The position numbers were made by a program, and so were the translations under genes. The notes below the pieces were generated by a model, which saw nothing but the letters and a program-made list of their open reading frames with translations, ran no database searches and was not told where the DNA came from. A stretch of 64,000 nt of DNA from Halalkalibacter oceani (GTDB lineage Bacteria; Bacillota; Bacilli; Bacillales; Bacillaceae_D): the NCBI RefSeq assembly GCF_023715605.1, contig NZ_JAMBOL010000001.1, positions 1 to 64,000 of the forward strand. Reading direction: 5' to 3'. The stretch's first letter is position 1. The number at the start of each line of letters is the position of its first letter. Shown here one piece after another: positions 1 to 64,000 of this stretch.

Positions 1-49
1 GAGAGTTCTAATCTCCTTTGAGAAACATCATCCGAATACTTAATAACGA

Positions 50-123
<74 letters not shown>

Positions 124-130
124 TACCGTT

Positions 131-207
131 GGTCCGGTAGTTCAGTTGGTTAGAATGCCTGCCTGTCACGCAGGAGGTCGCGGGTTCGAGTCCCGTCCGG
201 ACCGCCA
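131..207 (+). tRNA. tRNA-Asp (GTC)
   Basis: Complete cloverleaf with acceptor stem GGTCCGG/CCGGACC, anticodon GTC, T-loop GGTTCGAGTCC and encoded CCA end. Confidence 0.96.
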
Positions 208-229
208 TTTATTTCTTAATAATACAAAC

Positions 230-305
230 GGCTTGGTAGCTCAGTCGGTAGAGCAATGGACTGAAAATCCATGTGTCGGCGGTTCGATTCCGTCCCAAGC
301 CACCA
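230..305 (+). tRNA. tRNA-Phe (GAA)
   Basis: Complete cloverleaf with acceptor GGCTTGG/CCAAGCC, anticodon GAA and encoded CCA. Confidence 0.96.
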
Positions 306-348
306 TTTATAACTACTGATTTTGTGTATGTACGGCAGTTTTTATTAT

Positions 349-421
<73 letters not shown>

Positions 422-486
422 TTTTTACTCTAGATTCATATATTGACTGAAGAAAACATATTGTGTAATATAGATAATGTGTCTTT

Positions 487-571
487 GGAGGGGTAGCGAA
501 GTGGCTAAACGCGGCGGACTGTAAATCCGCTCCCTCAGGGTTCGGCGGTTCGAATCCGTCCCCCTCCACCA
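487..571 (+). tRNA. tRNA-Tyr (GTA)
   Basis: Class II tRNA with a long variable arm (CTCCCTCAGGGTTC region), anticodon GTA, acceptor GGAGGGG/CCCCTCC and encoded CCA. Confidence 0.95.
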
Positions 572-574
572 TTT

Positions 575-648
575 AGGGGCATAGTTTAACGGTAGAACAG
601 AGGTCTCCAAAACCTCCGGTGTGGGTTCGATTCCTACTGCCCCTGCCA
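575..648 (+). tRNA. tRNA-Trp (CCA)
   Basis: Cloverleaf with acceptor AGGGGCA/TGCCCCT, anticodon CCA and encoded CCA end. Confidence 0.95.
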
Positions 649-664
649 ATTAATTTGATCATGT

Positions 665-741
665 GGCGATTGTGGCGAAGTGGTTAACGCACCGGATTGT
701 GGTTCCGGCATTCGTGGGTTCGATTCCCATCAGTCGCCCCA
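665..741 (+). tRNA. tRNA-His (GTG)
   Basis: Anticodon GTG; the acceptor is extended by the histidine-specific G(-1) opposite C73; encoded CCA. Confidence 0.95.
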
Positions 742-756
742 TTTATACATAAGTAT

Positions 757-831
757 TGGGCTATAGCCAAGCGGTAAGGCAACGGACTTTGACTCCGTCA
801 TGCGCTGGTTCGAATCCAGCTAGCCCAGCCA
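757..831 (+). tRNA. tRNA-Gln (TTG)
   Basis: Acceptor TGGGCTA/TAGCCCA, anticodon TTG, encoded CCA. Confidence 0.95.
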
Positions 832-835
832 TTTT

Positions 836-907
836 GCGGAAGTAGTTCAGTGGTAGAACACCACCTTGCCAAGGTGGGGGTCGCGGGTTCGAATCCCGTC
901 TTCCGCT
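836..907 (+). tRNA. tRNA-Gly (GCC)
   Basis: Acceptor GCGGAAG/CTTCCGC, anticodon GCC; no CCA encoded. Confidence 0.95.
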
Positions 908-920
908 TTGTTTTTTATTC

Positions 921-995
921 GGCGGTATAGCCAAGTGGTAAGGCACGGGTCTGCAAAACCCTTATCCCCCGGTTCGAATCCGGGTACCGCCTCCA
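921..995 (+). tRNA. tRNA-Cys (GCA)
   Basis: Acceptor GGCGGTA/TACCGCC, anticodon GCA, T then CCA at the 3' end. Confidence 0.95.
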
Positions 996-1009
996 TTATT
1001 TACTACCCT

Positions 1010-1095
1010 GCCGGGGTGGTGGAATTGGCAGACACACAGGACTTAAAATCCTGCGGTAGGTGACTACCGTGCCGGTTCAAGTCCGGCCCTCGGCA
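1010..1095 (+). tRNA. tRNA-Leu (TAA)
   Basis: Class II tRNA with a long variable arm (GCGGTAGGTGACTACCGT), anticodon TAA, acceptor GCCGGGG/CCTCGGC; no CCA encoded. Confidence 0.95.
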
Positions 1096-1113
1096 TTAGT
1101 AGGACAACCATAT

Positions 1114-1190
1114 GCGCCCTTAGCTCAGCTGGATAGAGTGTTTGACTACGAATCAAAAGGTCGGGAGTTCGAATCTCTCAGGGCGCGCCA
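1114..1190 (+). tRNA. tRNA-Arg (ACG)
   Basis: Acceptor GCGCCCT/AGGGCGC, anticodon ACG (read as ICG), encoded CCA. Confidence 0.95.
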
Positions 1191-1203
1191 TAATATTTGA
1201 TGT

Positions 1204-1285
1204 GCCGGTGTGGCGGAATTGGCAGACGCGCACGACTCAAAATCGTGTTCCTTCGGGAGTGTCGGTTCGACCCCGACCACCGGTA
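1204..1285 (+). tRNA. tRNA-Leu (CAA)
   Basis: Class II tRNA with variable arm TTCCTTCGGGAG, anticodon CAA, acceptor GCCGGTG/CACCGGT (G1:U72 wobble). Last tRNA of the operon. Confidence 0.94.
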
Positions 1286-1305
1286 CTTAAAACATGCAAG
1301 ACATC

Positions 1306-1338
1306 AACGTTTCCCTTCTCGTAAGGGGAGCGTTTTTT
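1306..1338 (+). terminator. terminator of the tRNA operon
   Basis: Twelve-pair hairpin: AACG plus TTTCCCTT pairs with AAGGGGAG plus CGTT around a CTCGT loop, followed by a T run. It lies 20 bp behind the last tRNA and marks the chromosome side of the accessory island. Confidence 0.9.
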
Positions 1339-1381
1339 CGTGTTTATGCGTACTGTTCGCCTATAAAAAGGCCTAGAATAT

Positions 1382-1652
1382 GGGGTATTCGCACAATGAG
1401 GACAAAAAAAGACACGCAAGCTCCTTTGATCCTGTTATCCTTGAATTGACGAGAAACAAAGAAAGGATGGAGCTGCGTGCAACAAAAGTCTATCATGAAA
1501 ATCCCAGGATTAAAAGAGGTCAACGTGACAAAGATAGAAGAACGCGAGGACATGGTGGCGATTCATGTGGAGGTACCAAGGAGACCCCATGAATGTCCGG
1601 CCTGTCAAACGATGTGTTTAATGAAAAATAAAAGTACAGAGAGTTGCGAGGA
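1382..1652 (+). pseudogene. ISL3-family element remnant, copy 1 (left end and transposase N-terminus)
   Basis: The segment starts with an IS-end-like sequence (GGGGTATTCGCACAATGAGG). It then encodes about 50 residues, from a GTG near 1477, that resemble the N-terminus of ISL3 transposases: MKIPGL near the start, then a CPACQTM zinc-finger half. The reading is broken off near 1650, where the IS21-like element begins. Positions 1382-1448 are repeated base for base at 12671-12737, and the following stretch continues at 16025, so this is the intact version of the site where the transposon at 12738-16018 landed. The IS right end was not found. ISL3 assignment rests on motif resemblance. Confidence 0.6.
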
Positions 1653-1653
1653 A

Positions 1654-4048
<2,395 letters not shown>

Positions 4049-4150
4049 GAACGCAAAAATACTTCATAACGCTTGTTATTCTAATTTGGAACTTAAGAGG
4101 AAAGATGATTTGATAGAAATAAAGAATACATTAAGAGCATAATCACTATG

Positions 4151-4176
4151 GGAGGAGCAAAAGTAGCTCCTCCTTT
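4151..4176 (+). terminator. hairpin, probable terminator
   Basis: Perfect 8-bp stem GGAGGAGC/GCTCCTCC with loop AAAAGTA, followed by TTT. Confidence 0.55.
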
Positions 4177-4382
4177 GGTTTATCCTTTTGCTGCTGATTA
4201 GATGGTTCAATTAATTAAAACCCATCTAACACATCAAAAAAGTATGAGGGGGAATATAAAGCAACTATACTAATACCTTACTCCTTAGAAAGCTAGAAAA
4301 ATGATGAAGAGGTAATACATTCATTATTGAAATAGCATTGAATTTTATTGCTAAGCCTGTTTAAGTTTATGAATGAAAATTG

Positions 4383-4411
4383 GCTTATTGCACTTGCAAT
4401 AGGCTATTTTT
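4383..4411 (+). terminator. hairpin, probable terminator
   Basis: Nine-pair stem GCTTATTGC/GCAATAGGC (one G-T) with an ACTT loop, followed by TATTTTTA. It would insulate the downstream operon from read-through. Confidence 0.6.
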
Positions 4412-4503
4412 ATAGAGAAATTAATTCTCTTAATAATAATTTAAAGTATTCAAAGTAAAACTAAGTTATGCCATATAATACATATTAAATCCTAATATAA
4501 TCG

Positions 4504-4560
4504 TAGATTAGGTAGTATTTGTTTGGTATAATTATAGGAGCGAGTTAATATAAAGGAGGT
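4504..4560 (+). promoter_or_regulatory. putative promoter and RBS of the methylase/Dnd-like operon
   Basis: A perfect -10 box TATAAT lies at 4527-4532, with only a weak -35 (TAGATT) 17 bp upstream. An excellent ribosome site AAGGAGGT at 4553-4560 precedes the ATG at 4568. The weak -35 leaves room for activation. Confidence 0.5.
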
Positions 4561-4567
4561 CTAGCAT

Positions 4568-4756
4568 ATGTCGAATTCAACTACAGAAAAATGGTCATCA
4601 CTAGACGAAATTGCTGAACATCTAGGTATTAGCAAAGATACTGTGTATAGATGGATAGCTAATAAGCAAATGCCTGCGCATAAGATCGGTAGACTATGGA
4701 AATTCAAGGTCAGTGAAGTTGATGAGTGGGTAAGAAAAGGAAAGAGTAGTGATTAA
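4568..4756 (+). CDS. small excisionase-family helix-turn-helix protein
   Basis: A 62-residue protein consisting almost entirely of one winged helix-turn-helix of the MerR/excisionase (DNA-binding domain, excisionase family) type: SLDEIAEHLGISKDTVYRWI, then KIGRLWKFKVSEVDEWV. Such proteins bind DNA and act as small regulators or directionality factors. It is the first gene of the operon, with AAGGAGGT 7 nt before the ATG, and it ends 19 bp before the methylase start, so it is probably the local transcription regulator. No integrase is nearby, which argues against a true excisionase role. Family is clear, function inferred. Confidence 0.8.
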   Translation: MSNSTTEKWSSLDEIAEHLGISKDTVYRWIANKQMPAHKIGRLWKFKVSEVDEWVRKGKSSD

Positions 4757-4775
4757 TATGGTGGAGGAAATAACT

Positions 4776-7511
4776 ATGAATACTAAAGAAATACTAGACA
4801 AGATTTTTAAAGATCCCAAGACATTATATGAATTAACTGAATTTGATACACTTGGAAAGCTTCTTCATGAAATAGTGAGTATTTATCCTAAGACATCGGA
4901 CTCAGGTCGTGATGCTGGAAAGACAAAGTATTATATGAAAAGTTTTGTTCCATTTTCTTCAGGAAAAGAAGAAGTACAAGTATATGATGAAAATGGAAAG
5001 TCTAATCCTGAAGAAATTGTTCGACAGCTATGGGTATATAAACTATTAAATATGTATGAATATAAGGCTGACGAAATTGAACTTGAAAAAAGTGTACACT
5101 TTGGTACCGAAGTCAATGCAAAGGCTGCAGATATTATCGTATATACAGATAGTACAAAACAAACACCTAAAATTATCATTGAAGTTAAGAAGCCAAAAAG
5201 GAAAGACGGTATTGAACAATTAAAAAGCTATCTTAATGCACAGGGTTCACCAGTAGGAGTATGGTCAAATGGTAGTGATAGTATTATCTTATTTAGGCCG
5301 TATCCTGCTAATTTTGATGATACTCTTGTTGACATCCCAAAAAGGGGACAAGAGCCTAAAGATGTACTAGAAGCTAAAAAAACGCTTGCACATCTTAAAA
5401 AGAGCTTTAACTTTAAAAAAATCATACAAGACCTTGAAGAACTAGTTCTTGCTGACAGTGGTAAAGATGAATTCAATGAAATATTTAAGTTAATATTTGC
5501 AAAGATTTGGGATGAAAAAGAAGCTGCAGAAAATCGCACAAATCAAGAAGTTCGTTTTACTAAGGCTTTAGATCCTGAGATTACATACGAAAGAATTAAC
5601 AATCTCTTTAAAAAGGCTTGCGAAGAATGGCCTGGTATTTTCAAAGAAGGAGAAGATATAGAACTTACTAAAAAGCATTTACAAGTTTGTATTGGACCTA
5701 TTGAAGGTGTTCGTTTGATGGGCTCAAATCTTCGCATTATGGATGATGCGTTTGAGTATTTGCTTCCAACTGAAGCCAAAAAGAAAAAAGGACAATTTTT
5801 TACGCCACGTCATGTAGTAGAAATGTGTGTACGTATGTTAAACCCTAAGAAAAATGAATTCGTAATGGATCCATCTTGTGGATCGGCAGGTTTTTTGTTA
5901 CATACAATGGAATGGTGTTATCCTGCAGATGATAAGGATAGTAGAGAACTTAGAAAGCATCGTTATGCAGCCAAGTATTTGTGGGGAATAGATTTTGAAG
6001 AGAGGGCAGCTAAGACATCTCGTGCTTTAATGCTGATAGCTGGAGATGGTCATACAAATATTTTTGGTCCGGATGTAAGTAGTCTAGACCCGAAAACTTG
6101 GCATGAAACACCATCGGGTCAAAAACTTATGAGTAAGCTCATTGAGTCTAAGCTTTTAAAAAATAGACCTTCTCGGGAAGATGAAGCAAAAGTACTTAGG
6201 GACGAGGATCTTGCATGGAAGTATTTTGATGAACTTCAATTTGATGTAATCCTTGCTAACCCACCTTTTGCCGGTGAGATGAAAGATAAAACTATGCTTT
6301 CACATTATGAATTAGCAAAGCCAGCACTCAAAAGAGCAAAAGATAAGGCTGCAAAAGAAGAAAGAGACGTTCTTTTTATTGAACGAATTCTAAAGTTTTT
6401 AAAACCAGGAGGACGTGCAGCAATCGTTTTACCACAAGGTAAATTTAATAACTCTTCCCTTGCCTTTATCCGAGAATGGATATTAAGGAAGGCTCGATTA
6501 CTCGCAGTTGTAGGCCTACATCCTAATACTTTTAAACCTCATACGGGAACAAAAACTTCAGTTCTTTTTGTACAAAAATATACTGATACTGAATTATCCA
6601 AGATTAAGTTAGTTAAGGAAGAAGTAGCATCAGCTTGTCCTGATTATGAAGCGGACATTAAACAACTATTAAAAGAATTTGATAATAAAGTAGATGTGCC
6701 GGATGAAAATATTCCTGAAGCGATAGCAGAAGTCTTGTTTGAAAACTTTGGAGAAATTGAAACAGAATTAATAGATACAGAAGAAAATGAGGATGATTCC
6801 TCTATAGAACAAATTATAGAAGTTCCTGAAATTGAAGATTTAATTGAACAGGCAGCAGAGAACATCCTCTCATTAAAAAGAGAACTTTTAAAAGAAAAGC
6901 AAAAGTTAGAGGATATGCAATCTGACATAGAAGCTTTAAATTTAAAAGCCGTACAAGAAATAGAAGTTATAACAAATAATTGGACCGGGACAAAAAAAGC
7001 TCTGGCAGCAGAATTAAGACCTATTAAACAAAGACTTAAAGAAAATGTAAAATATTTGAAGAATTCACAAAAAGAAGAAACTAAAAGAATTAAAGCGAAA
7101 ATAAAAGGATTAGAAAAAGCTATTCCTAATGCTGAGTATGAACTAAAATTACTTACAAACCGTGGGAAGTTGGAACTATTACTTGCAGATGAGGAAATGA
7201 CGGGTACTTTAAAAGATCGCTGGATAGATGAAGAAGTAGCAAAGAAATTAGACTACCCAATTTTTATGGCTGTTTCCGAAAGAGGCGGAAAGAACAACTC
7301 AGGGGACTATGAATATATTACTGATGAAGACGGTGGGATAATTGAGTATGATGATGGACAACCAGTTATTGACCAAGACTTAGTCAATTTTGACTTAGAA
7401 CCAAGTGATTTAAAAGACGCTAAAGATTTAACTGATGATAAAGTCTGTATCGCCGAAGCTTTTGTTCGGTTTGCTCAGAAACATGGTTTTGAGTTCTGGA
7501 GGGAAATGTAA
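4776..7511 (+). CDS. hsdM: N6-adenine DNA methylase with N-terminal PD-(D/E)xK-like domain (HsdM-like)
   Basis: About 911 residues, far longer than a usual HsdM (about 500). The N-terminal region resembles the HsdR N-terminal nuclease fold: an ADIIVY aspartate near residue 119 and IIIEVKKP near 133-140 form a D...ExK pattern. The type I methylase core follows: KGQFFTPRHVVEMCV, SAM motif I DPSCGSAGF near 365-373, and catalytic motif IV NPPF near 494-497. A lysine/glutamate-rich coiled coil (about 670-805) and an acidic tail follow. The start at 4776 is chosen for the GGTGGAGG site 8 nt upstream; longer in-frame starts exist. The stop overlaps the hsdS start (TAATG). It probably methylates adenine in a sequence chosen by the adjacent HsdS. 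Whether the N-terminal domain cuts DNA is inference. Confidence 0.85.
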   Translation: MNTKEILDKIFKDPKTLYELTEFDTLGKLLHEIVSIYPKTSDSGRDAGKTKYYMKSFVPFSSGKEEVQVYDENGKSNPEEIVRQLWVYKLLNMYEYKADEIELEKSVHFGTEVNAKAADIIVYTDSTKQTPKIIIEVKKPKRKDGIEQLKSYLNAQGSPVGVWSNGSDSIILFRPYPANFDDTLVDIPKRGQEPKDVLEAKKTLAHLKKSFNFKKIIQDLEELVLADSGKDEFNEIFKLIFAKIWDEKEAAENRTNQEVRFTKALDPEITYERINNLFKKACEEWPGIFKEGEDIELTKKHLQVCIGPIEGVRLMGSNLRIMDDAFEYLLPTEAKKKKGQFFTPRHVVEMCVRMLNPKKNEFVMDPSCGSAGFLLHTMEWCYPADDKDSRELRKHRYAAKYLWGIDFEERAAKTSRALMLIAGDGHTNIFGPDVSSLDPKTWHETPSGQKLMSKLIESKLLKNRPSREDEAKVLRDEDLAWKYFDELQFDVILANPPFAGEMKDKTMLSHYELAKPALKRAKDKAAKEERDVLFIERILKFLKPGGRAAIVLPQGKFNNSSLAFIREWILRKARLLAVVGLHPNTFKPHTGTKTSVLFVQKYTDTELSKIKLVKEEVASACPDYEADIKQLLKEFDNKVDVPDENIPEAIAEVLFENFGEIETELIDTEENEDDSSIEQIIEVPEIEDLIEQAAENILSLKRELLKEKQKLEDMQSDIEALNLKAVQEIEVITNNWTGTKKALAAELRPIKQRLKENVKYLKNSQKEETKRIKAKIKGLEKAIPNAEYELKLLTNRGKLELLLADEEMTGTLKDRWIDEEVAKKLDYPIFMAVSERGGKNNSGDYEYITDEDGGIIEYDDGQPVIDQDLVNFDLEPSDLKDAKDLTDDKVCIAEAFVRFAQKHGFEFWREM

Positions 7512-8869
7512 TGGCTGTTTGGAGTACAACAACTGCAGTAGAATTATCGAAGAATAATAGAATTGATAGTGAATTTTTCCATCCTGGCTACTTAGCTTCG
7601 GAGGATAAAGTAGTTAATTCTATAGAGTATAAGAAATTAGGTGAATTAGGAAAATTCCTTATTGGCCCATTTGGATCAGCTTTCCATGTTAGTAATTATG
7701 ACCCTAAGTCTAAGTATCGTTATATAAGAGGAAAAGATGTTAAACCTTTTACTCTTTTAGATGACGATAATGTGTATATGCCTGAAAAGGATTATAAGAG
7801 ACTAGTCAAATATGCAGTCATGCCAGATGATTTACTAATCTCAGTGGTCGGAACACTTGGAAATGTAGCTATTGTCCCACAAAATATTGAAGGTATCTTT
7901 AGTTGTAAGAGTACAGTGTTTAGAGACTCAATTATTGATCCTTATTATTTGTTAGCGTATTTTAATAGTAAGTATGGCCGTGATTGCTTATTAAGACGAC
8001 AAAGAGGGGCCATACAAACTGGGTTAAATAAGGATGATTTAAAAACTGTTCCTGTTCCAATTTATCCAAAAGAGGAAAAAAATATTGCTGATTTAGTACG
8101 TTCTTCTCTTGAGTTAGCGACAAAATCTAAAGATATTTTTGTTCAAGCGCAACAAGTTCTTGAAAAAGCTCTAGGCTTGGCCAAGTTACATCTAAAGAAG
8201 ACAAAATGCTATGAGGCTAATTATGGTGAGATTGTGAGTGGTAGTAGAGTTGATGCTGAATTTTATCACCCACATTCAAAAGAAATATATGAACTTGATT
8301 GTTTTAATAAATCAGTACCTTTAAAAGAGATGTTTACTATTTTGAGAGGACAAACACCTTCTTCCTATTTTAAAGAAGGTATTCCGGTCCTAAAAACTAA
8401 AAATATTAGAACGCCGATTATTGACGAAAGCAAAATAAATGATTTTGTCAATAACTCTGGAAAATATATTACAACAAGGATGAATGATTTAATTATTGCT
8501 TCGATGGGAGTTGGATCTTTAGGGAGAATAAGTTATGTATTTGAAGAAAGTACAAATGCAATTATAGATGGGACACTTAGAATTCTTAGATTTAAAGAAG
8601 GGTACGAATTGGATATAATTCCTACATTACTCTTTCTTACATCCTCTTACGGGCAGGTTTTAATATATCAAGGAATTGTTGGATCGACAGGCATCATATC
8701 TTTGCCAGATTATCATCTCAGAAATATAAAAATACCCATATTAGATTCTAAAATTGCTAGAAGTTTAACTTCATTAGTTCTAGATGGCTATAATTTGAAA
8801 AAGGAATCAGAAAGATTGATTAGAGAAGCTGTAATTAGAGTTGAGAACCTTATCGAAGAGGTGATTTAG
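7511..8869 (+). CDS. hsdS: type I restriction-modification specificity subunit (HsdS-like)
   Basis: A 452-residue protein with two target-recognition halves separated by helical conserved regions. The first half opens with YKKLGELGKFLIGPFGSAF and later has GAIQTGLNKDDLKTVPVPI. The second has VPLKEMFTILRGQTPSSYF and GIISLPDYHLRNIKIPI. This duplicated layout is typical of HsdS, which reads a bipartite DNA site for the methylase. The gene is translationally coupled to the upstream methylase. No HsdR helicase-nuclease gene is present anywhere in the operon, so the restriction partner, if any, must be the Dnd-like genes downstream or the methylase N-terminal domain. Confidence 0.88.
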   Translation: MAVWSTTTAVELSKNNRIDSEFFHPGYLASEDKVVNSIEYKKLGELGKFLIGPFGSAFHVSNYDPKSKYRYIRGKDVKPFTLLDDDNVYMPEKDYKRLVKYAVMPDDLLISVVGTLGNVAIVPQNIEGIFSCKSTVFRDSIIDPYYLLAYFNSKYGRDCLLRRQRGAIQTGLNKDDLKTVPVPIYPKEEKNIADLVRSSLELATKSKDIFVQAQQVLEKALGLAKLHLKKTKCYEANYGEIVSGSRVDAEFYHPHSKEIYELDCFNKSVPLKEMFTILRGQTPSSYFKEGIPVLKTKNIRTPIIDESKINDFVNNSGKYITTRMNDLIIASMGVGSLGRISYVFEESTNAIIDGTLRILRFKEGYELDIIPTLLFLTSSYGQVLIYQGIVGSTGIISLPDYHLRNIKIPILDSKIARSLTSLVLDGYNLKKESERLIREAVIRVENLIEEVI

Positions 8870-8871
8870 TA

Positions 8872-9066
8872 ATGAAATTATCTACCGAAGATAAAACACT
8901 TTTAAAAGAGTTATGTTCACAACATCAAGTGAACTATGAAAAAGTAATAAAACTACTAGACACTGTTCAGGAGTATGAGTTTAAAGATCGTCGAACTGGA
9001 ATTTATGATGCCTTACGTGACATTTTAAGAAGGATGCCCAATGGGGAGGTAAATCATGAAGTTTAG
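8872..9066 (+). CDS. small protein of a DNA-modification operon
   Basis: A 64-residue charged, helical protein (MKLSTEDKTLLKELC..., then YEFKDRRTGIYDALRDILRR). It starts 2 bp after hsdS, with a GAGGTGA site, and overlaps the DndD-like gene by 11 bp, so it is co-translated. Small proteins of this kind are annotated in public genomes as associated with DNA modification systems; I recognise the type but no biochemical function. The position between the specificity subunit and the SMC-like ATPase suggests an adaptor linking the two halves of the system. Confidence 0.75.
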   Translation: MKLSTEDKTLLKELCSQHQVNYEKVIKLLDTVQEYEFKDRRTGIYDALRDILRRMPNGEVNHEV

Positions 9067-11047
9067 AAAATTTACCATTGATAATTATAAGTCTTTTCAA
9101 TTTCCAACAGAAATCCTTTTCCCAGATGGTGATAATGGTAAGTCTATATTTTTAATCGGTGGTATGAATGGTGCTGGTAAAACAGCAATTATGGAAGGTA
9201 TTAGTTATTGTCTTTATGGTGGGAAGGTAGAAGATATTTTTAGAGCAATCAATCGAAAATCACTGGCATTAGGTAATGCTAGTGTCAGCTTTGAACTTGA
9301 AATCGAAATGGATGATGCTTCCCCACTAATTGTGAAAAGATCTTGGAGTGCCGGAGTGATTGATAAACCAAAAGCAAAGGATCTTGAAGAACGTCTTGTG
9401 GTAGTTAGAGATGGTAAGAGAGTTTCGGTACAAAATAAACAAATGTGGCAAGATTTTATCCGAGCAACTATACCACCTGGGATTACACAATTTTTCTTTT
9501 TTGATGGAGAAAAAATACAAGAAATTGCAGCTGACGATCATTCGGAAATTAGGCTAAAGTCCTCCCTTGAAGCTGCATTGGGAATTGAATATATAAACAA
9601 GCTGTCCTCAGATTTGCTATATATAAAGCAAGAGGAGAGAAAGGGTTTTATTGAAATTTCGGATGAAGACCTTGATTTTAAAGAAAGCGAATTGAAACTT
9701 CAAAAGAGTAAACTAGAAAGATTAAATAAAAAACGTTATGAAATAAAAGAAGATCTTGAATCGTTTAAGGCTCAAAAAGAAGAGGCGAGTAAGAGATTTC
9801 AGGCACACTTTAATGTAGAGCCAGAGACACGAGATGCTATTAGAGAAACTGAAAAACGTAGAATACAGACAGCTAATAGATTAGGTCAAGTAGAAAGTGA
9901 AATCCGTACTCTTTGTGAAAAATACCTACCTTATAGTTTATTAGGTGGTTTATTTGAGGGGATTAAACAACAAATCGAAGATGAAAGAGAATCTACCCAG
10001 GGAGAAGCAATTAAACAAAATGCAGCAGAACTGGCGAAAAGAATAGTTCGTGCTGTAGAAGATCCTGAACCTATTTATAAAGAACGCCTTTCGTATGAAA
10101 AAATGGCTGAACTTGAGAAACGAATTTATACACTCTTGAGTGAAGGGGATTCAGTAAATTCCGCTATAAAAATATTAAATCTTTCAGATAGAGACGCAGC
10201 TAGATTACTTCAGAGAATGGAGGAAATAGAAAATTGTGATATTTTTCTATTACAGCCGTTACTAGAAGAGAAAAAAGAACTTGGGATTGAATTAGATAAG
10301 ATTGAATTTTCTTTGCAAAGTGGAGCTGCAACAGACTCTGAGAGAGAGATTTTCGATCAACTTCAATCCGAAATTGAGGGGTGTACAACACAGATAGGCC
10401 GTAAAACGGAACAACTAAGATTATTAGAAGAAGACATCCTGATTTATGAAAAGAAAATAAGAGACATTGAAATTGAAATTGAAAAGCTTTATGAAAAGCA
10501 TAATGTTTCAAAAGTTAAAGCTGATTTTATTGAGGAATGTGATGCAATTGCGGGGTTACTAAATCAATTTATAATTCGCATGAGAAAAAATAAGGTACAT
10601 CTTCTTCAAGAAAAAACCTACGAAATGTATAAATTATTGTCTTCCAAAAGTGGATTAATTAAGGATATCACTATTGATGACAAGACTTATGAGATTAGGA
10701 TATTAGATAAAAATGGACAAGAAATAAAAAAATCAGGGCTATCAGCTGGAGAAAAAGAAGTTTTTGCATTGGCTTTACTATGGGGGCTAGCTCAAACAAG
10801 TGAATTAAAGTTACCAATTATAATTGACACACCACTATCACGGCTAGATAGTACTCACCGTGATAATATTATTCGTAATTACTTTCCCAATGCCGGGGAA
10901 CAAGTAATTATTTTGTCTACTGATACTGAGATTGATAATAATTATTTTAAAAATTTGCAAAGCCATTTGAGTGGTGCGGTTAGTCTTGTATTTAATCAAC
11001 AGCAAGAGCTTACCACTCTAAAAACCGGCTATTTCTGGGAGGTTTAA
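9056..11047 (+). CDS. dndD: DndD-like SMC/Rad50-type ATPase
   Basis: A 663-residue ABC-type ATPase with the head-coil-head plan of SMC/Rad50/DndD proteins. It has Walker A GGMNGAGKT near residues 36-44, long coiled coils at about 190-500, the ABC signature LSAGEKE near 561, and Walker B IIIDTPLSRLD near 588-598. The N-terminal block YKSFQFPTEILFP and the FFFFDGEKIQEIA motif are characteristic of the DndD subgroup. In Dnd systems DndD is the ATPase of the phosphorothioate-incorporating complex, but here no dndA or dndC sulfur-transfer gene accompanies it. It probably uses ATP to alter or sense DNA together with the DndE-HerA protein encoded 2 bp downstream. Confidence 0.87.
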   Translation: MKFRKFTIDNYKSFQFPTEILFPDGDNGKSIFLIGGMNGAGKTAIMEGISYCLYGGKVEDIFRAINRKSLALGNASVSFELEIEMDDASPLIVKRSWSAGVIDKPKAKDLEERLVVVRDGKRVSVQNKQMWQDFIRATIPPGITQFFFFDGEKIQEIAADDHSEIRLKSSLEAALGIEYINKLSSDLLYIKQEERKGFIEISDEDLDFKESELKLQKSKLERLNKKRYEIKEDLESFKAQKEEASKRFQAHFNVEPETRDAIRETEKRRIQTANRLGQVESEIRTLCEKYLPYSLLGGLFEGIKQQIEDERESTQGEAIKQNAAELAKRIVRAVEDPEPIYKERLSYEKMAELEKRIYTLLSEGDSVNSAIKILNLSDRDAARLLQRMEEIENCDIFLLQPLLEEKKELGIELDKIEFSLQSGAATDSEREIFDQLQSEIEGCTTQIGRKTEQLRLLEEDILIYEKKIRDIEIEIEKLYEKHNVSKVKADFIEECDAIAGLLNQFIIRMRKNKVHLLQEKTYEMYKLLSSKSGLIKDITIDDKTYEIRILDKNGQEIKKSGLSAGEKEVFALALLWGLAQTSELKLPIIIDTPLSRLDSTHRDNIIRNYFPNAGEQVIILSTDTEIDNNYFKNLQSHLSGAVSLVFNQQQELTTLKTGYFWEV

Positions 11048-11049
11048 AA

Positions 11050-12576
11050 ATGGCAGATAGATTGTATACAAGCTCTGAATCAGAGGAGATATTGAGTGCT
11101 CTTAGGTTTGAGACAAAACTTGAAAAGTATATATTAGCGAGAATGGCTTTTGCATTATCTCTGGAAATAGATGGATCTAATATTCCTACAAGCAATAACA
11201 TTAGTGGGGGAGAAATGAAAAGACCCACATTCGTAGGAACTGACGAAATGTTTCTAAAAGCCACTTTAGCATACGCTCATAAAATGCCAGATATTGCTGA
11301 AGATGATTTTTATTCTAATAAGTCACTTATAAAAAATCATATCGATAATGGATGTAGACATTTATCACGAATTTTTGATGAGTCAGGTCATAACTCTGAT
11401 ATATTATTAAGAAAGATAGTTGATTTGGTAGAGTTTAGTGGACGAAAAGAAATCAAGGGTTCTGGCTTAGATCTTTTTATCGGAAAGACTGTACTTGATA
11501 AAAAAGAGATTACCCTTGAACTAAATAACACATATAAACACGCCAATTCACACTTAGCGATAATGGGGAAGCCTGGAGTTGGGAAAACACAATTTCTTTT
11601 AAAAATCCTTGCAGATATTCGAATTAAGTCAAACTATCAGACTAATTTTATTTTCTTTGATTATAAGGGTGATGTAGTAGATAATCAAAAATTTATAGAT
11701 ATTGCAAAGGTACAGCCATATAGGTTGTTACAGGGCAATCAGACTTTACCTATTAACCCATTTGTTTTACCTAACTACGAAGAACAGACAATCAATGTTT
11801 CTGCACGTGAAAAAGCTGAAAGTTTTGCCTCAATAAATTCAAAGTTAGGTGTAGTTCAAAAAGGGGCTTTAACAGAGGCTATACGTGCTGCTTATGCGAA
11901 AAGATCAGAATCAGCATTGCCATATCCTGATTTTCAAGATGTTCTTGAACTAACTATGGCAATGTATGAAGAAGATAATAAAAAAGATGATAGTTTAATT
12001 GAAGTGTTAAGGGATTTATCCGACTTTGATTTATTTTGGAAACATGGAAGTGAAACAGAACCAATTGAAAAACTCACTAATAGGACACTTTTAATTGACG
12101 TTCACGCAATGCCTGTTCTCAAAGAATTGGTAGGTTATCTTGTTATCGAAAGGCTGTATAAAGAAATGGCTTCTTTGCCTGATAGCCCTGTTGAAGATGG
12201 TAGAAGGACCATTAGGACAATTTTAGTTATTGATGAAGCACATAACTATTTAGGTCAAAAAAACATATTTCTAGAGCGTATAATTCGTGAGGGTAGGTCT
12301 AAAGGTATCGTTGTTTTCTTTGCAAGTCAGTCCCCTAACGATTATCAGCAGAAGTTTTTTAACTTTCAAGAACTGCTTGAATTTGCATATATATTTCAGT
12401 GTGAAGGTGTTTCTGCAAGCTCAATGCAAGATATTTTGGGATGTAGTAAGAAAACAGCTTATGATTTGCAAACAGAAGTGGCAAGATTAGAGCCATTTCA
12501 AGTTATCTCTAGAAGTGATGAAAAGACAGCCGAATTTGTAAAGTTTAGTGCTGAAGCATTCTATAAATCATATTGA
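11050..12576 (+). CDS. DndE-like domain fused to HerA/FtsK-type ATPase
   Basis: A 508-residue protein. Residues 1 to about 45 match the DndE pattern (LYTSSESEEILSALRF, then LARMAFALSLE); DndE itself is a small DNA-binding protein. After a linker comes a HerA/DUF87-type motor: Walker A GKPGVGKTQ near 172-180, FFDYKGD, Walker B ILVIDEAHN near 390-398, and the FFASQSPNDY sensor region. HerA-type ATPases form hexamers that translocate along DNA and often partner with nucleases. The RBS GGGAGGT and 2-bp spacing show it is the last gene of the operon, closed by a terminator at 12612. I infer that it is the effector motor of the system. Confidence 0.8.
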   Translation: MADRLYTSSESEEILSALRFETKLEKYILARMAFALSLEIDGSNIPTSNNISGGEMKRPTFVGTDEMFLKATLAYAHKMPDIAEDDFYSNKSLIKNHIDNGCRHLSRIFDESGHNSDILLRKIVDLVEFSGRKEIKGSGLDLFIGKTVLDKKEITLELNNTYKHANSHLAIMGKPGVGKTQFLLKILADIRIKSNYQTNFIFFDYKGDVVDNQKFIDIAKVQPYRLLQGNQTLPINPFVLPNYEEQTINVSAREKAESFASINSKLGVVQKGALTEAIRAAYAKRSESALPYPDFQDVLELTMAMYEEDNKKDDSLIEVLRDLSDFDLFWKHGSETEPIEKLTNRTLLIDVHAMPVLKELVGYLVIERLYKEMASLPDSPVEDGRRTIRTILVIDEAHNYLGQKNIFLERIIREGRSKGIVVFFASQSPNDYQQKFFNFQELLEFAYIFQCEGVSASSMQDILGCSKKTAYDLQTEVARLEPFQVISRSDEKTAEFVKFSAEAFYKSY

Positions 12577-12611
12577 CAAGCGAGAAGTAAATATAAAAGA
12601 GTATTAAATTA

Positions 12612-12655
12612 GGAGAAGCAAACACTTAAAAGTTGCTTCTCCATTTATTTTTGGC
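12612..12655 (+). terminator. terminator of the methylase/Dnd-like operon
   Basis: Ten-pair perfect stem GGAGAAGCAA/TTGCTTCTCC, followed by the T-rich ATTTATTTTT, 36 bp after the last stop codon. Confidence 0.85.
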
Positions 12656-12670
12656 TCTAAAATAAATGTT

Positions 12671-12737
12671 GGGGTATTCGCACAATGAGGACAAAAAAAG
12701 ACACGCAAGCTCCTTTGATCCTGTTATCCTTGAATTG
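12671..12737 (+). repeat. ISL3 remnant copy 2, left part; direct repeat of 1382-1448
   Basis: These 67 bases repeat 1382-1448 exactly. They end in GAATTG, the left target duplication of the transposon that follows. The sequence resumes at 16019, also with GAATTG. Confidence 0.9.
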
Positions 12738-12808
12738 TGTTTTTGACACCCTTAAATTACCGAAAGTTGACGGTATTGCCTGTCCAGAATTAGTCGATTA
12801 TAATGTCC
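12738..12808 (+). repeat. left-end transposase-binding-like repeats
   Basis: Terminal unit TTGACACCC... begins at 12743. The best unit is TTGACGGTATTGCCTGTCC at 12767-12785. A weaker third unit at 12790-12808 keeps only TT and the terminal TGTCC. Arrays like this are what TnsB-type transposases bind. Confidence 0.65.
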
Positions 12809-12950
12809 GTATATAATTCGAAACATTTCGACATTTATAATTCTGGGGAAAGGAAAAAGACATCTCCCATAACGTATAACTGCGCCAACAGTTATACGGG
12901 AGACGTCCCACCAAAAAAGTATATGGTTATTGTATCAGATTATCAGCTGA

Positions 12951-13481
12951 TTGAAAACATACTTACTGGAGTTTTTAGTTAGGGGTGCAGAGAGGATCCC
13001 TTCTCCATGTTGCGGGAAAGACATGCTGGTTAGAGGAACTAGGAATCGAAAAGCCAAGGATCATACGGGACAAAGTAAGACATATAACATTCGGAGGTTG
13101 AAGTGTACCAATTGTGGTACCATCCACCATGAATTGCCGGACTTATTGATTCCTTATAAGCGCTATGAAGCGGAATGTATCGAAGACGTTCTTACAAATC
13201 CATCCACCCACATTGTTCCTGCTGATGATTCCACTCTTTCGAGATGGCATGGCTGGTTTCTAGAATTTGTGGATTATTGGATTGGCTGTTTGACTTCCAT
13301 CATGATCAGAACCAACCAGGAGAATACCCCCCTGGATTACACGTCCAAAGATTCAGGGGCTGCACTTCAAAGGATAGGACGCTTGGCAGGAGATGCCAAT
13401 GGGTGGCTGACAAGAATTGTCCGGCCTATCGTAAATATTAATTTTTGGCTACACACCCGTTCTGCATTCATTGTCCAATAA
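12951..13481 (+). CDS. DUF6431-type zinc-ribbon protein of the transposon
   Basis: About 176 residues with two CxxC-like pairs (SPCCGKDM and LKCTNCGTIHHELP), then YKRYEAECIEDVL and a helical C-terminal part. This resembles the DUF6431 proteins commonly encoded next to DDE transposase plus ATPase pairs in Bacillota; the assignment is from memory of the family. The TTG at 12951 has no good RBS. An ATG at 12923 opens a different frame (MVIVSDYQLIENILTGVF) that looks like a natural N-terminus, so one base may be missing near 12980. A role in target choice or end recognition is possible but unproven. Confidence 0.6.
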   Translation: MKTYLLEFLVRGAERIPSPCCGKDMLVRGTRNRKAKDHTGQSKTYNIRRLKCTNCGTIHHELPDLLIPYKRYEAECIEDVLTNPSTHIVPADDSTLSRWHGWFLEFVDYWIGCLTSIMIRTNQENTPLDYTSKDSGAALQRIGRLAGDANGWLTRIVRPIVNINFWLHTRSAFIVQ

Positions 13482-13527
13482 CCCCTGATTTACACTCATG
13501 ATAGACACAGAAAGGAGAATGTGTATC

Positions 13528-14883
13528 ATGAGGGATCATAAGAAATCAGAAGAATTGGCAGTGAAACGTTTTCAGCTGATATCACCTTTATTGGCAGAGG
13601 GGCTTGACGCTGGAAAAGTGAAGGAATTAAGGAGCCAGATAGCTAAGGCCAATGGCCTTTCAGAAAGAACCATCAGACGATATTTGGCTCAATTTCGGGA
13701 TGGTGGGTTTGGGGGATTGAAGCCTCAATCGAGAAATGTTGCTCGAAAGTCAGAAGCTATCCCTCCTAATCTATTAGACCAGGCGATTCTTCTACGTAAG
13801 GAAGTGCCGAGCCGGAGCGTAGCTCAAATTATACAGATTCTTGAATGGGAAGGGCTGGCTGAACCAGGACAAATCAAAAGGTCAACCCTTCAGGAAAAAC
13901 TGACGGAAAAGGGTTACAGTACACGGCAAATGAGACTCTATTCCCAGACAGGAGTAGCCGCCCGAAGGTTTCAGAAACGACATCGCAACCAACTCTGGCA
14001 ATCAGATATCAAGTATGGTCCTTACTTGCCGATTGGTCCGAATGGAATGAAGAAACAAGTGTATCTTGTTGCTTTTATCGATGACGCCACCAGGTTTATG
14101 CTTCACGCAGCTTTCTATCCTACCTTGGATTCAAGGATCATTGAAGATGCCTTCCGGCAGTCCATCCAAAAGTATGGTGTTCCAGAGGCTGTATATTTTG
14201 ATAACGGCAAGCAATATCGAACCAAATGGATGACACGTACCTGCTCAATAATAGGCACTCGTCTCACTTACACAAGGCCGTATGCAGCGGAATCGAAGGG
14301 CAAAATTGAAAGGTTCAATAGAGTCATAGATTCATTCATCAGTGAAGCTGTCATCGAAAAGCCGAATACTCTGGATCGTCTGAATGAACTCTTCCAAGTC
14401 TGGCTGACTGAGTGCTATCAGAATAAGCCTCATTCTGCACTTGGGGAGAAAATCAGCCCGGAAACCGCATTTCGTTCAGACAAGAAAGCGATTCGGTTCA
14501 TCGATCCAGAAACGTTAAGCAATGCATTTCTTCATTGCGAGACAAGAAAAGTCGATAAATCAGGATGCATCAGTTTCATGGATCAGAAATATGAAGTGGG
14601 CTTGACATTTATTGGACGTCGGGTTGAGGTTATCTATGATCCTGCGAATATTGAGGAGCTTACCATTGAGTTCGAGGATTATACTCCTTGGAAAGCCAAG
14701 AAGCTTGTGATTGGAGAAAAAGCTGGGAAGCGTCCTGCATTACCTGAGCACCTGCAGGTGCAGGGTGTTGACTCTTCAAGACTATTAAAGGCAGCTGAAC
14801 GAAAGAACCAGGAACGTCAAATCGAACAGAAGCCTGCCGTGACCTTCCGTGGCGTTTGGAAGGAGGATGATTCACGTGTTTGA
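13528..14883 (+). CDS. DDE (retroviral-integrase type) transposase, TnsB/Tn552-like
   Basis: A 451-residue protein. The N-terminal helix-turn-helix domains include GLSERTIRRYLAQFRDGGFGGL. The rve catalytic core has Asp near 160 (LWQSDIKYG), Asp near 225 (YFDNGKQY) and Glu near 260 (ESKGKIERFN), giving the DDE triad. A Mu-type C-terminal beta domain ends the protein. This catalyses strand transfer of the element ends. Start 13528 is preferred because AAAGGAG lies 9-10 nt upstream. The stop overlaps the ATPase start. No TnsA-like endonuclease is encoded, so transposition is expected to be replicative (cointegrate-forming) as in Tn552/Tn5053. Confidence 0.88.
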   Translation: MRDHKKSEELAVKRFQLISPLLAEGLDAGKVKELRSQIAKANGLSERTIRRYLAQFRDGGFGGLKPQSRNVARKSEAIPPNLLDQAILLRKEVPSRSVAQIIQILEWEGLAEPGQIKRSTLQEKLTEKGYSTRQMRLYSQTGVAARRFQKRHRNQLWQSDIKYGPYLPIGPNGMKKQVYLVAFIDDATRFMLHAAFYPTLDSRIIEDAFRQSIQKYGVPEAVYFDNGKQYRTKWMTRTCSIIGTRLTYTRPYAAESKGKIERFNRVIDSFISEAVIEKPNTLDRLNELFQVWLTECYQNKPHSALGEKISPETAFRSDKKAIRFIDPETLSNAFLHCETRKVDKSGCISFMDQKYEVGLTFIGRRVEVIYDPANIEELTIEFEDYTPWKAKKLVIGEKAGKRPALPEHLQVQGVDSSRLLKAAERKNQERQIEQKPAVTFRGVWKEDDSRV

Positions 14884-15676
14884 AGCCTTCTATGAAATGG
14901 AGAACACGCCTTTCACTAGAGATTTGCCAACGGACCAATTGTATGATTCCTCTATGATGCAAGAAATCCTTGGAAGGTTGAAATATACAGCTGAAAGACA
15001 GCTTTTTGCCGTCCTGAGTGGAGATAGTGGAACGGGAAAAACGACGACAATCCGTAAGTTTGTGGACAAATTGGATAAAGGCAAATTCCACGTTCTTTAT
15101 CTATCCGACTCTAAGTTAACTCCTCGCCATTTTTACAAGGGGCTACTGGAACAACTGGGCTCTGAAGCGAAGTTTTATCGAGGAGATGCAAAACGGCAAC
15201 TTCATCGTGAGATTGAATTAATGAAAGGCATACGAGGACTACAACCAGTAGTCGTAGTGGATGAAGCTCACCTTCTGGATCGGGAAATGCTTGAAGAGGT
15301 CCGTTTTCTTCTAAACTTTAAAATGGATTCGCTAAGTCCAATGGCGCTTATCCTTGTCGGTCAAAGTGAATTGTGGGACCGACTACGCTTACAGTCATAC
15401 ACAGCCATACGTCAAAGAATTGATATCCAATTCCAGCTAGGACACCTCGATCGTGCTCAGGTTGAGGAATATGTTACTGGGCATCTTCGATATGCAGGAG
15501 TTGATCAACCAATCTTTTCAGATGGGGCGATTGGCGAAATTCATCGGTTCTCTGGTGGTGCCGCAAGGCTCATTAATAAACTCTGTACACATAGTCTTCT
15601 GTATGGCTCACAAAATGGCCGTAGGATCATTGACGATCATATGATCAAGCAAGTCATCCAAGGGGAACTCTCATGA
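14876..15676 (+). CDS. ExeA/TnsC-like AAA ATPase of the transposon
   Basis: A 267-residue ATPase from GTG 14876 (AAGGAGG 9 nt upstream; the ATG at 14867 is too close to that site). It begins MFEAFYEMENTPFTRDLPT, the hallmark of the ExeA-type group, with Walker A SGDSGTGKTTT near 47-57, Walker B VVVDEAHLL near 125-133, and sensor/arginine-finger region AIRQRIDIQFQL. In Tn7, Tn552 and Tn5053 the equivalent protein (TnsC/TniB) activates the transposase and carries target information. It overlaps the transposase gene and the next small gene by a few bases, so the three are translationally coupled. Confidence 0.87.
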   Translation: MFEAFYEMENTPFTRDLPTDQLYDSSMMQEILGRLKYTAERQLFAVLSGDSGTGKTTTIRKFVDKLDKGKFHVLYLSDSKLTPRHFYKGLLEQLGSEAKFYRGDAKRQLHREIELMKGIRGLQPVVVVDEAHLLDREMLEEVRFLLNFKMDSLSPMALILVGQSELWDRLRLQSYTAIRQRIDIQFQLGHLDRAQVEEYVTGHLRYAGVDQPIFSDGAIGEIHRFSGGAARLINKLCTHSLLYGSQNGRRIIDDHMIKQVIQGELS

Positions 15677-15909
15677 AAACCCGTTGGAAAGAGATGAATT
15701 ACAATGAAGAGCTGGATTGTTGGGTTGTGTTGTGGGGTGAGAATTTAGGTTATAAGATGCGATACGGTGAATGGTTTGATCTTCATCTAGGATATGGTCG
15801 GACTCTTCCCTGCCGCTTGGAACTTGGCAGAGACTGGTATATCGTTACTGGCCGAAATGAAGTAAAATTTTATCTTAAGAAAAATGAAACGTATCAAGTA
15901 GATTTGTAA
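15673..15909 (+). CDS. DUF5348-like small transposon protein
   Basis: A 78-residue protein rich in aromatic and charged residues (LDCWVVLWGENLGYKMRYGEWFDLHLG, then WYIVTGRNEVKFYLKKNETYQVDL), resembling DUF5348 proteins that travel with this transposase/ATPase pair. The start overlaps the ATPase stop (ATGA). The predicted all-beta fold could bind nucleic acid or protein; function unknown. Confidence 0.65.
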   Translation: MKTRWKEMNYNEELDCWVVLWGENLGYKMRYGEWFDLHLGYGRTLPCRLELGRDWYIVTGRNEVKFYLKKNETYQVDL

Positions 15910-15947
15910 AATGAAGGGGGAGCAAAGGATTGCTTCCTCTTCATTTT
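15909..15947 (+). terminator. terminator of the transposon operon
   Basis: Long stem AATGAAG..GAGCAA / TTGCTTCCTCTTCATT with an AGGA loop, followed by TT, directly after the last stop codon and just inside the right-end repeats. Confidence 0.75.
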
Positions 15948-16018
15948 GGACAGTGAATCCGTCAGTTTTAGGACAATTAGCGCCGTCAAGATCCAGACAT
16001 TGTAGAACGTCATTAACA
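15948..16018 (-). repeat. right-end transposase-binding-like repeats
   Basis: Read on the minus strand: terminal unit TAATGACGTTCTACAATGTC, then TTGACGGCGCTAATTGTCC (15971-15989), then CTGACGGATTCACTGTCC (15948-15965). These share TGACGG...TGTCC with the left end; copy number and spacing differ between ends. Confidence 0.7.
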
Positions 16019-16263
16019 GAATTGACGAGAAACAAAGAAAGGATGGAGCTGCGTGCAACAAAAGTCTATCATGAAAATCCCAGGATTAAAAGAGGTTTGC
16101 GTGACAAAGGTAGAAGAACGAGAGAATGGAACCAGGCGTTGGGGATGAGGGTGATCGAAGGGAACAACTTTACGGATACAGCCAAGCAGTACCATACCTC
16201 TCTGACGCCGGCGATCGCGATTGATGAATACAAGGCAGATACGCAAACAGGAGTGTATGTATG
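16019..16263 (+). pseudogene. ISL3-family transposase remnant, copy 2 right part
   Basis: This continues the interrupted remnant: GAATTGACGAG to about 16130 is nearly identical to 1443-1550. It then jumps by internal deletion to a later part of an ISL3-type transposase (TPAIAIDEYKADTQTGVYV, resembling the IDEF segment at the start of the ISL3 DDE domain). The stop TGA is at 16261-16263. Downstream to 16430 nothing further is recognised. Confidence 0.6.
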
Positions 16264-16439
16264 ATTTCGGATGTTGGCAAGTGACCTTTTTTATATACAT
16301 AAATTAGCTGTCATTACCTACATATTTTGGATGGCCATAAACACTAGTTGATCAGTTTACAGAGGTGGATCTGAGAGTACGCTTAGGTCGCATGATTGAA
16401 TTTTAAATGAAAATGAAAAGAAATAATATAAAGAATAGT

Positions 16440-16467
16440 TTGACAATTAGAGAGGATATGATATTAT
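16440..16467 (+). promoter_or_regulatory. promoter of the gntR-family gene
   Basis: -35 TTGACA (16440-16445, perfect) and -10 TATTAT (16462-16467) with a 16-bp spacer, immediately upstream of the palindromic operator. Confidence 0.65.
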
Positions 16468-16475
16468 AAAGATAA

Positions 16476-16491
16476 ATATTTGATCAAATAT
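16476..16491 (+). promoter_or_regulatory. palindromic operator 1, probably for the GntR regulator
   Basis: Perfect 16-bp palindrome ATATTTGATCAAATAT, placed over the expected transcription start of the regulator gene. The core ATTTGATCAAAT recurs at 17269-17280 after the gene, as expected for an autoregulated repressor that also controls the transporter operon. Confidence 0.65.
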
Positions 16492-16515
16492 CATTTAAAA
16501 TGAGAGGATAGAATC

Positions 16516-17208
16516 ATGAGCGATAACAAACTAGTCATCAAAGATGATCACAAGATTACTATTAAAACGGTGGCAAATCATGTAACGGATCGATTAAGAC
16601 AAGAGATAATTGACGGCGTTTACAAGATTGGTGAACATATCACTGTTAAAAACATTGTGAATAAGTACGGTGTCAGCGAAATGCCAGTGAGAGAAGCATT
16701 TCAGTGTCTCAAAGGAGAAGGTCTGCTGGAGGTGCAGCAATATAAAGGTGCACGTGTGCTGTCCATCAATGTAAGAGACGCTAGCAATATTTACGATATC
16801 AGGCGTATGATGGAACTTTTGATCATGTCCGAGGTGGTTACGAAAGAGTATGACGAACACTTCATAGAGGAGTTACGCAGGATCAACAGCCTCTTTGATC
16901 TTTGTCAAAGTAAAGAAGAGATGAATATTCAGTATCAAGATGTTAATAATCAATTTCATTATTATATGTTTTCCCTTTGTGACAATAACCGCGCAAAGGA
17001 TATGTATGTATTTTATTCTGGTTTGCTGAAAGCATTAAAGAAACGTTACCCGAATGAAATTGATGAAATGAAGCAAGCAATAGCTGAGCATGAAGAAATT
17101 ATATACTCATTGAGCAAGCGTGATCAGGTTAAGCTTGAAAAAGTGCTAACGCAACATGCCTTGAGAGCCAAAAATGAGCTGATTAGAAAAATGAAAATAT
17201 CGGAATAA
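16516..17208 (+). CDS. GntR-family transcriptional regulator (FCD/VanR-like)
   Basis: A 230-residue regulator. The N-terminal winged helix (VTDRLRQEIIDGVYKIGEHI..VSEMPVREAFQCLKGEGLLEVQQYKGARV) has the GntR signature. A helical FCD ligand domain follows, with conserved metal/ligand residues in the DVNNQFHYYMF and HEEIIYSL stretches. FadR/VanR-type members usually repress organic-acid catabolic genes until the substrate binds. The flanking palindromes and the carboxylate transporter downstream fit that role. The ATG at 16516 follows AGAGGA. Confidence 0.9.
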   Translation: MSDNKLVIKDDHKITIKTVANHVTDRLRQEIIDGVYKIGEHITVKNIVNKYGVSEMPVREAFQCLKGEGLLEVQQYKGARVLSINVRDASNIYDIRRMMELLIMSEVVTKEYDEHFIEELRRINSLFDLCQSKEEMNIQYQDVNNQFHYYMFSLCDNNRAKDMYVFYSGLLKALKKRYPNEIDEMKQAIAEHEEIIYSLSKRDQVKLEKVLTQHALRAKNELIRKMKISE

Positions 17209-17949
17209 CCCTTTCAAAAAAGCAAATCCACTATGTAAGCGTTCATGTCTTACTTTTTACTTTGAGGGATTTGATCAAATATTAAATATCAAATAGAGGA
17301 GGAATCCTAATTAGGATAATGATGGAAAGGAGGAAGAAGAGGGTACACCCGCGCCTTATATTTAGCGATACTCCACTTCTCTCCTAACATGAGTACAATA
17401 TAAAACACCGTGAACGTCCTTTGAAAAAGCAACAATTACTCACCTTGTGATGTACGTTACCTATGTGTCTAGTTTGTCATTGGCAAAAGGCGACGAGAGT
17501 TTGATGATTCTAAATTATGGAGGAGAATATCTCAAATCGATCAAGTATAGGTTGCATAACTAAAAGGGTTACAATGAATGAAAGTTGCTTGACATGGAGC
17601 CTCTGTGAACACAAAATCTTGGCGAAGAGGCGATTGAATCAAACGATTTACTTTAGCTGACGGGCCTATTATGCCCGTTACTCCCATCAAGACTTTCAAT
17701 AAATGTTAATTATAAAATTTAGCCATTACTCAAGATATTGTTTACAAAAACACCAACAGGACAGAGCCGTAGTTTTTATCACCATTTGGGCACTATGATC
17801 TGGTTTTGATGAACCTCTTATGACTGAAAATTCAAATAATAACACTTCTAGTTCTTATTCTTGTTGGATTTACTGTTAGGTGTTTATGAAATTCTAAGAA
17901 AACATGCATATTCTTAGAAAATCAAACTTTCATGAGGGAGGTTAGAGAT
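17209..17949. other. long intergenic region with operator, no gene recognised
   Basis: About 740 bp. It contains the second palindrome (17269-17280), an RBS-like AGGAGGAA with no credible ORF, a TTGACA-like box near 17590, and a short hairpin ACGGGC/GCCCGT at 17660-17678. No coding homology is recognised on either strand. It may hold the promoter of the tct operon and a long leader. Confidence 0.5.
17269..17280 (+). promoter_or_regulatory. palindromic operator 2
   Basis: Perfect 12-bp palindrome ATTTGATCAAAT, the same core as the site at 16476-16491, followed by a half-similar AAATATCAAAT. It lies between the regulator gene and the transporter operon. Confidence 0.6.
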
Positions 17950-18429
17950 TTGGTTTTAAAGGATCAAGATGTGAAGCTGGGTATTTTGGTGATCATGATA
18001 TCAGGATTATTTTTAACCCAGACTCAGAAACTGCCTGAGGAGGTAGCGATGTATCCAAAGGCAATCTTGTATTTGATGATGATCTCAGGGGTTTGCATTA
18101 TACTGAGAGCTTTTCATTCAATGAAGAAAAATGGAAAGTCCTATCACAGACTTTCAATGAAAGAGTTCCTTTTGGAAAGTGGAATTCCGGGGGCAGTTTT
18201 GCTTGCTTTGTGTTTATTCTTGAATGTGCTAGGATTCTACATCACTTCATTTTTCATAGTTGTGGCGGTCATTATGGTTCAGGAATATATCATCCAAGGC
18301 CGTTTTCATTTTAGGAGAAAATTCATAGTCAAAAGCTTTGTGTTTGCGGGTTGTGCTATAGTCTTTATGTTTATTTGCTTTGCGACTTTATTATCCTTGC
18401 CAACGCCGGTAGGTATTTTTGGTTTTTAA
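17950..18429 (+). CDS. tctB: tripartite tricarboxylate transporter, small membrane subunit TctB
   Basis: About 160 residues with four predicted membrane segments (LGILVIMISGLFL, AILYLMMISGVCII, GAVLLALCLFLNVLGFYI, FAGCAIVFMFICFATLL) and the TctB-like YPKAILYLM. TctB is the 4-TM partner of the TctA permease. The TTG at 17950 is chosen because GGGAGG lies 8 nt upstream; an ATG at 17932 is also in frame. It is followed by tctC and tctA in the usual order. Confidence 0.8.
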   Translation: MVLKDQDVKLGILVIMISGLFLTQTQKLPEEVAMYPKAILYLMMISGVCIILRAFHSMKKNGKSYHRLSMKEFLLESGIPGAVLLALCLFLNVLGFYITSFFIVVAVIMVQEYIIQGRFHFRRKFIVKSFVFAGCAIVFMFICFATLLSLPTPVGIFGF

Positions 18430-18450
18430 GTCAGAAGAAGGGAGAATAAA

Positions 18451-19443
18451 ATGAAAAATAGCAGGATCAAACTCATCGTCGTTAATATAGTGGTTGGACT
18501 GGTGCTATTAGCTATAGCAACGGGGTGTGCGTCTCAGCAAGGAGCCGCCTATCCCAATGGGAATATCAGTATGATTATACCTTATTCCGCTGGAGGCAAC
18601 GCGGACACGGTCGGGAGATTTGTAGCCCAATATTTGGGGGACGAGTTGGGCGTTCAGGTTACAGTCGTGAACAAGCCAGGATCTAGCGGTGAGTTGGGGG
18701 CGATGGAAATCGCCAACGCAAAACCGGATGGATATACGATTGGATTTCTCAATTCCCCAGATTATATTATTTCAAGCATCGTCAATCCGACTTTTGAATT
18801 CGATCTTTACGAAAGCGTGGATTATATCGCTAGTTTTACGGATACTCCTTTTTCTTACTATTCTAAAGAAGGCGGTGAGATTGACAGCTGGCAAAAGTTT
18901 GTCGATTATGCAAAAGAAAATCCTGGTCATCTGACGGTTGCCGAGGGTGGAATTGCCCATCGGGTGCTTGCAGCATCCATCATGGATAAATTCGATATTG
19001 AATTTACGACGATTGGGTTCAATGGAGCTTCTGATGTCGTATCCGCGTTGCTTGGAGACCAGGTCGATGCAGCAAGCAGCGGTAATCAGCAAATCAGCAG
19101 TTATCTTCCCAAAGGTTACATACCGATTGCATGGGGGGGAGACGAACCGCCTGCTGAATATCCAGATGCCCCGTTGTTTAAAGACTATGGCTTGTCCGTT
19201 GACTTTCTTGCTGTAGCGAATACGCTTGTCATGCCGAAAGGCGTACCCGATGACGTGGTGCAGAAGATTACGGAAGCAGTTGAAAAAGTGTCACAAACAC
19301 AGGAATTGATCGATCAAATCGAAGCCACTGGATATAGGTATAAGGCCGTAATGGGTGAAGAACTCCTAAACAATATCGACGAAAACTACAATACCATTAA
19401 GGAGCTGACGGACCAGTATACAGACGTTATTTTGAATCAATGA
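18451..19443 (+). CDS. tctC: tripartite tricarboxylate transporter substrate-binding lipoprotein TctC
   Basis: A 330-residue extracytoplasmic solute receptor. It has a signal peptide with lipobox IATGC (Cys near 27), then the Bug/TctC fold with IIPYSAGGNADTVGRFVAQYL, VVNKPGSSGELGAMEIANAKPDGYTIGF, and AEGGIAHRVLAAS. Receptors of this family bind carboxylates such as citrate, sugar acids or aromatic acids outside the membrane and deliver them to TctAB. The neighbouring enolase-superfamily and hydroxyacid enzymes suggest a sugar acid as substrate (inference). RBS AAGGGAG. Confidence 0.9.
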   Translation: MKNSRIKLIVVNIVVGLVLLAIATGCASQQGAAYPNGNISMIIPYSAGGNADTVGRFVAQYLGDELGVQVTVVNKPGSSGELGAMEIANAKPDGYTIGFLNSPDYIISSIVNPTFEFDLYESVDYIASFTDTPFSYYSKEGGEIDSWQKFVDYAKENPGHLTVAEGGIAHRVLAASIMDKFDIEFTTIGFNGASDVVSALLGDQVDAASSGNQQISSYLPKGYIPIAWGGDEPPAEYPDAPLFKDYGLSVDFLAVANTLVMPKGVPDDVVQKITEAVEKVSQTQELIDQIEATGYRYKAVMGEELLNNIDENYNTIKELTDQYTDVILNQ

Positions 19444-19512
19444 TGCAAAGACAAACCATGCTATTTTTCCTTCATAGCCGGAGATTAACATGGATTTGGA
19501 AAGGAGGATATT

Positions 19513-21006
19513 TTGAGTCTTGACATTTTGACCCAGCTACTTGACCCGCAATTATTTATCTATGCCTTGTTGGGTACGTTATTTGGCATAGTAGTCGGGG
19601 CTATACCGGGATTGAATGGAGCTGTGGGAGCCGCTTTATTACTGCCAATGACCTTCAGCATGTCTCCAGCTACTGGCATTCTTATGCTTGGCGGAATCTA
19701 CATGGGAGGGATGTATGGCGGATCCATTACAGCTATTCTAATCAACGTTCCGGGCGATGTTGTTGCAACATGTACGGCGATGGAAGGTTACCCGATGACT
19801 AAAGCAGGGCGATCGCGTGAGGCTTTATACTACTCAGTATTTTCCAGTTCCATTGGTGGTTTAGTGGGAATCCTGGCATTGATTTTTTTTACCCCTCTGC
19901 TCGCAAGTATTGCGTTGAAATTCGGGCCGCCGGAAATGATGCTAGCCGCATTGTGCGGGTTGTCTATCGTAGGCAGTCTTTCTGGAAACAACATCTGGAA
20001 ATCGTTGTTGGCGGTCTGTCTAGGATTATTTCTGCCGACTATAGGCATGGACCAAATGTCTACTGTATCCCGTATGACTTTTGGATTCCAGAGCTTGAAT
20101 ACAGGCTTTTCTATTATTCCGATTTGTTTGGGACTTTTCGCTTTCACAGAAATGTTTAGAAATATCGGGCAGAAAAAAGCAGCGACTTTTGTTTATAAAG
20201 ATAAACCCATAAAACGATTGACGGTGATTAAAGATATTTTAAAAAGACCTATTTTGTTTTTGAGGTCATCGGTGATTGGTGTACTTGTGGGCATACTTCC
20301 GGGAGTTGGGGGGACTATGCCAGTGTTTCTTGCCTACGGCGAAGCGAAGCGCACCTCTAAACATCCGGAACGGTTTGGGAAAGGAAATCCGGAAGGCATT
20401 ATTGCTGCGGAGTCAGCAAACAATTCTTTAGTTGGTGGGGCAATGGTGCCTATGCTTGCTCTTGGTATTCCAGGGTCGACAACGGCGGCCATCGTAGCTG
20501 CCGGGCTTACCACGCATGGAATCATTACTGGGCCGGATCTTTTTGTAAGAAATCCCGATGTGGCCTATCTATTCTTATACGGCATGCTTTTTACGGTCCT
20601 TTCGATGCTGTTGATCGGCGGCGTCGGGATTAAGTATTTTTCTTATATTTTAAAAGCGAAGATGGAATATATTATTCCCATCGTAATTGTTTTTGCGATA
20701 TTTGGCGCATACAGTATCAATAACAATGTGTTTGATGTTTTTGTAGCTCTTTCAATCGGAATCTTGGGAACCTTGCTCATTCGATTTGAAATACCGATAC
20801 CTCCGGTGGTAATTGGAGCCGTTCTCTCACCGTTAATAGAACAAAATTTCAGAAGAGCGAAACAAATGGCAGTGGCCAAAGATCAGTCATTCGGGTTGTT
20901 TTTGCTTGAACGCCCGTTATCGTTATCCTTGATCGTGCTGGTCATCATCTTCTTTATCCTGTTCTTTAGAATTCGGTCAAGAGACAAAATTGGAAACGAA
21001 ATGTAA
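19513..21006 (+). CDS. tctA: tripartite tricarboxylate transporter permease TctA
   Basis: A 497-residue, about 12-TM permease with the TctA hallmarks GAIPGLNGAVGAALLLPMTF, GIYMGGMYGGSITAILINVPG near the N-terminus, and GILPGVGGTMPVFLAYGEAKR plus ESANNSLVGGAMVPMLALGIPGS in the repeated C-terminal half. It couples ion flow to carboxylate import from the TctC receptor. It starts at TTG 19513 behind AAGGAGG and ends 28 bp before the enolase-superfamily gene, indicating one operon. Confidence 0.93.
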   Translation: MSLDILTQLLDPQLFIYALLGTLFGIVVGAIPGLNGAVGAALLLPMTFSMSPATGILMLGGIYMGGMYGGSITAILINVPGDVVATCTAMEGYPMTKAGRSREALYYSVFSSSIGGLVGILALIFFTPLLASIALKFGPPEMMLAALCGLSIVGSLSGNNIWKSLLAVCLGLFLPTIGMDQMSTVSRMTFGFQSLNTGFSIIPICLGLFAFTEMFRNIGQKKAATFVYKDKPIKRLTVIKDILKRPILFLRSSVIGVLVGILPGVGGTMPVFLAYGEAKRTSKHPERFGKGNPEGIIAAESANNSLVGGAMVPMLALGIPGSTTAAIVAAGLTTHGIITGPDLFVRNPDVAYLFLYGMLFTVLSMLLIGGVGIKYFSYILKAKMEYIIPIVIVFAIFGAYSINNNVFDVFVALSIGILGTLLIRFEIPIPPVVIGAVLSPLIEQNFRRAKQMAVAKDQSFGLFLLERPLSLSLIVLVIIFFILFFRIRSRDKIGNEM

Positions 21007-21034
21007 AAAAGAGAAAAAGGAGAAGAAAAACCAT

Positions 21035-22243
21035 ATGCAGAGTGTAAAGATACGCGATATTAAAACGTTTATACTGAAGCCAGGAGCAATGAATCAGGTC
21101 GTTGTGAAGGTGGAGACTTCGGAACCAGGTTTATTTGGATTAGGATGTGCCACGCTCGCTTATCGCACGTTAGCGGTCAAAAGCGTGATTCAAGATTATT
21201 TGAAACCAATTTTGATTGGTAGGAGCGTGGCTGAAATTGAAGACACTTGGAACTTGTTACATTACAGCTCATACTGGAGATCAGGGCCGATCGAGCAAAA
21301 CGCGATATCGGGCATCGATATCGCATTGTGGGACATAAAAGGAAAAATGGCTAATATGCCTATCTATGACTTACTGGGAGGAAAGTGTCGAGAATATGCA
21401 ACTGTTTATCGGTATGCTGAAGGCAATAATCTGACCGAAATCGGTGAGGATTTTCAAAGGCGACTGGACGAAGGGAATACGCATATTCGAATTAGAAGGG
21501 GATGGGGAAATTTTGGCGGCGAAATTTTGCCGCCCGGCCAATACCAAGGACAGGAGGGGCGATATTATCATCCAGCAAAATACATCGCAGAGCTGATTGA
21601 AACAGTGAGTTTTATACGAAGTGAGTTTGGAAATCAGGCTGAGCTTCTGCATGATACGCACGAACGGCTAGACGCACAGGATGCCTTACGCCTATCCAAA
21701 GAAATGGAACAGTATCAGCTGTTCTTCTTGGAGGATGTGCTGTCTCCGGAGCAGGGGGACTGGTTCCGGTTAATCAGGAATAAGACAATCACGCCGTTAG
21801 CGGTGGGAGAACTTTTTGTGAACCCAAAAGAATGGGATTATCTGATAACCAACCGATTGATTGATTATATAAGGGTACATATTTCGGCAATCGGAGGCAT
21901 AACGCCAGCGAAAAAACTGGCTGTTTTTGCTGGGAACTTCGGTGTAAAGACGGCGTGGCACGGCCCCACAGATGTTTCTCCCATTGGACATGCAGCCAAT
22001 GTGCACCTTGATTATGCATGCGTCAATTTTGGGATTCAGGAATGGGCTGGTCTAAGCGAGGCGGAAGAGGAAATTTTCCCAGGCTCTCCACAATTAAAGA
22101 AGAACGGGGTTTACTTAAATGGAAAACCGGGTTTGGGCATCGATTTCAACGAGGAACTAGCTAAAAAGTATCCTCCGGATGAAAAATCATGGATTCACAG
22201 GTGGCAGGTAAGACTGCCTGATGGGACGATTCATACCCCGTAG
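21035..22243 (+). CDS. enolase-superfamily sugar-acid dehydratase, ManD/RspA-like
   Basis: A 402-residue mandelate racemase/muconate lactonizing family protein. Metal-ligand positions are visible in LLHDTHERL (Asp, with the ManD-type His following), FFLEDVL (Glu) and AVGELF (Glu). The C-terminal TAWHGPTDVSPIGHAANVHLD is characteristic of the ManD/RspA subgroup, whose members dehydrate D-mannonate or D-gluconate or have lost catalysis. The N-terminal capping domain starts MQSVKIRDIKTFILKPG. Start 21035 follows AAGGAGAAG; an upstream in-frame ATG (20990) would overlap tctA. Exact substrate cannot be read from sequence. Confidence 0.85.
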   Translation: MQSVKIRDIKTFILKPGAMNQVVVKVETSEPGLFGLGCATLAYRTLAVKSVIQDYLKPILIGRSVAEIEDTWNLLHYSSYWRSGPIEQNAISGIDIALWDIKGKMANMPIYDLLGGKCREYATVYRYAEGNNLTEIGEDFQRRLDEGNTHIRIRRGWGNFGGEILPPGQYQGQEGRYYHPAKYIAELIETVSFIRSEFGNQAELLHDTHERLDAQDALRLSKEMEQYQLFFLEDVLSPEQGDWFRLIRNKTITPLAVGELFVNPKEWDYLITNRLIDYIRVHISAIGGITPAKKLAVFAGNFGVKTAWHGPTDVSPIGHAANVHLDYACVNFGIQEWAGLSEAEEEIFPGSPQLKKNGVYLNGKPGLGIDFNEELAKKYPPDEKSWIHRWQVRLPDGTIHTP

Positions 22244-22313
22244 AGCCCGTTGGGATAATAATCTCGGAAGATTAGCGTACAGGTTATCATGATGAAAGGA
22301 GAATGAATGAACG

Positions 22314-23267
22314 GTGATTTTAATGATCAATTCCATGTTGCAGAGACATAAGGAACAGCTTGAGAAGAAACTGGGAGAGAAAGTGATTGTCCGAAAGGAT
22401 CTGAAAGTCATAGATTCGGAGATGGCTGAAGCTGATATTATGGTCGGATTCGGGGCGAGTCTTGGTGCCATGGAACCTGAACAAGTGGAACTGTTTCCTC
22501 GGTTAAAATGGATACATGCGGATAATGTCGGGGTAGAGGGGCTACCGTTTGATCAATTGTCGAAAAAGCAAATTATAGTGACCAATACTCGAGGGATTCA
22601 GGCACCGCAAATTTGTGAACAAATCTTCGGGATGATGATCATGTTTTCTCGGGGATTGCACGTGAACTATCGAAATCAATTGGATTCTATTTGGGATAAT
22701 AGTTACGTCTTAGAAAGACTTTACGGGAAGACGCTTTGCATCGCAGGAACTGGTTATCTTGGGAAGGAATTGGCAAAAAGGGTTAAAGCGTTTGGGATGA
22801 AAGTAGTCGGTATCAGAAAAAGGTCGGAAGTACCCGAATATTTCGACCGAGTCATGACGTTGCAAAATAAGCTAGAAGCACTGAAAGAGGCAGATTATAT
22901 GGCGTTACTACTTCCTTTGACCCCGCAAACTTACCACTTTATTGGAGAAAAAGAATTTTTCGCAATGAAACGTTCAGCCGTGTTACTTAACTATTCACGC
23001 GGCGATATTATCGACAATGAAGCGATGATGTCTGCATTGAAAAACAATCGCATACGAGGTGCTGGGCTTGATGTTTTTCATAAAGAGCCGCTGCCAAAAG
23101 ACGATCCTTTATGGCGTATGCCTAACGTAATTATTTCTCCACACAATGCTGGATCTGTGGAATCAGGTCATGATATTCGGAAATTGCATGTTTTCATGGA
23201 GCTTTATTCCGCATACAAAAATGGGGACGCGATGAGGACCCGGGTAGATTTAATAGAAAGATATTAA
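22314..23267 (+). CDS. D-isomer-specific 2-hydroxyacid dehydrogenase
   Basis: A 317-residue NAD-dependent dehydrogenase. The Rossmann motif appears as GKTLCIAGTGYLGKELAKRVKAFG (near 140-163), followed by ALLLPLTPQTYHFIG, LLNYSRGDIIDNEAM, GLDVFHKEPLP and the catalytic-His region ISPHNAGSVESG. It would reduce or oxidise a D-2-hydroxyacid, probably an intermediate from the acid imported by TctABC. The start is GTG 22314 or ATG 22323; AAGGAG sits about 12 nt upstream of the GTG. Confidence 0.88.
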   Translation: MILMINSMLQRHKEQLEKKLGEKVIVRKDLKVIDSEMAEADIMVGFGASLGAMEPEQVELFPRLKWIHADNVGVEGLPFDQLSKKQIIVTNTRGIQAPQICEQIFGMMIMFSRGLHVNYRNQLDSIWDNSYVLERLYGKTLCIAGTGYLGKELAKRVKAFGMKVVGIRKRSEVPEYFDRVMTLQNKLEALKEADYMALLLPLTPQTYHFIGEKEFFAMKRSAVLLNYSRGDIIDNEAMMSALKNNRIRGAGLDVFHKEPLPKDDPLWRMPNVIISPHNAGSVESGHDIRKLHVFMELYSAYKNGDAMRTRVDLIERY

Positions 23268-23963
23268 TTTCGTAAAGAAGACGACGTACGTGTCGATTAC
23301 GAACGAAAATATGACGATCGATTTCTGGACTCTGTGAGTGGGAAAACCATAGCCACCAATATCCTGAAAGCTAAATATTCCTTGGTACATCCTGAAAGTG
23401 TAGAATTACAACGCTAAGTAGCCTGTGGCACTAAAAATGTAAAGTATCACAATGATAGAACTTTTGAGAGGGGGGCTAACTTGACATTGAGATAGGGTGT
23501 TTTAACGATATTTCAAAGTGACAAAGAGGATAGACTAAAGGATTTTAATCAGGGATTAATCCGGACATGAATTTAATGCTCTTTAGACCGCCGCTATAGA
23601 AAATGCTTCGCGCTTCCAACGGCAGCTGGGAAGACCTCTTATGCTCAAGCCAACTTTTTTAGTTGGCTTGAAGCATGAGAGACGAACAAAGCCTTCGTAA
23701 ACCTCAATCCTGTCTTTTATCATGTATGAGTCTACATATATTGCTGGTAATAATAAGCTGATTGTTCGCTTTAAATAGGAATGAAGAAACAAGAAGAAAT
23801 TTCTATCCTGAATTAGTTTAAGGAAGCAAAGAACAAACAAGTTGCTTATTCGCTTGTTTTATATAAGTTCAGTAAAAAATTCCTGCCTTTATCTTTACTA
23901 TGTTAGGCATTATGAATTTGCTTTCGAACATAAACGAAAATATATTTCCATGGAGGTATAACA
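23268..23963. other. intergenic region with an unexplained open stretch and a long hairpin
   Basis: Directly after the dehydrogenase stop, the same frame stays open for about 50 codons (FRKEDDVRVDYERKYDD..., SGKTIATNILKAKYSL) until TAA near 23416. It is not recognised and may be the remnant of a deleted gene. A long inverted repeat lies at 23641-23676. Nothing else is recognised. Confidence 0.45.
23641..23676. terminator. long inverted repeat, possible terminator
   Basis: Stem CAAGCCAACT/AGTTGGCTTG extended by ATGCT/AGCAT around a T-rich loop. The stem is strong but no T run follows it on either strand. Confidence 0.45.
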
Positions 23964-24860
23964 ATGAAAATAGGTTTTATAGGGTTAGGAATAATGGGGA
24001 AGCCTATGTGCAAAAATCTACTTAAAGCAGGTTACGATATAAAAATTTCAAGCAGAAATAGTGAAACGAATAAAGAACTCAATGAATTAGGGGCTGAAGT
24101 AGTAAGTTCACTTAAACAACTTGCTGAAATTTCTGATACGATAATTACAATGTTACCAAATTCGCCAGAAGTCCTGGACGTGATTTTAGGGAAAGAAGGT
24201 ATTATTAATTGGGTTCGTCGTGGGACTACTATAATAGATATGAGTTCAATATCACCGATCGTTAGTAAAGAAATATATTCAGTACTGATAAAAAAGGATA
24301 TTGATTTTTTAGATGCACCTGTTAGTGGCGGCGAACCTAAAGCCATTGATGGAACCCTTTCTGTTATGGTTGGAGGTAAAGAGGAAATTTTTCATAAGTG
24401 TCTACCAATATTAGAAACAATGACTAGTTCAGTAGTAAGAATGGGAAAAGTAGGTTCCGGTAATGCTACTAAATTAGTAAATCAAATAATCGTCGCATTA
24501 AACATAGCCGCAGTATCGGAGGCATTTGTGTTAGCACAAAGCATGAAAATAGATACGGAACTCGTGTACCGAGCGATTCGAGGAGGATTGGCAGGAAGTG
24601 CTGTGCTTGATTCTAAAGCTCCTATGATTATGAATCGAGATTTTAGAGCGGGTTTTAAAATCAACCTACATTTAAAAGATTTAAATAATGTAATGGACAC
24701 ATCAGAAAATCTAAACACCCCTTTACCGCTAACATCTTCTATACGTGAGATATTAAAGTCTTTGGTGATTGATGGTGACGGTTATGAGGATCATGCTGCA
24801 ATTGTTAAATATTTTGAAAAAGTTGCAAGCACGGAAGTCAACCCGAAATTAGTAAAGTAG
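23964..24860 (+). CDS. garR: 2-hydroxy-3-oxopropionate reductase-like, beta-hydroxyacid dehydrogenase family
   Basis: A 298-residue protein. The N-terminal Rossmann motif IGFIGLGIMGKPMCKNLLKAGYD is the 3-hydroxyisobutyrate/tartronate-semialdehyde reductase signature. DAPVSGGEPKAIDGTLSVMVGG follows near 117-138, with the catalytic Lys in GSGNATKLVNQI near 168-179. The family reduces tartronate semialdehyde to glycerate or oxidises short beta-hydroxyacids. Position downstream of the sugar-acid genes fits GarR, but codon use is more AT-rich than the tct operon and it has its own RBS (GGAGGT) and probable promoter. Confidence 0.8.
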   Translation: MKIGFIGLGIMGKPMCKNLLKAGYDIKISSRNSETNKELNELGAEVVSSLKQLAEISDTIITMLPNSPEVLDVILGKEGIINWVRRGTTIIDMSSISPIVSKEIYSVLIKKDIDFLDAPVSGGEPKAIDGTLSVMVGGKEEIFHKCLPILETMTSSVVRMGKVGSGNATKLVNQIIVALNIAAVSEAFVLAQSMKIDTELVYRAIRGGLAGSAVLDSKAPMIMNRDFRAGFKINLHLKDLNNVMDTSENLNTPLPLTSSIREILKSLVIDGDGYEDHAAIVKYFEKVASTEVNPKLVK

Positions 24861-24897
24861 GAGCTTACGAAGTCCGTTGGGAAGCCCCGCTTTTTTT

Positions 24898-24938
24898 AAA
24901 TCCCATACCGAAACGGATCTCCTCGGTATGGGATTTTC
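24898..24938 (+). terminator. terminator after garR-like gene
   Basis: Thirteen-pair stem AATCCCATACCGA/TCGGTATGGGATT followed by TTC. Confidence 0.75.
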
Positions 24939-25101
24939 ACGGAGCCGTCGGGCTAAGACGACTGTACTTCGTATGTTAGCCGCTTGAGATCATCATTTTC
25001 CTTTTTCGAGACCTCCGTACATTTTTTCAGCCAGCTTGGAAAGGCGATCTGCCCAATGACCGTCAGTTTTGCGGGCAGCAGTAAAGCATAATAAGGGAGT
25101 C

Positions 25102-25173
25102 ATGGGAGTGTACGCCAGGGTGATTCGAACGGGGGATATTCGCCGTGGAGGTCAAATCAAAATCGAATCATAG
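25102..25173 (+). pseudogene. possible MOSC-domain C-terminal fragment
   Basis: ATG-initiated reading MGVYARVIRTGDIRRGGQIK resembles the final strands of MOSC sulfurase-domain proteins (GVYARV...GG.v..GD.i), ending at TAG 25171. No upstream domain is present; the preceding frame has stops. The call rests on a single short motif. The rest of 24960-25428 shows nothing recognisable. Confidence 0.3.
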
Positions 25174-25428
25174 CCGTGAACGCCTGCATAACATGTACCT
25201 GGCTGATATGTCTCGCTTCGTCTGTCCCATTCATAAATATTTGTCAACATGGTTGACTTCCATTATTTATCTCCTATTCATATCAGGCCATTTAGATGCT
25301 AGTTCATCTTTCATCACCGTCAAACCGATTAACCACATCCATTTTATTTCTTATAGCCCATGAACAAATTCACAGAGTATTCTCTATCCATTCCAGAAAT
25401 CTATGGTAAAATAGGAGAATAATATGGA

Positions 25429-27237
25429 ATGGTGGGAGTGAGGGTTTTGACTAGAGGATGGAAGAAAAAAGCATTGCCTGTCATGCTTGCGGGGGCGATG
25501 GTGTTTTCGTTTGGGCCTGTGACGTATGCGGATACTGTTCAAACAGATGTTTTGGAAGTGAAGTTCAATGATATTGAGGGGCATTGGGCTCAGAGTTTTA
25601 TTGAAAATATGGCTGGAAATGAGATTATTAATGGATTTCCGGATGCTACGTTTCGCCCTGATGTGAAGGTAACGAAGCTGCAAGCGGTGACAATTGTGAC
25701 GAATTTGTTGTCACAAAAAAGAACGTTGGAAACAACGGGGACTGATTACATAGGAGAGGTGCCGGAATGGGCGCGGAACAGTGTGGAGCTGGCTCTCTAC
25801 AATGATATCGTCAGCTGGGAAGACATTCAGGATTATCAGGCGGAAGCATCCAGAATGTTTATTGTGGAGCTTTTGGTGCATGCTTTAGGAGCGGAGATCG
25901 ATGCGGTACAAGAGCATGATTTAACGTTTACCGACCTAACAGATTTAAGTGCGGATGAACAGGCTTATTTGGCTATCGCTTTGGAAAATAAATTTGTTGA
26001 AGGCTATCAGGATAATACGTTTCGGCCAGGCAATTCGGTAACACGGGCGGAAATGGCGGTGTTTGCTGATCGTTTGTTCAACACGCTGGAAGATGAGTAT
26101 GATTTTGAAGAAGGGTTTGAGAGAGTTGAGGTTGTAACGGGGAAAATTTCCCGTATCGCAGCTGATGTGAGAGAGCTAACAATCGGGTCGGCCACGTTCG
26201 GGGTTGCAGATGATTATACCGTTCAAATTAATGACAAGGATGCCAGCTTTGAAGACTTGAAGACTACGATGAATGTTCGTGTCGTTTTAAAGAATCAAAA
26301 AATGGCGGAAATTTATGCTTATTCAACCGAGAAAGAAGTCATCAAAGAGATCGTGACGGGCTCGATTTCAAGTATCGACAGAAACAATCGAAAAGTGACG
26401 GTTGGCTTGAAGTCGTTTGATGTTGCCAATGGTGTGCGAATCGAGGTGAATGGCGAGGTTGCAGGCTTTAGTAATTTAGAAACAGGCATGGAAACCGTTG
26501 TCGTTATCGCCAATGAAGAAATAGAATCTATCTTCGCTTTTAGAGTTGCTGAGCAGTCAGCGCTTGAGTTCAGCGTGAAACGGGAATGGAATGAGCGTGA
26601 TACTAATTTTAAAGAAGCAGTCCTGACAGGGGATAGAGTCAATGATGCTACGCCTGACTTAGAGGGGAAACGTCTAAGAATCAGTGTTGACGGAAGTCGT
26701 TTTAGAGAGATTGACCTCGATGAAATTGATGGACGTCAGAGAGATGGGGCTGAAGTAGCAAAACTGCTGCAAGCAGCTATTGAAGACGCGCTTGATGATA
26801 GACGGGTCAAAGTGGAATATAAGAATACGAGACGATTTGTTTTTGAAACGACCAAGAGTCCAATCGATGAGGTTCCTACGATCCAATTCGATGGGGATGC
26901 CGATGTACTGGACGCCCTTGGAATTGACGATGACGAAGTAAAAGGAGCAAGCGGAGAAAGAATTAGAGTATGGAACATTACGGTGGAAGCGGATGCGACG
27001 AAAGACCAGGAGTTTGAAATGAACGTTATCATTGATGATGAAAATATCGATGAAACAGTAAGATTTTCCGTTAAAAGAGGCGATTCGGCGGAAGAGATTG
27101 CCGATGCTATCGCTGATGCGCTTCTGGATAAGGCCAAGATCAGATCTGCTCTTGGCATCTCTGTGAAGCGTGATGTGCTTACGTTAACACCAGATGATGA
27201 AGATTGGGATGTCGAGATTGAGATAAAAGAAAAGTAA
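25429..27237 (+). CDS. secreted SLH-domain surface protein
   Basis: About 602 residues. It has a signal peptide (KKKALPVMLAGAMVFSFGPVTYA) and three S-layer-homology repeats at about 45-215: FNDIEGHWAQSFIENM..GFPDATFRPD, a degenerate middle repeat (WARNSVELALYNDI), and EGYQDNTFRPGNSVTRAEMAVFAD. The acidic beta-rich C-terminal region (about 220-602) contains two similar segments, VVTGKISRIAADVRELTIG and IVTGSISSIDRNNRKVTVG. SLH domains anchor proteins to pyruvylated cell-wall polymers. An RBS AGGAG lies 11 nt before the chosen ATG; TTG 25447 is an alternative start. Function of the C-terminal region unknown. Confidence 0.85.
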   Translation: MVGVRVLTRGWKKKALPVMLAGAMVFSFGPVTYADTVQTDVLEVKFNDIEGHWAQSFIENMAGNEIINGFPDATFRPDVKVTKLQAVTIVTNLLSQKRTLETTGTDYIGEVPEWARNSVELALYNDIVSWEDIQDYQAEASRMFIVELLVHALGAEIDAVQEHDLTFTDLTDLSADEQAYLAIALENKFVEGYQDNTFRPGNSVTRAEMAVFADRLFNTLEDEYDFEEGFERVEVVTGKISRIAADVRELTIGSATFGVADDYTVQINDKDASFEDLKTTMNVRVVLKNQKMAEIYAYSTEKEVIKEIVTGSISSIDRNNRKVTVGLKSFDVANGVRIEVNGEVAGFSNLETGMETVVVIANEEIESIFAFRVAEQSALEFSVKREWNERDTNFKEAVLTGDRVNDATPDLEGKRLRISVDGSRFREIDLDEIDGRQRDGAEVAKLLQAAIEDALDDRRVKVEYKNTRRFVFETTKSPIDEVPTIQFDGDADVLDALGIDDDEVKGASGERIRVWNITVEADATKDQEFEMNVIIDDENIDETVRFSVKRGDSAEEIADAIADALLDKAKIRSALGISVKRDVLTLTPDDEDWDVEIEIKEK

Positions 27238-27245
27238 CAAAGATA

Positions 27246-27285
27246 AACTCACAAGTGTGGATCACTGACGCTTGTGAGTTTTTTT
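27246..27285 (+). terminator. terminator after SLH protein gene
   Basis: Ten-pair stem AACTCACAAG/CTTGTGAGTT followed by a T run. Confidence 0.88.
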
Positions 27286-27421
27286 GTGGGGCACGAGAGC
27301 ACACAGAACAATTCAATAGGTTTTTACAGGAAGGGAGAAGGGGTGCTTTCCAACAGTTGACAAGGGTATTCCTTGAATTTGATTCCGGGTTGACACTTGC
27401 TGTTCCTGTTTCTTCAATAAA

Positions 27422-27871
27422 CTAAACGCCAAACTGTTTTAAATGGTGGTCGAGGTGCTTATAAATGCCTTTTCCCCACTCATCGGGAGTGAGCTTCCCG
27501 AAAAAAGGATGCGGGTGGGGCGTGCATGTCTCCCGACCATTGTTTTGAAAGGTGATGATTTTGCGCTTCAGTTTTTCTTTTTCTGGTTCAAATTCTTTTG
27601 GCTCGGTAATGAGAATATCTGGAATGGTCGACATGTTCTTGGGGAGCGGCTTGTCATTATAAAAAAGCGGTTTGGCGAAGCGGCCTACTAGTCTGCCTAA
27701 CCATCCGCGCGAAGGGAAGGAGTTGCCCATGGCAATGTCTTGAAAGGCTGAGCAATGGGCCAGCATTTGGGCGGCATCCATTTTCCCCCATTGCGCTTTG
27801 GCATCAGCGCTTACATGATCAATGCGAATCAAAATGTCCTCTGCATCCAATTGATTAAATAGATTCCTCAT
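27422..27871 (-). CDS. DUF1569 (DinB-like) protein
   Basis: A 149-residue four-helix protein of the DUF1569/DinB-related group: LAHCSAF carries the first metal-type His, and HPFFGKLTPDEWGKGIYKHLDHHLKQFG carries the C-terminal conserved His residues. DinB-like proteins are often metal-dependent and thiol-related. The exact role is unknown. RBS GGAAGG precedes the ATG. Minus-strand gene lying alone between two surface-protein genes. Confidence 0.82.
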   Translation of the reverse strand: MRNLFNQLDAEDILIRIDHVSADAKAQWGKMDAAQMLAHCSAFQDIAMGNSFPSRGWLGRLVGRFAKPLFYNDKPLPKNMSTIPDILITEPKEFEPEKEKLKRKIITFQNNGRETCTPHPHPFFGKLTPDEWGKGIYKHLDHHLKQFGV

Positions 27872-28242
27872 CTGTACACCTTCCTTTCTAACTAAATCTA
27901 CCTTTAAGTCGACAAGAAATCTATTGATAAACGGGAGGTTTTCCCAAAAGACCTATCATCAGCATAACAAAATATTTTATTTTATCTTTACAGGTATAAA
28001 TTTACCAGGACTATACACCTTAAAATGTCTGGAATGCATGTTTGATGATCAAAGGCAAGTGGAATGCTGTATACTTTTAAAGGAGTATCTATGTGAGGAG
28101 GAGATAAAGGTCTGGGAGTAAATAAAAATGGGGTGACGTAGGCTATTGGTCATGTGATTTTTTAAAGAGATAAAGGATCTACAACATAGTCAAGAGGGAT
28201 GTATGTAAATGGAGCACCGGAAAACAAATAAGGAGATGTGAT
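27872..28242. other. intergenic, nothing recognised
   Basis: AT-rich 370 bp between the minus-strand DUF1569 gene and the second SLH gene. It presumably holds both promoters. Apart from the AAGGAG site just before 28243, no motif stands out. Confidence 0.4.
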
Positions 28243-30644
28243 ATGAAAAAACTGACAAGTGGAATAGTAGTCTTTCTTTTGCTTTTTTCTCTATATGTTC
28301 CTGCGGAGATAAAAGCCAGTACTAAAACGATTAAAAATTTAACCCCTGGTGATCTCGTCACGTATAGTGATAGAGAGTGGGTGTATTTGCAGTCGATGGC
28401 GGGCGAGCCGCAAGGATTGTTTTTGCGCACAAACAGCGAAATTAGCAGATACTACTACAATTCCGGCTCGCCAATAGATGTAAATATGAACTTTGACCCG
28501 AACGATCCGCTGACTGTCGCCAATTGGTTGAATGTGACATCAACCAATTGGAGCATACGGACTGGATTCAGACAATGACGTGGGGCGAGGCTTCGGCAAA
28601 AATCGGCCTGCCTAGTCGTTTTGAGGCAGAACTGAATGAAACGGTCATCTTGGACAATTTAGATGCTACTTATGATTATTACACCCTGACCGCCGCTTCG
28701 GATTACGATATCAATATTATCAATGTACGATCTCGTGCTGATAGCGACTTCCTTGTTACCCCCGCTCATGCTGCTGTAGGAAATATACCGGCTAGGGTTG
28801 CACCGGCGATCTATTTGGATCCTGATTTGTATGTCGACGATGATGGGAAGGTCGTGTCATGTGTGCCACCCGAAATTGTGACGACACCGGCTGATGCTGC
28901 TGGCAGTTGGAAGCAGGAGGTCTCGGTGACCTTACAAGGTGGGGCTTGTTACAATGAGGAAGGCGACGCCGAATACCGCATTCAAACACCGGATGGCAGT
29001 TGGAGCGAATGGGCGAATTACAGTGATGAGGTTAAATTTGATCAAGAAGGTCGTTCTGTGTTGAAAAGCCGGATGTCTGTGCCGGGAAGTGCTGTTGCAA
29101 GGGCAGAGATTCTGATTGATCAGACCGAACCAACGATTGAGTTAAGTGCGGACCCCACGACAATGACCAATCAAGATGTGACGATTACAGCGGACATGAC
29201 AGATAACGGAGCAATCGAGACGAAAAAATGGGCGGAAGGAACGCCGCTAGCTGAGTGGTTCCTTGATGAGGATAATGGAACTATTTTTGCTGATGATAGC
29301 TTCACCGTTTCAAAAAACGGAACATTCAGTGTGTTTGCCCGTGATGAAGCTGGAAATACGTCAGTTGAAACGATTGAAATTCGCAATATTGATAAAGAAA
29401 AGCCCGTCATTACGCTTCTAGGCGACGAGACAATGTCTGTGGTCCGCGGCAGAAGTTTTGAGGACCCTGGTGCTACTGCGCTTGATAATGAAGATGGGGA
29501 TATTACAAGCTCCATTGTCGTTACAGGTGAGGTGGATACGACAACGGCCGGGGAATATATTTTGTATTATGATGTGACTGACGAGGCTGGCAATGCGGCC
29601 GAGCAAGTGACGCGCACGGTTGAAGTAACTGCACGCTCCTCCGGTGGAGGGGGAGGCGGTGGATCCGGTTCGCCTGCTCCGCCGGCAAACTCGATCCCGC
29701 AGTCAGGTGGATCATTAACGATGGAGGGTGTGACGCTGCAGCTCCCGAGCGGGGCAGTCAGTGGAACCACCCGGATCAATGTGGACGTGGTGAGGAACAC
29801 TGATGCTCTTCCAGCGTCTGATAGAGTCATAAGTGATGTGTTTGAGATCACGAAAGATACGACGGAGTCCTTTTCTGTTCCGATTACCCTTACACTGCCA
29901 TTTGATCCTGAGCTTGTCGATGAAGAAAGCAGCAGCGTCAGTATTTTCTGGCTCGATGAAGAATCTGGAGAATGGATTGAATTAGACAATATTCAAATCG
30001 ATTGGCAGGACGGTACGGTAGCCGGAGAGGTTGATCATTTTACGAAGTTTGCCGTATTGGAAGTAGAAAGTACGGAAGAGGAAGAAATCGAGGAGGAACC
30101 GTCGCCGGAGCTTCCTGAATCTTTTACCGATATTGACGGGCATTGGGCAGAGGAGCATATCATGGCATTGGTTCTGCAAAATATCGTAAATGGGTATCCT
30201 GATGGGGAGTTCAAGCCAAATCGTACGCTGACGAGAGCTGAGTTTACGACGATGATTGTGAAAGCCTATGGAATAGAAGAAACAGCGAGCCGTGTGTTCG
30301 AGGATACAGTGAACCATTGGGCAAGAGAAAGCATCGCAGCAGCCTATGAGCACGGCCTGATTAACGGCTACAATGAAGCGACGTTTGGTGCCGATGACCC
30401 GATTACACGGGAGCAGGTGGCGAGAATCATCGTGAATGCCAGTCAATTGGCTGGAGCTGAAGAGCAATCCCCTCGTTTCACCGATCAGGATGAAATCTCT
30501 CACTGGGCAGCAGAAGCTGTTGAAACTGTTGCATTACATGGTATTGTCACCGGCTATCCGAATGGCAGCTTCAAACCGAAGCAAACCGCAACAAGAGCAG
30601 AAGCTGTAGCCGTGATTGGACGAGTAATGGAGGAGGGGGACTAA
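28243..30644 (+). pseudogene. large SLH-domain surface protein, frameshifted near residue 100
   Basis: The N-terminal part (28243-about 28540) has a signal peptide and NFDPNDPLTVANWLN; the continuation is in another frame from about 28530 (INQLEHTDWIQTMTWGEASAK...). One indel at about 28530-28545 would restore a protein of roughly 800 residues. The rest contains a bacterial Ig/OmpL47-like segment, a DUF5011 domain (KPVITLLGDETMSVVRG..DPGATALDNEDGDI), a glycine-serine linker near 29640, a ZU5-like beta domain (SGGSLTMEGVTLQLPSGAVSG), and three C-terminal SLH repeats (FTDIDGHWAEEHI, FEDTVNHWARESI, ISHWAAEAVETV). The long intact downstream frame suggests a recent lesion, phase variation or a sequencing error. 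Confidence 0.8.
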
Positions 30645-30727
30645 CCGAACGATCCTGCGAGCTTGTGAGCAATTCAATTTGAAGGGCGCAATACGAGAAA
30701 GATGTTTGAAATGACAAGCTATATCAG

Positions 30728-30778
30728 TAGGGGCTGGACCAAAAGGGGAAAATAACCTTTTTGGTTCCAGCTCCTTTC
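30728..30778 (+). terminator. terminator after SLH pseudogene
   Basis: GGGCTGGACCAAAAGG pairs with CCTTTTTGGTTCCAGCTCC, followed by TTTCTT. Confidence 0.7.
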
Positions 30779-30829
30779 TTCATACTTAGCCGCTTGATAA
30801 AATAGGAGCAGGGAAAGGAGCGTGGATGA

Positions 30830-31090
30830 ATGTATAAAGTGATGCTCATAGAGGATGATGTGCAGCTAAGTGAGCTTGTGCAGGATAAGTTGGAGCGGTA
30901 TGGCTATGACGTGTATAAGCCTGACGATTTTATGAAAGTTGAGGAGGCGTTCGGTGAAATTGAGCCATCAACATTCGGGGGAAACTCGTTGGGAGTATCA
31001 ACCTTTATGACACCCCCTATCTCAATAAGAAAGGATCGCTTTGGTATAGTCCGTAAAGTCCTGCAGATGGTTATCAAGTATTTGTTGTAA
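30830..31090 (+). pseudogene. truncated BceR-type response regulator
   Basis: The first about 46 residues (MYKVMLIEDDVQLSELVQDKLERYGYDVYKPDDFMKVEEAF...) match the receiver N-terminus of BceR/BraR-like OmpR-family regulators that control peptide-antibiotic ABC exporters. The homology stops near 30968, before the phosphoacceptor Asp and the DNA-binding domain; the remaining ORF is antisense or junk. AAAGGAG lies upstream. An ABC-transporter relic at 32094 probably belongs to the same lost locus. Confidence 0.7.
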
Positions 31091-31426
31091 GATGCTCAAG
31101 TTAAGCTCCTGGTAATCATGCACGGCAATGTTTCGAAAGCCAACCATTGCTTTCATTTTATGAGAAAGTGAGGCGGGAAGGATTCCTTCTTCTTCTATTA
31201 ACGAAAAAGCATCACGACTCGTTTGTGGAATGCCTAGTTTTTTCTCGGCAACAATGTGCATGGCAAGGTCAATACTGGCTTCACATGCACGTTGGAGATT
31301 TAACACAATCGAATCTTGTTTTGTATAGTTTCTTAAATGGTCTGGGTTCTGTTCATATTCCTCTGTAATCCGTTTGATACAACGTTCGATAATGGCAACC
31401 TTATTCAAGACAACATCATTTTTCAT
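31022..31426 (-). CDS. hepT: HepT-like toxin (DUF86)
   Basis: A 135-residue HEPN-family protein with the diagnostic Rx4HxY motif, RNIAVHDY, near its C-terminus. HepT proteins are HEPN RNases or RNase-like toxins neutralised by the adjacent MntA nucleotidyltransferase, which AMPylates the motif tyrosine. The start at 31426 (MKNDVVLNKVAI) is preferred; it overlaps the mntA stop by 11 bp, as usual for this two-gene module (antitoxin first). Confidence 0.88.
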   Translation of the reverse strand: MKNDVVLNKVAIIERCIKRITEEYEQNPDHLRNYTKQDSIVLNLQRACEASIDLAMHIVAEKKLGIPQTSRDAFSLIEEEGILPASLSHKMKAMVGFRNIAVHDYQELNLSILQQILDNHLQDFTDYTKAILSY

Positions 31427-31823
31427 AGATTGACCCACTTTCAGCGATCTTTTTGAAAATAGGAGCGCGTTCTTCATTTAATTTCGTGTACATTTTTAAT
31501 GTTTTTATTTCGAAAAGCTGTTTCTTTTCTTGATTTGAACAATAAATGACTTTGCCAGTCTGGATCACTTGCGCTTGAAAAACCGTGCTTGCTTCTTGTA
31601 AATCAATTAGGTCAACCTCTTGATTCAGCTTCGCAGCGAGGTCTTGCGCGATCATAAACAATTGATAAGAGTCTACTTTATTCTGCTCGCTTAAAAAGGC
31701 AATGTCAATATCACTATCCTGATTCGCCGTCCCTTTTGCATGTGAGCCGAACAAGACGATGAGGAACGGAGACAAAGAAGCAACAAGCTTGTCGATAACG
31801 AGCTGTTCATTCACCATATTCAA
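31416..31823 (-). CDS. mntA: MntA-like minimal nucleotidyltransferase antitoxin
   Basis: A 136-residue protein with the nucleotidyltransferase motif GSHAKGTANQDSDIDIAF (GS...DxD) near residues 25-42 and a third acidic residue in the VDLIDL strand. MntA AMPylates HepT and thereby silences it. The TTG start at 31823 has GGAGGG 7-8 nt upstream; ATG 31817 is the alternative. A TATAAT box on the minus strand (31886-31891) is a likely -10. Confidence 0.85.
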   Translation of the reverse strand: MNMVNEQLVIDKLVASLSPFLIVLFGSHAKGTANQDSDIDIAFLSEQNKVDSYQLFMIAQDLAAKLNQEVDLIDLQEASTVFQAQVIQTGKVIYCSNQEKKQLFEIKTLKMYTKLNEERAPIFKKIAESGSIYEK

Positions 31824-32093
31824 TCCAAATCCCTCCAGCCTTTCTATGAATAATAGAAAAAGAGCGACATTCTATCATCTTCTTTATTATACCAGACAGG
31901 CAGAGACATTATTCATCTATTTCCCTATCCTGCTTAATGAGTATATTCGTACACATGTTCAAAGTATTAAAAATGATTTGATAAGGTTTCCAGTGAAAAC
32001 CCGTTACCTCTTCATTAAGTTATTTTTATACTTTTATCCGGCGCTCGGCAGAAAGAACCGCCATCAGCCTCGCCCTAGTAAATGAACGAGTAT

Positions 32094-32199
32094 CATTTTA
32101 GCGGATGAACCGACGGGGCATTTGGATTCGAAATCGTCACCGGTGATCATGGAGTGCTTTGAGAAGGTTGTCACTCATGATGGGTTAGCGGCGAGCTAG
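32094..32199 (+). pseudogene. ABC transporter ATPase fragment (MacB/BceA-like)
   Basis: The translation ILADEPTGHLDSKSSPVIMECFEKVVTHDG carries the Walker B/D-loop block ADEPTGxLDSK of MacB/BceA-type ATPases; the rest of the gene is missing. Together with the BceR fragment at 30830 it brackets the HepT/MntA module. The sequence from 32200 to 32360 is not recognised. Confidence 0.6.
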
Positions 32200-32394
32200 T
32201 GGTGTTTATTAAGACGATGCGATTCACTCTCATATTGTGAAGAACGGAATCAGAAAGGAGTTTTGGCATCAAATATTGGATAATCTTGCGCTGGAGAAAA
32301 TCACTGAAAATATGAAATTTATCTCATAAAAAAAGGAAACTGATGTTATAATTTTCCTATCATGATAAGAGAAACGATTGTTTTGGAGGGGGAC

Positions 32395-33144
32395 ATGGAA
32401 CTAGATAAGAAAAAAACAGTTGTCATTGCCCGGGGACATCGACTTAAAATGGTGTATGAAATTTTTATGGCCGTGCTGGCGTTCATCTCCGTTATCTTTA
32501 TTTGGAATGATCATCCTTTCATTAGAAATCTCGACTTTGTCATTTGGCTTATTTTTGTCCTGGATGTCACGGTCCGGTTCTTTTCGAGCGAAAGCAAATG
32601 GGCTTACATAAAGCGGAATCCGTTAGATCTTGTGGCGATTATTCCCCTCGACAGCATTTTCAGGCTGGCCCGTCTCGTACGCTTCATCAGGCTATTGCGG
32701 ACATTGGCGATTTTAAAGCATTACGCTCAGCCTGTTTATGATATTTTCAGAACGAATAATCTTGATAAAGTCCTGATTCTGCTTGTGGTTCTTATCTTTC
32801 TTACGTCGATTCCGATCACGATGCTGGAGCCGGGCATAGCTCATTATTCTGATGCGGTCTGGTGGGCGATTGTCACCTCTACAACGGTCGGCTATGGCGA
32901 TATCTCTCCTGTTACCGTCGTCGGCAGACTGATCGCCATCATTTTGATGGTGTTTGGGATTGGGTTACTCGGTTTGGTGACAAGCTCGATTGCCGCTTAT
33001 TTTTCGCAAAACAAAAAAAGAAAAGAGAGTGCGACCGTTGCCTATTTAAAGGAGCAGATTGATCACCTGGAAGAGCTTTCGGATGACGAAATTGAAAAGG
33101 TGAAACTGCTGATTGACAGCTATAAGAGGAACAACGTGCTTTGA
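32395..33144 (+). CDS. voltage-gated-type potassium channel (2/6-TM ion channel)
   Basis: A 249-residue membrane protein with a six-TM layout. An arginine-rich S4-like segment (FRLARLVRFIRLLRTLAIL) precedes the pore. The potassium selectivity filter TTVGYGD is near 163-169, followed by the last TM helix and a short charged cytoplasmic coil (LKEQIDHLEELSDDEIEKVKLL). The ATG at 32395 is chosen for the GGAGGGGG just upstream; ATG 32362 would add 11 residues. Passive K+ flux across the cytoplasmic membrane is expected; physiological role unknown. Confidence 0.88.
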   Translation: MELDKKKTVVIARGHRLKMVYEIFMAVLAFISVIFIWNDHPFIRNLDFVIWLIFVLDVTVRFFSSESKWAYIKRNPLDLVAIIPLDSIFRLARLVRFIRLLRTLAILKHYAQPVYDIFRTNNLDKVLILLVVLIFLTSIPITMLEPGIAHYSDAVWWAIVTSTTVGYGDISPVTVVGRLIAIILMVFGIGLLGLVTSSIAAYFSQNKKRKESATVAYLKEQIDHLEELSDDEIEKVKLLIDSYKRNNVL

Positions 33145-33163
33145 CAACAGCCTGTTGCCGGAT

Positions 33164-33216
33164 ACGGGAGGAGCATGTGCATTCTCTATGGAAAAAATGC
33201 CCCGTTCTTTTTTCAG
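33164..33216 (+). terminator. terminator after potassium channel gene
   Basis: ACGGG..GCAT pairs with ATGC.CCGT, followed by TCTTTTTT. Confidence 0.6.
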
Positions 33217-33334
33217 TCAGATAATCTGACGAAAAAGTACAAAGGGACCCGACCTTTCTGTAACATGTAGCTATAGCTGATCGGCAATGGAGCTGGTCAA
33301 GTAAATCGCAGTGAATAAGTGAATCGAAATAGGC

Positions 33335-33396
33335 AAAGGTGCCTGATGCTTGCTTTGTGACGAAGATCGTGACGAGCTGGAATCAGGCACCTTTTT
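33335..33396 (+). terminator. leader terminator just upstream of eutH
   Basis: A 13-bp perfect stem AAAGGTGCCTGAT/ATCAGGCACCTTT with T run lies only about 35 bp before the eutH start, and its distal edge runs into the eutH ribosome site region. It either ends an upstream non-coding transcript or attenuates eutH. Confidence 0.75.
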
Positions 33397-33432
33397 GTCT
33401 TTTTTGGAGCTGCAACGTGAGGAGGAAGGTGG

Positions 33433-34710
33433 ATGGAGAATTTAGGGACTTACGTCATCTATGTCATTATGGCCTGTGCAGTTATTGGTGCGATTGCTTC
33501 GATAAAAAACACGCAAACAGGTCTCGGTAAGGAGTTTATGGAGGGGCTGCATTCCGTCGGCCATATTTTCGTTCCGGCTGCCGGCATCATGGCGTCGATT
33601 CCGTATTTGTCGACATTTATTTCGGGCTTTTTTGGGCCGATTTTTGCCACAGTGGGGGCCGATCCGGCGATTGCCGCTACGGCCGTTATCGCTGTTGATA
33701 TGGGGGGATACCAGCTGGCGGAAGCGCTGGCTGAGACGCATGAAGGTTGGATTATGGCGATGACAGTCGGCTATATGGCCGGGGCGACGATCGTCTTTAC
33801 GATTCCGATGGGGTTGGCGATGCTCGATCAGCGCGACCATAAATATATGGCGTTGGGCGTCATGGCCGGCATTTTATCAATCCCGATCGGCGTTTTGATT
33901 TCATGCGCGATGATGGTCTTCGGCAATCCTGTTGTGCGTGATGTGATTTCAACAAGCTCAGAAGCAACCTATCAGTTAGCATTAAGCTTTGGCGCTATTT
34001 TTGTTAATTTAATTCCGCTGATTGTGTTAGTGTTGGTGATTGCGCTAGGGTTACGTTTCTATCCTGATATTATGGTCAAAGGCTTTATGATTTTTGGAAA
34101 GGGGATGGATGCCGGGATCAAGCTTGTTCTCTGCTTTTCGATCGTCGAATATTTTACCGGCTTTTTCTCAACAATGTTTGGCGTTTGGGGATTTGATCCG
34201 ATTATTGCAGATGAGCAGGATCAGTTCCGTGCCCTTGAAACCGCCGGTTACATCGGAATTATGCTGGCCGGGGCGTTCCCGATGGTCTATTTGATTCGCA
34301 AGTATTTGTCGCGGCCGCTTGAAGTCGTCGGGAAGAAAGTCGGTTTAAACGCCGTTGGAAGTGCCGGGATTCTTGCTTCAAGCGCTAATGTGCTGGCGAT
34401 GTTCCGTCTCGTTAAAACGATGCGGCCAAAGGATAAAGTGATTAATATTGCCTTTGCTGTCTGTGCCGCTTTCCTGCTTGGCGACCATCTCTCCTTTACG
34501 GCGAATTTCCAGCCCAATTTGATTTTGCCGATCGTGGCCGGAAAGCTTCTAGCAGGGCTTGCGGCGATTGCACTAGCGCATTGGCTCTGTGTAAAGAAGG
34601 CACTGCAGCTTGAGGAAGAGGACCGCCGACTGGGGATTATCGGCGAAAATGAGTACATGGATAAAGAAGACATTCCCGTGGAAGTGGAAGCTGAACAGAA
34701 GATTGGCTAG
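33433..34710 (+). CDS. eutH: ethanolamine permease EutH
   Basis: A 425-residue, about 11-TM transporter. It matches EutH throughout: VIGAIASIKNTQTGLGKEFMEGL, AVDMGGYQLAEAL, GYMAGATIVFTIPMGLAML, and LLGDHLSFTANFQPNLILP. EutH admits ethanolamine, for later cleavage by the B12-dependent EutBC lyase, which is not in this window. AGGAGGAAGGTGG precedes the ATG. The C-terminus has an acidic cytoplasmic tail. It stands alone rather than in a microcompartment operon; an aldehyde dehydrogenase lies 320 bp downstream. Confidence 0.92.
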   Translation: MENLGTYVIYVIMACAVIGAIASIKNTQTGLGKEFMEGLHSVGHIFVPAAGIMASIPYLSTFISGFFGPIFATVGADPAIAATAVIAVDMGGYQLAEALAETHEGWIMAMTVGYMAGATIVFTIPMGLAMLDQRDHKYMALGVMAGILSIPIGVLISCAMMVFGNPVVRDVISTSSEATYQLALSFGAIFVNLIPLIVLVLVIALGLRFYPDIMVKGFMIFGKGMDAGIKLVLCFSIVEYFTGFFSTMFGVWGFDPIIADEQDQFRALETAGYIGIMLAGAFPMVYLIRKYLSRPLEVVGKKVGLNAVGSAGILASSANVLAMFRLVKTMRPKDKVINIAFAVCAAFLLGDHLSFTANFQPNLILPIVAGKLLAGLAAIALAHWLCVKKALQLEEEDRRLGIIGENEYMDKEDIPVEVEAEQKIG

Positions 34711-34731
34711 ACGTATCAACATACAAGGGGC

Positions 34732-34772
34732 GCCGCAAAAGGTCAACATTCGATCCTTTTGCGGCACTTTTT
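34732..34772 (+). terminator. terminator of eutH
   Basis: Eleven-pair stem GCCGCAAAAGG/CCTTTTGCGGC followed by a T run. Confidence 0.9.
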
Positions 34773-34973
34773 ATGCTGGAAAGACGAAGCAAAAATGTTG
34801 CATCTGAACATAATCTGAGCTACACTGCACCTATACTATTTATACTTTATTGTTTAAAAAGTGTGGTGATTGTGGTACGGTTTTTTTGCGAGCTAGTGAA
34901 GCAAACTATTTGTCATTTGTCTAATGTTTAGGTTACACTTCGATAGGAATATAGGGGCAAGGGCTTATTTCCT

Positions 34974-34999
34974 GATATAGTTGCTATAGCAACTATATC
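34974..34999 (+). promoter_or_regulatory. 26-bp perfect palindrome upstream of the aldehyde dehydrogenase
   Basis: GATATAGTTGCTA is followed at once by its exact complement TAGCAACTATATC, 33 bp before the start codon. The size and symmetry suit a dimeric or tetrameric repressor operator. A hairpin in the mRNA leader is the alternative. No cognate regulator can be assigned. Confidence 0.65.
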
Positions 35000-35031
35000 G
35001 ATAGTAAGATAATAAAGGAGAGGAATATAGG

Positions 35032-36510
35032 ATGTTTAACGACCAAATTACGGTTCAAGCGATTATTAACGGGGAAAAAGTAAAAGCGGAGAGACATGAA
35101 GCGCGGGAAAACCCAACCCACCCAGAGCAGATCGCCGGCTATGCGCCAATTAATACACGCGAGGATGCAGTGCGGGCGATTGATGCGGCACATACGGCAT
35201 TCGCAAGCTGGACGAAGGTGGCAATCGAAGAGCGAATTGAACGGATGGAAAGAGCGATTCAAACGATTAAAGCCGCTGCACCTGATATTGCCGAGCTGTT
35301 GTCTAGGGAGCATGGCAAGCCGCTTTATGATGCAGAGGGGGAAATCGGCGTTTCTCTTGCATGGATGGAATTCGCCTGCCAAAATGCGAAGGACGTTTTG
35401 CAAAATGAAATGAGAGAGGACGAAAATGGGAAGACGATCATCGCCCATGACGGCATCGGCGTTGTTTCGGCGATTACTCCATGGAACTATCCGTTGTCGC
35501 TCTCAACGATCAAAATTGCTCCAGCGTTGCTGGCAGGTAACACAATGGTGCTGAAGCCAAGTCCGCTTGCTCCTTTAGCTGTCAGCAAAGTGGTGGAGAT
35601 GATCGCAGCGGAATTTCCAAACGGCGTATTGAATCTCGTTCATGGGGAAGCCGACGTCGGTGTTGAGTTGACGTCGAATCCGAAAGTGGCAAAAATCGCT
35701 TTTACAGGCGGAACAGGAACGGCGAAGCATATTATGAAGGCGGCAGCTGATACGATTAAAAATATGACGCTCGAATTAGGTGGAAACGATGCGGCGATCA
35801 TTTTGAACGATTTTGATGTCAATGATGAACGGGCGATGCGCCGTCTCGTCATCTCCAACTTCTTGACTGCCGGGCAAATTTGTATGATTGCCAAACGAAT
35901 CTATGTCGATCGCTCGATTTACGAGCAATTCGTTGAAAAATACATTGAAGCAGCGAATAAATGGATCCGGGTAGGCGATCCATTTAATAAGGACGTCACA
36001 ATCGGCCCGGTAAACAATAAAAAGCAGGCGGAGTTTGTGCAAAGTCTGATTGATGATGCTACAGCTAAAGGGGCAACGGTTGTCAAGCTTGGAAAAGTAC
36101 TCGATAAGGATGTATTTGAAAAAGGTTATTTCCTGCAGCCGACGGTTGTGCTCGGAGCTGATTACAATGATCCAATCGTAGTGGAGGAGCAATTTGGCCC
36201 GACTGTGCCAATCCTGCCATTCGACGGAGATGAGCATGCAATTGAATTAGCGAACGACAGCATTTACGGTTTGACGAGCTCAGTCTGGGGCGATGAAGAG
36301 CATGCGATTGAAGTTGCCAAACAGATCCAGGCCGGCACAACGATGATTAATACCGCCGCGGTGCAAGGACTTGATGTTCGCTTTCCGTTTGGTGGAGTGA
36401 AACAGTCAGGCATCGGCCGTGAATACGGAAAAGAAGGGCTTCTGGCGTATACGGATACTCATATTATCAATATCCCGAAAAAAGGCGAGCTTCCTTATAT
36501 TCCGGAATAA
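35032..36510 (+). CDS. NAD(P)-dependent aldehyde dehydrogenase
   Basis: A 492-residue ALDH-superfamily enzyme. Active-site Cys near 284 (TAGQICM) and general-base Glu near 248 (LELGGN) are present, as are the NAD-site AFTGGTGTAK and the C-terminal FPFGGVKQSGIGREYG. It oxidises an aldehyde to an acid in the cytoplasm. Proximity to eutH allows a role in acetaldehyde clearance, but it is not an acylating EutE. RBS AAGGAGAGG; probably controlled through the palindrome at 34974. Confidence 0.9.
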   Translation: MFNDQITVQAIINGEKVKAERHEARENPTHPEQIAGYAPINTREDAVRAIDAAHTAFASWTKVAIEERIERMERAIQTIKAAAPDIAELLSREHGKPLYDAEGEIGVSLAWMEFACQNAKDVLQNEMREDENGKTIIAHDGIGVVSAITPWNYPLSLSTIKIAPALLAGNTMVLKPSPLAPLAVSKVVEMIAAEFPNGVLNLVHGEADVGVELTSNPKVAKIAFTGGTGTAKHIMKAAADTIKNMTLELGGNDAAIILNDFDVNDERAMRRLVISNFLTAGQICMIAKRIYVDRSIYEQFVEKYIEAANKWIRVGDPFNKDVTIGPVNNKKQAEFVQSLIDDATAKGATVVKLGKVLDKDVFEKGYFLQPTVVLGADYNDPIVVEEQFGPTVPILPFDGDEHAIELANDSIYGLTSSVWGDEEHAIEVAKQIQAGTTMINTAAVQGLDVRFPFGGVKQSGIGREYGKEGLLAYTDTHIINIPKKGELPYIPE

Positions 36511-36519
36511 CACGAAAAA

Positions 36520-36557
36520 AAGGCTGGGCTAAGGTTTTTTACCTTTTGCCCGGCCTC
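36520..36557 (+). terminator. terminator after aldehyde dehydrogenase
   Basis: AGGCTGGGC.AAGG pairs with CCTT..GCCCGGCCT around a T-rich loop; followed by CTTCTC, so it is a weak T tract. Confidence 0.55.
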
Positions 36558-36613
36558 TTCTCAAAGCTTCTTAAACAGAGCACAGATGTTGTACACCGCC
36601 GCCGGCTAAAAGA

Positions 36614-37264
36614 TTAACCGCTGTGTGGCAGAGCCTCCTTTAAAGCAAAGAGAAACTTACAATGGTCATCTCCCTCTGTTTTGCAGGAAACTCTCTTAAC
36701 ATTTTCTGTGCCGATCACCTGCTTAAACATTGCCGTTTCGCAGTGACAGGCTGTCTTAAATTCTTTGGCAATCGCCAGGATCGGGCAGTTGTGCTCGACT
36801 AATTCAAACGTCTGCTCGTCCAACTGATGGACATCCGTCATGTAGCCTTTTTCATTTTGAATGCGGGCCAGTTCATAGATTCTTTCTGTCGGCCGTTTAT
36901 GTTCGACTCTTGCTTTGTACTCTGCTGCAAGTCTCTGCTCTCTTTTTTGGAACAAGTGGTCGATCGTTTCTTTTCCATGCAAGTCCTGAATGTCTTGCAG
37001 AAATTCGACGCTGATCCCCTCATAGTTTTTTGGGAAAAGCCGCTCTCCTTCAGCGGTAAGCGAGAAGACTTGTAACGGTCGGCCCATTGGCTGCTTTACT
37101 TCCTTAGCTTGAATCAATTGATCCTGCTCAAGTGTTGAGAGGTGCTTGCGCACGGCCATATGGGTGATCTTTAATCGTTCAGTTAAATCGTTAACAGTTA
37201 ATGAAACGTCGATTTTCAACGCTTCGAGTATTTTATCTTTCGTTGTCTTTTTTGTTTTATTCAT
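36614..37264 (-). CDS. SufR-like winged-helix transcriptional regulator with cysteine cluster
   Basis: A 216-residue regulator. The N-terminal ArsR/DeoR-type winged helix includes TVNDLTERLKITHMAVRKHLSTLEQDQLI. The C-terminal domain has the cysteine set of SufR-type Fe-S sensors: NCP, then CHC after 12 residues, then SC and HC near the end. Such proteins bind a cluster and respond to redox or iron state. The start at 37264 is chosen for GAGGAA 8 nt upstream. It is divergent from the pirin gene, and matching TATAC-N6-GTATA sites lie in front of both genes, so it probably controls both. Confidence 0.78.
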   Translation of the reverse strand: MNKTKKTTKDKILEALKIDVSLTVNDLTERLKITHMAVRKHLSTLEQDQLIQAKEVKQPMGRPLQVFSLTAEGERLFPKNYEGISVEFLQDIQDLHGKETIDHLFQKREQRLAAEYKARVEHKRPTERIYELARIQNEKGYMTDVHQLDEQTFELVEHNCPILAIAKEFKTACHCETAMFKQVIGTENVKRVSCKTEGDDHCKFLFALKEALPHSG

Positions 37265-37312
37265 ATCGGTTCCTCGATTCTTCATCTTGGATTGCATTCT
37301 ATGACAGTTAAT

Positions 37313-37328
37313 TATACTAGAAGGTATA
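37313..37328. promoter_or_regulatory. putative operator A, TATAC-N6-GTATA
   Basis: Inverted repeat TATAC TAGAAG GTATA, 48 bp upstream of the SufR-like gene start. The same pattern with the same spacing occurs at 37430-37445. Confidence 0.55.
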
Positions 37329-37429
37329 AAAAAAGGAAAGAATAAGGGATCAAGCTACTCGGGCAGCTGATCGCCAGGCAAAAAAATTGCTAATTGCAGT
37401 CAGAGTCATGTATGATTTACCTAATTTAA

Positions 37430-37445
37430 TATACTTTTTTGTATA
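37430..37445. promoter_or_regulatory. putative operator B, TATAC-N6-GTATA
   Basis: Inverted repeat TATAC TTTTTT GTATA, 30 bp upstream of the pirin start and probably overlapping its -10 region. It is the second copy of the pattern at 37313. Confidence 0.55.
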
Positions 37446-37474
37446 AAAAGTGTATGGGAGGAGTGGGAAAAGAG

Positions 37475-38341
37475 ATGGGAGACATTTTTCAACGAGAAGT
37501 CAAAGATCATTGGTATGTCAAATACGAGGAAGCGTCCTTTCCATTTATTCAAAAGGGGTGGGTGCTGCCAGTAGACCGCTGGCGGGACTTTGATCCATTT
37601 ATTTTGATGGCGGAAGATTGGTTTAAAAGAGGGGCCTTTTCCGATCATCCCCATCGCGGCATCCAAACGATCACTTATGTCATTGATGGAAGATTGGAGC
37701 ATATTGACAACGGGGGCGGCCGTGATATTTTGCAGCCCGGCGACGTTCAATACATGAATGCCGGCTGGGCGGCGAGACACGCCGAGGAAGGCGTTGACGA
37801 TGATATCGCTCATACGCTGCAGCTATGGCTGAACCTGCCAAAAAGCAAGCGGAAAACAGAAACATCGTATCAAAACATTTATGCCGAGGATGCCCCGGTC
37901 TTGAGCGTTGAAGGCGGCTCGGTAAAGGTGTTTTCCGGGAAGTTCGGTGACGTGAAAGGACCGCTTCAATCCGTCGTGCCGATCACGCTTGCCGAAGTCA
38001 ATCTTGAAAAAGGGGCGAGCTATACTCATGTTTTGCCGGAAAACCACAATGCCTTTTTATATGTCTTATCAGGTGAGCTGGAACTTGGAACAAGTGAGAC
38101 CGTTCATCTCGCCAAGCATGGGGTCGCCACGCTGACGTATCAAGAGGACGGAAACCCGGAAAACAGCAGCGAATTTACCATAACATCGGCTAGCAGACGA
38201 GCCAAGCTCCTGATCTATTCCGGCGCGCCGATTAAGGAAGAGATTGTCCCCTACGGCCCGTTCGTAATGAATACGATGGAAGAAATTAAACAGGCCTATC
38301 GCGACTATCATGCCGGAAAGTTCGGACCGCCGGCTATTTAG
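37475..38341 (+). CDS. pirin family protein
   Basis: A 288-residue bicupin. The N-terminal cupin has the pirin metal site FSDHPHRGIQTITYVIDGRLEHIDN (two His plus Glu/His ligands) and GDVQYMNAGWAARHAEE. The C-terminal half has LWLNLPKSKRKTETSYQNI and a second cupin (YVLSGELELG). Pirins bind Fe/Ni and act as quercetinase-like dioxygenases or redox-responsive regulators. It starts at 37475 behind GGGAGGAG and is divergent from the SufR-like regulator, which fits redox-linked control. Confidence 0.9.
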   Translation: MGDIFQREVKDHWYVKYEEASFPFIQKGWVLPVDRWRDFDPFILMAEDWFKRGAFSDHPHRGIQTITYVIDGRLEHIDNGGGRDILQPGDVQYMNAGWAARHAEEGVDDDIAHTLQLWLNLPKSKRKTETSYQNIYAEDAPVLSVEGGSVKVFSGKFGDVKGPLQSVVPITLAEVNLEKGASYTHVLPENHNAFLYVLSGELELGTSETVHLAKHGVATLTYQEDGNPENSSEFTITSASRRAKLLIYSGAPIKEEIVPYGPFVMNTMEEIKQAYRDYHAGKFGPPAI

Positions 38342-38543
38342 CGGCTAGCTTCATCATAGAAACGTTCGGGACAAAACTAGCTTTGATTACGCTCGTTGCT
38401 CAGAGGCTACTCTTTCCTCTCTATTTGAATGAGCTACTAAAAAAAGATCGAATGAATGTAGCTGCTCATAAGAAAAAGAAAGTGAAACTTCTTCTCCTTT
38501 GCGGCAGTCTTATAAAAAAGGCACTAGCTAAGGAGGAAGATCA

Positions 38544-39395
38544 ATGAGAAAGCTGCTGCTCATCGGCGTACTGCTTATCATCGGAGCTTGTGGTCAGGGG
38601 AATGCCACTGGCGTGGGAAATAGTGAACCAAATGGAGCAGAGGCAGACGACACGGTAATTGAGTATGAAGACTATGTTGAAGTCTATGGAGACGATCAAG
38701 AAGAGCTTGCGGTGAAGTTGAATGATTTTATGAATGAGAAGCTGTCCTCGGAACAGAGGGGAGAATTTTATCTCAATCATGATGAGCGTGAAGGAGATTT
38801 TGTGATTCAGGTGACAAAAGAGACGGATGTTTCAGAGGTGGCCGATGAATTGAAAAGCTACCTTTCTGAAACCGATGGCCAAGCCTTTAAGGTGCATATC
38901 GATCATGTTACGTATTCAAAAGCCTTTCTTGACAAGGCACAAGATGAAATTTTTGAGGAGGAGAGTCGCTTTTTTAAAGGGGAACGCAAAATGTGGGGGG
39001 GTTATGTTGACGCCTGGTCGAATAAGCTCGTGTTAGCTGTCAGCCGGGTTGAAGATGTCGACCTTGAAGAGCTTGCGGAGCGCTTTGGTCATACGGATTT
39101 TATTACGTTTAGCGAAGGGCCACTGGCCAACCTGAGCGATGATCCGGTACCTGTGCCGACTGCCGAGCCGTATATCACGGGACCCATTACTGAAGTGAAC
39201 CGCGGAAGTAAGGTTGTGCTTGTTGATAACATGATTTATGCCTCGTCGAAGCACGCTGTAATCGTCAACAGCAGCGGGGAAATCGCATTTGACGAGCTGA
39301 ATGTGGGCGACACGGTACGGCTTTGGGTCGAAGGTGGAGTCAATGAGTCGCTTCCCGCCCAGGGTTCGGCGGCGTTTATTCAAGTAGTGGAGTAA
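38544..39395 (+). CDS. putative lipoprotein, unknown function
   Basis: A 283-residue protein. The signal peptide MRKLLLIGVLLIIGAC has a lipobox, with Cys at 16 for lipidation. A Glu/Asp-rich mature part follows, and near the end a segment with VDNMIYASSKHAVIVNSSG and ELNVGDTVRLWVEGG, which resembles an OB-like fold of secreted Bacillus lipoproteins. No specific family recognised. AAGGAGG RBS. Confidence 0.75.
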   Translation: MRKLLLIGVLLIIGACGQGNATGVGNSEPNGAEADDTVIEYEDYVEVYGDDQEELAVKLNDFMNEKLSSEQRGEFYLNHDEREGDFVIQVTKETDVSEVADELKSYLSETDGQAFKVHIDHVTYSKAFLDKAQDEIFEEESRFFKGERKMWGGYVDAWSNKLVLAVSRVEDVDLEELAERFGHTDFITFSEGPLANLSDDPVPVPTAEPYITGPITEVNRGSKVVLVDNMIYASSKHAVIVNSSGEIAFDELNVGDTVRLWVEGGVNESLPAQGSAAFIQVVE

Positions 39396-39423
39396 TCGGG
39401 TTTTCTTTCAAGCATTGGGCAAT

Positions 39424-39458
39424 AGCCGTCAGCTGGAGCGCTTTCCCGGCTGACGGCT
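39424..39458. terminator. bidirectional hairpin between convergent genes
   Basis: Ten-pair perfect stem AGCCGTCAGC/GCTGACGGCT located between the convergent lipoprotein and DinB genes. No T run on either side. Confidence 0.6.
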
Positions 39459-39474
39459 GCATTGTACCGGAAAT

Positions 39475-39927
39475 CTATGAACGGATGAAAGTAATAAAAT
39501 CAACGTTTACAGGCTCAGCCCCGGCAAGGCGGAGAAGCTTGTTGATCTGGCCGCGATGGTACTGTCCATGAAGGGCGACATGGGTTAAGATCGCGCGTAT
39601 CGAGCTATGAAACTCTGTTTGCCGGCTATTTTTATAGATGACCGGTTCGTCGAGTATATCCTCTGTTAGATTGGAAAGGTAAGCGTCGTACTTTTCCTTG
39701 TTCTCCCTCGCCATCTCCTGGCAGCGGCTCAAGCTTTCCACAGTCCAGATCGGCAGTTTCGTACTGTCTTTTCCTTCTAATCTAGTTAGCCAGATGCGTT
39801 CCGCTAAAAGAATATGTGAAAAAAGGCGGAGAGCTTCCTCGTCCTCGGTCTTGTTTGTTTGCAATGCTTCAATAATTCGCTGATTAGCCCAATCCAAATG
39901 CAAAAACATTTGCTCCAATGTTTTCAT
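39475..39927 (-). CDS. DinB-family protein
   Basis: A 151-residue four-helix bundle of the DinB/YfiT group. The three metal-type His are seen in LFSHILLAE (His near 40) and HVALHGQYHRGQINKLLR (C-terminal pair). These are often thiol-S-transferase or stress proteins; substrate unknown. The second ATG is preferred because GGGAGG is 7 nt upstream of it. Confidence 0.85.
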   Translation of the reverse strand: MKTLEQMFLHLDWANQRIIEALQTNKTEDEEALRLFSHILLAERIWLTRLEGKDSTKLPIWTVESLSRCQEMARENKEKYDAYLSNLTEDILDEPVIYKNSRQTEFHSSIRAILTHVALHGQYHRGQINKLLRLAGAEPVNVDFITFIRS

Positions 39928-40040
39928 CAACATACCTCCCTTTCATTTGCGTACCAATGATTTTATTATATAACGAGGGAATGTCAGCAATGAAGCAGTA
40001 TAATAGAGAGACAAGCCAAGTAAGCGATAAAGGAGAAACG

Positions 40041-40754
40041 ATGATGAGAGATGTGATTTTCATTCCTCTTTCCGCCAATGAAGAATTGGTGATTGCTGCA
40101 GATGGTGCCGGGGGAATAGGGGAAAAGGAGCAGGACGTCGTTCAGACGTCTTATCGAATTTTGAGTCAGTATACATACCGCGTGGCGTTAATGGAATGTA
40201 TGGCAGTCGGGGCCGTTCCGTTTTCTGTGCTTGTGCAAAATTTTATTTCCGAGGAAGCCTGGCCAATCGTAATAGACGAAATTAAAAACATGTCGCAGAA
40301 GAGTGGTCTCACAGAGCTTGAGATCGGCGGCAGCACGGAATCGAATATGCCGCTCGTTCAATCGGCGCTCGGCATCACCGTTCTTGGAAAAGTCGCAAAG
40401 GACGAAAAGAAAGTCGGAAAAACGCCGTCGGACGCTGCGTTTGCGGTAGCCGGTCTGCCTTTGTACGGAGAAGAGGTGCTGACGAGGAAGGATGACGTAC
40501 TTCCACTAGACCTCTTTTTGCGTTTACTAAAACATCCTGCTATTTACGAAGTGGTGCCTGTCGGGTCAAAAGGAATTAAGTATGAGCTTGAGCATGTGTG
40601 GGGCGTGAGAAATCTCCGTGCCGAGTGTGATTTCATCGACGTCTGTAAATCAGCGGGACCGGCAACATGTGTGATCATCAGCTTTGATAAAGCGGAAAAG
40701 GAAAAGCTGAGCAGCGACTTTGCCGGCTGGCTCACACCGCTGGAAATGATGTGA
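40041..40754 (+). CDS. cblS: PurM/AIR-synthase-like protein, probable alpha-ribazole kinase CblS
   Basis: A 237-residue protein with the N-terminal PurM-like pattern: VIAADGAGGIGEKEQDVVQTSYRI (metal/ATP-site glycines and Asp), VALMECMAVGAVPFSVLVQNF, and GLTELEIGGSTESNMP. The length and motifs resemble the CblS/alpha-ribazole-phosphate group of Bacillota, which phosphorylates salvaged alpha-ribazole for cobamide assembly. The transporter partner CblT is not next to it, so the call is tentative. Start 40041 follows AAAGGAG; longer upstream starts overlap the DinB gene region. Confidence 0.6.
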   Translation: MMRDVIFIPLSANEELVIAADGAGGIGEKEQDVVQTSYRILSQYTYRVALMECMAVGAVPFSVLVQNFISEEAWPIVIDEIKNMSQKSGLTELEIGGSTESNMPLVQSALGITVLGKVAKDEKKVGKTPSDAAFAVAGLPLYGEEVLTRKDDVLPLDLFLRLLKHPAIYEVVPVGSKGIKYELEHVWGVRNLRAECDFIDVCKSAGPATCVIISFDKAEKEKLSSDFAGWLTPLEMM

Positions 40755-40859
40755 AAAGTGGGGGAGATATATCCCCTTCAACCATTTTTGTTAAATCACG
40801 GAAGGAGAAGCGGAAAAGAGCGAGAAAAGTAGTAATGTGGAGAGACATTCATATAATAG

Positions 40860-40873
40860 AGAAAGCGCTTCCA
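40860..40873 (+). promoter_or_regulatory. cre-like site upstream of the acyl-CoA synthetase
   Basis: AGAAAGCGCTTCCA matches 12 of 14 positions of the CcpA consensus TGWAANCGNTNWCA and lies 25 bp before the start codon, a repressing position. Confidence 0.4.
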
Positions 40874-40897
40874 TATTATGGTGAGGAGGAGTCATGC

Positions 40898-42487
40898 ATG
40901 AACGAAGCTGATCTATATGCGCCTGAAATGTACAATATGGCGGAGGATATTGACCGCCATGCAAAGGATCCAGAGAAGGTCGCTTTGCTGTGGGAGGACG
41001 AAAAGGGGAACAGACAGAAAAAGACGTATGCCGATTTGCGGCGGGAATCAAACAAGCTGGCGAACGGCTTGAAAAAGCTCGGCCTGCAAAAGGGGGATAA
41101 AGTCATCATCACGCTGCCCCGCATTCCTGAAACGTACAGCATTTACCTTGGAGCGTTAAAGCTTGGACTGATTATTTCGCCAGGCTCGGAGATGCTGCGG
41201 GAGAAGGATTGGCTCTACCGGGTGGAGCATTCTAAAGCGAAGGCGACCATTTGCCTGGCCGGCTTGACCGGAAGCTTTGAGCAGATTCGTTCGCAGACGG
41301 ATAGTTTGACTCATTTTATTTCCGTTGGTGAGAAGGTCTACGGCTGGGTGCAATATGAAGAGCTGGTGCAGGATGAGCCATCAGAGTTTGCTATCGTCGA
41401 GACGCGGGCCGCCGATATTGCTTTTTTGAACTATACTTCCGGGACGACCGGTCATCCGAAGGGCGTGGTACACGCGCATAGCTGGGCCTATGCCCATCAG
41501 GCGGTAGCTTCGCAGTGGCTTGATGTGAAGGAAGGAGATGTCGTCTGGGCGACGGCGGCACCAGGCTGGGCGAAATGGAATTGGACGCCGTTCATGTCGA
41601 CGCTCGGAGCCGGAGCGACGGGCTTTGTTTACAACGGACGCTTTGAGCCGGAGAAATATTTGACACTGATGGAGCGCTATCAAGTGAATGTCCTTTGCTG
41701 TACGCCAACGGAATATCGGCTGATGGCAAAATTAGACGAGCTGGAGCGCTTTTCGCTGCCTGCTATGCGCAGTATGGTCAGCGCGGGTGAGCCATTGAAT
41801 CAGGAAGTGATCGAGACGTTTAAGCGGCATTTTCAAGTGCAGGTGCGGGATGGCTACGGGCAGACGGAAAATACGCTACTGGTCGGAACCTTGCCGGGAA
41901 TGGAACTGAAGCCGGGCTCTATGGGCAAGCCGACCCCCGGTAATAATGTCGCGATCATTGATGAAGAGGCGAATCGTGTGCAGGCAGGAGAAGTAGGAGA
42001 TATCGCCGTCCATAAAAGTACGGCGGCTCTGTTTAAAGGCTACCTGGATGATCCTGAGCGCACGGCAGCCGCCTACCGCGGGGACTGGTATTTAACAGGC
42101 GATCAGGCGAGGCTGGATGAGGATGGCTACTTCTGGTTTGAGGGCCGCTCTGATGACATTATTATCAGCTCCGGCTATACGATCGGGCCATTTGAAGTGG
42201 AGGATGCGCTCGTCAGACATGCGGCTGTCAAAGAGTGCGCCGTCGTCGCTGTTCCTGATGAAATACGGGGCTCCGTCGTCAAGGCGTTTGTCATTCTAAA
42301 GCAGCCGGAGCTTGTCGGTGAAGCTCTCGTCAAAGAGCTTCAGGAGCATGTGAAGTATATGACTGCCCCTTATAAATACCCTCGTATAATTGAATTTGTG
42401 ACGGAACTGCCGAAAACGGCCTCCGGTAAAATACGCCGCGTCGAATTAAGACAGCGCGAGCAAAAGCAGGGAAAAGGGACTATCTAA
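40898..42487 (+). CDS. medium-chain/acetyl-type acyl-CoA synthetase (AMP-forming)
   Basis: A 529-residue adenylate-forming enzyme. The P-loop-like A3 motif LNYTSGTTGHPKGVVHAH, A5 GYGQTENTLL, A7 YLTGDQARLDEDGYFWFEGRSDDII, and A10 PKTASGKIRRVELR are all present, the last with the catalytic Lys. It activates a short or medium carboxylic acid with ATP and CoA. Start 40898 is chosen for GAGGAGG about 8 nt upstream; the frame stays open to 40751, but the upstream region contains the cre-like site and no good RBS. Confidence 0.88.
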   Translation: MNEADLYAPEMYNMAEDIDRHAKDPEKVALLWEDEKGNRQKKTYADLRRESNKLANGLKKLGLQKGDKVIITLPRIPETYSIYLGALKLGLIISPGSEMLREKDWLYRVEHSKAKATICLAGLTGSFEQIRSQTDSLTHFISVGEKVYGWVQYEELVQDEPSEFAIVETRAADIAFLNYTSGTTGHPKGVVHAHSWAYAHQAVASQWLDVKEGDVVWATAAPGWAKWNWTPFMSTLGAGATGFVYNGRFEPEKYLTLMERYQVNVLCCTPTEYRLMAKLDELERFSLPAMRSMVSAGEPLNQEVIETFKRHFQVQVRDGYGQTENTLLVGTLPGMELKPGSMGKPTPGNNVAIIDEEANRVQAGEVGDIAVHKSTAALFKGYLDDPERTAAAYRGDWYLTGDQARLDEDGYFWFEGRSDDIIISSGYTIGPFEVEDALVRHAAVKECAVVAVPDEIRGSVVKAFVILKQPELVGEALVKELQEHVKYMTAPYKYPRIIEFVTELPKTASGKIRRVELRQREQKQGKGTI

Positions 42488-42693
42488 AACGACCATGTTA
42501 AAAAAACGCGACGCTCAATGTAAGCTAATCGAGCCGATCTTGCCAAGACGAAGAGGGAACCTCATTCCGTTATTTCGATTTAAATGCCCCTTCATGGGAC
42601 GCGCAAGGAACCTCTGCAACTAGAATAAAAAGTGGACACCTCTTTAACGGAAATCAAAATCGGGTATGATAGTAGGAATGAGGAGGGATTTCA

Positions 42694-43011
42694 ATGGGTG
42701 AACCCCGCCAAAGGTATAATGAAGAGTTTAAACGTCAAGCGGTCAAGTTTGTGCAGGAACAGAAAAAAACAGTCTCAGATATCGCAGAAGAATTGAACAT
42801 TCCCATAAGTACGTTGCATCAATGGACGACCCACTATCGTGAATTTGAGAACGAACCTGTGGCTGCCGAGGAACGGATTCGCAAGCTGGAACAGCAAATT
42901 CGAGATCAGGAACGTGAATTAAAGGCAAAGGAGCGTCAATTAGCTGACAAAGAAGAGGAATTAACCATTGTAAAAAAGGCGATGCACATCTTCAGCAGAC
43001 CAAAGCTATGA
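42694..43011 (+). CDS. IS3-family transposase OrfA
   Basis: A 105-residue OrfA. The helix-turn-helix RQAVKFVQEQKKTVSDIAEELNIPISTLHQW is followed by a long coiled coil (EERIRKLEQQIRDQERELKAKERQLADKEEEL) and the conserved ending IVKKAMHIFSRP. It would normally be fused to OrfB by a -1 frameshift to form the transposase. OrfB is truncated here, so it has no partner. Confidence 0.87.
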   Translation: MGEPRQRYNEEFKRQAVKFVQEQKKTVSDIAEELNIPISTLHQWTTHYREFENEPVAAEERIRKLEQQIRDQERELKAKERQLADKEEELTIVKKAMHIFSRPKL

Positions 43012-43203
43012 AGTTTTCATTCATTGAGGAGCATCGTTCCGAGCACTCAGTGATGAAGATGTGTCACATTTTAGGTGTATCTCGGAGCGGTTATTTCAAA
43101 TGGAGAACCCATCAACCAAGCCCTCAAGAGCAGCGGAAGAATCAGATTCAAGACCGAATCGCTTATCACTATCATGATTCAGGAAGGGTGTATGGCAGTC
43201 CAA
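43008..43203 (+). pseudogene. IS3-family transposase OrfB, N-terminal fragment
   Basis: MKFSFIEEHRSEHSVMKMCHILGVSRSGYFKWR and YHDSGRVYGSPKM are the HTH_21 region of OrfB. Homology ends at about 43203, before the rve catalytic domain; the remaining ORF to 43316 runs antisense into the MFS gene. Confidence 0.8.
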
Positions 43204-43209
43204 AAATGG

Positions 43210-43252
43210 CCGGTGGCTGTGCCGAAAGGAAGGACTCTCCTTTTGACACAGC
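43210..43252 (-). terminator. terminator of the MFS gene
   Basis: Read on the minus strand, GGCTGTGTCAAAAGGAG pairs with CTTCCTTTCGGCACAGCC right after the MFS stop; the T-rich CATTTTTGG lies a few bases on, at the junction with the IS fragment. Confidence 0.55.
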
Positions 43253-43261
43253 CTATTTTCA

Positions 43262-44488
43262 TCAGCTTCCCTTTTTCAGTAAAGAGGCAGGCGGCTGTGC
43301 GCTTTGCCGTTTCTGAAGTGTCAGGAAGGTCGCGATGAGTACCAGGGCCAGCCCGATTAACGTACAGACGACGGTGATAATTCCTTCCCATTTGAAATGC
43401 TCCCAAATAAATCCGTTGCTTGAGCCAATCACGCTCGATCCAAGGTAATAGCAAAATAAATATAATGATGCCGCCTGAGCCCGGTAGCGTGCCGCGACTT
43501 CACCAACCCATCTGCTGGCAATCGAATGTCCGCCGAAAAAGCCGAAGGTGAAAATGCAAAGCGCCAGAATAACAAACAGCAGCTGCTGGCTTAATGTCAA
43601 GCCAGCGCCAATGAGCATGATCAGAATGCTGACAGACAGCGTTTTTGCCTTGCCGGCCTTGTCGCTGACCTGACCCATAAACGTCGAGCTGAACGTCCCG
43701 ACCAAGTAAACGAAGAAAATCATTCCGATCCACGTTTGACTTAGCGAAAAGGGCGGTTCAAGCAGCCGAAAGCCTAAATAATTATAGACGGTGACAAAGC
43801 TTCCCATCAGAACAAAGGAGAAGGCGAATAAGCAAAGCAGCCGGGCTTCCTTTAATGGTTGGACAATGGAGAGCGCGAATGTCCGAAACGAAGGCGTCTC
43901 TTTTGCTGGCCGCCTCGATTCCGGCAACAGTTTTAAAAAGAAAAAGCTGATCACTAGACTAATAATTCCCATCGTAAGCAAGGCGAACTGCCACGAAACC
44001 CATTCGGTCAGCACTCCGGTTAAAAAGCGGCCGGTCAAACCGCCGATCGTATTGCCACTGACATGAAGCCCCATAACAGTGCCGAGTGTTTTCGGGTCAA
44101 ATTCATCGCTGACATAGGCCATCGCAATGCTAGGAAAGCCGGCAAGAACGATTCCCTGGACGGCTCGAATGACGAGCAATGTTGAGAAATTCGGACTGAA
44201 CGCGACAAGAACACAAAGAAGCGAAGTTAAAAACAGAGACGTCGTCATCAGTCGCTTTTTACCGATGGCATCGGCCAGTGGCGCAACAAGCAGCATCGAA
44301 ACCGCGAGGCAGCCGGTTGAGACGGAAAGAGCCAGGCTTGCTACGGCGGGGGACACATGGTAATCAGTTGTAAAGTTTGGCAAAAGGGTTTGGACGGAAT
44401 ATAAAATCATGAAGCTGACAAAGCTTCCTAAAAATAAAGCCGAAATAGCTTGATAATAACCTTTTTTTCCTTTGATTAAATATGTCAT
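43262..44488 (-). CDS. major facilitator superfamily transporter (YnfM/AraJ-like)
   Basis: A 408-residue, 12-TM MFS exporter. The first half has the motif-A equivalent PLADAIGKKRLM between TM2 and TM3 and the 12-TM drug/H+ type GLTGRFLTGVLTEWVSW in TM5. The YnfM-like subgroup is typically a drug or metabolite efflux pump. The start at 44488 is chosen for GAGG 6 nt upstream. It is divergent from a LysR regulator, which probably controls it. Confidence 0.85.
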   Translation of the reverse strand: MTYLIKGKKGYYQAISALFLGSFVSFMILYSVQTLLPNFTTDYHVSPAVASLALSVSTGCLAVSMLLVAPLADAIGKKRLMTTSLFLTSLLCVLVAFSPNFSTLLVIRAVQGIVLAGFPSIAMAYVSDEFDPKTLGTVMGLHVSGNTIGGLTGRFLTGVLTEWVSWQFALLTMGIISLVISFFFLKLLPESRRPAKETPSFRTFALSIVQPLKEARLLCLFAFSFVLMGSFVTVYNYLGFRLLEPPFSLSQTWIGMIFFVYLVGTFSSTFMGQVSDKAGKAKTLSVSILIMLIGAGLTLSQQLLFVILALCIFTFGFFGGHSIASRWVGEVAARYRAQAASLYLFCYYLGSSVIGSSNGFIWEHFKWEGIITVVCTLIGLALVLIATFLTLQKRQSAQPPASLLKKGS

Positions 44489-44601
44489 GATGTTCCTCAC
44501 TTTCTCTCTATACACTAGCATACTTTTGACAAATGATAATGTCTAATTTATAATTCTTATCGTTTTCATGCGTTCAAGTTATGAATGGAGAAGGTGAAGA
44601 A

Positions 44602-45483
44602 ATGGAATGGCAGCAACTGGAGTATTTTCAACGTGTCGCCCAGCTGCAGCATGTCACAAAAGCTGCTCAGTCATTGTTTATTTCCCAACCGGCGTTGAGC
44701 CGTTCAATCGCCAGACTGGAGAAGGAGCTTGGCGTTCCTTTGTTTGAACGGCAGGGAAGAACCGTGCAATTGAATCGTTACGGGAAGCTGTTTTTGGAGA
44801 AAGTGAATTTGGCGATTCAGGTAATTGAGGAGGGAAAGCAGGAGCTGCAAAGTGAAATGAGTCCGAACCGCGGCAATATTACGCTTTCCTTTTTACCTAC
44901 CCTGGGAACGGACTTCGTACCGGAATTGATTGAAAAGTATCGCGCTACTTATCCGGATGTTACCTTTCAGCTTTTTCAAAATACAGCGCATGATTTAATT
45001 GAACAGTTGAAAGCGGGCGATATTGACGTCTGCTTGACGACGATTGTGGAGCCCGATCCGGAGATTCAATGGGTTGAACTGTTTTCTGAGGAATTACTCG
45101 TCATTGTACCGCAGTGTCATCGGCTGTCGGACCGGCAGGAAATCAGGCTGAAGGACATCGCCAATGAGCCCTTTGTCGGCTTTAAAAAAGGGGCGGGGCT
45201 GCGAAGTATAACGGATCGACTTTGCCAGCAGAGCGGCTTCACTCCACAACTCACCTTTGAAGGACAGGAAGTCGGGACAGTAGCCGGCCTTGTCGGCGTC
45301 GGTCTCGGCGTAAGCCTCGTACCGAAACGAAGCAGGATGGACGCTTATCAAGTCTCCTGTCTTCCCGTCCGTGATGTCGACTGCCGGCGGACGATTGGAA
45401 TTGTCTGGAGGAAGAAAAGCTTTATGCCAAAGGTAGTGGAGCAGTTTCGGGACTTTATTGTGGAGCTGTATGGGAGAGCTTGA
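44602..45483 (+). CDS. LysR-family transcriptional regulator
   Basis: A 293-residue LysR regulator. The N-terminal HTH reads LQHVTKAAQSLFISQPALSRSIARLEKELGVPLFERQGR, followed by the two-lobed effector domain starting NITLSFLPTLGTDFVPELI. It resembles the GltC/YybE group. It is divergent from the MFS transporter across a 113-bp AT-rich gap, the classic LysR-target arrangement. ATG 44602 is preferred over 44581 (RBS AAGGTGA). Confidence 0.88.
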   Translation: MEWQQLEYFQRVAQLQHVTKAAQSLFISQPALSRSIARLEKELGVPLFERQGRTVQLNRYGKLFLEKVNLAIQVIEEGKQELQSEMSPNRGNITLSFLPTLGTDFVPELIEKYRATYPDVTFQLFQNTAHDLIEQLKAGDIDVCLTTIVEPDPEIQWVELFSEELLVIVPQCHRLSDRQEIRLKDIANEPFVGFKKGAGLRSITDRLCQQSGFTPQLTFEGQEVGTVAGLVGVGLGVSLVPKRSRMDAYQVSCLPVRDVDCRRTIGIVWRKKSFMPKVVEQFRDFIVELYGRA

Positions 45484-45517
45484 GACAAAATCAGCTTTGA
45501 CTTATTGGCAATGCCGA

Positions 45518-45554
45518 AAGCCCGTTGTGAGAAAAAATGCTCATAACGGGCTTT
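45518..45554 (+). terminator. terminator of the lysR gene
   Basis: AAAGCCCGTT.TGAG pairs with CTCA.AACGGGCTTT, followed by TAAAAG. Confidence 0.75.
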
Positions 45555-45625
45555 TAAAAGCTCGCGGCGGTTATGCTCACTTGTGTACGGTGTTTAAAAG
45601 TGGGATAGCTTATTTTCCTCCTTTC

Positions 45626-45814
45626 TTAGGGGAGTCGCTGTTTGTTTAAGTTCGGTCTATGGGGTTCAGGAATGGTCGCTGCTTCGGCTGCTGCCTTGAC
45701 CTTTTCAACATATTCGTCATGTGTTGGATAGAGCTGTTTGAGCTTCTTTTCAGTAAATCGAATCGTATAGCCGGTAAAAGGATATGTTGGTCCACCTACG
45801 AATTGAGGCGGCAC
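45626..45814 (-). pseudogene. C-terminal fragment of an alpha/beta-hydrolase-domain protein
   Basis: The 62 residues (PTYPFTGYTIRFTEKKLKQLYPTHDEYVEKVKAA) resemble the C-terminal end of the secreted alpha/beta hydrolase domain family, where YPTHxxYV is conserved. There is no catalytic domain upstream; the sequence before 45814 is unrelated. It is probably a deletion remnant. Confidence 0.5.
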
Positions 45815-46219
45815 TTATCGAAGGCCGTTTAAACCACTTACGGTTGAGAAAATGAGCTGCTTAGAAATGTACTAATAAAGAACGGAGTCGTATAACCAAG
45901 TGATTTAAAGCCTGTGATAAAAGGTTATTCTTCCCTTTCGTTACAGGCTTCTTTTAATGAAAGTACTGAACTTAAAACCAATTGCAATTCATTCAGCAAT
46001 CGTTTACGATAAAAGAGCCTACAGAAAAAAGTCTGAATTTTTGAGAGAATAATGTAATGTGCACAGTTTTAAGTTGGAAAGGAAGAATTTGCGTACTCTT
46101 TAATGTAAGCGCATTCATTGGGCGGATCATGTCTGGCAATTTCCTGAGAATAGTGAGGTGATGCTAAAGTTTCGCTATGCTTTGGTTTGATGACAGAAAT
46201 AATGAGATGGAGGAGCCTG
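45815..46219. other. intergenic region upstream of the sugar cluster
   Basis: About 400 bp without a recognisable gene. It holds the cre-like site at 46104-46117 and presumably the promoter of the sensor operon. Confidence 0.5.
46104..46117 (+). promoter_or_regulatory. cre-like site upstream of the sensor operon
   Basis: TGTAAGCGCATTCA matches 13 of 14 positions of TGWAANCGNTNWCA. It is about 100 bp before the binding-protein gene, suggesting CcpA control of the sugar cluster. Confidence 0.55.
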
Positions 46220-47344
46220 ATGAGTAATTTAATGAGTAGAAGAGAGTTTTTAAAGAGAACGGCACAGTGGAGTGCCTTTGGCACGGGGGCGTTAATGGGT
46301 ACTCATTTGCTGTCCGCTTGTTCGTTTTCTGCCAAGCATGAGCCAGTCCTGGAAGGAAGAGGACAGGTTGTTTATGCGAATAAAAGCTTAGGCTACTACT
46401 TTTTTATTATACAGCAGGAAGCAATGCATCGGGAAGTGGAGGCGCGCGGGTTTGAATTTATGGCGACGATTTCAAATTTCAATGCGGAGAGGCAGGCACT
46501 GCAAGTCCGACGTGCGGCGATGAAAAAACCGGCCGCTCTTATTTGTGATCCCGTTGACAGCAACGAAGAATTTATTCAAGTTATTGAAGAGGTGAGAAAA
46601 CAGGGGATTCCCGTAGGGGTGATCGACACACCTCTGAATGAGGGAGATGTTTCGATTACGGTGGCGTTTGATAATTATAAAGGCGGAGTAATGGCGGCCG
46701 AGAAGGTTGTCCGCTTATTAATTGAAAAATACGGATCGCCCCGGGGAGTCGTGCTGAACTGTTACGGATCATTAAGCAGTCTCGCCTGGAAGCTGCGAAA
46801 GGAAGGGTTTGAGAAGACGCTTCAGCAATACCGTCATATCGAATTAATCAGCAAAGCGACTGAAGGTGATGTGACGAAAATGTATGAGGTGACAGAGGAA
46901 ACGTTATGGGAATATCCAAATCTGGATGCCGTGCACGCTGCTTCTGAGACGCCGGCGCGCGGGATTTACGAGGCATTGAAGTCGCGAAAACGCCTTTATC
47001 CGGCTGGCAGCGCGGAGCATGTTATTTTTGTGACGATCGATGGCGAACCGATCGCCCATGAGTGGATCAAAGAGGGTTCGCTCGATGCCAGTATATCTCA
47101 GGATCCAATTGCTTATGCTGAAATATGTGTGGAATTACTCGATACGTATACAATTCAAAACAAGCCTATTCCGTTTAAAACGTATTCAAATGATCGCTAT
47201 TACTGGCAGGAAGCTGAGCTGCGCCCAACTATTGCCGGTCCCCAGCTCGTAATTCCTCCATTTGAGGTCAACCAGAGCAATGTCAACGACAAAAGGCATT
47301 GGGCGAATATTGCCTTAAAGGAGTGGGGAATTAAATACGTTTAA
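46220..47344 (+). CDS. sugar-binding lipoprotein, probable sensory partner of the kinase
   Basis: About 374 residues of the periplasmic-binding/LacI type-1 fold. The N-terminus carries both an RR motif (SRREFLKRTA) and a lipobox (LLSAC), as in lipidated Tat-type signals. The mature part is paralogous to the transport binding protein at 54745, sharing GIPVGV.DTP, .AFDNYK.G.MAA, EGF, HVIFVTID.EPIA, YYW and HW.N. It is co-directional with, and just upstream of, the histidine kinase instead of a permease, which suggests that it presents the ligand to the kinase. Start 46220 follows GGAGGAG. Confidence 0.82.
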   Translation: MSNLMSRREFLKRTAQWSAFGTGALMGTHLLSACSFSAKHEPVLEGRGQVVYANKSLGYYFFIIQQEAMHREVEARGFEFMATISNFNAERQALQVRRAAMKKPAALICDPVDSNEEFIQVIEEVRKQGIPVGVIDTPLNEGDVSITVAFDNYKGGVMAAEKVVRLLIEKYGSPRGVVLNCYGSLSSLAWKLRKEGFEKTLQQYRHIELISKATEGDVTKMYEVTEETLWEYPNLDAVHAASETPARGIYEALKSRKRLYPAGSAEHVIFVTIDGEPIAHEWIKEGSLDASISQDPIAYAEICVELLDTYTIQNKPIPFKTYSNDRYYWQEAELRPTIAGPQLVIPPFEVNQSNVNDKRHWANIALKEWGIKYV

Positions 47345-47382
47345 TAGAATTGACCAGGGGTGTTGCTGTTTCTAAAAAGGAG

Positions 47383-49164
47383 ATGTTAGAAATAAAGGCG
47401 CTTTTTTTGATGTTTCGGAAAAGTATAAAAGTCCGTCTGCTTACCTATTTTTTACTTATAAGCCTTCTCCCTATTTTGCTAGTTGGTTTTATCCCGTATT
47501 ATAAATCGCAGGAAATTGTGCAGCGTCAGGTGCTGGAGTTTGCACAAAGCACGGTAAACCAGCTTAATGAGAATATCACTTATTATTTAAAAGAAATGGA
47601 TTTGATGTCACGGATTATCTATTATCAGCTTCAGCTTGCAGTCAATCAAGATGGGCAGCTTGCCTTAGAAAATGCTCTTTTTAACCAGGAAGAAACAGAA
47701 GAACTGTTAATGGCATTAAAAAATAATCGGACGTTTATTGAAGATATACACGTAGTAGCAGCAAAGCAACAGGCGACAACGGCAAGTGGGTTAAAAATGA
47801 AGGAACTGGAAGCGACGGAATGGTTTTCGGATGCCCTGACCAGGATAGGGGAAAAAACATGGGTCGGACCTCATCAAAATGAGTATACCGTTCGTCCATT
47901 GGCCGGGGAGGTCATTTCGCTTGTTCATCCTTTTACGATTCACGATGACGCGGATATCGTGACGATTATTATTGAGATGAAACAGGAGGAATTGAATCTT
48001 CTTTTTACGAGGCCGGACTTGCAAAACCTCGGGACGTTGCTGCTGATCGATAAGTTTGGAGAGGTGATCTTCAGTACAGACCCGGAAATGCTGGAAGGTG
48101 GCTCTCAGCAATACATTAACACGATTAACCTGTTTGAACAGCTGAATCAGGAAAACCGCTTCATCTATGATATTAATTTTTTTAGCGGCTGGCGAATCGG
48201 TGCGCTCATTCCGGAAGAGCTTATTAATGAAAGCTTTCATTCGATAAAACTCACTGTTTTTATTCTGCTGGGGGTTTTTTTCTGTATTTCGGTCGTGCTG
48301 GCCTGGCTTTTTTCAAGCCGCTTTATTAACCCGCTTCGTCAGCTCCAGCGTAATATCCGGGAAGTTGAAAAAGGAAACTTCCAGATCAGGTCAGAGATTA
48401 CGAGTATTGATGAAATAGGAGATTTAAGCCGAAGCTTTAATAAAATGATGCGGGAAATCGAAACGCTGATTGAACAAATCTCAATTAACGAGAAAAAGAA
48501 AAAGCAAATCGAAATGCAGTCACTTCAATATCAAATTAATCCTCATTTTTTATACAATACGCTAAATTCAGTTCAATGGATTGCGAAGCTCCATCACATA
48601 CCTGATATAAGCGAAATGCTAACAAACTTGATTAAATTGCTGCGGACAAGTTTAAATGCGACGAATCATCTTCATATGCTCGAAGAAGAGCTGGAGGTAC
48701 TGAGCTTTTATTTGAAAATTCAGGACTTCCGCTATCCGGACAGCTTTACCATTTCATATGACATTCCAAAAGAGCTCTTATCTGCTTATGTCCCACGATT
48801 TATTTTGCAGCCGTTAGTTGAAAATATTTTCTTCCACGCTTTTTCTGATGGGAAAGGCGACATCAAAATTGCCGCTTTACGGGAGGGCGGTCTATTGCGC
48901 CTTAAGGTAAAGGATAATGGGAGAGGGATGTCGGCGGAAACTGTCGAGAAGATAATGGCCAAAAGGCAGCCGAACAGCGGTAAGATGTCGAGCGGGGTTG
49001 GCATTCACAATGTCGATGACAAAATCAAGCTCTATTTCGGCTCAAGCTACGGTCTTTCAATTTCGAGCCGGGAGGGGAACGGAACGACTATCGATCTTTA
49101 TTTACCGATATCTTTTGAAAAAGAGGATGGTGAAGAGGATGTTAAACGTTTTATTAGTCGATGA
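47383..49164 (+). CDS. YesM-type sensor histidine kinase
   Basis: About 593 residues. TM1 is near 13-35 (LLTYFLLISLLPILLVGFI), followed by a large extracytoplasmic Cache-like sensor. TM2 is near 289-312, then HAMP (NPLRQLQRNIREVEKGNFQI). The His_kinase region QYQINPHFLYNTLNSVQWI has the phospho-His near 387, and HATPase_c contains DNGRGMS and GVGIHNV. It phosphorylates the YesN-type regulator encoded next, whose start overlaps its last 26 bp. The start is uncertain (TTG 47350 to ATG 47410); no candidate has an ideally spaced RBS. Confidence 0.87.
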   Translation: MLEIKALFLMFRKSIKVRLLTYFLLISLLPILLVGFIPYYKSQEIVQRQVLEFAQSTVNQLNENITYYLKEMDLMSRIIYYQLQLAVNQDGQLALENALFNQEETEELLMALKNNRTFIEDIHVVAAKQQATTASGLKMKELEATEWFSDALTRIGEKTWVGPHQNEYTVRPLAGEVISLVHPFTIHDDADIVTIIIEMKQEELNLLFTRPDLQNLGTLLLIDKFGEVIFSTDPEMLEGGSQQYINTINLFEQLNQENRFIYDINFFSGWRIGALIPEELINESFHSIKLTVFILLGVFFCISVVLAWLFSSRFINPLRQLQRNIREVEKGNFQIRSEITSIDEIGDLSRSFNKMMREIETLIEQISINEKKKKQIEMQSLQYQINPHFLYNTLNSVQWIAKLHHIPDISEMLTNLIKLLRTSLNATNHLHMLEEELEVLSFYLKIQDFRYPDSFTISYDIPKELLSAYVPRFILQPLVENIFFHAFSDGKGDIKIAALREGGLLRLKVKDNGRGMSAETVEKIMAKRQPNSGKMSSGVGIHNVDDKIKLYFGSSYGLSISSREGNGTTIDLYLPISFEKEDGEEDVKRFISR

Positions 49165-50695
49165 TGAATTTATCGTCCGTCAGGGGCTAAAAGCGATGAT
49201 AAACTGGGATGATTACAAAATGAATGTTTTATTAGAGGCGAATAACGGCAAGGACGCCCTGGCGCTTTTGGAGGAGCATCAAATTGATGTGATCGTTACC
49301 GATATTCGGATGCCGTTGATGGATGGAATTGAGCTAACTAGGAAAGCGAAAGAAAGCTATCCTGATATGAAGGTGATGCTGCTCACCTGCTACGATGATT
49401 TTGAATATGTACAGGAAGCGGTGGCACTAGGAGCATCCGGTTATTTACTAAAAACTGACTTGGAGGGAGGCAGCCTGGAAAAACAGCTGCAAAAAATCGC
49501 GAAAGAGGTTCAGCAAGAGCGGGAAAAGCGGGAATCCTATCAGAGACTGGAAGTGAAAGCGCGGGAATCGGCTGCTTTGATCAAAGAAAAACAAATCAAA
49601 AGCATTTTGAAGGGAGGAGAACCGCAACCGATTCATCAGGAACTCAGCTGGCTTTTGGCTTCCCATCTCATACTCAAAATTGTGTTTGCTCGTCCTGTTT
49701 CGCTCAAAAACGTTGAACGAGCCTTCTATCGGCTGTTCGACAAGAACATCTCTTTTCTTTTTCAGATGGAGGACCTTTCGTTTCTCGCTCTGACCGGCTT
49801 TCCAGCTGACTTAGGGAGCAGTCAGCAAAAGATACTTGAATGGAAGGCAAGGATGGCTGGAGAGCTGTTTGCTGAATTGAACGAGCTGGAAGGAAGCATG
49901 AACCTTTATGAAGGTATGTCCTTTCAACTGGAAACTCTTTGTAAAACTTATCAATCGCTTTGTAGCAAGGCTGAAGCGCATTGTTTTTATAATGGATTCG
50001 GTCATTTCGTTTCTGCTGAGACGATCGGGAGTGCTGAATTTGAACCGCCAGTGCTTGATTTTCATACGTTACATCAATTAACAATCATGAGAGACTGGGT
50101 TCACTTGAAAGCTCAATGTGAAGAAATCTTTTTGCTGTTTGAAACAGAGCAGACTGATGTCGAAACGGTTAAAATGGCGACAATGACAATGGTTGAGACC
50201 GTGATGCTCGGCTTGAAGTCAAATAGCAATTTGCATACAAAAAATTGGGGCAGCAACAGTCTTGATTATAAGGAAAAGGTGAAAGCGCTCCAGACATTTC
50301 AGGATGTGAAAAACTGGTTTTATCATGGTCTGGAAAAGCTGGAGGACAGTCGCTTGCAATTTATCGGCGGAAGTCATCACGTCATCCGGCAGGCTGTAAG
50401 CTTTATCGAACAGAACTACGCCAAGGACCTGACACTGGAGGAGTTGTCCCGGGAGGTTGGCTTGAGCAAAAGCTATGTAAGCACGATGTTTAAAAAAGGA
50501 ACCGGAAAAAGCTTTGTTGAATATTTGAATGATGTTCGGCTCGAAAAAGCGAAGGAACTGTTCTTGCACTCTGAGTTAAAGATTTTTGAAGTGGCGGAAA
50601 AGGTCGGTTTCCATGACCCGAAATACTTTAGTAAACAGTTTAAGCGGATGACAGGAATGTCTCCAAATCGCTTTCGCTCCATCTATTTGCAATAA
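49139..50695 (+). CDS. YesN-type response regulator with AraC DNA-binding domain
   Basis: A 518-residue regulator. The receiver domain begins MLNVLLVDDEFIVRQGLKAMI, with phosphoacceptor Asp near 55 (VIVTDIRMPLMDG). A middle helical region follows. Two C-terminal AraC helix-turn-helix motifs (LTLEELSREVGLSKSYVSTMFKK and IFEVAEKVGFHDPKYFSKQFKRMTGMSP) close the protein. It probably activates the downstream dehydrogenase and ABC-transporter genes on the ligand signal. Overlap with the kinase gene shows co-translation. Confidence 0.92.
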   Translation: MLNVLLVDDEFIVRQGLKAMINWDDYKMNVLLEANNGKDALALLEEHQIDVIVTDIRMPLMDGIELTRKAKESYPDMKVMLLTCYDDFEYVQEAVALGASGYLLKTDLEGGSLEKQLQKIAKEVQQEREKRESYQRLEVKARESAALIKEKQIKSILKGGEPQPIHQELSWLLASHLILKIVFARPVSLKNVERAFYRLFDKNISFLFQMEDLSFLALTGFPADLGSSQQKILEWKARMAGELFAELNELEGSMNLYEGMSFQLETLCKTYQSLCSKAEAHCFYNGFGHFVSAETIGSAEFEPPVLDFHTLHQLTIMRDWVHLKAQCEEIFLLFETEQTDVETVKMATMTMVETVMLGLKSNSNLHTKNWGSNSLDYKEKVKALQTFQDVKNWFYHGLEKLEDSRLQFIGGSHHVIRQAVSFIEQNYAKDLTLEELSREVGLSKSYVSTMFKKGTGKSFVEYLNDVRLEKAKELFLHSELKIFEVAEKVGFHDPKYFSKQFKRMTGMSPNRFRSIYLQ

Positions 50696-50796
50696 GGAAG
50701 TTCCGGGAGATCAGCCTTTGATCTTCCGGGGCTTTTTTTGTTGGACCAGCTAAATATTTTCTACCTCTTCCAAATATTATCCACTTCATCCAATTA

Positions 50797-50810
50797 AGAA
50801 AGCGCTATCA
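50797..50810 (+). promoter_or_regulatory. cre-like site upstream of the dehydrogenase/ABC operon
   Basis: AGAAAGCGCTATCA matches 13 of 14 positions of TGWAANCGNTNWCA. It lies between the regulator terminator region (stem GGAAGTTCCGGGAGATCA/TGATCTTCCGGGGC near 50696-50740) and the first dehydrogenase gene. Confidence 0.6.
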
Positions 50811-50936
50811 AAAAAATATCCACTTAATTTGAAATTTTGGCTCACTCCATCTTTTCGTTTTTTGATTAAGATTTACTCATACAGAAAAACAGACGATTTC
50901 TGTAGGCGAAAACGATTTGTAAAAGGAGGAATGCCA

Positions 50937-52013
50937 GTGAAGCGAGTGAAAGCCGCAGTGATAACCGAAAAAGAAAAAATCGGTTTGCAAACATTTCCAC
51001 TCCCCGAGTTGCATGAGGAAGACCTTCTTATAAAAGTTGAAATGTGTGGCGTATGCGGCTCGGATTTGCACATCTTTAAAGGGGATTGGGGGGAGCCCTA
51101 CCCTCTCATTCCAGGACATGAATTTATCGGTATTGTCGAAGCGGCTGGATCGAAGGCATTGGGCAAGCATCAGGTGGAGATTGGGGACAGAGTCGCGGTG
51201 GAAATGATTTTGCCGTGCGGAACGTGTCAGCCTTGCCGGGCCGGGCTGTACAATCTCTGTGTTTATGACGGTAAGGAGGGACGGCAATATGGCTGCAACA
51301 TCAGCAGTGAACGGCAGCCCCATTTATATGGAGGCTGGGCGGAGTATTTATATGTGCCGGCTCATGCCCTTGTTCATCAAATCCCGTCTCATGTTCCGTT
51401 AAAAAGGGCCGTGCTGACCGAGCCGCTTGCTGTCTCAGTCCGGGCGGTCAATTTGACACCGCCAAGGCTTGGAGACAGCGTCGTCGTTGTCGGCGCCGGA
51501 CCGATTGGCTTACTGACTGTTGTCGCTGCCAAAGCGGCGGGAGCTTCCCCGGTTATGTTGGTCGGCTCGCGCGAGGAACGGCTTGCTCTCGGAAGAGAGT
51601 TCGGAGCAGATGAAGTCCTTGATTACCGCGATGGAAATGTGTTTGAAACATTACAGAAGTGCTTAGGCGGACAAGGAGCTGACATTGTCTTTGAAACAGC
51701 GGGTACGGCTCTGGCGCAAAGGCAAAGTCTGGAGTACGCAAAACCTGGAGGCGTCGTCAATTACCTCGGTCTGACCGGCAATCAGCCGGTCCAGATCGAA
51801 ACGGATAAGCAAATGACCTTTAAGGAACTGACAATCCGTTCGTCCTTTCTTAGTGCATGGGCTTATCAGGGCGCGATTCAGATTATCGCGGGTGGAATGT
51901 ATCCAATTGAAAAGATGATTACCCACCAGTTTTCATTGGAAGATGTGGAGGAGGCGCTGGCCTGCTCAGCGAATCGGAAGGGAAAAGCGATCAAGGTGGT
52001 CCTAGTACCATAG
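50937..52013 (+). CDS. zinc-dependent medium-chain dehydrogenase (sorbitol/threonine dehydrogenase type)
   Basis: A 358-residue MDR enzyme. The catalytic-zinc region CGVCGSDLHIFKGD and GHEFIG are followed by the structural-zinc cysteines in CGTCQPCRAGLYNLC. The Rossmann motif VVVVGAGPIGLLTVVAAKAAGA follows near 185-205. It would oxidise a polyol or sugar alcohol. GTG 50937 is the preferred start (AAGGAGG with 8-nt spacing; ATG 50931 is too close). First gene of the catabolic operon, followed 21 bp later by a second MDR enzyme. Confidence 0.88.
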   Translation: MKRVKAAVITEKEKIGLQTFPLPELHEEDLLIKVEMCGVCGSDLHIFKGDWGEPYPLIPGHEFIGIVEAAGSKALGKHQVEIGDRVAVEMILPCGTCQPCRAGLYNLCVYDGKEGRQYGCNISSERQPHLYGGWAEYLYVPAHALVHQIPSHVPLKRAVLTEPLAVSVRAVNLTPPRLGDSVVVVGAGPIGLLTVVAAKAAGASPVMLVGSREERLALGREFGADEVLDYRDGNVFETLQKCLGGQGADIVFETAGTALAQRQSLEYAKPGGVVNYLGLTGNQPVQIETDKQMTFKELTIRSSFLSAWAYQGAIQIIAGGMYPIEKMITHQFSLEDVEEALACSANRKGKAIKVVLVP

Positions 52014-52034
52014 AAGTGAACAGGAGGAGAAAGC

Positions 52035-53177
52035 ATGAGCTTAGTGTCAAAAGCAGCTGTACTTGATGGAATTGAAGGCCAGTTTCATATTCGGGAATAT
52101 GAAGTGCCCGAACCGAAGCAAGGTGAGTTTATTTTACGGACGGAGTATGCCGGTGTGTGCGGGACAGATGTCCATATGTATTACGGTCATTTGAATACGG
52201 TTGAATACCCGATTGTGATGGGGCATGAATTTTGCGGGAAAATTGAAAAGCTCGGATCAGTCGACATTGTTGACAGCAATGGACAGCAGGTGAAGGAAGG
52301 AGATCGGGTGGTGATCGTCCCTGGTGTCAGCTGCGGCGAATGCTATTACTGCAAAATCGCAAAAACGCCGACTCGTTGTAGTCATGTTCAAGCTTACGGC
52401 TTCCTGCCAAACCGGGAACCACATTTACTGTCAGGAGGATTCAGTCAATATGTCCATATCAAGTATGAAAATACATCATTTTTCAAAACGGAGCTAGAGC
52501 CGCATATCGCCGTATTAACCGAGCCGCTTTCGATTTGTGTTCACGGCTTTCAACGTGCGGGTGGTGTCCGCTTTGGCAGCACGGTACTCGTTCAGGGAAC
52601 GGGAGCGATTGGTCTTGGGGCAATTGCCTTTGCAAAGCGTTCGGGTGCGGCAAAAGTGATTGCCGTCGGCGGGCCAAAGCGGCGTCTTGAATTAGCGAAG
52701 CAGCTGGGGGCAGATGTGGTGATTGATATTGACGATGTGAAGGATCCACAGGAACGGATCAAATTGGTCAAGTCAGAAACAAAGGGCGGACGCGGACCTG
52801 ATATGGTCGTCGAATGCGCCGGCTTCCCTGGTGCCGTACCGGAAGGCTTAAGCTATCTTCGTGACAGTGCGGAGTACATTGAGTTGGGTCACTTTACGGA
52901 TGTTGGCGGTGTCGAGATCAATCCGCATTGGCATATATTGCGAAACAATGCCAATATTCGCGGTGTTTGGGGAAGTGATGTTGAGCATATGGAGATGACT
53001 CTTTCAATTATCGAACAGCTGGAGCTGCCTTATGACCAGCTTGTGACCCATAAGCTGCCACTTAACCGGATTGGAGACGCGATTCAGGCGATGAGCAAAA
53101 AAGGGTATTCTCTCGATGGCAAGGAGGAAGTGATTAAAATTGCGATCGACCCTTGGCAGGCATTGGCAAATCAATAA
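52035..53177 (+). CDS. zinc-dependent medium-chain dehydrogenase, second copy type
   Basis: A 380-residue MDR protein only distantly similar to its neighbour. It has CGTDVHMYYGHL and GHEFCG (catalytic zinc), CGECYYCKIAKTPTRC (structural-zinc loop with altered spacing), and VLVQGTGAIGLGAIAFAKRSGA (NAD site). The family includes polyol and threonine dehydrogenases. RBS AGGAGG. Paired dehydrogenases followed by an aldehyde dehydrogenase suggest stepwise oxidation of an imported polyol or sugar; the substrate cannot be read. Confidence 0.87.
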   Translation: MSLVSKAAVLDGIEGQFHIREYEVPEPKQGEFILRTEYAGVCGTDVHMYYGHLNTVEYPIVMGHEFCGKIEKLGSVDIVDSNGQQVKEGDRVVIVPGVSCGECYYCKIAKTPTRCSHVQAYGFLPNREPHLLSGGFSQYVHIKYENTSFFKTELEPHIAVLTEPLSICVHGFQRAGGVRFGSTVLVQGTGAIGLGAIAFAKRSGAAKVIAVGGPKRRLELAKQLGADVVIDIDDVKDPQERIKLVKSETKGGRGPDMVVECAGFPGAVPEGLSYLRDSAEYIELGHFTDVGGVEINPHWHILRNNANIRGVWGSDVEHMEMTLSIIEQLELPYDQLVTHKLPLNRIGDAIQAMSKKGYSLDGKEEVIKIAIDPWQALANQ

Positions 53178-53191
53178 GAAGGAGAGATAGT

Positions 53192-54631
53192 ATGCAAATG
53201 ATTATTAATGGAGTACAAAGAGCAGCAACGTCACAGAAAGTCATTGAAGTCCGTAATATGGCGACAATGGAGCTGATTGATACAGTGCCACAGGCATCAA
53301 TTGAAGATGCGCAGGAGGCGTTAGAAGCGGCGCGGGAAGGGGCCAAGGTATGGGCAGCCACGCCAATTTATAAACGTGTGGAAATCATCGAACGTTTTGT
53401 AAGCGCTTTATGGGAGAGGCAAGAGGAACTTGGTCGGCTGTTAAGTGCCGAAAACGGCAAAATTCTCGCTCAGGCGATTGATGAAGTCGGCGTCGCGGCC
53501 AACCTTTTTCACGAGTTTGCGCAGGAGTCGAAGCGGCTTTTCGGACAGACGATTCCATTGGAAATCCAGGAAGGTTTGGAAGCAGACCTGATGATTACAA
53601 AGCGCGAACCGTTAGGGGTGATTGTCGGGGTGCTTCCGTTTAACTTTCCGGTCGAGTTGTTCGCCCATAAGGCCGGGGCGGCGCTAGCGGCTGGCAACGC
53701 AATTGTTATCAAACCGCCGGAGGATGATCCGTTGACGATTATCAAAATGGTGGAGATGCTCCATGAAGCGGGAGTGCCGGGAAATGTGTTGCAGGTTGTG
53801 ACGGGCTACGGGGAGGATGTTGGTGCCTATTTAACGAAAAGTCCGCTTGCCGATGCGATCAGCTTTACAGGAAGTACGGAAACAGGAACGTCCATTTACG
53901 AAAGCGGGGCGAAAAACCTGTCGCGTGTCTTTCTTGAGCTTGGAGCAAATGATGCTCTGATCGTCTGCGAGGATGGCGATATTGCAAGCGCGGTCGATCA
54001 TGCGATAGAAGGGCGCCTGCTTGCCAATGGTCAAGTGTGCTGCGCCAACAAGCGGCTCGTCGTCCACGAAAGCGTGTTGGAGGCCTTTCAAAACCGCTTA
54101 ACGGAGAAGCTGCATACGAAAAAGGTCGGCAATCAGCTGGAACAGGATACGAATGTTGGCCCGTTAGTCAGTGAAGAAGCGGCGATTCGTGTTGAACAGC
54201 AGATTCAGCAGACGGTCCAGCAGGGGGCCGAGCTGATTTTCGGAGGGCGCCGCATCAACCGTACATTTATTGAACCAACTGTCCTTACAGGTGTGACGAG
54301 AGAAATGGATGTGGCGAAAAACATGGAAATTTTCGGGCCGGTTTTTTCGATCATTTCATTTAAAACGTTTAATGAAGCGATTGAGATTGTCAATGATACA
54401 ATGTACGGCCTGAACTCTTCGATTTTCACCCGTGATATGAACAAGGCAATGGAGGCTGGAAATCGAATTGAGGCCGGGATCGTCTCGATTAATGGTGGAA
54501 CTTGCTACCGACCGTTTTGCAGTGCCTTTGGTGGTTATAAGAAAAGCGGCATTGGCCGTGAAGGATCGGCATATACGCTTGAGGAGCTGACCCAGCTGAA
54601 GAGCATTGTTCTACGCGGGGTGATGAACTAA
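53192..54631 (+). CDS. aldehyde dehydrogenase of the sugar cluster
   Basis: A 479-residue ALDH-superfamily enzyme. Catalytic Cys is near 283-284 (NGQVCCANK, a double Cys), Glu near 249 (LELGAND), the NAD-site is SFTGSTETGT, and the C-terminal block is SAFGGYKKSGIGREGS. It resembles lactaldehyde/glycolaldehyde- or succinate-semialdehyde-type enzymes. It follows the second dehydrogenase by 14 bp with AAGGAGAG upstream, so the three enzymes form one transcription unit. Confidence 0.9.
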   Translation: MQMIINGVQRAATSQKVIEVRNMATMELIDTVPQASIEDAQEALEAAREGAKVWAATPIYKRVEIIERFVSALWERQEELGRLLSAENGKILAQAIDEVGVAANLFHEFAQESKRLFGQTIPLEIQEGLEADLMITKREPLGVIVGVLPFNFPVELFAHKAGAALAAGNAIVIKPPEDDPLTIIKMVEMLHEAGVPGNVLQVVTGYGEDVGAYLTKSPLADAISFTGSTETGTSIYESGAKNLSRVFLELGANDALIVCEDGDIASAVDHAIEGRLLANGQVCCANKRLVVHESVLEAFQNRLTEKLHTKKVGNQLEQDTNVGPLVSEEAAIRVEQQIQQTVQQGAELIFGGRRINRTFIEPTVLTGVTREMDVAKNMEIFGPVFSIISFKTFNEAIEIVNDTMYGLNSSIFTRDMNKAMEAGNRIEAGIVSINGGTCYRPFCSAFGGYKKSGIGREGSAYTLEELTQLKSIVLRGVMN

Positions 54632-54670
54632 GACGAAGAGATCAATCAGTGGTTATTAAACCACAATGAC

Positions 54671-54716
54671 GGGGCTGGGAAAAAGGGAAACGATCAGCCT
54701 TTTTGCCAGGGCCCCG
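54671..54716 (+). terminator. strong intercistronic stem-loop
   Basis: GGGGCTGG.AAAAAGG pairs with CCTTTTT.CCAGGGCCCC but is followed by GATGAAG instead of a T run. It lies between the enzyme genes and the binding-protein gene and may stabilise or partially terminate the transcript. Confidence 0.5.
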
Positions 54717-54744
54717 ATGAAGAAATTGAGAAAATGGGGGGATA

Positions 54745-55911
54745 ATGATGACGTTTACGAAAGGATTAACAGCATTTCTTCTTTCGTTGCTGTTCGCGCT
54801 CGTTCTAGTCGGATGCGGCGGGGAAGGAGCGAGCACGGACGAAGGCGAAGCGTCGGCACCGGAAGCGGAAACAGAGGAACCGGCAGGCGGTGATGAAACT
54901 GAACAGGGAGCAGGTGAACTGCCGAAGGACGGGCTGATTGCGCTGTCACATAAAAGCCTCGATTACTACGCTTTTGTAGCGATGCAGGAAGCTGCGAAGC
55001 AGAAAACGGAGGAATATGGCTGGCAATTTGAATCGGCCGTCGCCGATTTTGATTCAGCGCGACAAATGAATCAATTCGTTAACTTTATTTCAAAGAAACC
55101 GTTGGCGATTATTTCTGATCCAAATGATAGTGAAGGATTAATTACTGCGATTGATCAGGCACGGGATGCCGGGATTCCTGTCGGGGTCTTTGATACGCCG
55201 ACAACAGGTGGGGATGTCGCATTTACGATTGCTTTTGATAACTATAAGGCTGGAGAAATGGCAGCTCAGGAAATTATTGACCGTCTTGTTGAGAAGTATG
55301 GTGAAGCGAAAGGGGTCGTTCTCAATGCGTACGGGGCGATGTCGAGCTCTGCCTGGAGAGCGCGGAAGGAAGGCTTTGACGCTGTAATGGCGGAGCATCC
55401 GAATATCAATTACTTGGCGATGCCAGCTGAAGGTGATATGAGACTTACACAGGATGCCGCCTTAAATGCGATCGCCCAGCACGGATTCCTCGATGCCGTT
55501 CATGCACCGAGTGACACTCCGGCTATGGGGTTGTATGAAGCATTAAAGCAGACCGGTCATTTAAAAAAGGTTGGCGAAGAAGGACATGTGATTTTTGTCA
55601 CAATTGATGCTGAACCGATTGCGCTCCAAAGGGTGGAAGAAGGCTACTATGATGCGACGATCAATCAGGATTGTGTCGCCTACGGAGAAATTGTGTTGGA
55701 GATGCTGGCTGAATATACACTGCAAGGGAAAGAGGTTCCGGTCGGTACAACGTATGAAAATGATAAATACTACTGGAAATCAGCTGAAATTATCGAAGGA
55801 GAAGCCGGGCCTCATATGGTGATTGATCCATATGTGATTGATGCAACCAATGTCGATGATCCAACTCATTGGGGAAATGTGGCCTGGAACGAGTACGGGA
55901 TTCGCTATTAA
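54745..55911 (+). CDS. ABC transporter sugar-binding lipoprotein
   Basis: A 388-residue protein. The signal peptide has lipobox VLVGC, followed by a low-complexity acidic linker (GEGASTDEGEASAPEAETEEPAGGDETEQGAG) and a type-1 periplasmic-binding domain like ribose/xylose binding proteins: SHKSLDYYAFVAMQEAAKQ, GIPVGVFDTPTTGGDVAFTIAFDNYKAGEMAA, NAYGAMSSSAW. It is paralogous to the sensory protein at 46220. It feeds the downstream ATPase and permease. GGGGGG RBS. Confidence 0.9.
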   Translation: MMTFTKGLTAFLLSLLFALVLVGCGGEGASTDEGEASAPEAETEEPAGGDETEQGAGELPKDGLIALSHKSLDYYAFVAMQEAAKQKTEEYGWQFESAVADFDSARQMNQFVNFISKKPLAIISDPNDSEGLITAIDQARDAGIPVGVFDTPTTGGDVAFTIAFDNYKAGEMAAQEIIDRLVEKYGEAKGVVLNAYGAMSSSAWRARKEGFDAVMAEHPNINYLAMPAEGDMRLTQDAALNAIAQHGFLDAVHAPSDTPAMGLYEALKQTGHLKKVGEEGHVIFVTIDAEPIALQRVEEGYYDATINQDCVAYGEIVLEMLAEYTLQGKEVPVGTTYENDKYYWKSAEIIEGEAGPHMVIDPYVIDATNVDDPTHWGNVAWNEYGIRY

Positions 55912-55993
55912 GGCGGTAAAGCATGCTGAAAGAGAGGTGCTCCCCGATAATCAATATTGGGGATCTCTTTTGGCAAGATCAGGAGGGAGACAG

Positions 55994-57505
55994 ATGTTGC
56001 TTAAGGTCAATCATGTTTATAAAAGCTACGGTAACAAGCGGGTCCTTTTTGATAATAATCTGGAGGTGGATCACGGGGAAATTCACGGTCTTGTCGGAAA
56101 AAATGGAGCCGGCAAAACAACGCTTGTGAAAATCATTTCCGGGGTGCTGACCGATTATGAAGGTGACGTTTTGTTCAATGATAAAAATATTAACCATCTT
56201 TCGGTAATTGAAAGACAGCAGGAAGGAATCTATGTTGTGCCGCAGCATGCGGCGATCATTCCTGAGTTCAGCATCGCTGAAAATATTTTTTTAGGCACCT
56301 GGCCGCGGGATAGGCTTGGGCAGGTGAATTGGAAGGAGCTTTATGAAAATGCCGCAAAAGCGCTGGCGGAATATGGGCTCTCTTATGATCCGGCGATGAA
56401 GGGAAAGAAGCTGTCCTTAGTGGAGCAGAGAAAGCTCAATATTGTCCGGGCCTTATTTAGTAAGGCAAAGCTCGTGATTTTAGATGAACCGACGACTGCT
56501 TTATCAGCTGAAGAAAGAGACAGTCTATTTGATTTTATTGAGGAATTACGAAAGGAGGGCACAAGCTTTATTTTGATCTCCCACTATTTAGAGGAAATTT
56601 TAAAGCTGTGCGATACAATTACGGTCAATCGTGATGGGCAGTGTTATACGGGCTATAAGAAGGGCGAGGTTGATGAGGAAACGCTGTCGACATTAATCGT
56701 TGGCAAAAACATTGAACTTAGCTCGCGTCCAGAGGAGGAGCGGATGAAGAATAAGGAGCCGCTGCTCGTCTGTGAAAATATTAGTGGGAAGGGAATGCAA
56801 GGAATATCGTTTAAAGCAGGCAAGGGAGAGGTACTCGGTCTGGTAGGATTCCCCGGTTCTGGAGCAAGAGAGCTGGCACGTGCGCTCAGTGGCTTGCATC
56901 CGGTCAGCGCCGGCCGGATCAAGCTAAATGGCAGTGAAATTCCGACACCTAAAAACCCGGCTCAGGCAGTCAGGCAAAGGATCATTTATGTTTCCTATGA
57001 TCGGCATAAGGAAGGTGTCGTCCAGCTGCTGTCAATCAAGAAAAATATCAGCTTGTCAATTCTGGAATCGTCGTTGAAGCGGATGTTTGGGTTTATAGAT
57101 GAAAGACAGGAAGACAAAAATGCGCGGGAATACTTTGAAAAGCTGAATATCCTCGCCGCCTCCGTCAATGAAGCTGTCGGTCAGTTAAGCGGTGGGAATC
57201 AGCAGAAGGTCGTCCTGTCAAAGGCGCTCAGCTGTCAGCCGGAAGTGCTTATTCTCGATGAACCGACTGTCGGAATTGATGTCAAAAGTCGAGAAGAGAT
57301 TCTCGCTTTAATTCATGAACTGACGAAAGTGAGAGGACTGAGCGTGCTCTATTTAACGAATGATTACAATGAATTATTACGAATTGCTGACAGGCTGCTC
57401 TTCTTTGACCGTGGAAAGGTTGTGACAGAAAGGGCTAATCTCAACCTGACAACGGATGAGGTGATCAGAATTAGGGATGAAGCAAAGGAAGGTGAGGCGT
57501 CATGA
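55994..57505 (+). CDS. sugar ABC transporter ATPase (RbsA/XylG-like)
   Basis: A 503-residue double-cassette ATPase. The first cassette has Walker A GLVGKNGAGKTTL, a degenerate signature LSLVEQRKLNI and Walker B VILDEPTTAL. The second has a degenerate A site GLVGFPGSGARE, signature QLSGGNQQKV and Walker B LILDEPTVGI. One weakened cassette is normal for RbsA-type proteins. Start 55994 follows AGGAGGGAG. It overlaps the permease gene by 4 bp (ATGA). Confidence 0.92.
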   Translation: MLLKVNHVYKSYGNKRVLFDNNLEVDHGEIHGLVGKNGAGKTTLVKIISGVLTDYEGDVLFNDKNINHLSVIERQQEGIYVVPQHAAIIPEFSIAENIFLGTWPRDRLGQVNWKELYENAAKALAEYGLSYDPAMKGKKLSLVEQRKLNIVRALFSKAKLVILDEPTTALSAEERDSLFDFIEELRKEGTSFILISHYLEEILKLCDTITVNRDGQCYTGYKKGEVDEETLSTLIVGKNIELSSRPEEERMKNKEPLLVCENISGKGMQGISFKAGKGEVLGLVGFPGSGARELARALSGLHPVSAGRIKLNGSEIPTPKNPAQAVRQRIIYVSYDRHKEGVVQLLSIKKNISLSILESSLKRMFGFIDERQEDKNAREYFEKLNILAASVNEAVGQLSGGNQQKVVLSKALSCQPEVLILDEPTVGIDVKSREEILALIHELTKVRGLSVLYLTNDYNELLRIADRLLFFDRGKVVTERANLNLTTDEVIRIRDEAKEGEAS

Positions 57506-58497
57506 GTGTCAAAGAAACAAATCTTGTCGTTCAGCAGCAGAAAAGTTTGAATACAAATCGCAACTGGCTGGAATTTAGCGCGAATAATATCGTCTGGTTC
57601 CTTTTAATCGCGGCCATTTTAATTATGGGTTCGATCAATTCGATTTTCTTTTCGGTTTCAATCCTGCAAAACATTCTGGTGCAAACCGCCGTTTTAGGAG
57701 TGTTAACCGCCGGTCTGGCCCACGTGTTAATTATCGGTGAAATCGATTTGTCGGTTACCGGCGTGCTGGCTTTCAGTGCAGGGCTGGGAACCTTTTTAAT
57801 GAATAATGGCTTACCCTGGTTTATTGCTATTATCGTCATCGTTCTCTTCGGCCTGCTAATCGGTCTGATTAACGGTATTTTGATAGCGAAGCTGAAAGCA
57901 GCGGCGTTGATTGAGACATTGGCGATGGGACTGATCCTTCAAGGAGCATTAATGGCCTTGACGCAGGGGCGTTCGATTGTTAACTTTCCTGAAGCCTTTA
58001 CGTGGATCGGCAAAGGCTCTATTTTAGGCATGCCGGTGCTGCCGATCCCCTTTTTGCTTTGCTATGTGCTCATTTATTTCATTTGGAAAAAAACCGTCTT
58101 CGGCCGCAGTCTGTTTGCGACGGGAGGCAATACGACAAGCGCTCATGTAAGTGGAATTCCGGTCGACCGCATCAAAATTTACGCTTTTACAATTTCCGGG
58201 ACGCTTGCCGGCTTTTCCGGCTATTTGCTCGCTGCTTATATGGGTGCCGTAACGATGACGTTTGGTCAGGATTTCTTAATGTATACACTCGCTGCGGCGG
58301 TTATCGGCGGCGTCAGCCTGACCGGCGGACGTGGCAATATTTCCGGCGTGCTTGGAGGCGTCCTGTTGTTAACGGTAATCCAGGTTGGACTGCAAGTGCT
58401 TGGCATTTCCTCCTATTTTGTCACGATGGTCGGAGGGGCGATGATTTTTGTTGCCGTTATGGTTGATGCGTTAAAGACAAGGTATTTACGCTTTTAA
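57502..58497 (+). CDS. sugar ABC transporter permease (RbsC-like)
   Basis: A 331-residue, about 9-10 TM permease of the BPD_transp_2/RbsC family: GLAHVLIIGEIDLSVTGVLAFSAGLG, GLINGILIAKLKAAALIETLAMGLI, the FATGGNTTSAHVSGIPVDRIKIYAFTISG loop, and IGGVSLTGGRGNISGVLGG. It imports the sugar or polyol recognised by the 54745 binding protein. It is the last gene of the cluster, closed by the terminator at 58499. Confidence 0.92.
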   Translation: MSVKETNLVVQQQKSLNTNRNWLEFSANNIVWFLLIAAILIMGSINSIFFSVSILQNILVQTAVLGVLTAGLAHVLIIGEIDLSVTGVLAFSAGLGTFLMNNGLPWFIAIIVIVLFGLLIGLINGILIAKLKAAALIETLAMGLILQGALMALTQGRSIVNFPEAFTWIGKGSILGMPVLPIPFLLCYVLIYFIWKKTVFGRSLFATGGNTTSAHVSGIPVDRIKIYAFTISGTLAGFSGYLLAAYMGAVTMTFGQDFLMYTLAAAVIGGVSLTGGRGNISGVLGGVLLLTVIQVGLQVLGISSYFVTMVGGAMIFVAVMVDALKTRYLRF

Positions 58498-58498
58498 A

Positions 58499-58547
58499 GA
58501 TAAAAAGGCTATTCCGCTCAACCATTGCAGGAATAGCTTTTTTATCT
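58499..58547 (+). terminator. terminator of the ABC transporter operon
   Basis: GATAAAAA.GGCTATTCC pairs with GGAATAGCTTTTTTATC; the T run is within the 3' arm. Confidence 0.85.
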
Positions 58548-58626
58548 TGAACGGAGTGAATGTTTAATTTTACGGCGGAAAGGAAACGGTATAATAGAGC
58601 ATTTCTTATTCCTAAGAAAGGAAGCG

Positions 58627-58920
58627 ATGAAGATGAATAATGTGACAGCCGGTTTTCAAGTACTGCCGAATGGTCAGGATGTCGATACGAATGGGATGAT
58701 TCCGCGAATTGTTGAAGTGGTGAAGGAGTCGGGACTGCGCTATCACGTCGGACCGATGGAGACGGTCGTTGAAGGTAACATTGATGAGGTCTTTAGCTTG
58801 CTGAAACGTACCCAGGAGTTAGGGGTCGAGCTTGGTGCCTCAGAGGTTTTGACGAACATTAAGATACACTACAATCCCGATGGCGTTTCAATTGAAGATA
58901 AGATGACGCATGTTAATTAA
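58627..58920 (+). CDS. MTH1187/YkoF-type thiamine-binding protein
   Basis: A 97-residue ferredoxin-like-fold protein of the former DUF77 family (B. subtilis YqgV type): VTAGFQVLPNG, IPRIVEVVKESGLRYHVGPMETVVEG, then VFSLLKRTQELGVELGASEVLTNIKI. Family members bind thiamine or hydroxymethylpyrimidine, but the role is unclear. AAAGGAAG precedes the ATG. Monocistronic. Confidence 0.85.
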   Translation: MKMNNVTAGFQVLPNGQDVDTNGMIPRIVEVVKESGLRYHVGPMETVVEGNIDEVFSLLKRTQELGVELGASEVLTNIKIHYNPDGVSIEDKMTHVN

Positions 58921-58922
58921 AT

Positions 58923-58972
58923 GAAAGAGAGGATGTTCTAATCGGCTGTGGCTGATGGGATGTCCTCTTTTT
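58923..58972 (+). terminator. terminator after thiamine-binding-family gene
   Basis: AGAGGA..TTCT pairs imperfectly with GGATGTCCTCT, followed by six T. Confidence 0.6.
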
Positions 58973-59077
58973 TAGGCTCTATACTAAATGTTAATGAATT
59001 TTAACATGAATATCCCAAGATCAGAAGATGTGTTGATCAAAAAAAATGAAGCCGGAGTAATATAAAGGATATCTAGA

Positions 59078-59108
59078 GACCTTCTTGATGCATAAGAAGG
59101 TCCTTTTA
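59078..59108 (+). terminator. hairpin terminator
   Basis: Nine-pair perfect stem GACCTTCTT/AAGAAGGTC with loop GATGCAT, followed by CTTTT. Second terminator in the same gap; its gene is not apparent. Confidence 0.7.
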
Positions 59109-59192
59109 CATTCGAGACCTATCTAGTGTAAGAATCAGATATCCATTCCAAATTTGTCCATTTTGATATATTATAATTTTGAGGTGAGAAAT

Positions 59193-59735
59193 TTGAAAAA
59201 AAGATATTGGTTATTGATTTGTGTTGTACTAACAACGATAATTATATTCCAATTTACGCAAAAACAATCACAAGAAGGTAATCTTCGTTTTGTAGAAACT
59301 ATTGCTTTTACAAATAATATTGACCAGAGTGCCTTTCTTTTAGAAAACATGTCTAATGCACTACTAATGTATGAAAACAACTTTAACGAAGGAGAGACTA
59401 TGTTGTTACAACAGCTTGTACAAAATAACTTAGTACAGTTAGATTTTAATATTTCAACGATTAGAACATTTGAAGCAACCTTCCATGATACTCATCATCT
59501 AGCAGATGTACTATTTGATAGTGAAGTTAATCCAGGAATAATTAACACCTTGCTTAATAATCCTGAACAAGAATTCACTGAAAACTTAGCACTTATTTTC
59601 AGTGACACTAAAGTTGAACTAAATAAGATTAATCCTTATCGATCAAAATCTTTTAGCGCTAGCACTTACGAAGACTTATCTAATATTTTTCATTTAATGC
59701 ATGAAAAAATATTAGATTTGATAGAAAAAGAGTAA
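59193..59735 (+). CDS. membrane-anchored protein of unknown function
   Basis: A 180-residue protein. The TTG start at 59193 is preferred (GAGGTG 7 nt upstream). It has one N-terminal membrane segment or uncleaved signal (YWLLICVVLTTIIIFQF), then a helical extracytoplasmic domain of about 150 residues (FTNNIDQSAFLLENMSNALLMYENN...). No family recognised. AT-rich codon use unlike the neighbouring sugar genes, and an IS relic directly behind it, suggest acquisition by transfer. Confidence 0.65.
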   Translation: MKKRYWLLICVVLTTIIIFQFTQKQSQEGNLRFVETIAFTNNIDQSAFLLENMSNALLMYENNFNEGETMLLQQLVQNNLVQLDFNISTIRTFEATFHDTHHLADVLFDSEVNPGIINTLLNNPEQEFTENLALIFSDTKVELNKINPYRSKSFSASTYEDLSNIFHLMHEKILDLIEKE

Positions 59736-59779
59736 TTAAAAAGGGGGGCTAAAAAATACAGATTTATCAGAAGTTGGCG

Positions 59780-60501
59780 GACAGTATGGGGCGTCCTCTT
59801 CCATGATCGATCGTTCGTCGTTTTGATTTAATGGCATCTAAGGAGATCTCTGACGTGAAGGAATTGCCAATCGTAAGAAGAAAACGATTAAAGACTATCT
59901 GCAAAAACACGGTAAAAAGGTCCAAATCGTTGTCATGGATATGAGTTCAAGTTTTAAAGCGGCTGTGAAAGAAGCGTTAGGAAAGCCTGTTATCGTTGTG
60001 GACCGCTTTCATTTTTGTCGTTATATTTATTGGGCAATGGATGGTGTTAGAAGACGTGTTCAGTCTTCATGAAACGATTATGACAGAAAGAAATGTAAGA
60101 AGTTGCGTTATGTGTTTCATAAAAGAAGTGAGAAGTTGACAGATGAAGACCGCTGGTATTTAAACCGTTATTTAACCATGTCCGAAGAACTCCGCAAGGC
60201 ATATGAACTCAAGGAAGCCTACTGTACATGGTTTGAGAAAGCAAAAGAAAAGGGACTTGTTAGTGTCCTTCAAACAAAAGAAGATCTCTTACTGTTTTAT
60301 GAACTCGTTGAAGCAAAAGGGCTACCTGAGTTTAACCGGGCCATTGGTACATTTAGAAATTGGCAAACAGAAATTGTAAACAGCTTTTCATTTAACTATT
60401 CAAATGGATTTCTGAAGGGAATTAACAACTTAACAAAGGTATTGAAACGAAATGCCTTTGGTTTTAGAAATTTTGGACGTTCACGCTGGATGATGCTTTA
60501 G
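59780..60501 (+). pseudogene. ISL3-family transposase relic (DDE domain, C-terminal part)
   Basis: In-frame pieces read KKKTIKDYLQKHGKKVQIVVMDMSSSFKAAVKEAL, VIVVDRFHFCRYIYWAMDGVRRRV and, after a frame change near 60070, KLRYVFHKRSEKLTDEDRWYLNRYL to NNLTKVLKRNAFGFRNF. These are the DDE region (VMDMS, VVDRFHF) and conserved tail (GFLKGINNLTKVLKRNAFGFRNF) of ISL3 transposases. The N-terminus and at least one frame are lost. It may come from the same IS type as the N-terminal relics at 1382 and 16019. Confidence 0.8.
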
Positions 60502-60700
60502 CTTGGATGATAGAGTCTCCCTTTTCTTTTGGTAAGGGATATGGCATCCTTCACCCTAACATTTGACGGAGAACCTTTTTTAGAAAAAACTTGTACGCTG
60601 TCCTGGATAGATTGTGTATTCTGAAAGTGCTTTATTTTCAGAATAATAACCGCTATACTTACAATTGAATAGACTGAAAAAACCGGAAAGGGTGAAAAGG

Positions 60701-61684
60701 ATGAAGGCGGTTGTTGTGGCGGAGCACGGCGGACCTGATGTGTTGCGGGTGGAAGAGAGGGAGATTCCTGAGATTTCGCCAACGGAGGTATTGATTAAGG
60801 TTGAAGCGATCAGTGTCAACTTCGCTGATATTAAAGCGCGGGTAGGAGAGTATCATGGACAGACTGGATTCCCTTTTACTCCCGGGCTTGATTGTGCCGG
60901 GGTGATCGTCAAGGCGGGGGAGGAGGTCCGGGGTTTAAAAGAAGGGCAAAGGGTCATGGCGTTTCCAAAAGGCGGCTCCTATACGGAATATGTGAAGGCT
61001 GACCCTATTTTGACCTACGCGCTTCCGGATGAATTGGATAGCGAAACGGCTGCCGCTTCATTAACAGTCGGGGTTACCGCCTATAATGTGATAAAAAAAA
61101 TGGCAAGGCTTGTTGAAGGTGAATCGATTTTGATTCACGCGGCGGCGGGAGGGATTGGAACGACGGCTGTTCAGCTGGCAAAGCTGTACGGGGCGTCGAC
61201 AATTATCGGCACGGTTGGCAGTGACGAAAAGAAACAACTTGTGGAATCGCTTGGAGCTGATCACGTCATTAATTACCGCGAGCAGAACTTTGTCGATGAA
61301 GTGATGAAGCTGACGAAGGAAGAAGGAGTGGATGTGATTCTCGATACGGTTGCCGGCGACAACTTCAACCGGAGTATGGAGTGTCTAAGCCATTTCGGTC
61401 GGATTGTTAATTTCGGTCACGCCAATGATGGGTCTCACCCTGGAGAAGTGAAGACGAACGCCCTTCATTCGAGCTGCCGGACGGTGATAGGCTACAGTAC
61501 CGGGACGTATCGGAAAAGAAGACCGGCTTTTCTGCGCGACAGTGCTGAACAATTGATTCAATTATTAGTCGGGGGGAAACTCCAGATGCAAATTTCCGAG
61601 CGTTTTCCGCTGGAGAAAGCCGGCGAGGCTCAGGCTCATGTTGAAAGTAGAAAGAGTACGGGGAAAATCTTGCTCATCCCCTAA
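60701..61684 (+). CDS. zinc-free quinone oxidoreductase (NADPH:quinone reductase-like)
   Basis: A 327-residue medium-chain reductase. It begins MKAVVVAEHGGPDVLRVEERE, with SVNFADIKARVGEYHG, GLDCAGVIVKAGEEV, and the NADPH site ILIHAAAGGIGTTAVQLAKLYGA near 142-164, as in QOR. The zinc-binding cysteines of alcohol dehydrogenases are absent. It reduces quinones or enones with NADPH. Start 60701 follows GGAAAGGGTG. Confidence 0.88.
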   Translation: MKAVVVAEHGGPDVLRVEEREIPEISPTEVLIKVEAISVNFADIKARVGEYHGQTGFPFTPGLDCAGVIVKAGEEVRGLKEGQRVMAFPKGGSYTEYVKADPILTYALPDELDSETAAASLTVGVTAYNVIKKMARLVEGESILIHAAAGGIGTTAVQLAKLYGASTIIGTVGSDEKKQLVESLGADHVINYREQNFVDEVMKLTKEEGVDVILDTVAGDNFNRSMECLSHFGRIVNFGHANDGSHPGEVKTNALHSSCRTVIGYSTGTYRKRRPAFLRDSAEQLIQLLVGGKLQMQISERFPLEKAGEAQAHVESRKSTGKILLIP

Positions 61685-61686
61685 AA

Positions 61687-61700
61687 TGTAAGCGTTTTAT
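61687..61700 (+). promoter_or_regulatory. weak cre-like site
   Basis: TGTAAGCGTTTTAT matches 12 of 14 positions of the CcpA consensus, directly after the quinone oxidoreductase stop and upstream of the LarA-domain gene leader. Confidence 0.3.
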
Positions 61701-61921
61701 TATCGTGATGGGTTGCCTTTGTAACAGCTATAGAGATAAATTGTAAAGTAGCTTCTCATGTTAAAATAGCTGGTAGAGCTCCTAAGATAAGTGAGAGTAT
61801 GAACTTTTTTAGAGCTAAGGACTGTGGATTCATCTCTTTGGGCAAGACGTGAGGAGGCGATTAGGTATCCTTCGATGACCTTTGAAACAGTCCTCCTGCC
61901 AGCTGGAAAGGGGCTGATAAG
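61701..61921 (+). other. leader of the LarA-domain gene with alternative base-pairing
   Basis: About 220 bp without a gene. GGACTGT (61819-61825) can pair with ACAGTCC (61887-61893), while AGGAGG near 61852 can pair with CCTCCT at 61892-61897. These two pairings share bases and are mutually exclusive. The sequence does not match a riboswitch class that I can recognise. Confidence 0.4.
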
Positions 61922-63181
61922 ATGATGGAAATGTATGAAATACGGCAAAAATTTCGCGATGACAAGCTTGTGGATATTAGCGGGACGATTCAAAGAGAAC
62001 TGATGAACAATTCAGCCCTGACTGCTTTGCCAAAGGGAGCGGAGGTTGCGATTACCGCGGGGAGCAGGGGGATCGCCAATATTGTGCTGATTTTGCGGGA
62101 GACGGTTTCGACGTTAAAGGGGCTTGGGTATCGGCCTTTTATTGTGCCGGCGATGGGCAGTCATGGTGGAGCGACGGCGGATGGCCAGGTGGAGGTGCTT
62201 CATCATCTCGGGATAACGAGCGAATCTGTCGGTGCTGAAATCCGTTCTTCCATGGAAGTTGAGCAAATCGCCGAGACGGACGACGGCGTGCCGGTGTATA
62301 TGGATAAGCATGCTTACGGGGCGGACGGTGTCATTGTCATCAACCGGATCAAAGCGCATACGGCTTTTCGCGGACGGGTAGAGAGCGGACTTAGCAAAAT
62401 GGTGACGATCGGACTGGGAAAGCGAAGAGGTGCCAGCTTTGTTCATGCCAATGGTGCCTTGCATATGGCGAGAAACATTGAGACCGTCTGCGCCAGCGCG
62501 CTCCGGCATTCACCGATTGTGATGGGGCTGGCGATTATTGAGAATGGCTATGATCAGACGGCTGACATTGTCGGGGTTGGAACGGAAAAGTGGTTCGAGG
62601 TCGAAGCCGAACTGCTGAAGCGTTCAAAAGAAATGATGCCGAGGCTTCCCGTCGATACGATTGATGTGCTAATTGTCGAAGAGATGGGGAAGATTTTCAG
62701 TGGGACGGGAATGGATCCAAACATTATCGGGCGCTGGCGGATTGAGGGCGTGCCGGAGCCGGAAAAACCTGACGTGAAACGGATCGTAGTGCTCGACCTG
62801 GCGGAACAATCCTTCGGCAATGCCCAGGGGGTCGGGCTCGCTGATTTTACGACCCAGCGGCTCGTGAACCGGATTGACCGGCAAGCGACATATACCAATT
62901 CGATTACGAGCACGTATTTACAAAGGGCGATGCTGCCGTTTATTTACGATCATGAACAGGAAGCGATTGAAAGCGCCTGCGGCAGCTTAGGGCCGGATGT
63001 TGATCTTACGGGCGTTAAGCTGGTGCAAGTACCAAATACTTTGCATCTTGACCGTCTTCTTGTTTCAAAGCCGGTGCTTGAACAAATGGAAAAGTCCGCT
63101 GTGCAGTTTGAAATCGAAGCAAGGAGACAGCTACGCTTCAATGATGAAGGGATGCTTGCATATAAGCTGACATCTGTTTAA
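61922..63181 (+). CDS. lactate-racemase-domain (LarA/DUF2088) protein
   Basis: A 419-residue protein of the LarA-domain family: VAITAGSRGIANI, PAMGSHGGATADGQVEVLHHLGI, NRIKAHTAFRGRVESGLSKMVTIGLGKRRGASFVH, and VEEMGKIFSGTGMDPNIIGR. LarA proper carries a nickel-pincer cofactor and racemises lactate; this longer variant group acts on unknown 2-hydroxyacids or is of unknown function. No larBCE maturation genes are in view. RBS AAAGGGG; the DUF3870 gene follows 78 bp later. Confidence 0.85.
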   Translation: MMEMYEIRQKFRDDKLVDISGTIQRELMNNSALTALPKGAEVAITAGSRGIANIVLILRETVSTLKGLGYRPFIVPAMGSHGGATADGQVEVLHHLGITSESVGAEIRSSMEVEQIAETDDGVPVYMDKHAYGADGVIVINRIKAHTAFRGRVESGLSKMVTIGLGKRRGASFVHANGALHMARNIETVCASALRHSPIVMGLAIIENGYDQTADIVGVGTEKWFEVEAELLKRSKEMMPRLPVDTIDVLIVEEMGKIFSGTGMDPNIIGRWRIEGVPEPEKPDVKRIVVLDLAEQSFGNAQGVGLADFTTQRLVNRIDRQATYTNSITSTYLQRAMLPFIYDHEQEAIESACGSLGPDVDLTGVKLVQVPNTLHLDRLLVSKPVLEQMEKSAVQFEIEARRQLRFNDEGMLAYKLTSV

Positions 63182-63259
63182 ATTTCGTCTGGCAAGCAGG
63201 AAATGGAAATCGCTATGTAGAAATAGCGATAGTAAGAAGAAGGACAACGAAAAGGTGGA

Positions 63260-63595
63260 GTGATGATCACGATTAATACGATATTTATTGCCGGTCATGC
63301 CCGGCTGCCGCAAGGGATGGCAGCGAAAAGTGTATTCGAGACGCTAACGATCACCGCCGAAGTTGATCGGAAATATGGGGTCATTATTCAGGCTTCCTGT
63401 ACGTTGGCGACGGAGCATAGTCGTCAATACATTGACCGCCTCCTGCGGGGAGTCAGTCTGAAGGATGGGGTTGAGGAGCCGGTCGAGCTGATTGTACGCC
63501 ACTATAAAGGGAAAGCGACGAATGCGCTCGTGGCAGCGATAAAAGATTTACATAAGCAGTTTGTGCAGCTGCAAATAGAGGAAACAACCCAATAA
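63260..63595 (+). CDS. DUF3870 protein
   Basis: A 111-residue protein (INTIFIAGHARLPQGMAAKSVFETLTITAEVDRKYGVIIQASCTLAT..., YIDRLLRGVSL, HYKGKATNALVAAIKDL), matching the DUF3870 family in length and motif. Function unknown. It often occurs beside hydroxyacid-metabolising genes, and here it follows the LarA-domain gene, probably in the same transcript. AAAGGTGGAG is the RBS. Confidence 0.8.
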   Translation: MMITINTIFIAGHARLPQGMAAKSVFETLTITAEVDRKYGVIIQASCTLATEHSRQYIDRLLRGVSLKDGVEEPVELIVRHYKGKATNALVAAIKDLHKQFVQLQIEETTQ

Positions 63596-63606
63596 AGGGG
63601 AAATGA

Positions 63607-63651
63607 AAAAAGCTATTAGCGAAGAATCGCGCTCTGCTAATAGCTTTTTCA
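63607..63651 (+). terminator. terminator after DUF3870 gene
   Basis: Fourteen-pair perfect stem AAAAAGCTATTAGC/GCTAATAGCTTTTT. Confidence 0.92.
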
Positions 63652-63892
63652 CATGGTTCATTTCGAAAGGATAAAAATTTGCGTGATGATTCGATCTAAG
63701 AAAAAACGAAGCGGGGTCAAACGTATTTTCTATCTGACTATCCGAACAAATGAAAAGCGGGGAATCCGTCGCTCCTGAAGACTTCGCTCGACATCCAGTA
63801 GTTGCCTTTTTCGTATGGTTTTCCGGCTCATGGCAGTAAAACGAAGCATCGCCTGCATGGAATTTTTTTCTTACGTAGATGGGAGGAAGGAA

Positions 63893-64000
63893 ATGAAAAA
63901 GTCATATATTTTGGCATTGGATCAGGGAACGACAAGCTCTCGCGCTATTTTATTTGATCAATCCGGTCGGAAAATAGCAGTGGAGCAGAAGGAAATTAAG
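63893..64000 (+). CDS. glpK: glycerol kinase, N-terminal part (runs off the window)
   Basis: The visible 36 residues, [27 protein letters not shown]..., contain the FGGY-kinase phosphate-1 motif [11 protein letters not shown] typical of GlpK, which phosphorylates glycerol with ATP. GGAGGAAGG lies just upstream of the ATG. The 240-bp upstream gap has no clear glp leader terminator that I can identify, and no glpF is directly in front. Confidence 0.88.

Follow-up and report, generated by a model that had tools for sequence, protein, structure and literature searches.

A six-gene operon of Halalkalibacter oceani, located in the 64,000-nucleotide stretch of DNA analyzed here (hereafter, the window), is interpreted, with moderate confidence, as a methylation-marked restriction system that is driven or boosted by an engine consisting of DndD and a DndE-HerA fusion protein. 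The evidence comes from the gene set, the domains of the encoded proteins, their intact catalytic motifs, the linkage of the genes and the contrast between a variable specificity (S) subunit and a conserved core, all drawn from sequence comparison. The first-pass annotation of this DNA had proposed a defense-type operon in which methylation replaces phosphorothioate as the self mark. Both proposals are retained, the second one as the most likely reading because the host genome encodes neither a DndC body nor a match to PF04313 and because the linkage between the methylase and the Dnd genes is kept across phyla; what that annotation missed is the nuclease domain and the DndC-derived tail.

Organization and genomic setting of the operon

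All six open reading frames that had been annotated at 4568..12576 are present, on one (+) strand (Table 1). Overlaps or 2-base gaps make up four of the five junctions: the stop of the methylase gene and the start of the S gene share 1 base, a gap of 2 bases lies between the S gene and the 64-aa gene and another between dndD and the DndE-HerA gene, and the 64-aa gene overlaps dndD by 11 bases. The methylase gene probably starts at ATG 4776, after GGTGGAGG, rather than at GTG 4749, which leaves a short gap behind the HTH gene; 7 of the 10 genome matches of the restriction-modification (R/M) subunit start at query residues 7–12, which fits this choice without proving it. The first gene is assigned by TIGR01764 (65.3 bits, cut-off 28.8).

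The TATAAT box noted upstream is indeed present, in an extended −10 context, but the promoter scan found no −35 element paired with it, and the number of promoter-like sites (37) is close to that in shuffled sequences (33.5 ± 5.7), so that the operon promoter remains a tentative assignment. The previously claimed terminator is visible as a hairpin with a T-rich tail; it is not among the 5 sites of the terminator scan (3.8 ± 1.9 expected); its 11-base loop exceeds the loop limit of 8 used in that scan.

Table 1. Features of the operon and its flanks (window coordinates)
Feature	Position	Strand	Basis
TATAAT box, extended −10 context TGGTATAAT, possible operon promoter	4527..4532	+	read directly
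HTH protein, excisionase-type, 62 aa, probable regulator, MAD1-like	4568..4756	+	TIGR01764, NF047737
R/M (REase-MTase) subunit, 911 aa; HsdR-type PD-(D/E)xK domain, N6-type MTase (NPPF), coiled-coil-like insert	4776..7511	+	PF13588, PF02384
S subunit, two target-recognition regions	7511..8869	+	PF01420 (4.2e-11, two stretches)
Small protein Sp-DndD, 64 aa	8872..9066	+	PF20306 (39.3 bits)
DndD, SMC/Rad50-like ABC ATPase	9056..11047	+	TIGR03185
DndE-HerA fusion	11050..12576	+	PF08870 (47.7 bits), DUF87 (1.9e-8)
Terminator-like hairpin, perfect 10-bp stem, 11-base loop, T-rich tail ATTTATTTTT	12612..12642	+	read directly

The operon is AT-rich, as had been observed, with a GC content of 33–34% compared to 40–50% in the rest of the window, taken in 4-kb steps. 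It is flanked by repeats: 68 bases at 1381–1448 recur unchanged at 12670–12737, and 1443–1548 recurs at 16019–16124 with 95% identity; 13 tRNA genes are clustered upstream. Among 60 genomes (host included), the whole DndE-HerA protein is found in the host only; two more, including one of the 12 congeners, produced weak matches (24–28% identity) in open frames of about 1,735 codons, whose size suggests DndH. Within the contig collection, the gammaproteobacterium Bowmanella provided the best full-length match (80% identity over 508 residues). The operon thus looks like a horizontally acquired unit, one that is mobile and probably involved in defense. As for possible carriers, a phage-borne origin was considered and rejected: no DndE-HerA or R/M relative was confirmed in viral contigs, with only 3 HerA-part matches, each under 60% identity, among 50,697 phage records, and close plasmid copies of DndE-HerA were not found either, the 21 matches among 72,556 records all being below 60% identity.

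The methylase subunit carries an HsdR-type nuclease domain

In the R/M subunit, an HSDR_N_2 domain (PF13588, E = 1.6e-19) precedes the N6_Mtase domain (PF02384, E = 4.9e-35), in which the NPPF motif is intact. Across 31 sequences (full-length sets were limited to proteins of 85–130% of the window length, and residues are numbered from GTG 4749), the catalytic residues of the nuclease are nearly invariant (D128 in 30, E145 in 31 and K147 in 30), and Q157 and Y161 of the HsdR-type QxxxY motif are kept in all 31; in one locus, L009, an in-frame stop lies inside the R/M stretch. The best solved relative is RM.BsaXI (8w0p, E = 3.1e-29), with the alignment spanning the nuclease, MTase and C-terminal stretches. 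RM.BsaXI belongs to the type IIB enzymes and has its S subunit as a separate chain, and the same type IIB-like (BcgI/BsaXI) arrangement, with the nuclease and N6-MTase in one chain and S apart, is found here.

The first-pass annotation had viewed this gene as a methylase served by a Dnd-type effector and had listed the HsdR helicase as missing. Given the HsdR-type nuclease domain on gene 2, the operon seems to resemble a complete RM enzyme, with Dnd proteins as its engine, more than such a methylase-effector pair; the latter statement is correct insofar as PF04313 (HSDR_N) has no match in the host genome (99.95% complete), whereas 9 of 14 control genomes match, but not with respect to the nuclease. 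An HsdR encoded elsewhere in the host genome was thus ruled out at the level of the PF04313 profile, and the HsdR with nuclease and SF2 helicase that a type I RM system requires was not found. Judging by domain content, it is the SF2 motor and not the nuclease that is absent from the operon, which appears to supply other motors.

The DndC tail and the DndD/DndE-HerA engine

The 64-aa protein matches Sp-DndD (PF20306; 39.3 bits, cut-off 27.2) as well as positions 388–445 of the DndC model (24.6 bits, cut-off 290.4). With hhalign, it aligned to the DndC end (E = 2.2e-8, probability 95.3; best of 20 column-shuffled profiles, E = 0.098), where DndC was represented by eight proteins, seven from genomes of the host order and one from L076, a distant DndE-HerA locus. 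At L076, the element is the end of a real DndC (E = 1.8e-4 with the small-protein HMM); at two more distant loci, L073 and L078, a free gene of 60–63 aa precedes dndD, the likeness being judged by eye. By these comparisons, the 64-aa protein, listed in the first-pass annotation with no mention of this relationship, shares homology with the C-terminal end of DndC and has no sulfurtransferase part. On the simplest reading, the element would dock the modification enzyme on DndD and would be kept when DndC is replaced; we propose accordingly that the small protein may be an adaptor to DndD.

The search of the host genome with DndC yielded no match besides the 64-aa gene; the sulfurtransferase that a Dnd phosphorothioation system requires was not found in that genome. 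Some DndC match is present in 26 of the 35 genomes that carry the operon. In 21, it is confined to tail positions within 363–447; 4 exceed the cut-off (31 do not), and in one more, G205, the DndC body is covered below the cut-off, leaving 30 of 35 without a DndC body.

DndD scores 372.4 bits against TIGR03185, above the cut-off for Dnd proteins (245.85), and contains the Walker A motif GMNGAGKT and the LSAGE signature; no CxC or CxxC motif is present in its sequence. In the fusion protein, the DndE domain comprises residues 1–110, approximately (PF08870, 47.7 bits, cut-off 25; TIGR03184, 41.4 bits, cut-off 71.85), and the HerA/FtsK-type ATPase, residues 139–508 or so (DUF87, 35.1 bits, cut-off 23.2). 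Walker A and DEAH motifs are present in the HerA part, for which the nearest solved structure is DptH (7es4, 6.2e-18).

Conservation, distribution and correlated identities

Relatives were sought with DndE-HerA alone, that is, blind to the methylase; 101 were confirmed and 80 retained. Among the latter, 63 are close loci (best HerA segment with at least 50% identity, and a DndD match) and 17 were left out. Counting every tblastn hit at E ≤ 1e-3, an R/M gene is found at 37 of the 63 and is lacking at 8 despite at least 5.5 kb of upstream sequence, the other 18 being too short for a call; 8 of the 37 matches are partial (best segment under 800 aa, the shortest being 127 aa, at L040). All five core genes are present at 35 loci, with the same order and strand in every one, and are full length at 26. 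The HTH gene is the least conserved, with tblastn matches at E ≤ 1e-3 in only 5 of the 80 relatives (L002, L010, L015, L019 and L037). The linkage of the methylase with the Dnd genes, checked in this way, is conserved and is not due to chance.

The R/M-positive loci include representatives of Gamma-, Alpha- and Betaproteobacteria, Desulfobacteraceae, Bacillota, Flavobacteriaceae, Bacteroidales, Nitrospirae, Phycisphaerales and Omnitrophica. In the DndE-HerA tree (FastTree), they appear throughout the close clade, the deep-branching L058 included; the DndC-linked L076 appears to fall outside this clade, and two archaeal HerA proteins form long branches. Searches with R/M produced five matches in 369 Gammaproteobacteria and five in 395 genomes of the phylum of G185. 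One genome newly met among the 395, G966, contains the whole operon; the other matches are the already known G180, G181 and G185, a 288-aa fragment in G835 and five relatives with 46–49% identity. The protein was detected only in the host and G1264 (by its coordinates, the genome of L049) among 398 genomes of the host phylum, and only in the genome of L039 among 380 genomes of the phylum to which L039 belongs. The system is sporadic in its distribution. The genomes of the eight cores without a nearby R/M gene hold a single R/M relative, 41% identical. Two cores without R/M, L053 and L079, look broken or partial; one of the eight is L039 (see below), and at the other seven, a scan of a few neighboring genes brought no replacement partner to light.

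For the 26 loci with all five core genes at full length plus the window (27 sets), the MTase and HerA each have a mean pairwise identity of 0.79, DndD one of 0.70 and the DndE domain one of 0.63, compared to 0.21 (TRD1) and 0.28 (TRD2) for the recognition regions of S. This variable S against a conserved core is, as far as sequences tell, the pattern of RM specificity swapping, suggesting that S sets the target specificity. According to PMC10853773, DndE has been proposed as the target chooser in general; the variability of S does not suggest that DndE picks the target in this operon. The rank correlation of DndD identities is 0.75 with those of the MTase, 0.90 with those of HerA and 0.73 with those of the small protein, none of these values being reached in 500 permutations; it is weak for whole S (0.37; 1/500), 0.26 for TRD2 (6/500) and absent for TRD1 (0.05; 160/500). 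Such correlations follow from transfer as one unit and do not by themselves prove contact between the proteins.

Accessory proteins and a replaced partner

One to three accessory proteins with a shared helical N-terminal module are encoded at 39 of the 63 close loci, including 23 of the 37 R/M-positive ones, and 42 of the 53 copies are located between S and DndD. HMMs built from our own alignment assign the opposite ends of these copies to Mrr_N-like (34), RAMA-like (10) and other (9) classes, the Mrr_N-like class being less certain because its HMM was built from all 22 of the 31 rows that lack the RAMA motif. A Pfam check of 11 of these proteins placed RAMA over the cut-off in 4 and just below it in 1, and Mrr_N over the cut-off in 2, just below it in 2 and weak in 1, with no Mrr_N in the protein of L032. 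The predicted model of the L032 protein is locally confident (mean pLDDT 86.7; pTM 0.44); with this model, Foldseek found nothing at E ≤ 0.001, and the top rows were mostly winged helices, with DpnI at rank 11 (E = 0.22), which supports at most a putative winged helix. In PMC11037411, prokaryotic winged helices are reported as N6-methyladenine sensors and RAMA is a suggested reader, its preference being unconfirmed in one study. The window operon, in which no accessory protein was found, could be a minimal form of the system or one from which this component has been lost.

At L039, a methylase (PF01555) and a TdeIII endonuclease (PF09520) precede, on the same strand, a core composed of the small protein, an accessory protein, DndD and DndE-HerA; a frame break interrupts dndD here. 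This is the one locus where the DndDE core accompanies another RM type. It provides the clearest sign, from a single locus, that the partner of the engine may be a complete restriction-modification unit and not a methylase alone. In other relatives, RhuM, YhcG and DarTG genes lie between S and the small protein, and for three proteins encoded beside cores (L041:6395, L012:11554 and L021:10346), Pfam gave nothing at E ≤ 0.01.

Relationship to known systems

The first-pass annotation knew of no named system with this gene set. The five-gene composite was indeed not found in the open-licence PMC papers searched, among them PMC10853773, PMC12707154, PMC5608340, PMC12602166, PMC12839542 and PMC11037411, nor were the DndC-tail identity, the RAMA/Mrr_N accessories and the TdeIII version; DndD beside DndE-HerA, however, has been published. 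As described in PMC10853773, HerA/FtsK of clade-3 is fused to DndE and adjoins a DndD-related ATPase in a subset of Dnd systems, the same adjacency as in the last two genes of our operon. That subset is set among PT-modification systems, the suggested recruitment of base methylases by DndDE cores concerning cytosine methylases, named for the CxC branch; the main text contains no HsdM, HsdS, "specificity subunit" or Mrr, and "rama" only within fellowship and author names. In the BREX-related capture (BRC) systems, as presented in PMC12839542, a defense operon likewise includes a HerA/FtsK translocase related to DndH, but with PglZ, DUF6079, DUF4007 and STAND and with no mention of DndD or DndE in that text. 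PMC5608340 reports Prevotella strains found without Dnd genes, and PMC13321033 describes genes under PADLOC "DMS_other" as resembling MADS, Shango, PT and BREX genes; our operon might fall under this label. An earlier description outside open-licence PMC, for example among "MADS-like systems", is possible.

The claim of novelty also overlooked the similarity to MADS (mad1–8), reportedly a system of Maestri et al. 2024: the HTH protein, methylase, S and HerA part resemble MAD1, MAD2, MAD5 and mad8, respectively. The NCBIfam scores are all under the curated cut-offs (MAD1, NF047737, 77.1 against 80; MAD2, 271.2 against 720; MAD5, 130.1 against 400), and the PADLOC mad8 profile matches the HerA part with 71.4 bits; no further MADS families are among the NCBIfam matches listed for the six operon proteins at E ≤ 1. 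With these cut-offs missed, assignment to true MADS was rejected; DndD and DndE are additional in this operon. In the DndFGH (DptFGH) system, the C-terminus of DndH and DptH (7es4) are closest to the HerA domain of the operon, but here the nuclease sits on the methylase, with NPPF retained, and neither DndF nor DndG is among the matches listed (lists of up to 25) for the six proteins. The closest solved counterpart of gene 2, the nuclease-MTase chain RM.BsaXI, is not known to have a DndD or HerA partner.

Proposed mechanism and alternatives

In the mechanism that we propose, R/M and S would form a BsaXI-like (type IIB-like) enzyme, with S selecting the DNA site and the MTase marking it as self by adenine methylation; the HsdR-type nuclease in the same chain would be capable of cutting. 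The 64-aa protein would serve as a free DndC docking tail that couples the engine to this complex in the place of the sulfurtransferase. On unmarked incoming DNA, presumably that of phages or plasmids, the S-bound complex would load the engine through the small protein, and DndE-HerA would pump the DNA that it encircles towards the M-subunit nuclease, replacing the SF2 motor of HsdR.

The R/M-S pair also occurs without the engine, which bears on the possibility that two separate systems merely travel together, a self-sufficient type IIB-like RM enzyme and a DndD/DndE-HerA defense module that includes the small protein. On plasmid D of Trichormus variabilis, the pair is found alone (R/M 69% identical), tblastn having detected neither DndD nor DndE-HerA nor the small protein in the whole 27 kb; the enzyme of this plasmid thus does not require the engine. 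Distant R/M relatives of 670–690 aa, devoid of the insert (window residues 640–830), lie beside S in G803, G900, G558 and G353, with no DndD or DndE-HerA match in the 10.7–19.9 kb fetched for each; in a fifth standalone relative, G305, the R/M match is split over two frames. Together with the eight cores that lack R/M nearby, these cases favor independence of the two halves. Nevertheless, we consider this explanation unlikely, given that the genes overlap or are 2 bases apart, that the five-gene order holds in 35 of 35 complete loci, reaching the deep-branching L058, that the L039 core stands behind another methylase and endonuclease, and that accessory proteins were found in core loci only, the scanned stretches with a standalone M-S pair having none.

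The resemblance of HTH, M and S to MAD1, MAD2 and MAD5 and the match of the HerA part to mad8 would also fit a methylation-gated block of the BREX or MADS kind, with the engine as effector and with a PD-(D/E)xK domain that serves for DNA binding only or seldom comes into use. This is a rather improbable account in view of the nearly invariant catalytic residues and QxxxY motif, the retention of ExK in all five standalone relatives inspected, and the presence of a TdeIII endonuclease in the single replacement, at L039. In favor of a phosphorothioate (Dnd) system relying on a DndC encoded elsewhere, DndD exceeds the Dnd cut-off, a PAPS-reductase DndC is linked to L076, the distant DndE-HerA relative, and 4 of the 35 operon genomes have DndC over the cut-off and one more in part; with the DndC body absent from the host genome and from 30 of those 35, phosphorothioation in trans was rejected as highly improbable. 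The first-pass annotation had itself named a DndC or an HsdR working from elsewhere in the genome and a lack of linkage between the two halves as findings that would count against it; all three were sought, and none was encountered.

Beyond the operon itself, we tentatively suggest that DndD/DndE-HerA could be a portable engine for scanning and pumping DNA, with one plug, the DndC tail, joining it to different modification-restriction chemistries. With the tail fused to DndC, the engine would drive phosphorothioation; with the free small protein, it would join the BsaXI-like methylase-nuclease or, as at L039, a methylase and TdeIII; and the swappable RAMA or winged-helix proteins would report the methylation state of the DNA to the engine. 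If this is the case, one motor module serves both sulfur marking of the backbone and methyl marking of the base, and the small protein gains a testable job as the docking plug that stands in for DndC. The gain of a translocase by a helicase-less type IIB-like enzyme would be explained as well, and the role of DndD and DndE, as scanner or modifier, would become testable without sulfur chemistry.

Genomic neighborhood of the operon

The operon region of the window is flanked on both sides by two direct repeats, one of 68 bases with identical copies and one of 106 bases with copies 95% identical; the upstream copies of both lie within positions 1381-1548. Visual inspection suggests that these repeats are remnants of an ISL3-type element. 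Directly upstream of the operon, the IS21-like transposase has an apparently broken reading frame, and the downstream genes, with families assigned by eye, form a transposon-like set. Taken with the adjoining tRNA cluster, the repeat-bracketed region is possibly a composite island.

Features surrounding the operon in the window
Feature	Positions	Placement	Family assignment
13-tRNA cluster	50-1286	adjoins repeat-bracketed region
68-base repeat	1381-1448, 12670-12737
106-base repeat	1443-1548, 16019-16124
IS21-like transposase and helper ATPase ORFs	1752-3723	directly upstream of operon	by eye
Zinc-ribbon-like ORF, DDE-type integrase, ExeA-like AAA ATPase	12951-15676	downstream of operon	by eye

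Gene content of related loci

Several loci with relatives of the operon proteins carry additional or exchanged genes. In locus L028 (4067-5757), DarT and DarG genes sit within the operon, where they separate S from the small protein; three accessory proteins in tandem come after them. At L039 (4556-7038), a PF01555 methylase and a TdeIII endonuclease replace R/M and S before the Dnd core, and a frame break splits DndD. The distant DndD/DndE-HerA locus L078 (4594-7437) encodes an 874-aa protein with an HNH-repeat and HARE-HTH, and a 63-aa small protein as a free gene immediately 5' of DndD.

Relatives of R/M (gene 2) also occur on cyanobacterial plasmids. On the 27-kb Trichormus variabilis plasmid D (NC_021575.1, 60-4198), a stand-alone R/M and S pair adjoins ParA/ParB, the R/M protein being 69% identical to that of the window. 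Picosynechococcus pAQ6 (NC_010480.1, 9839-20019) carries a related 3.5-kb N6 methylase gene, with a strawberry-notch-type protein encoded downstream and a helicase-related protein close by; this locus perhaps represents another defence type.
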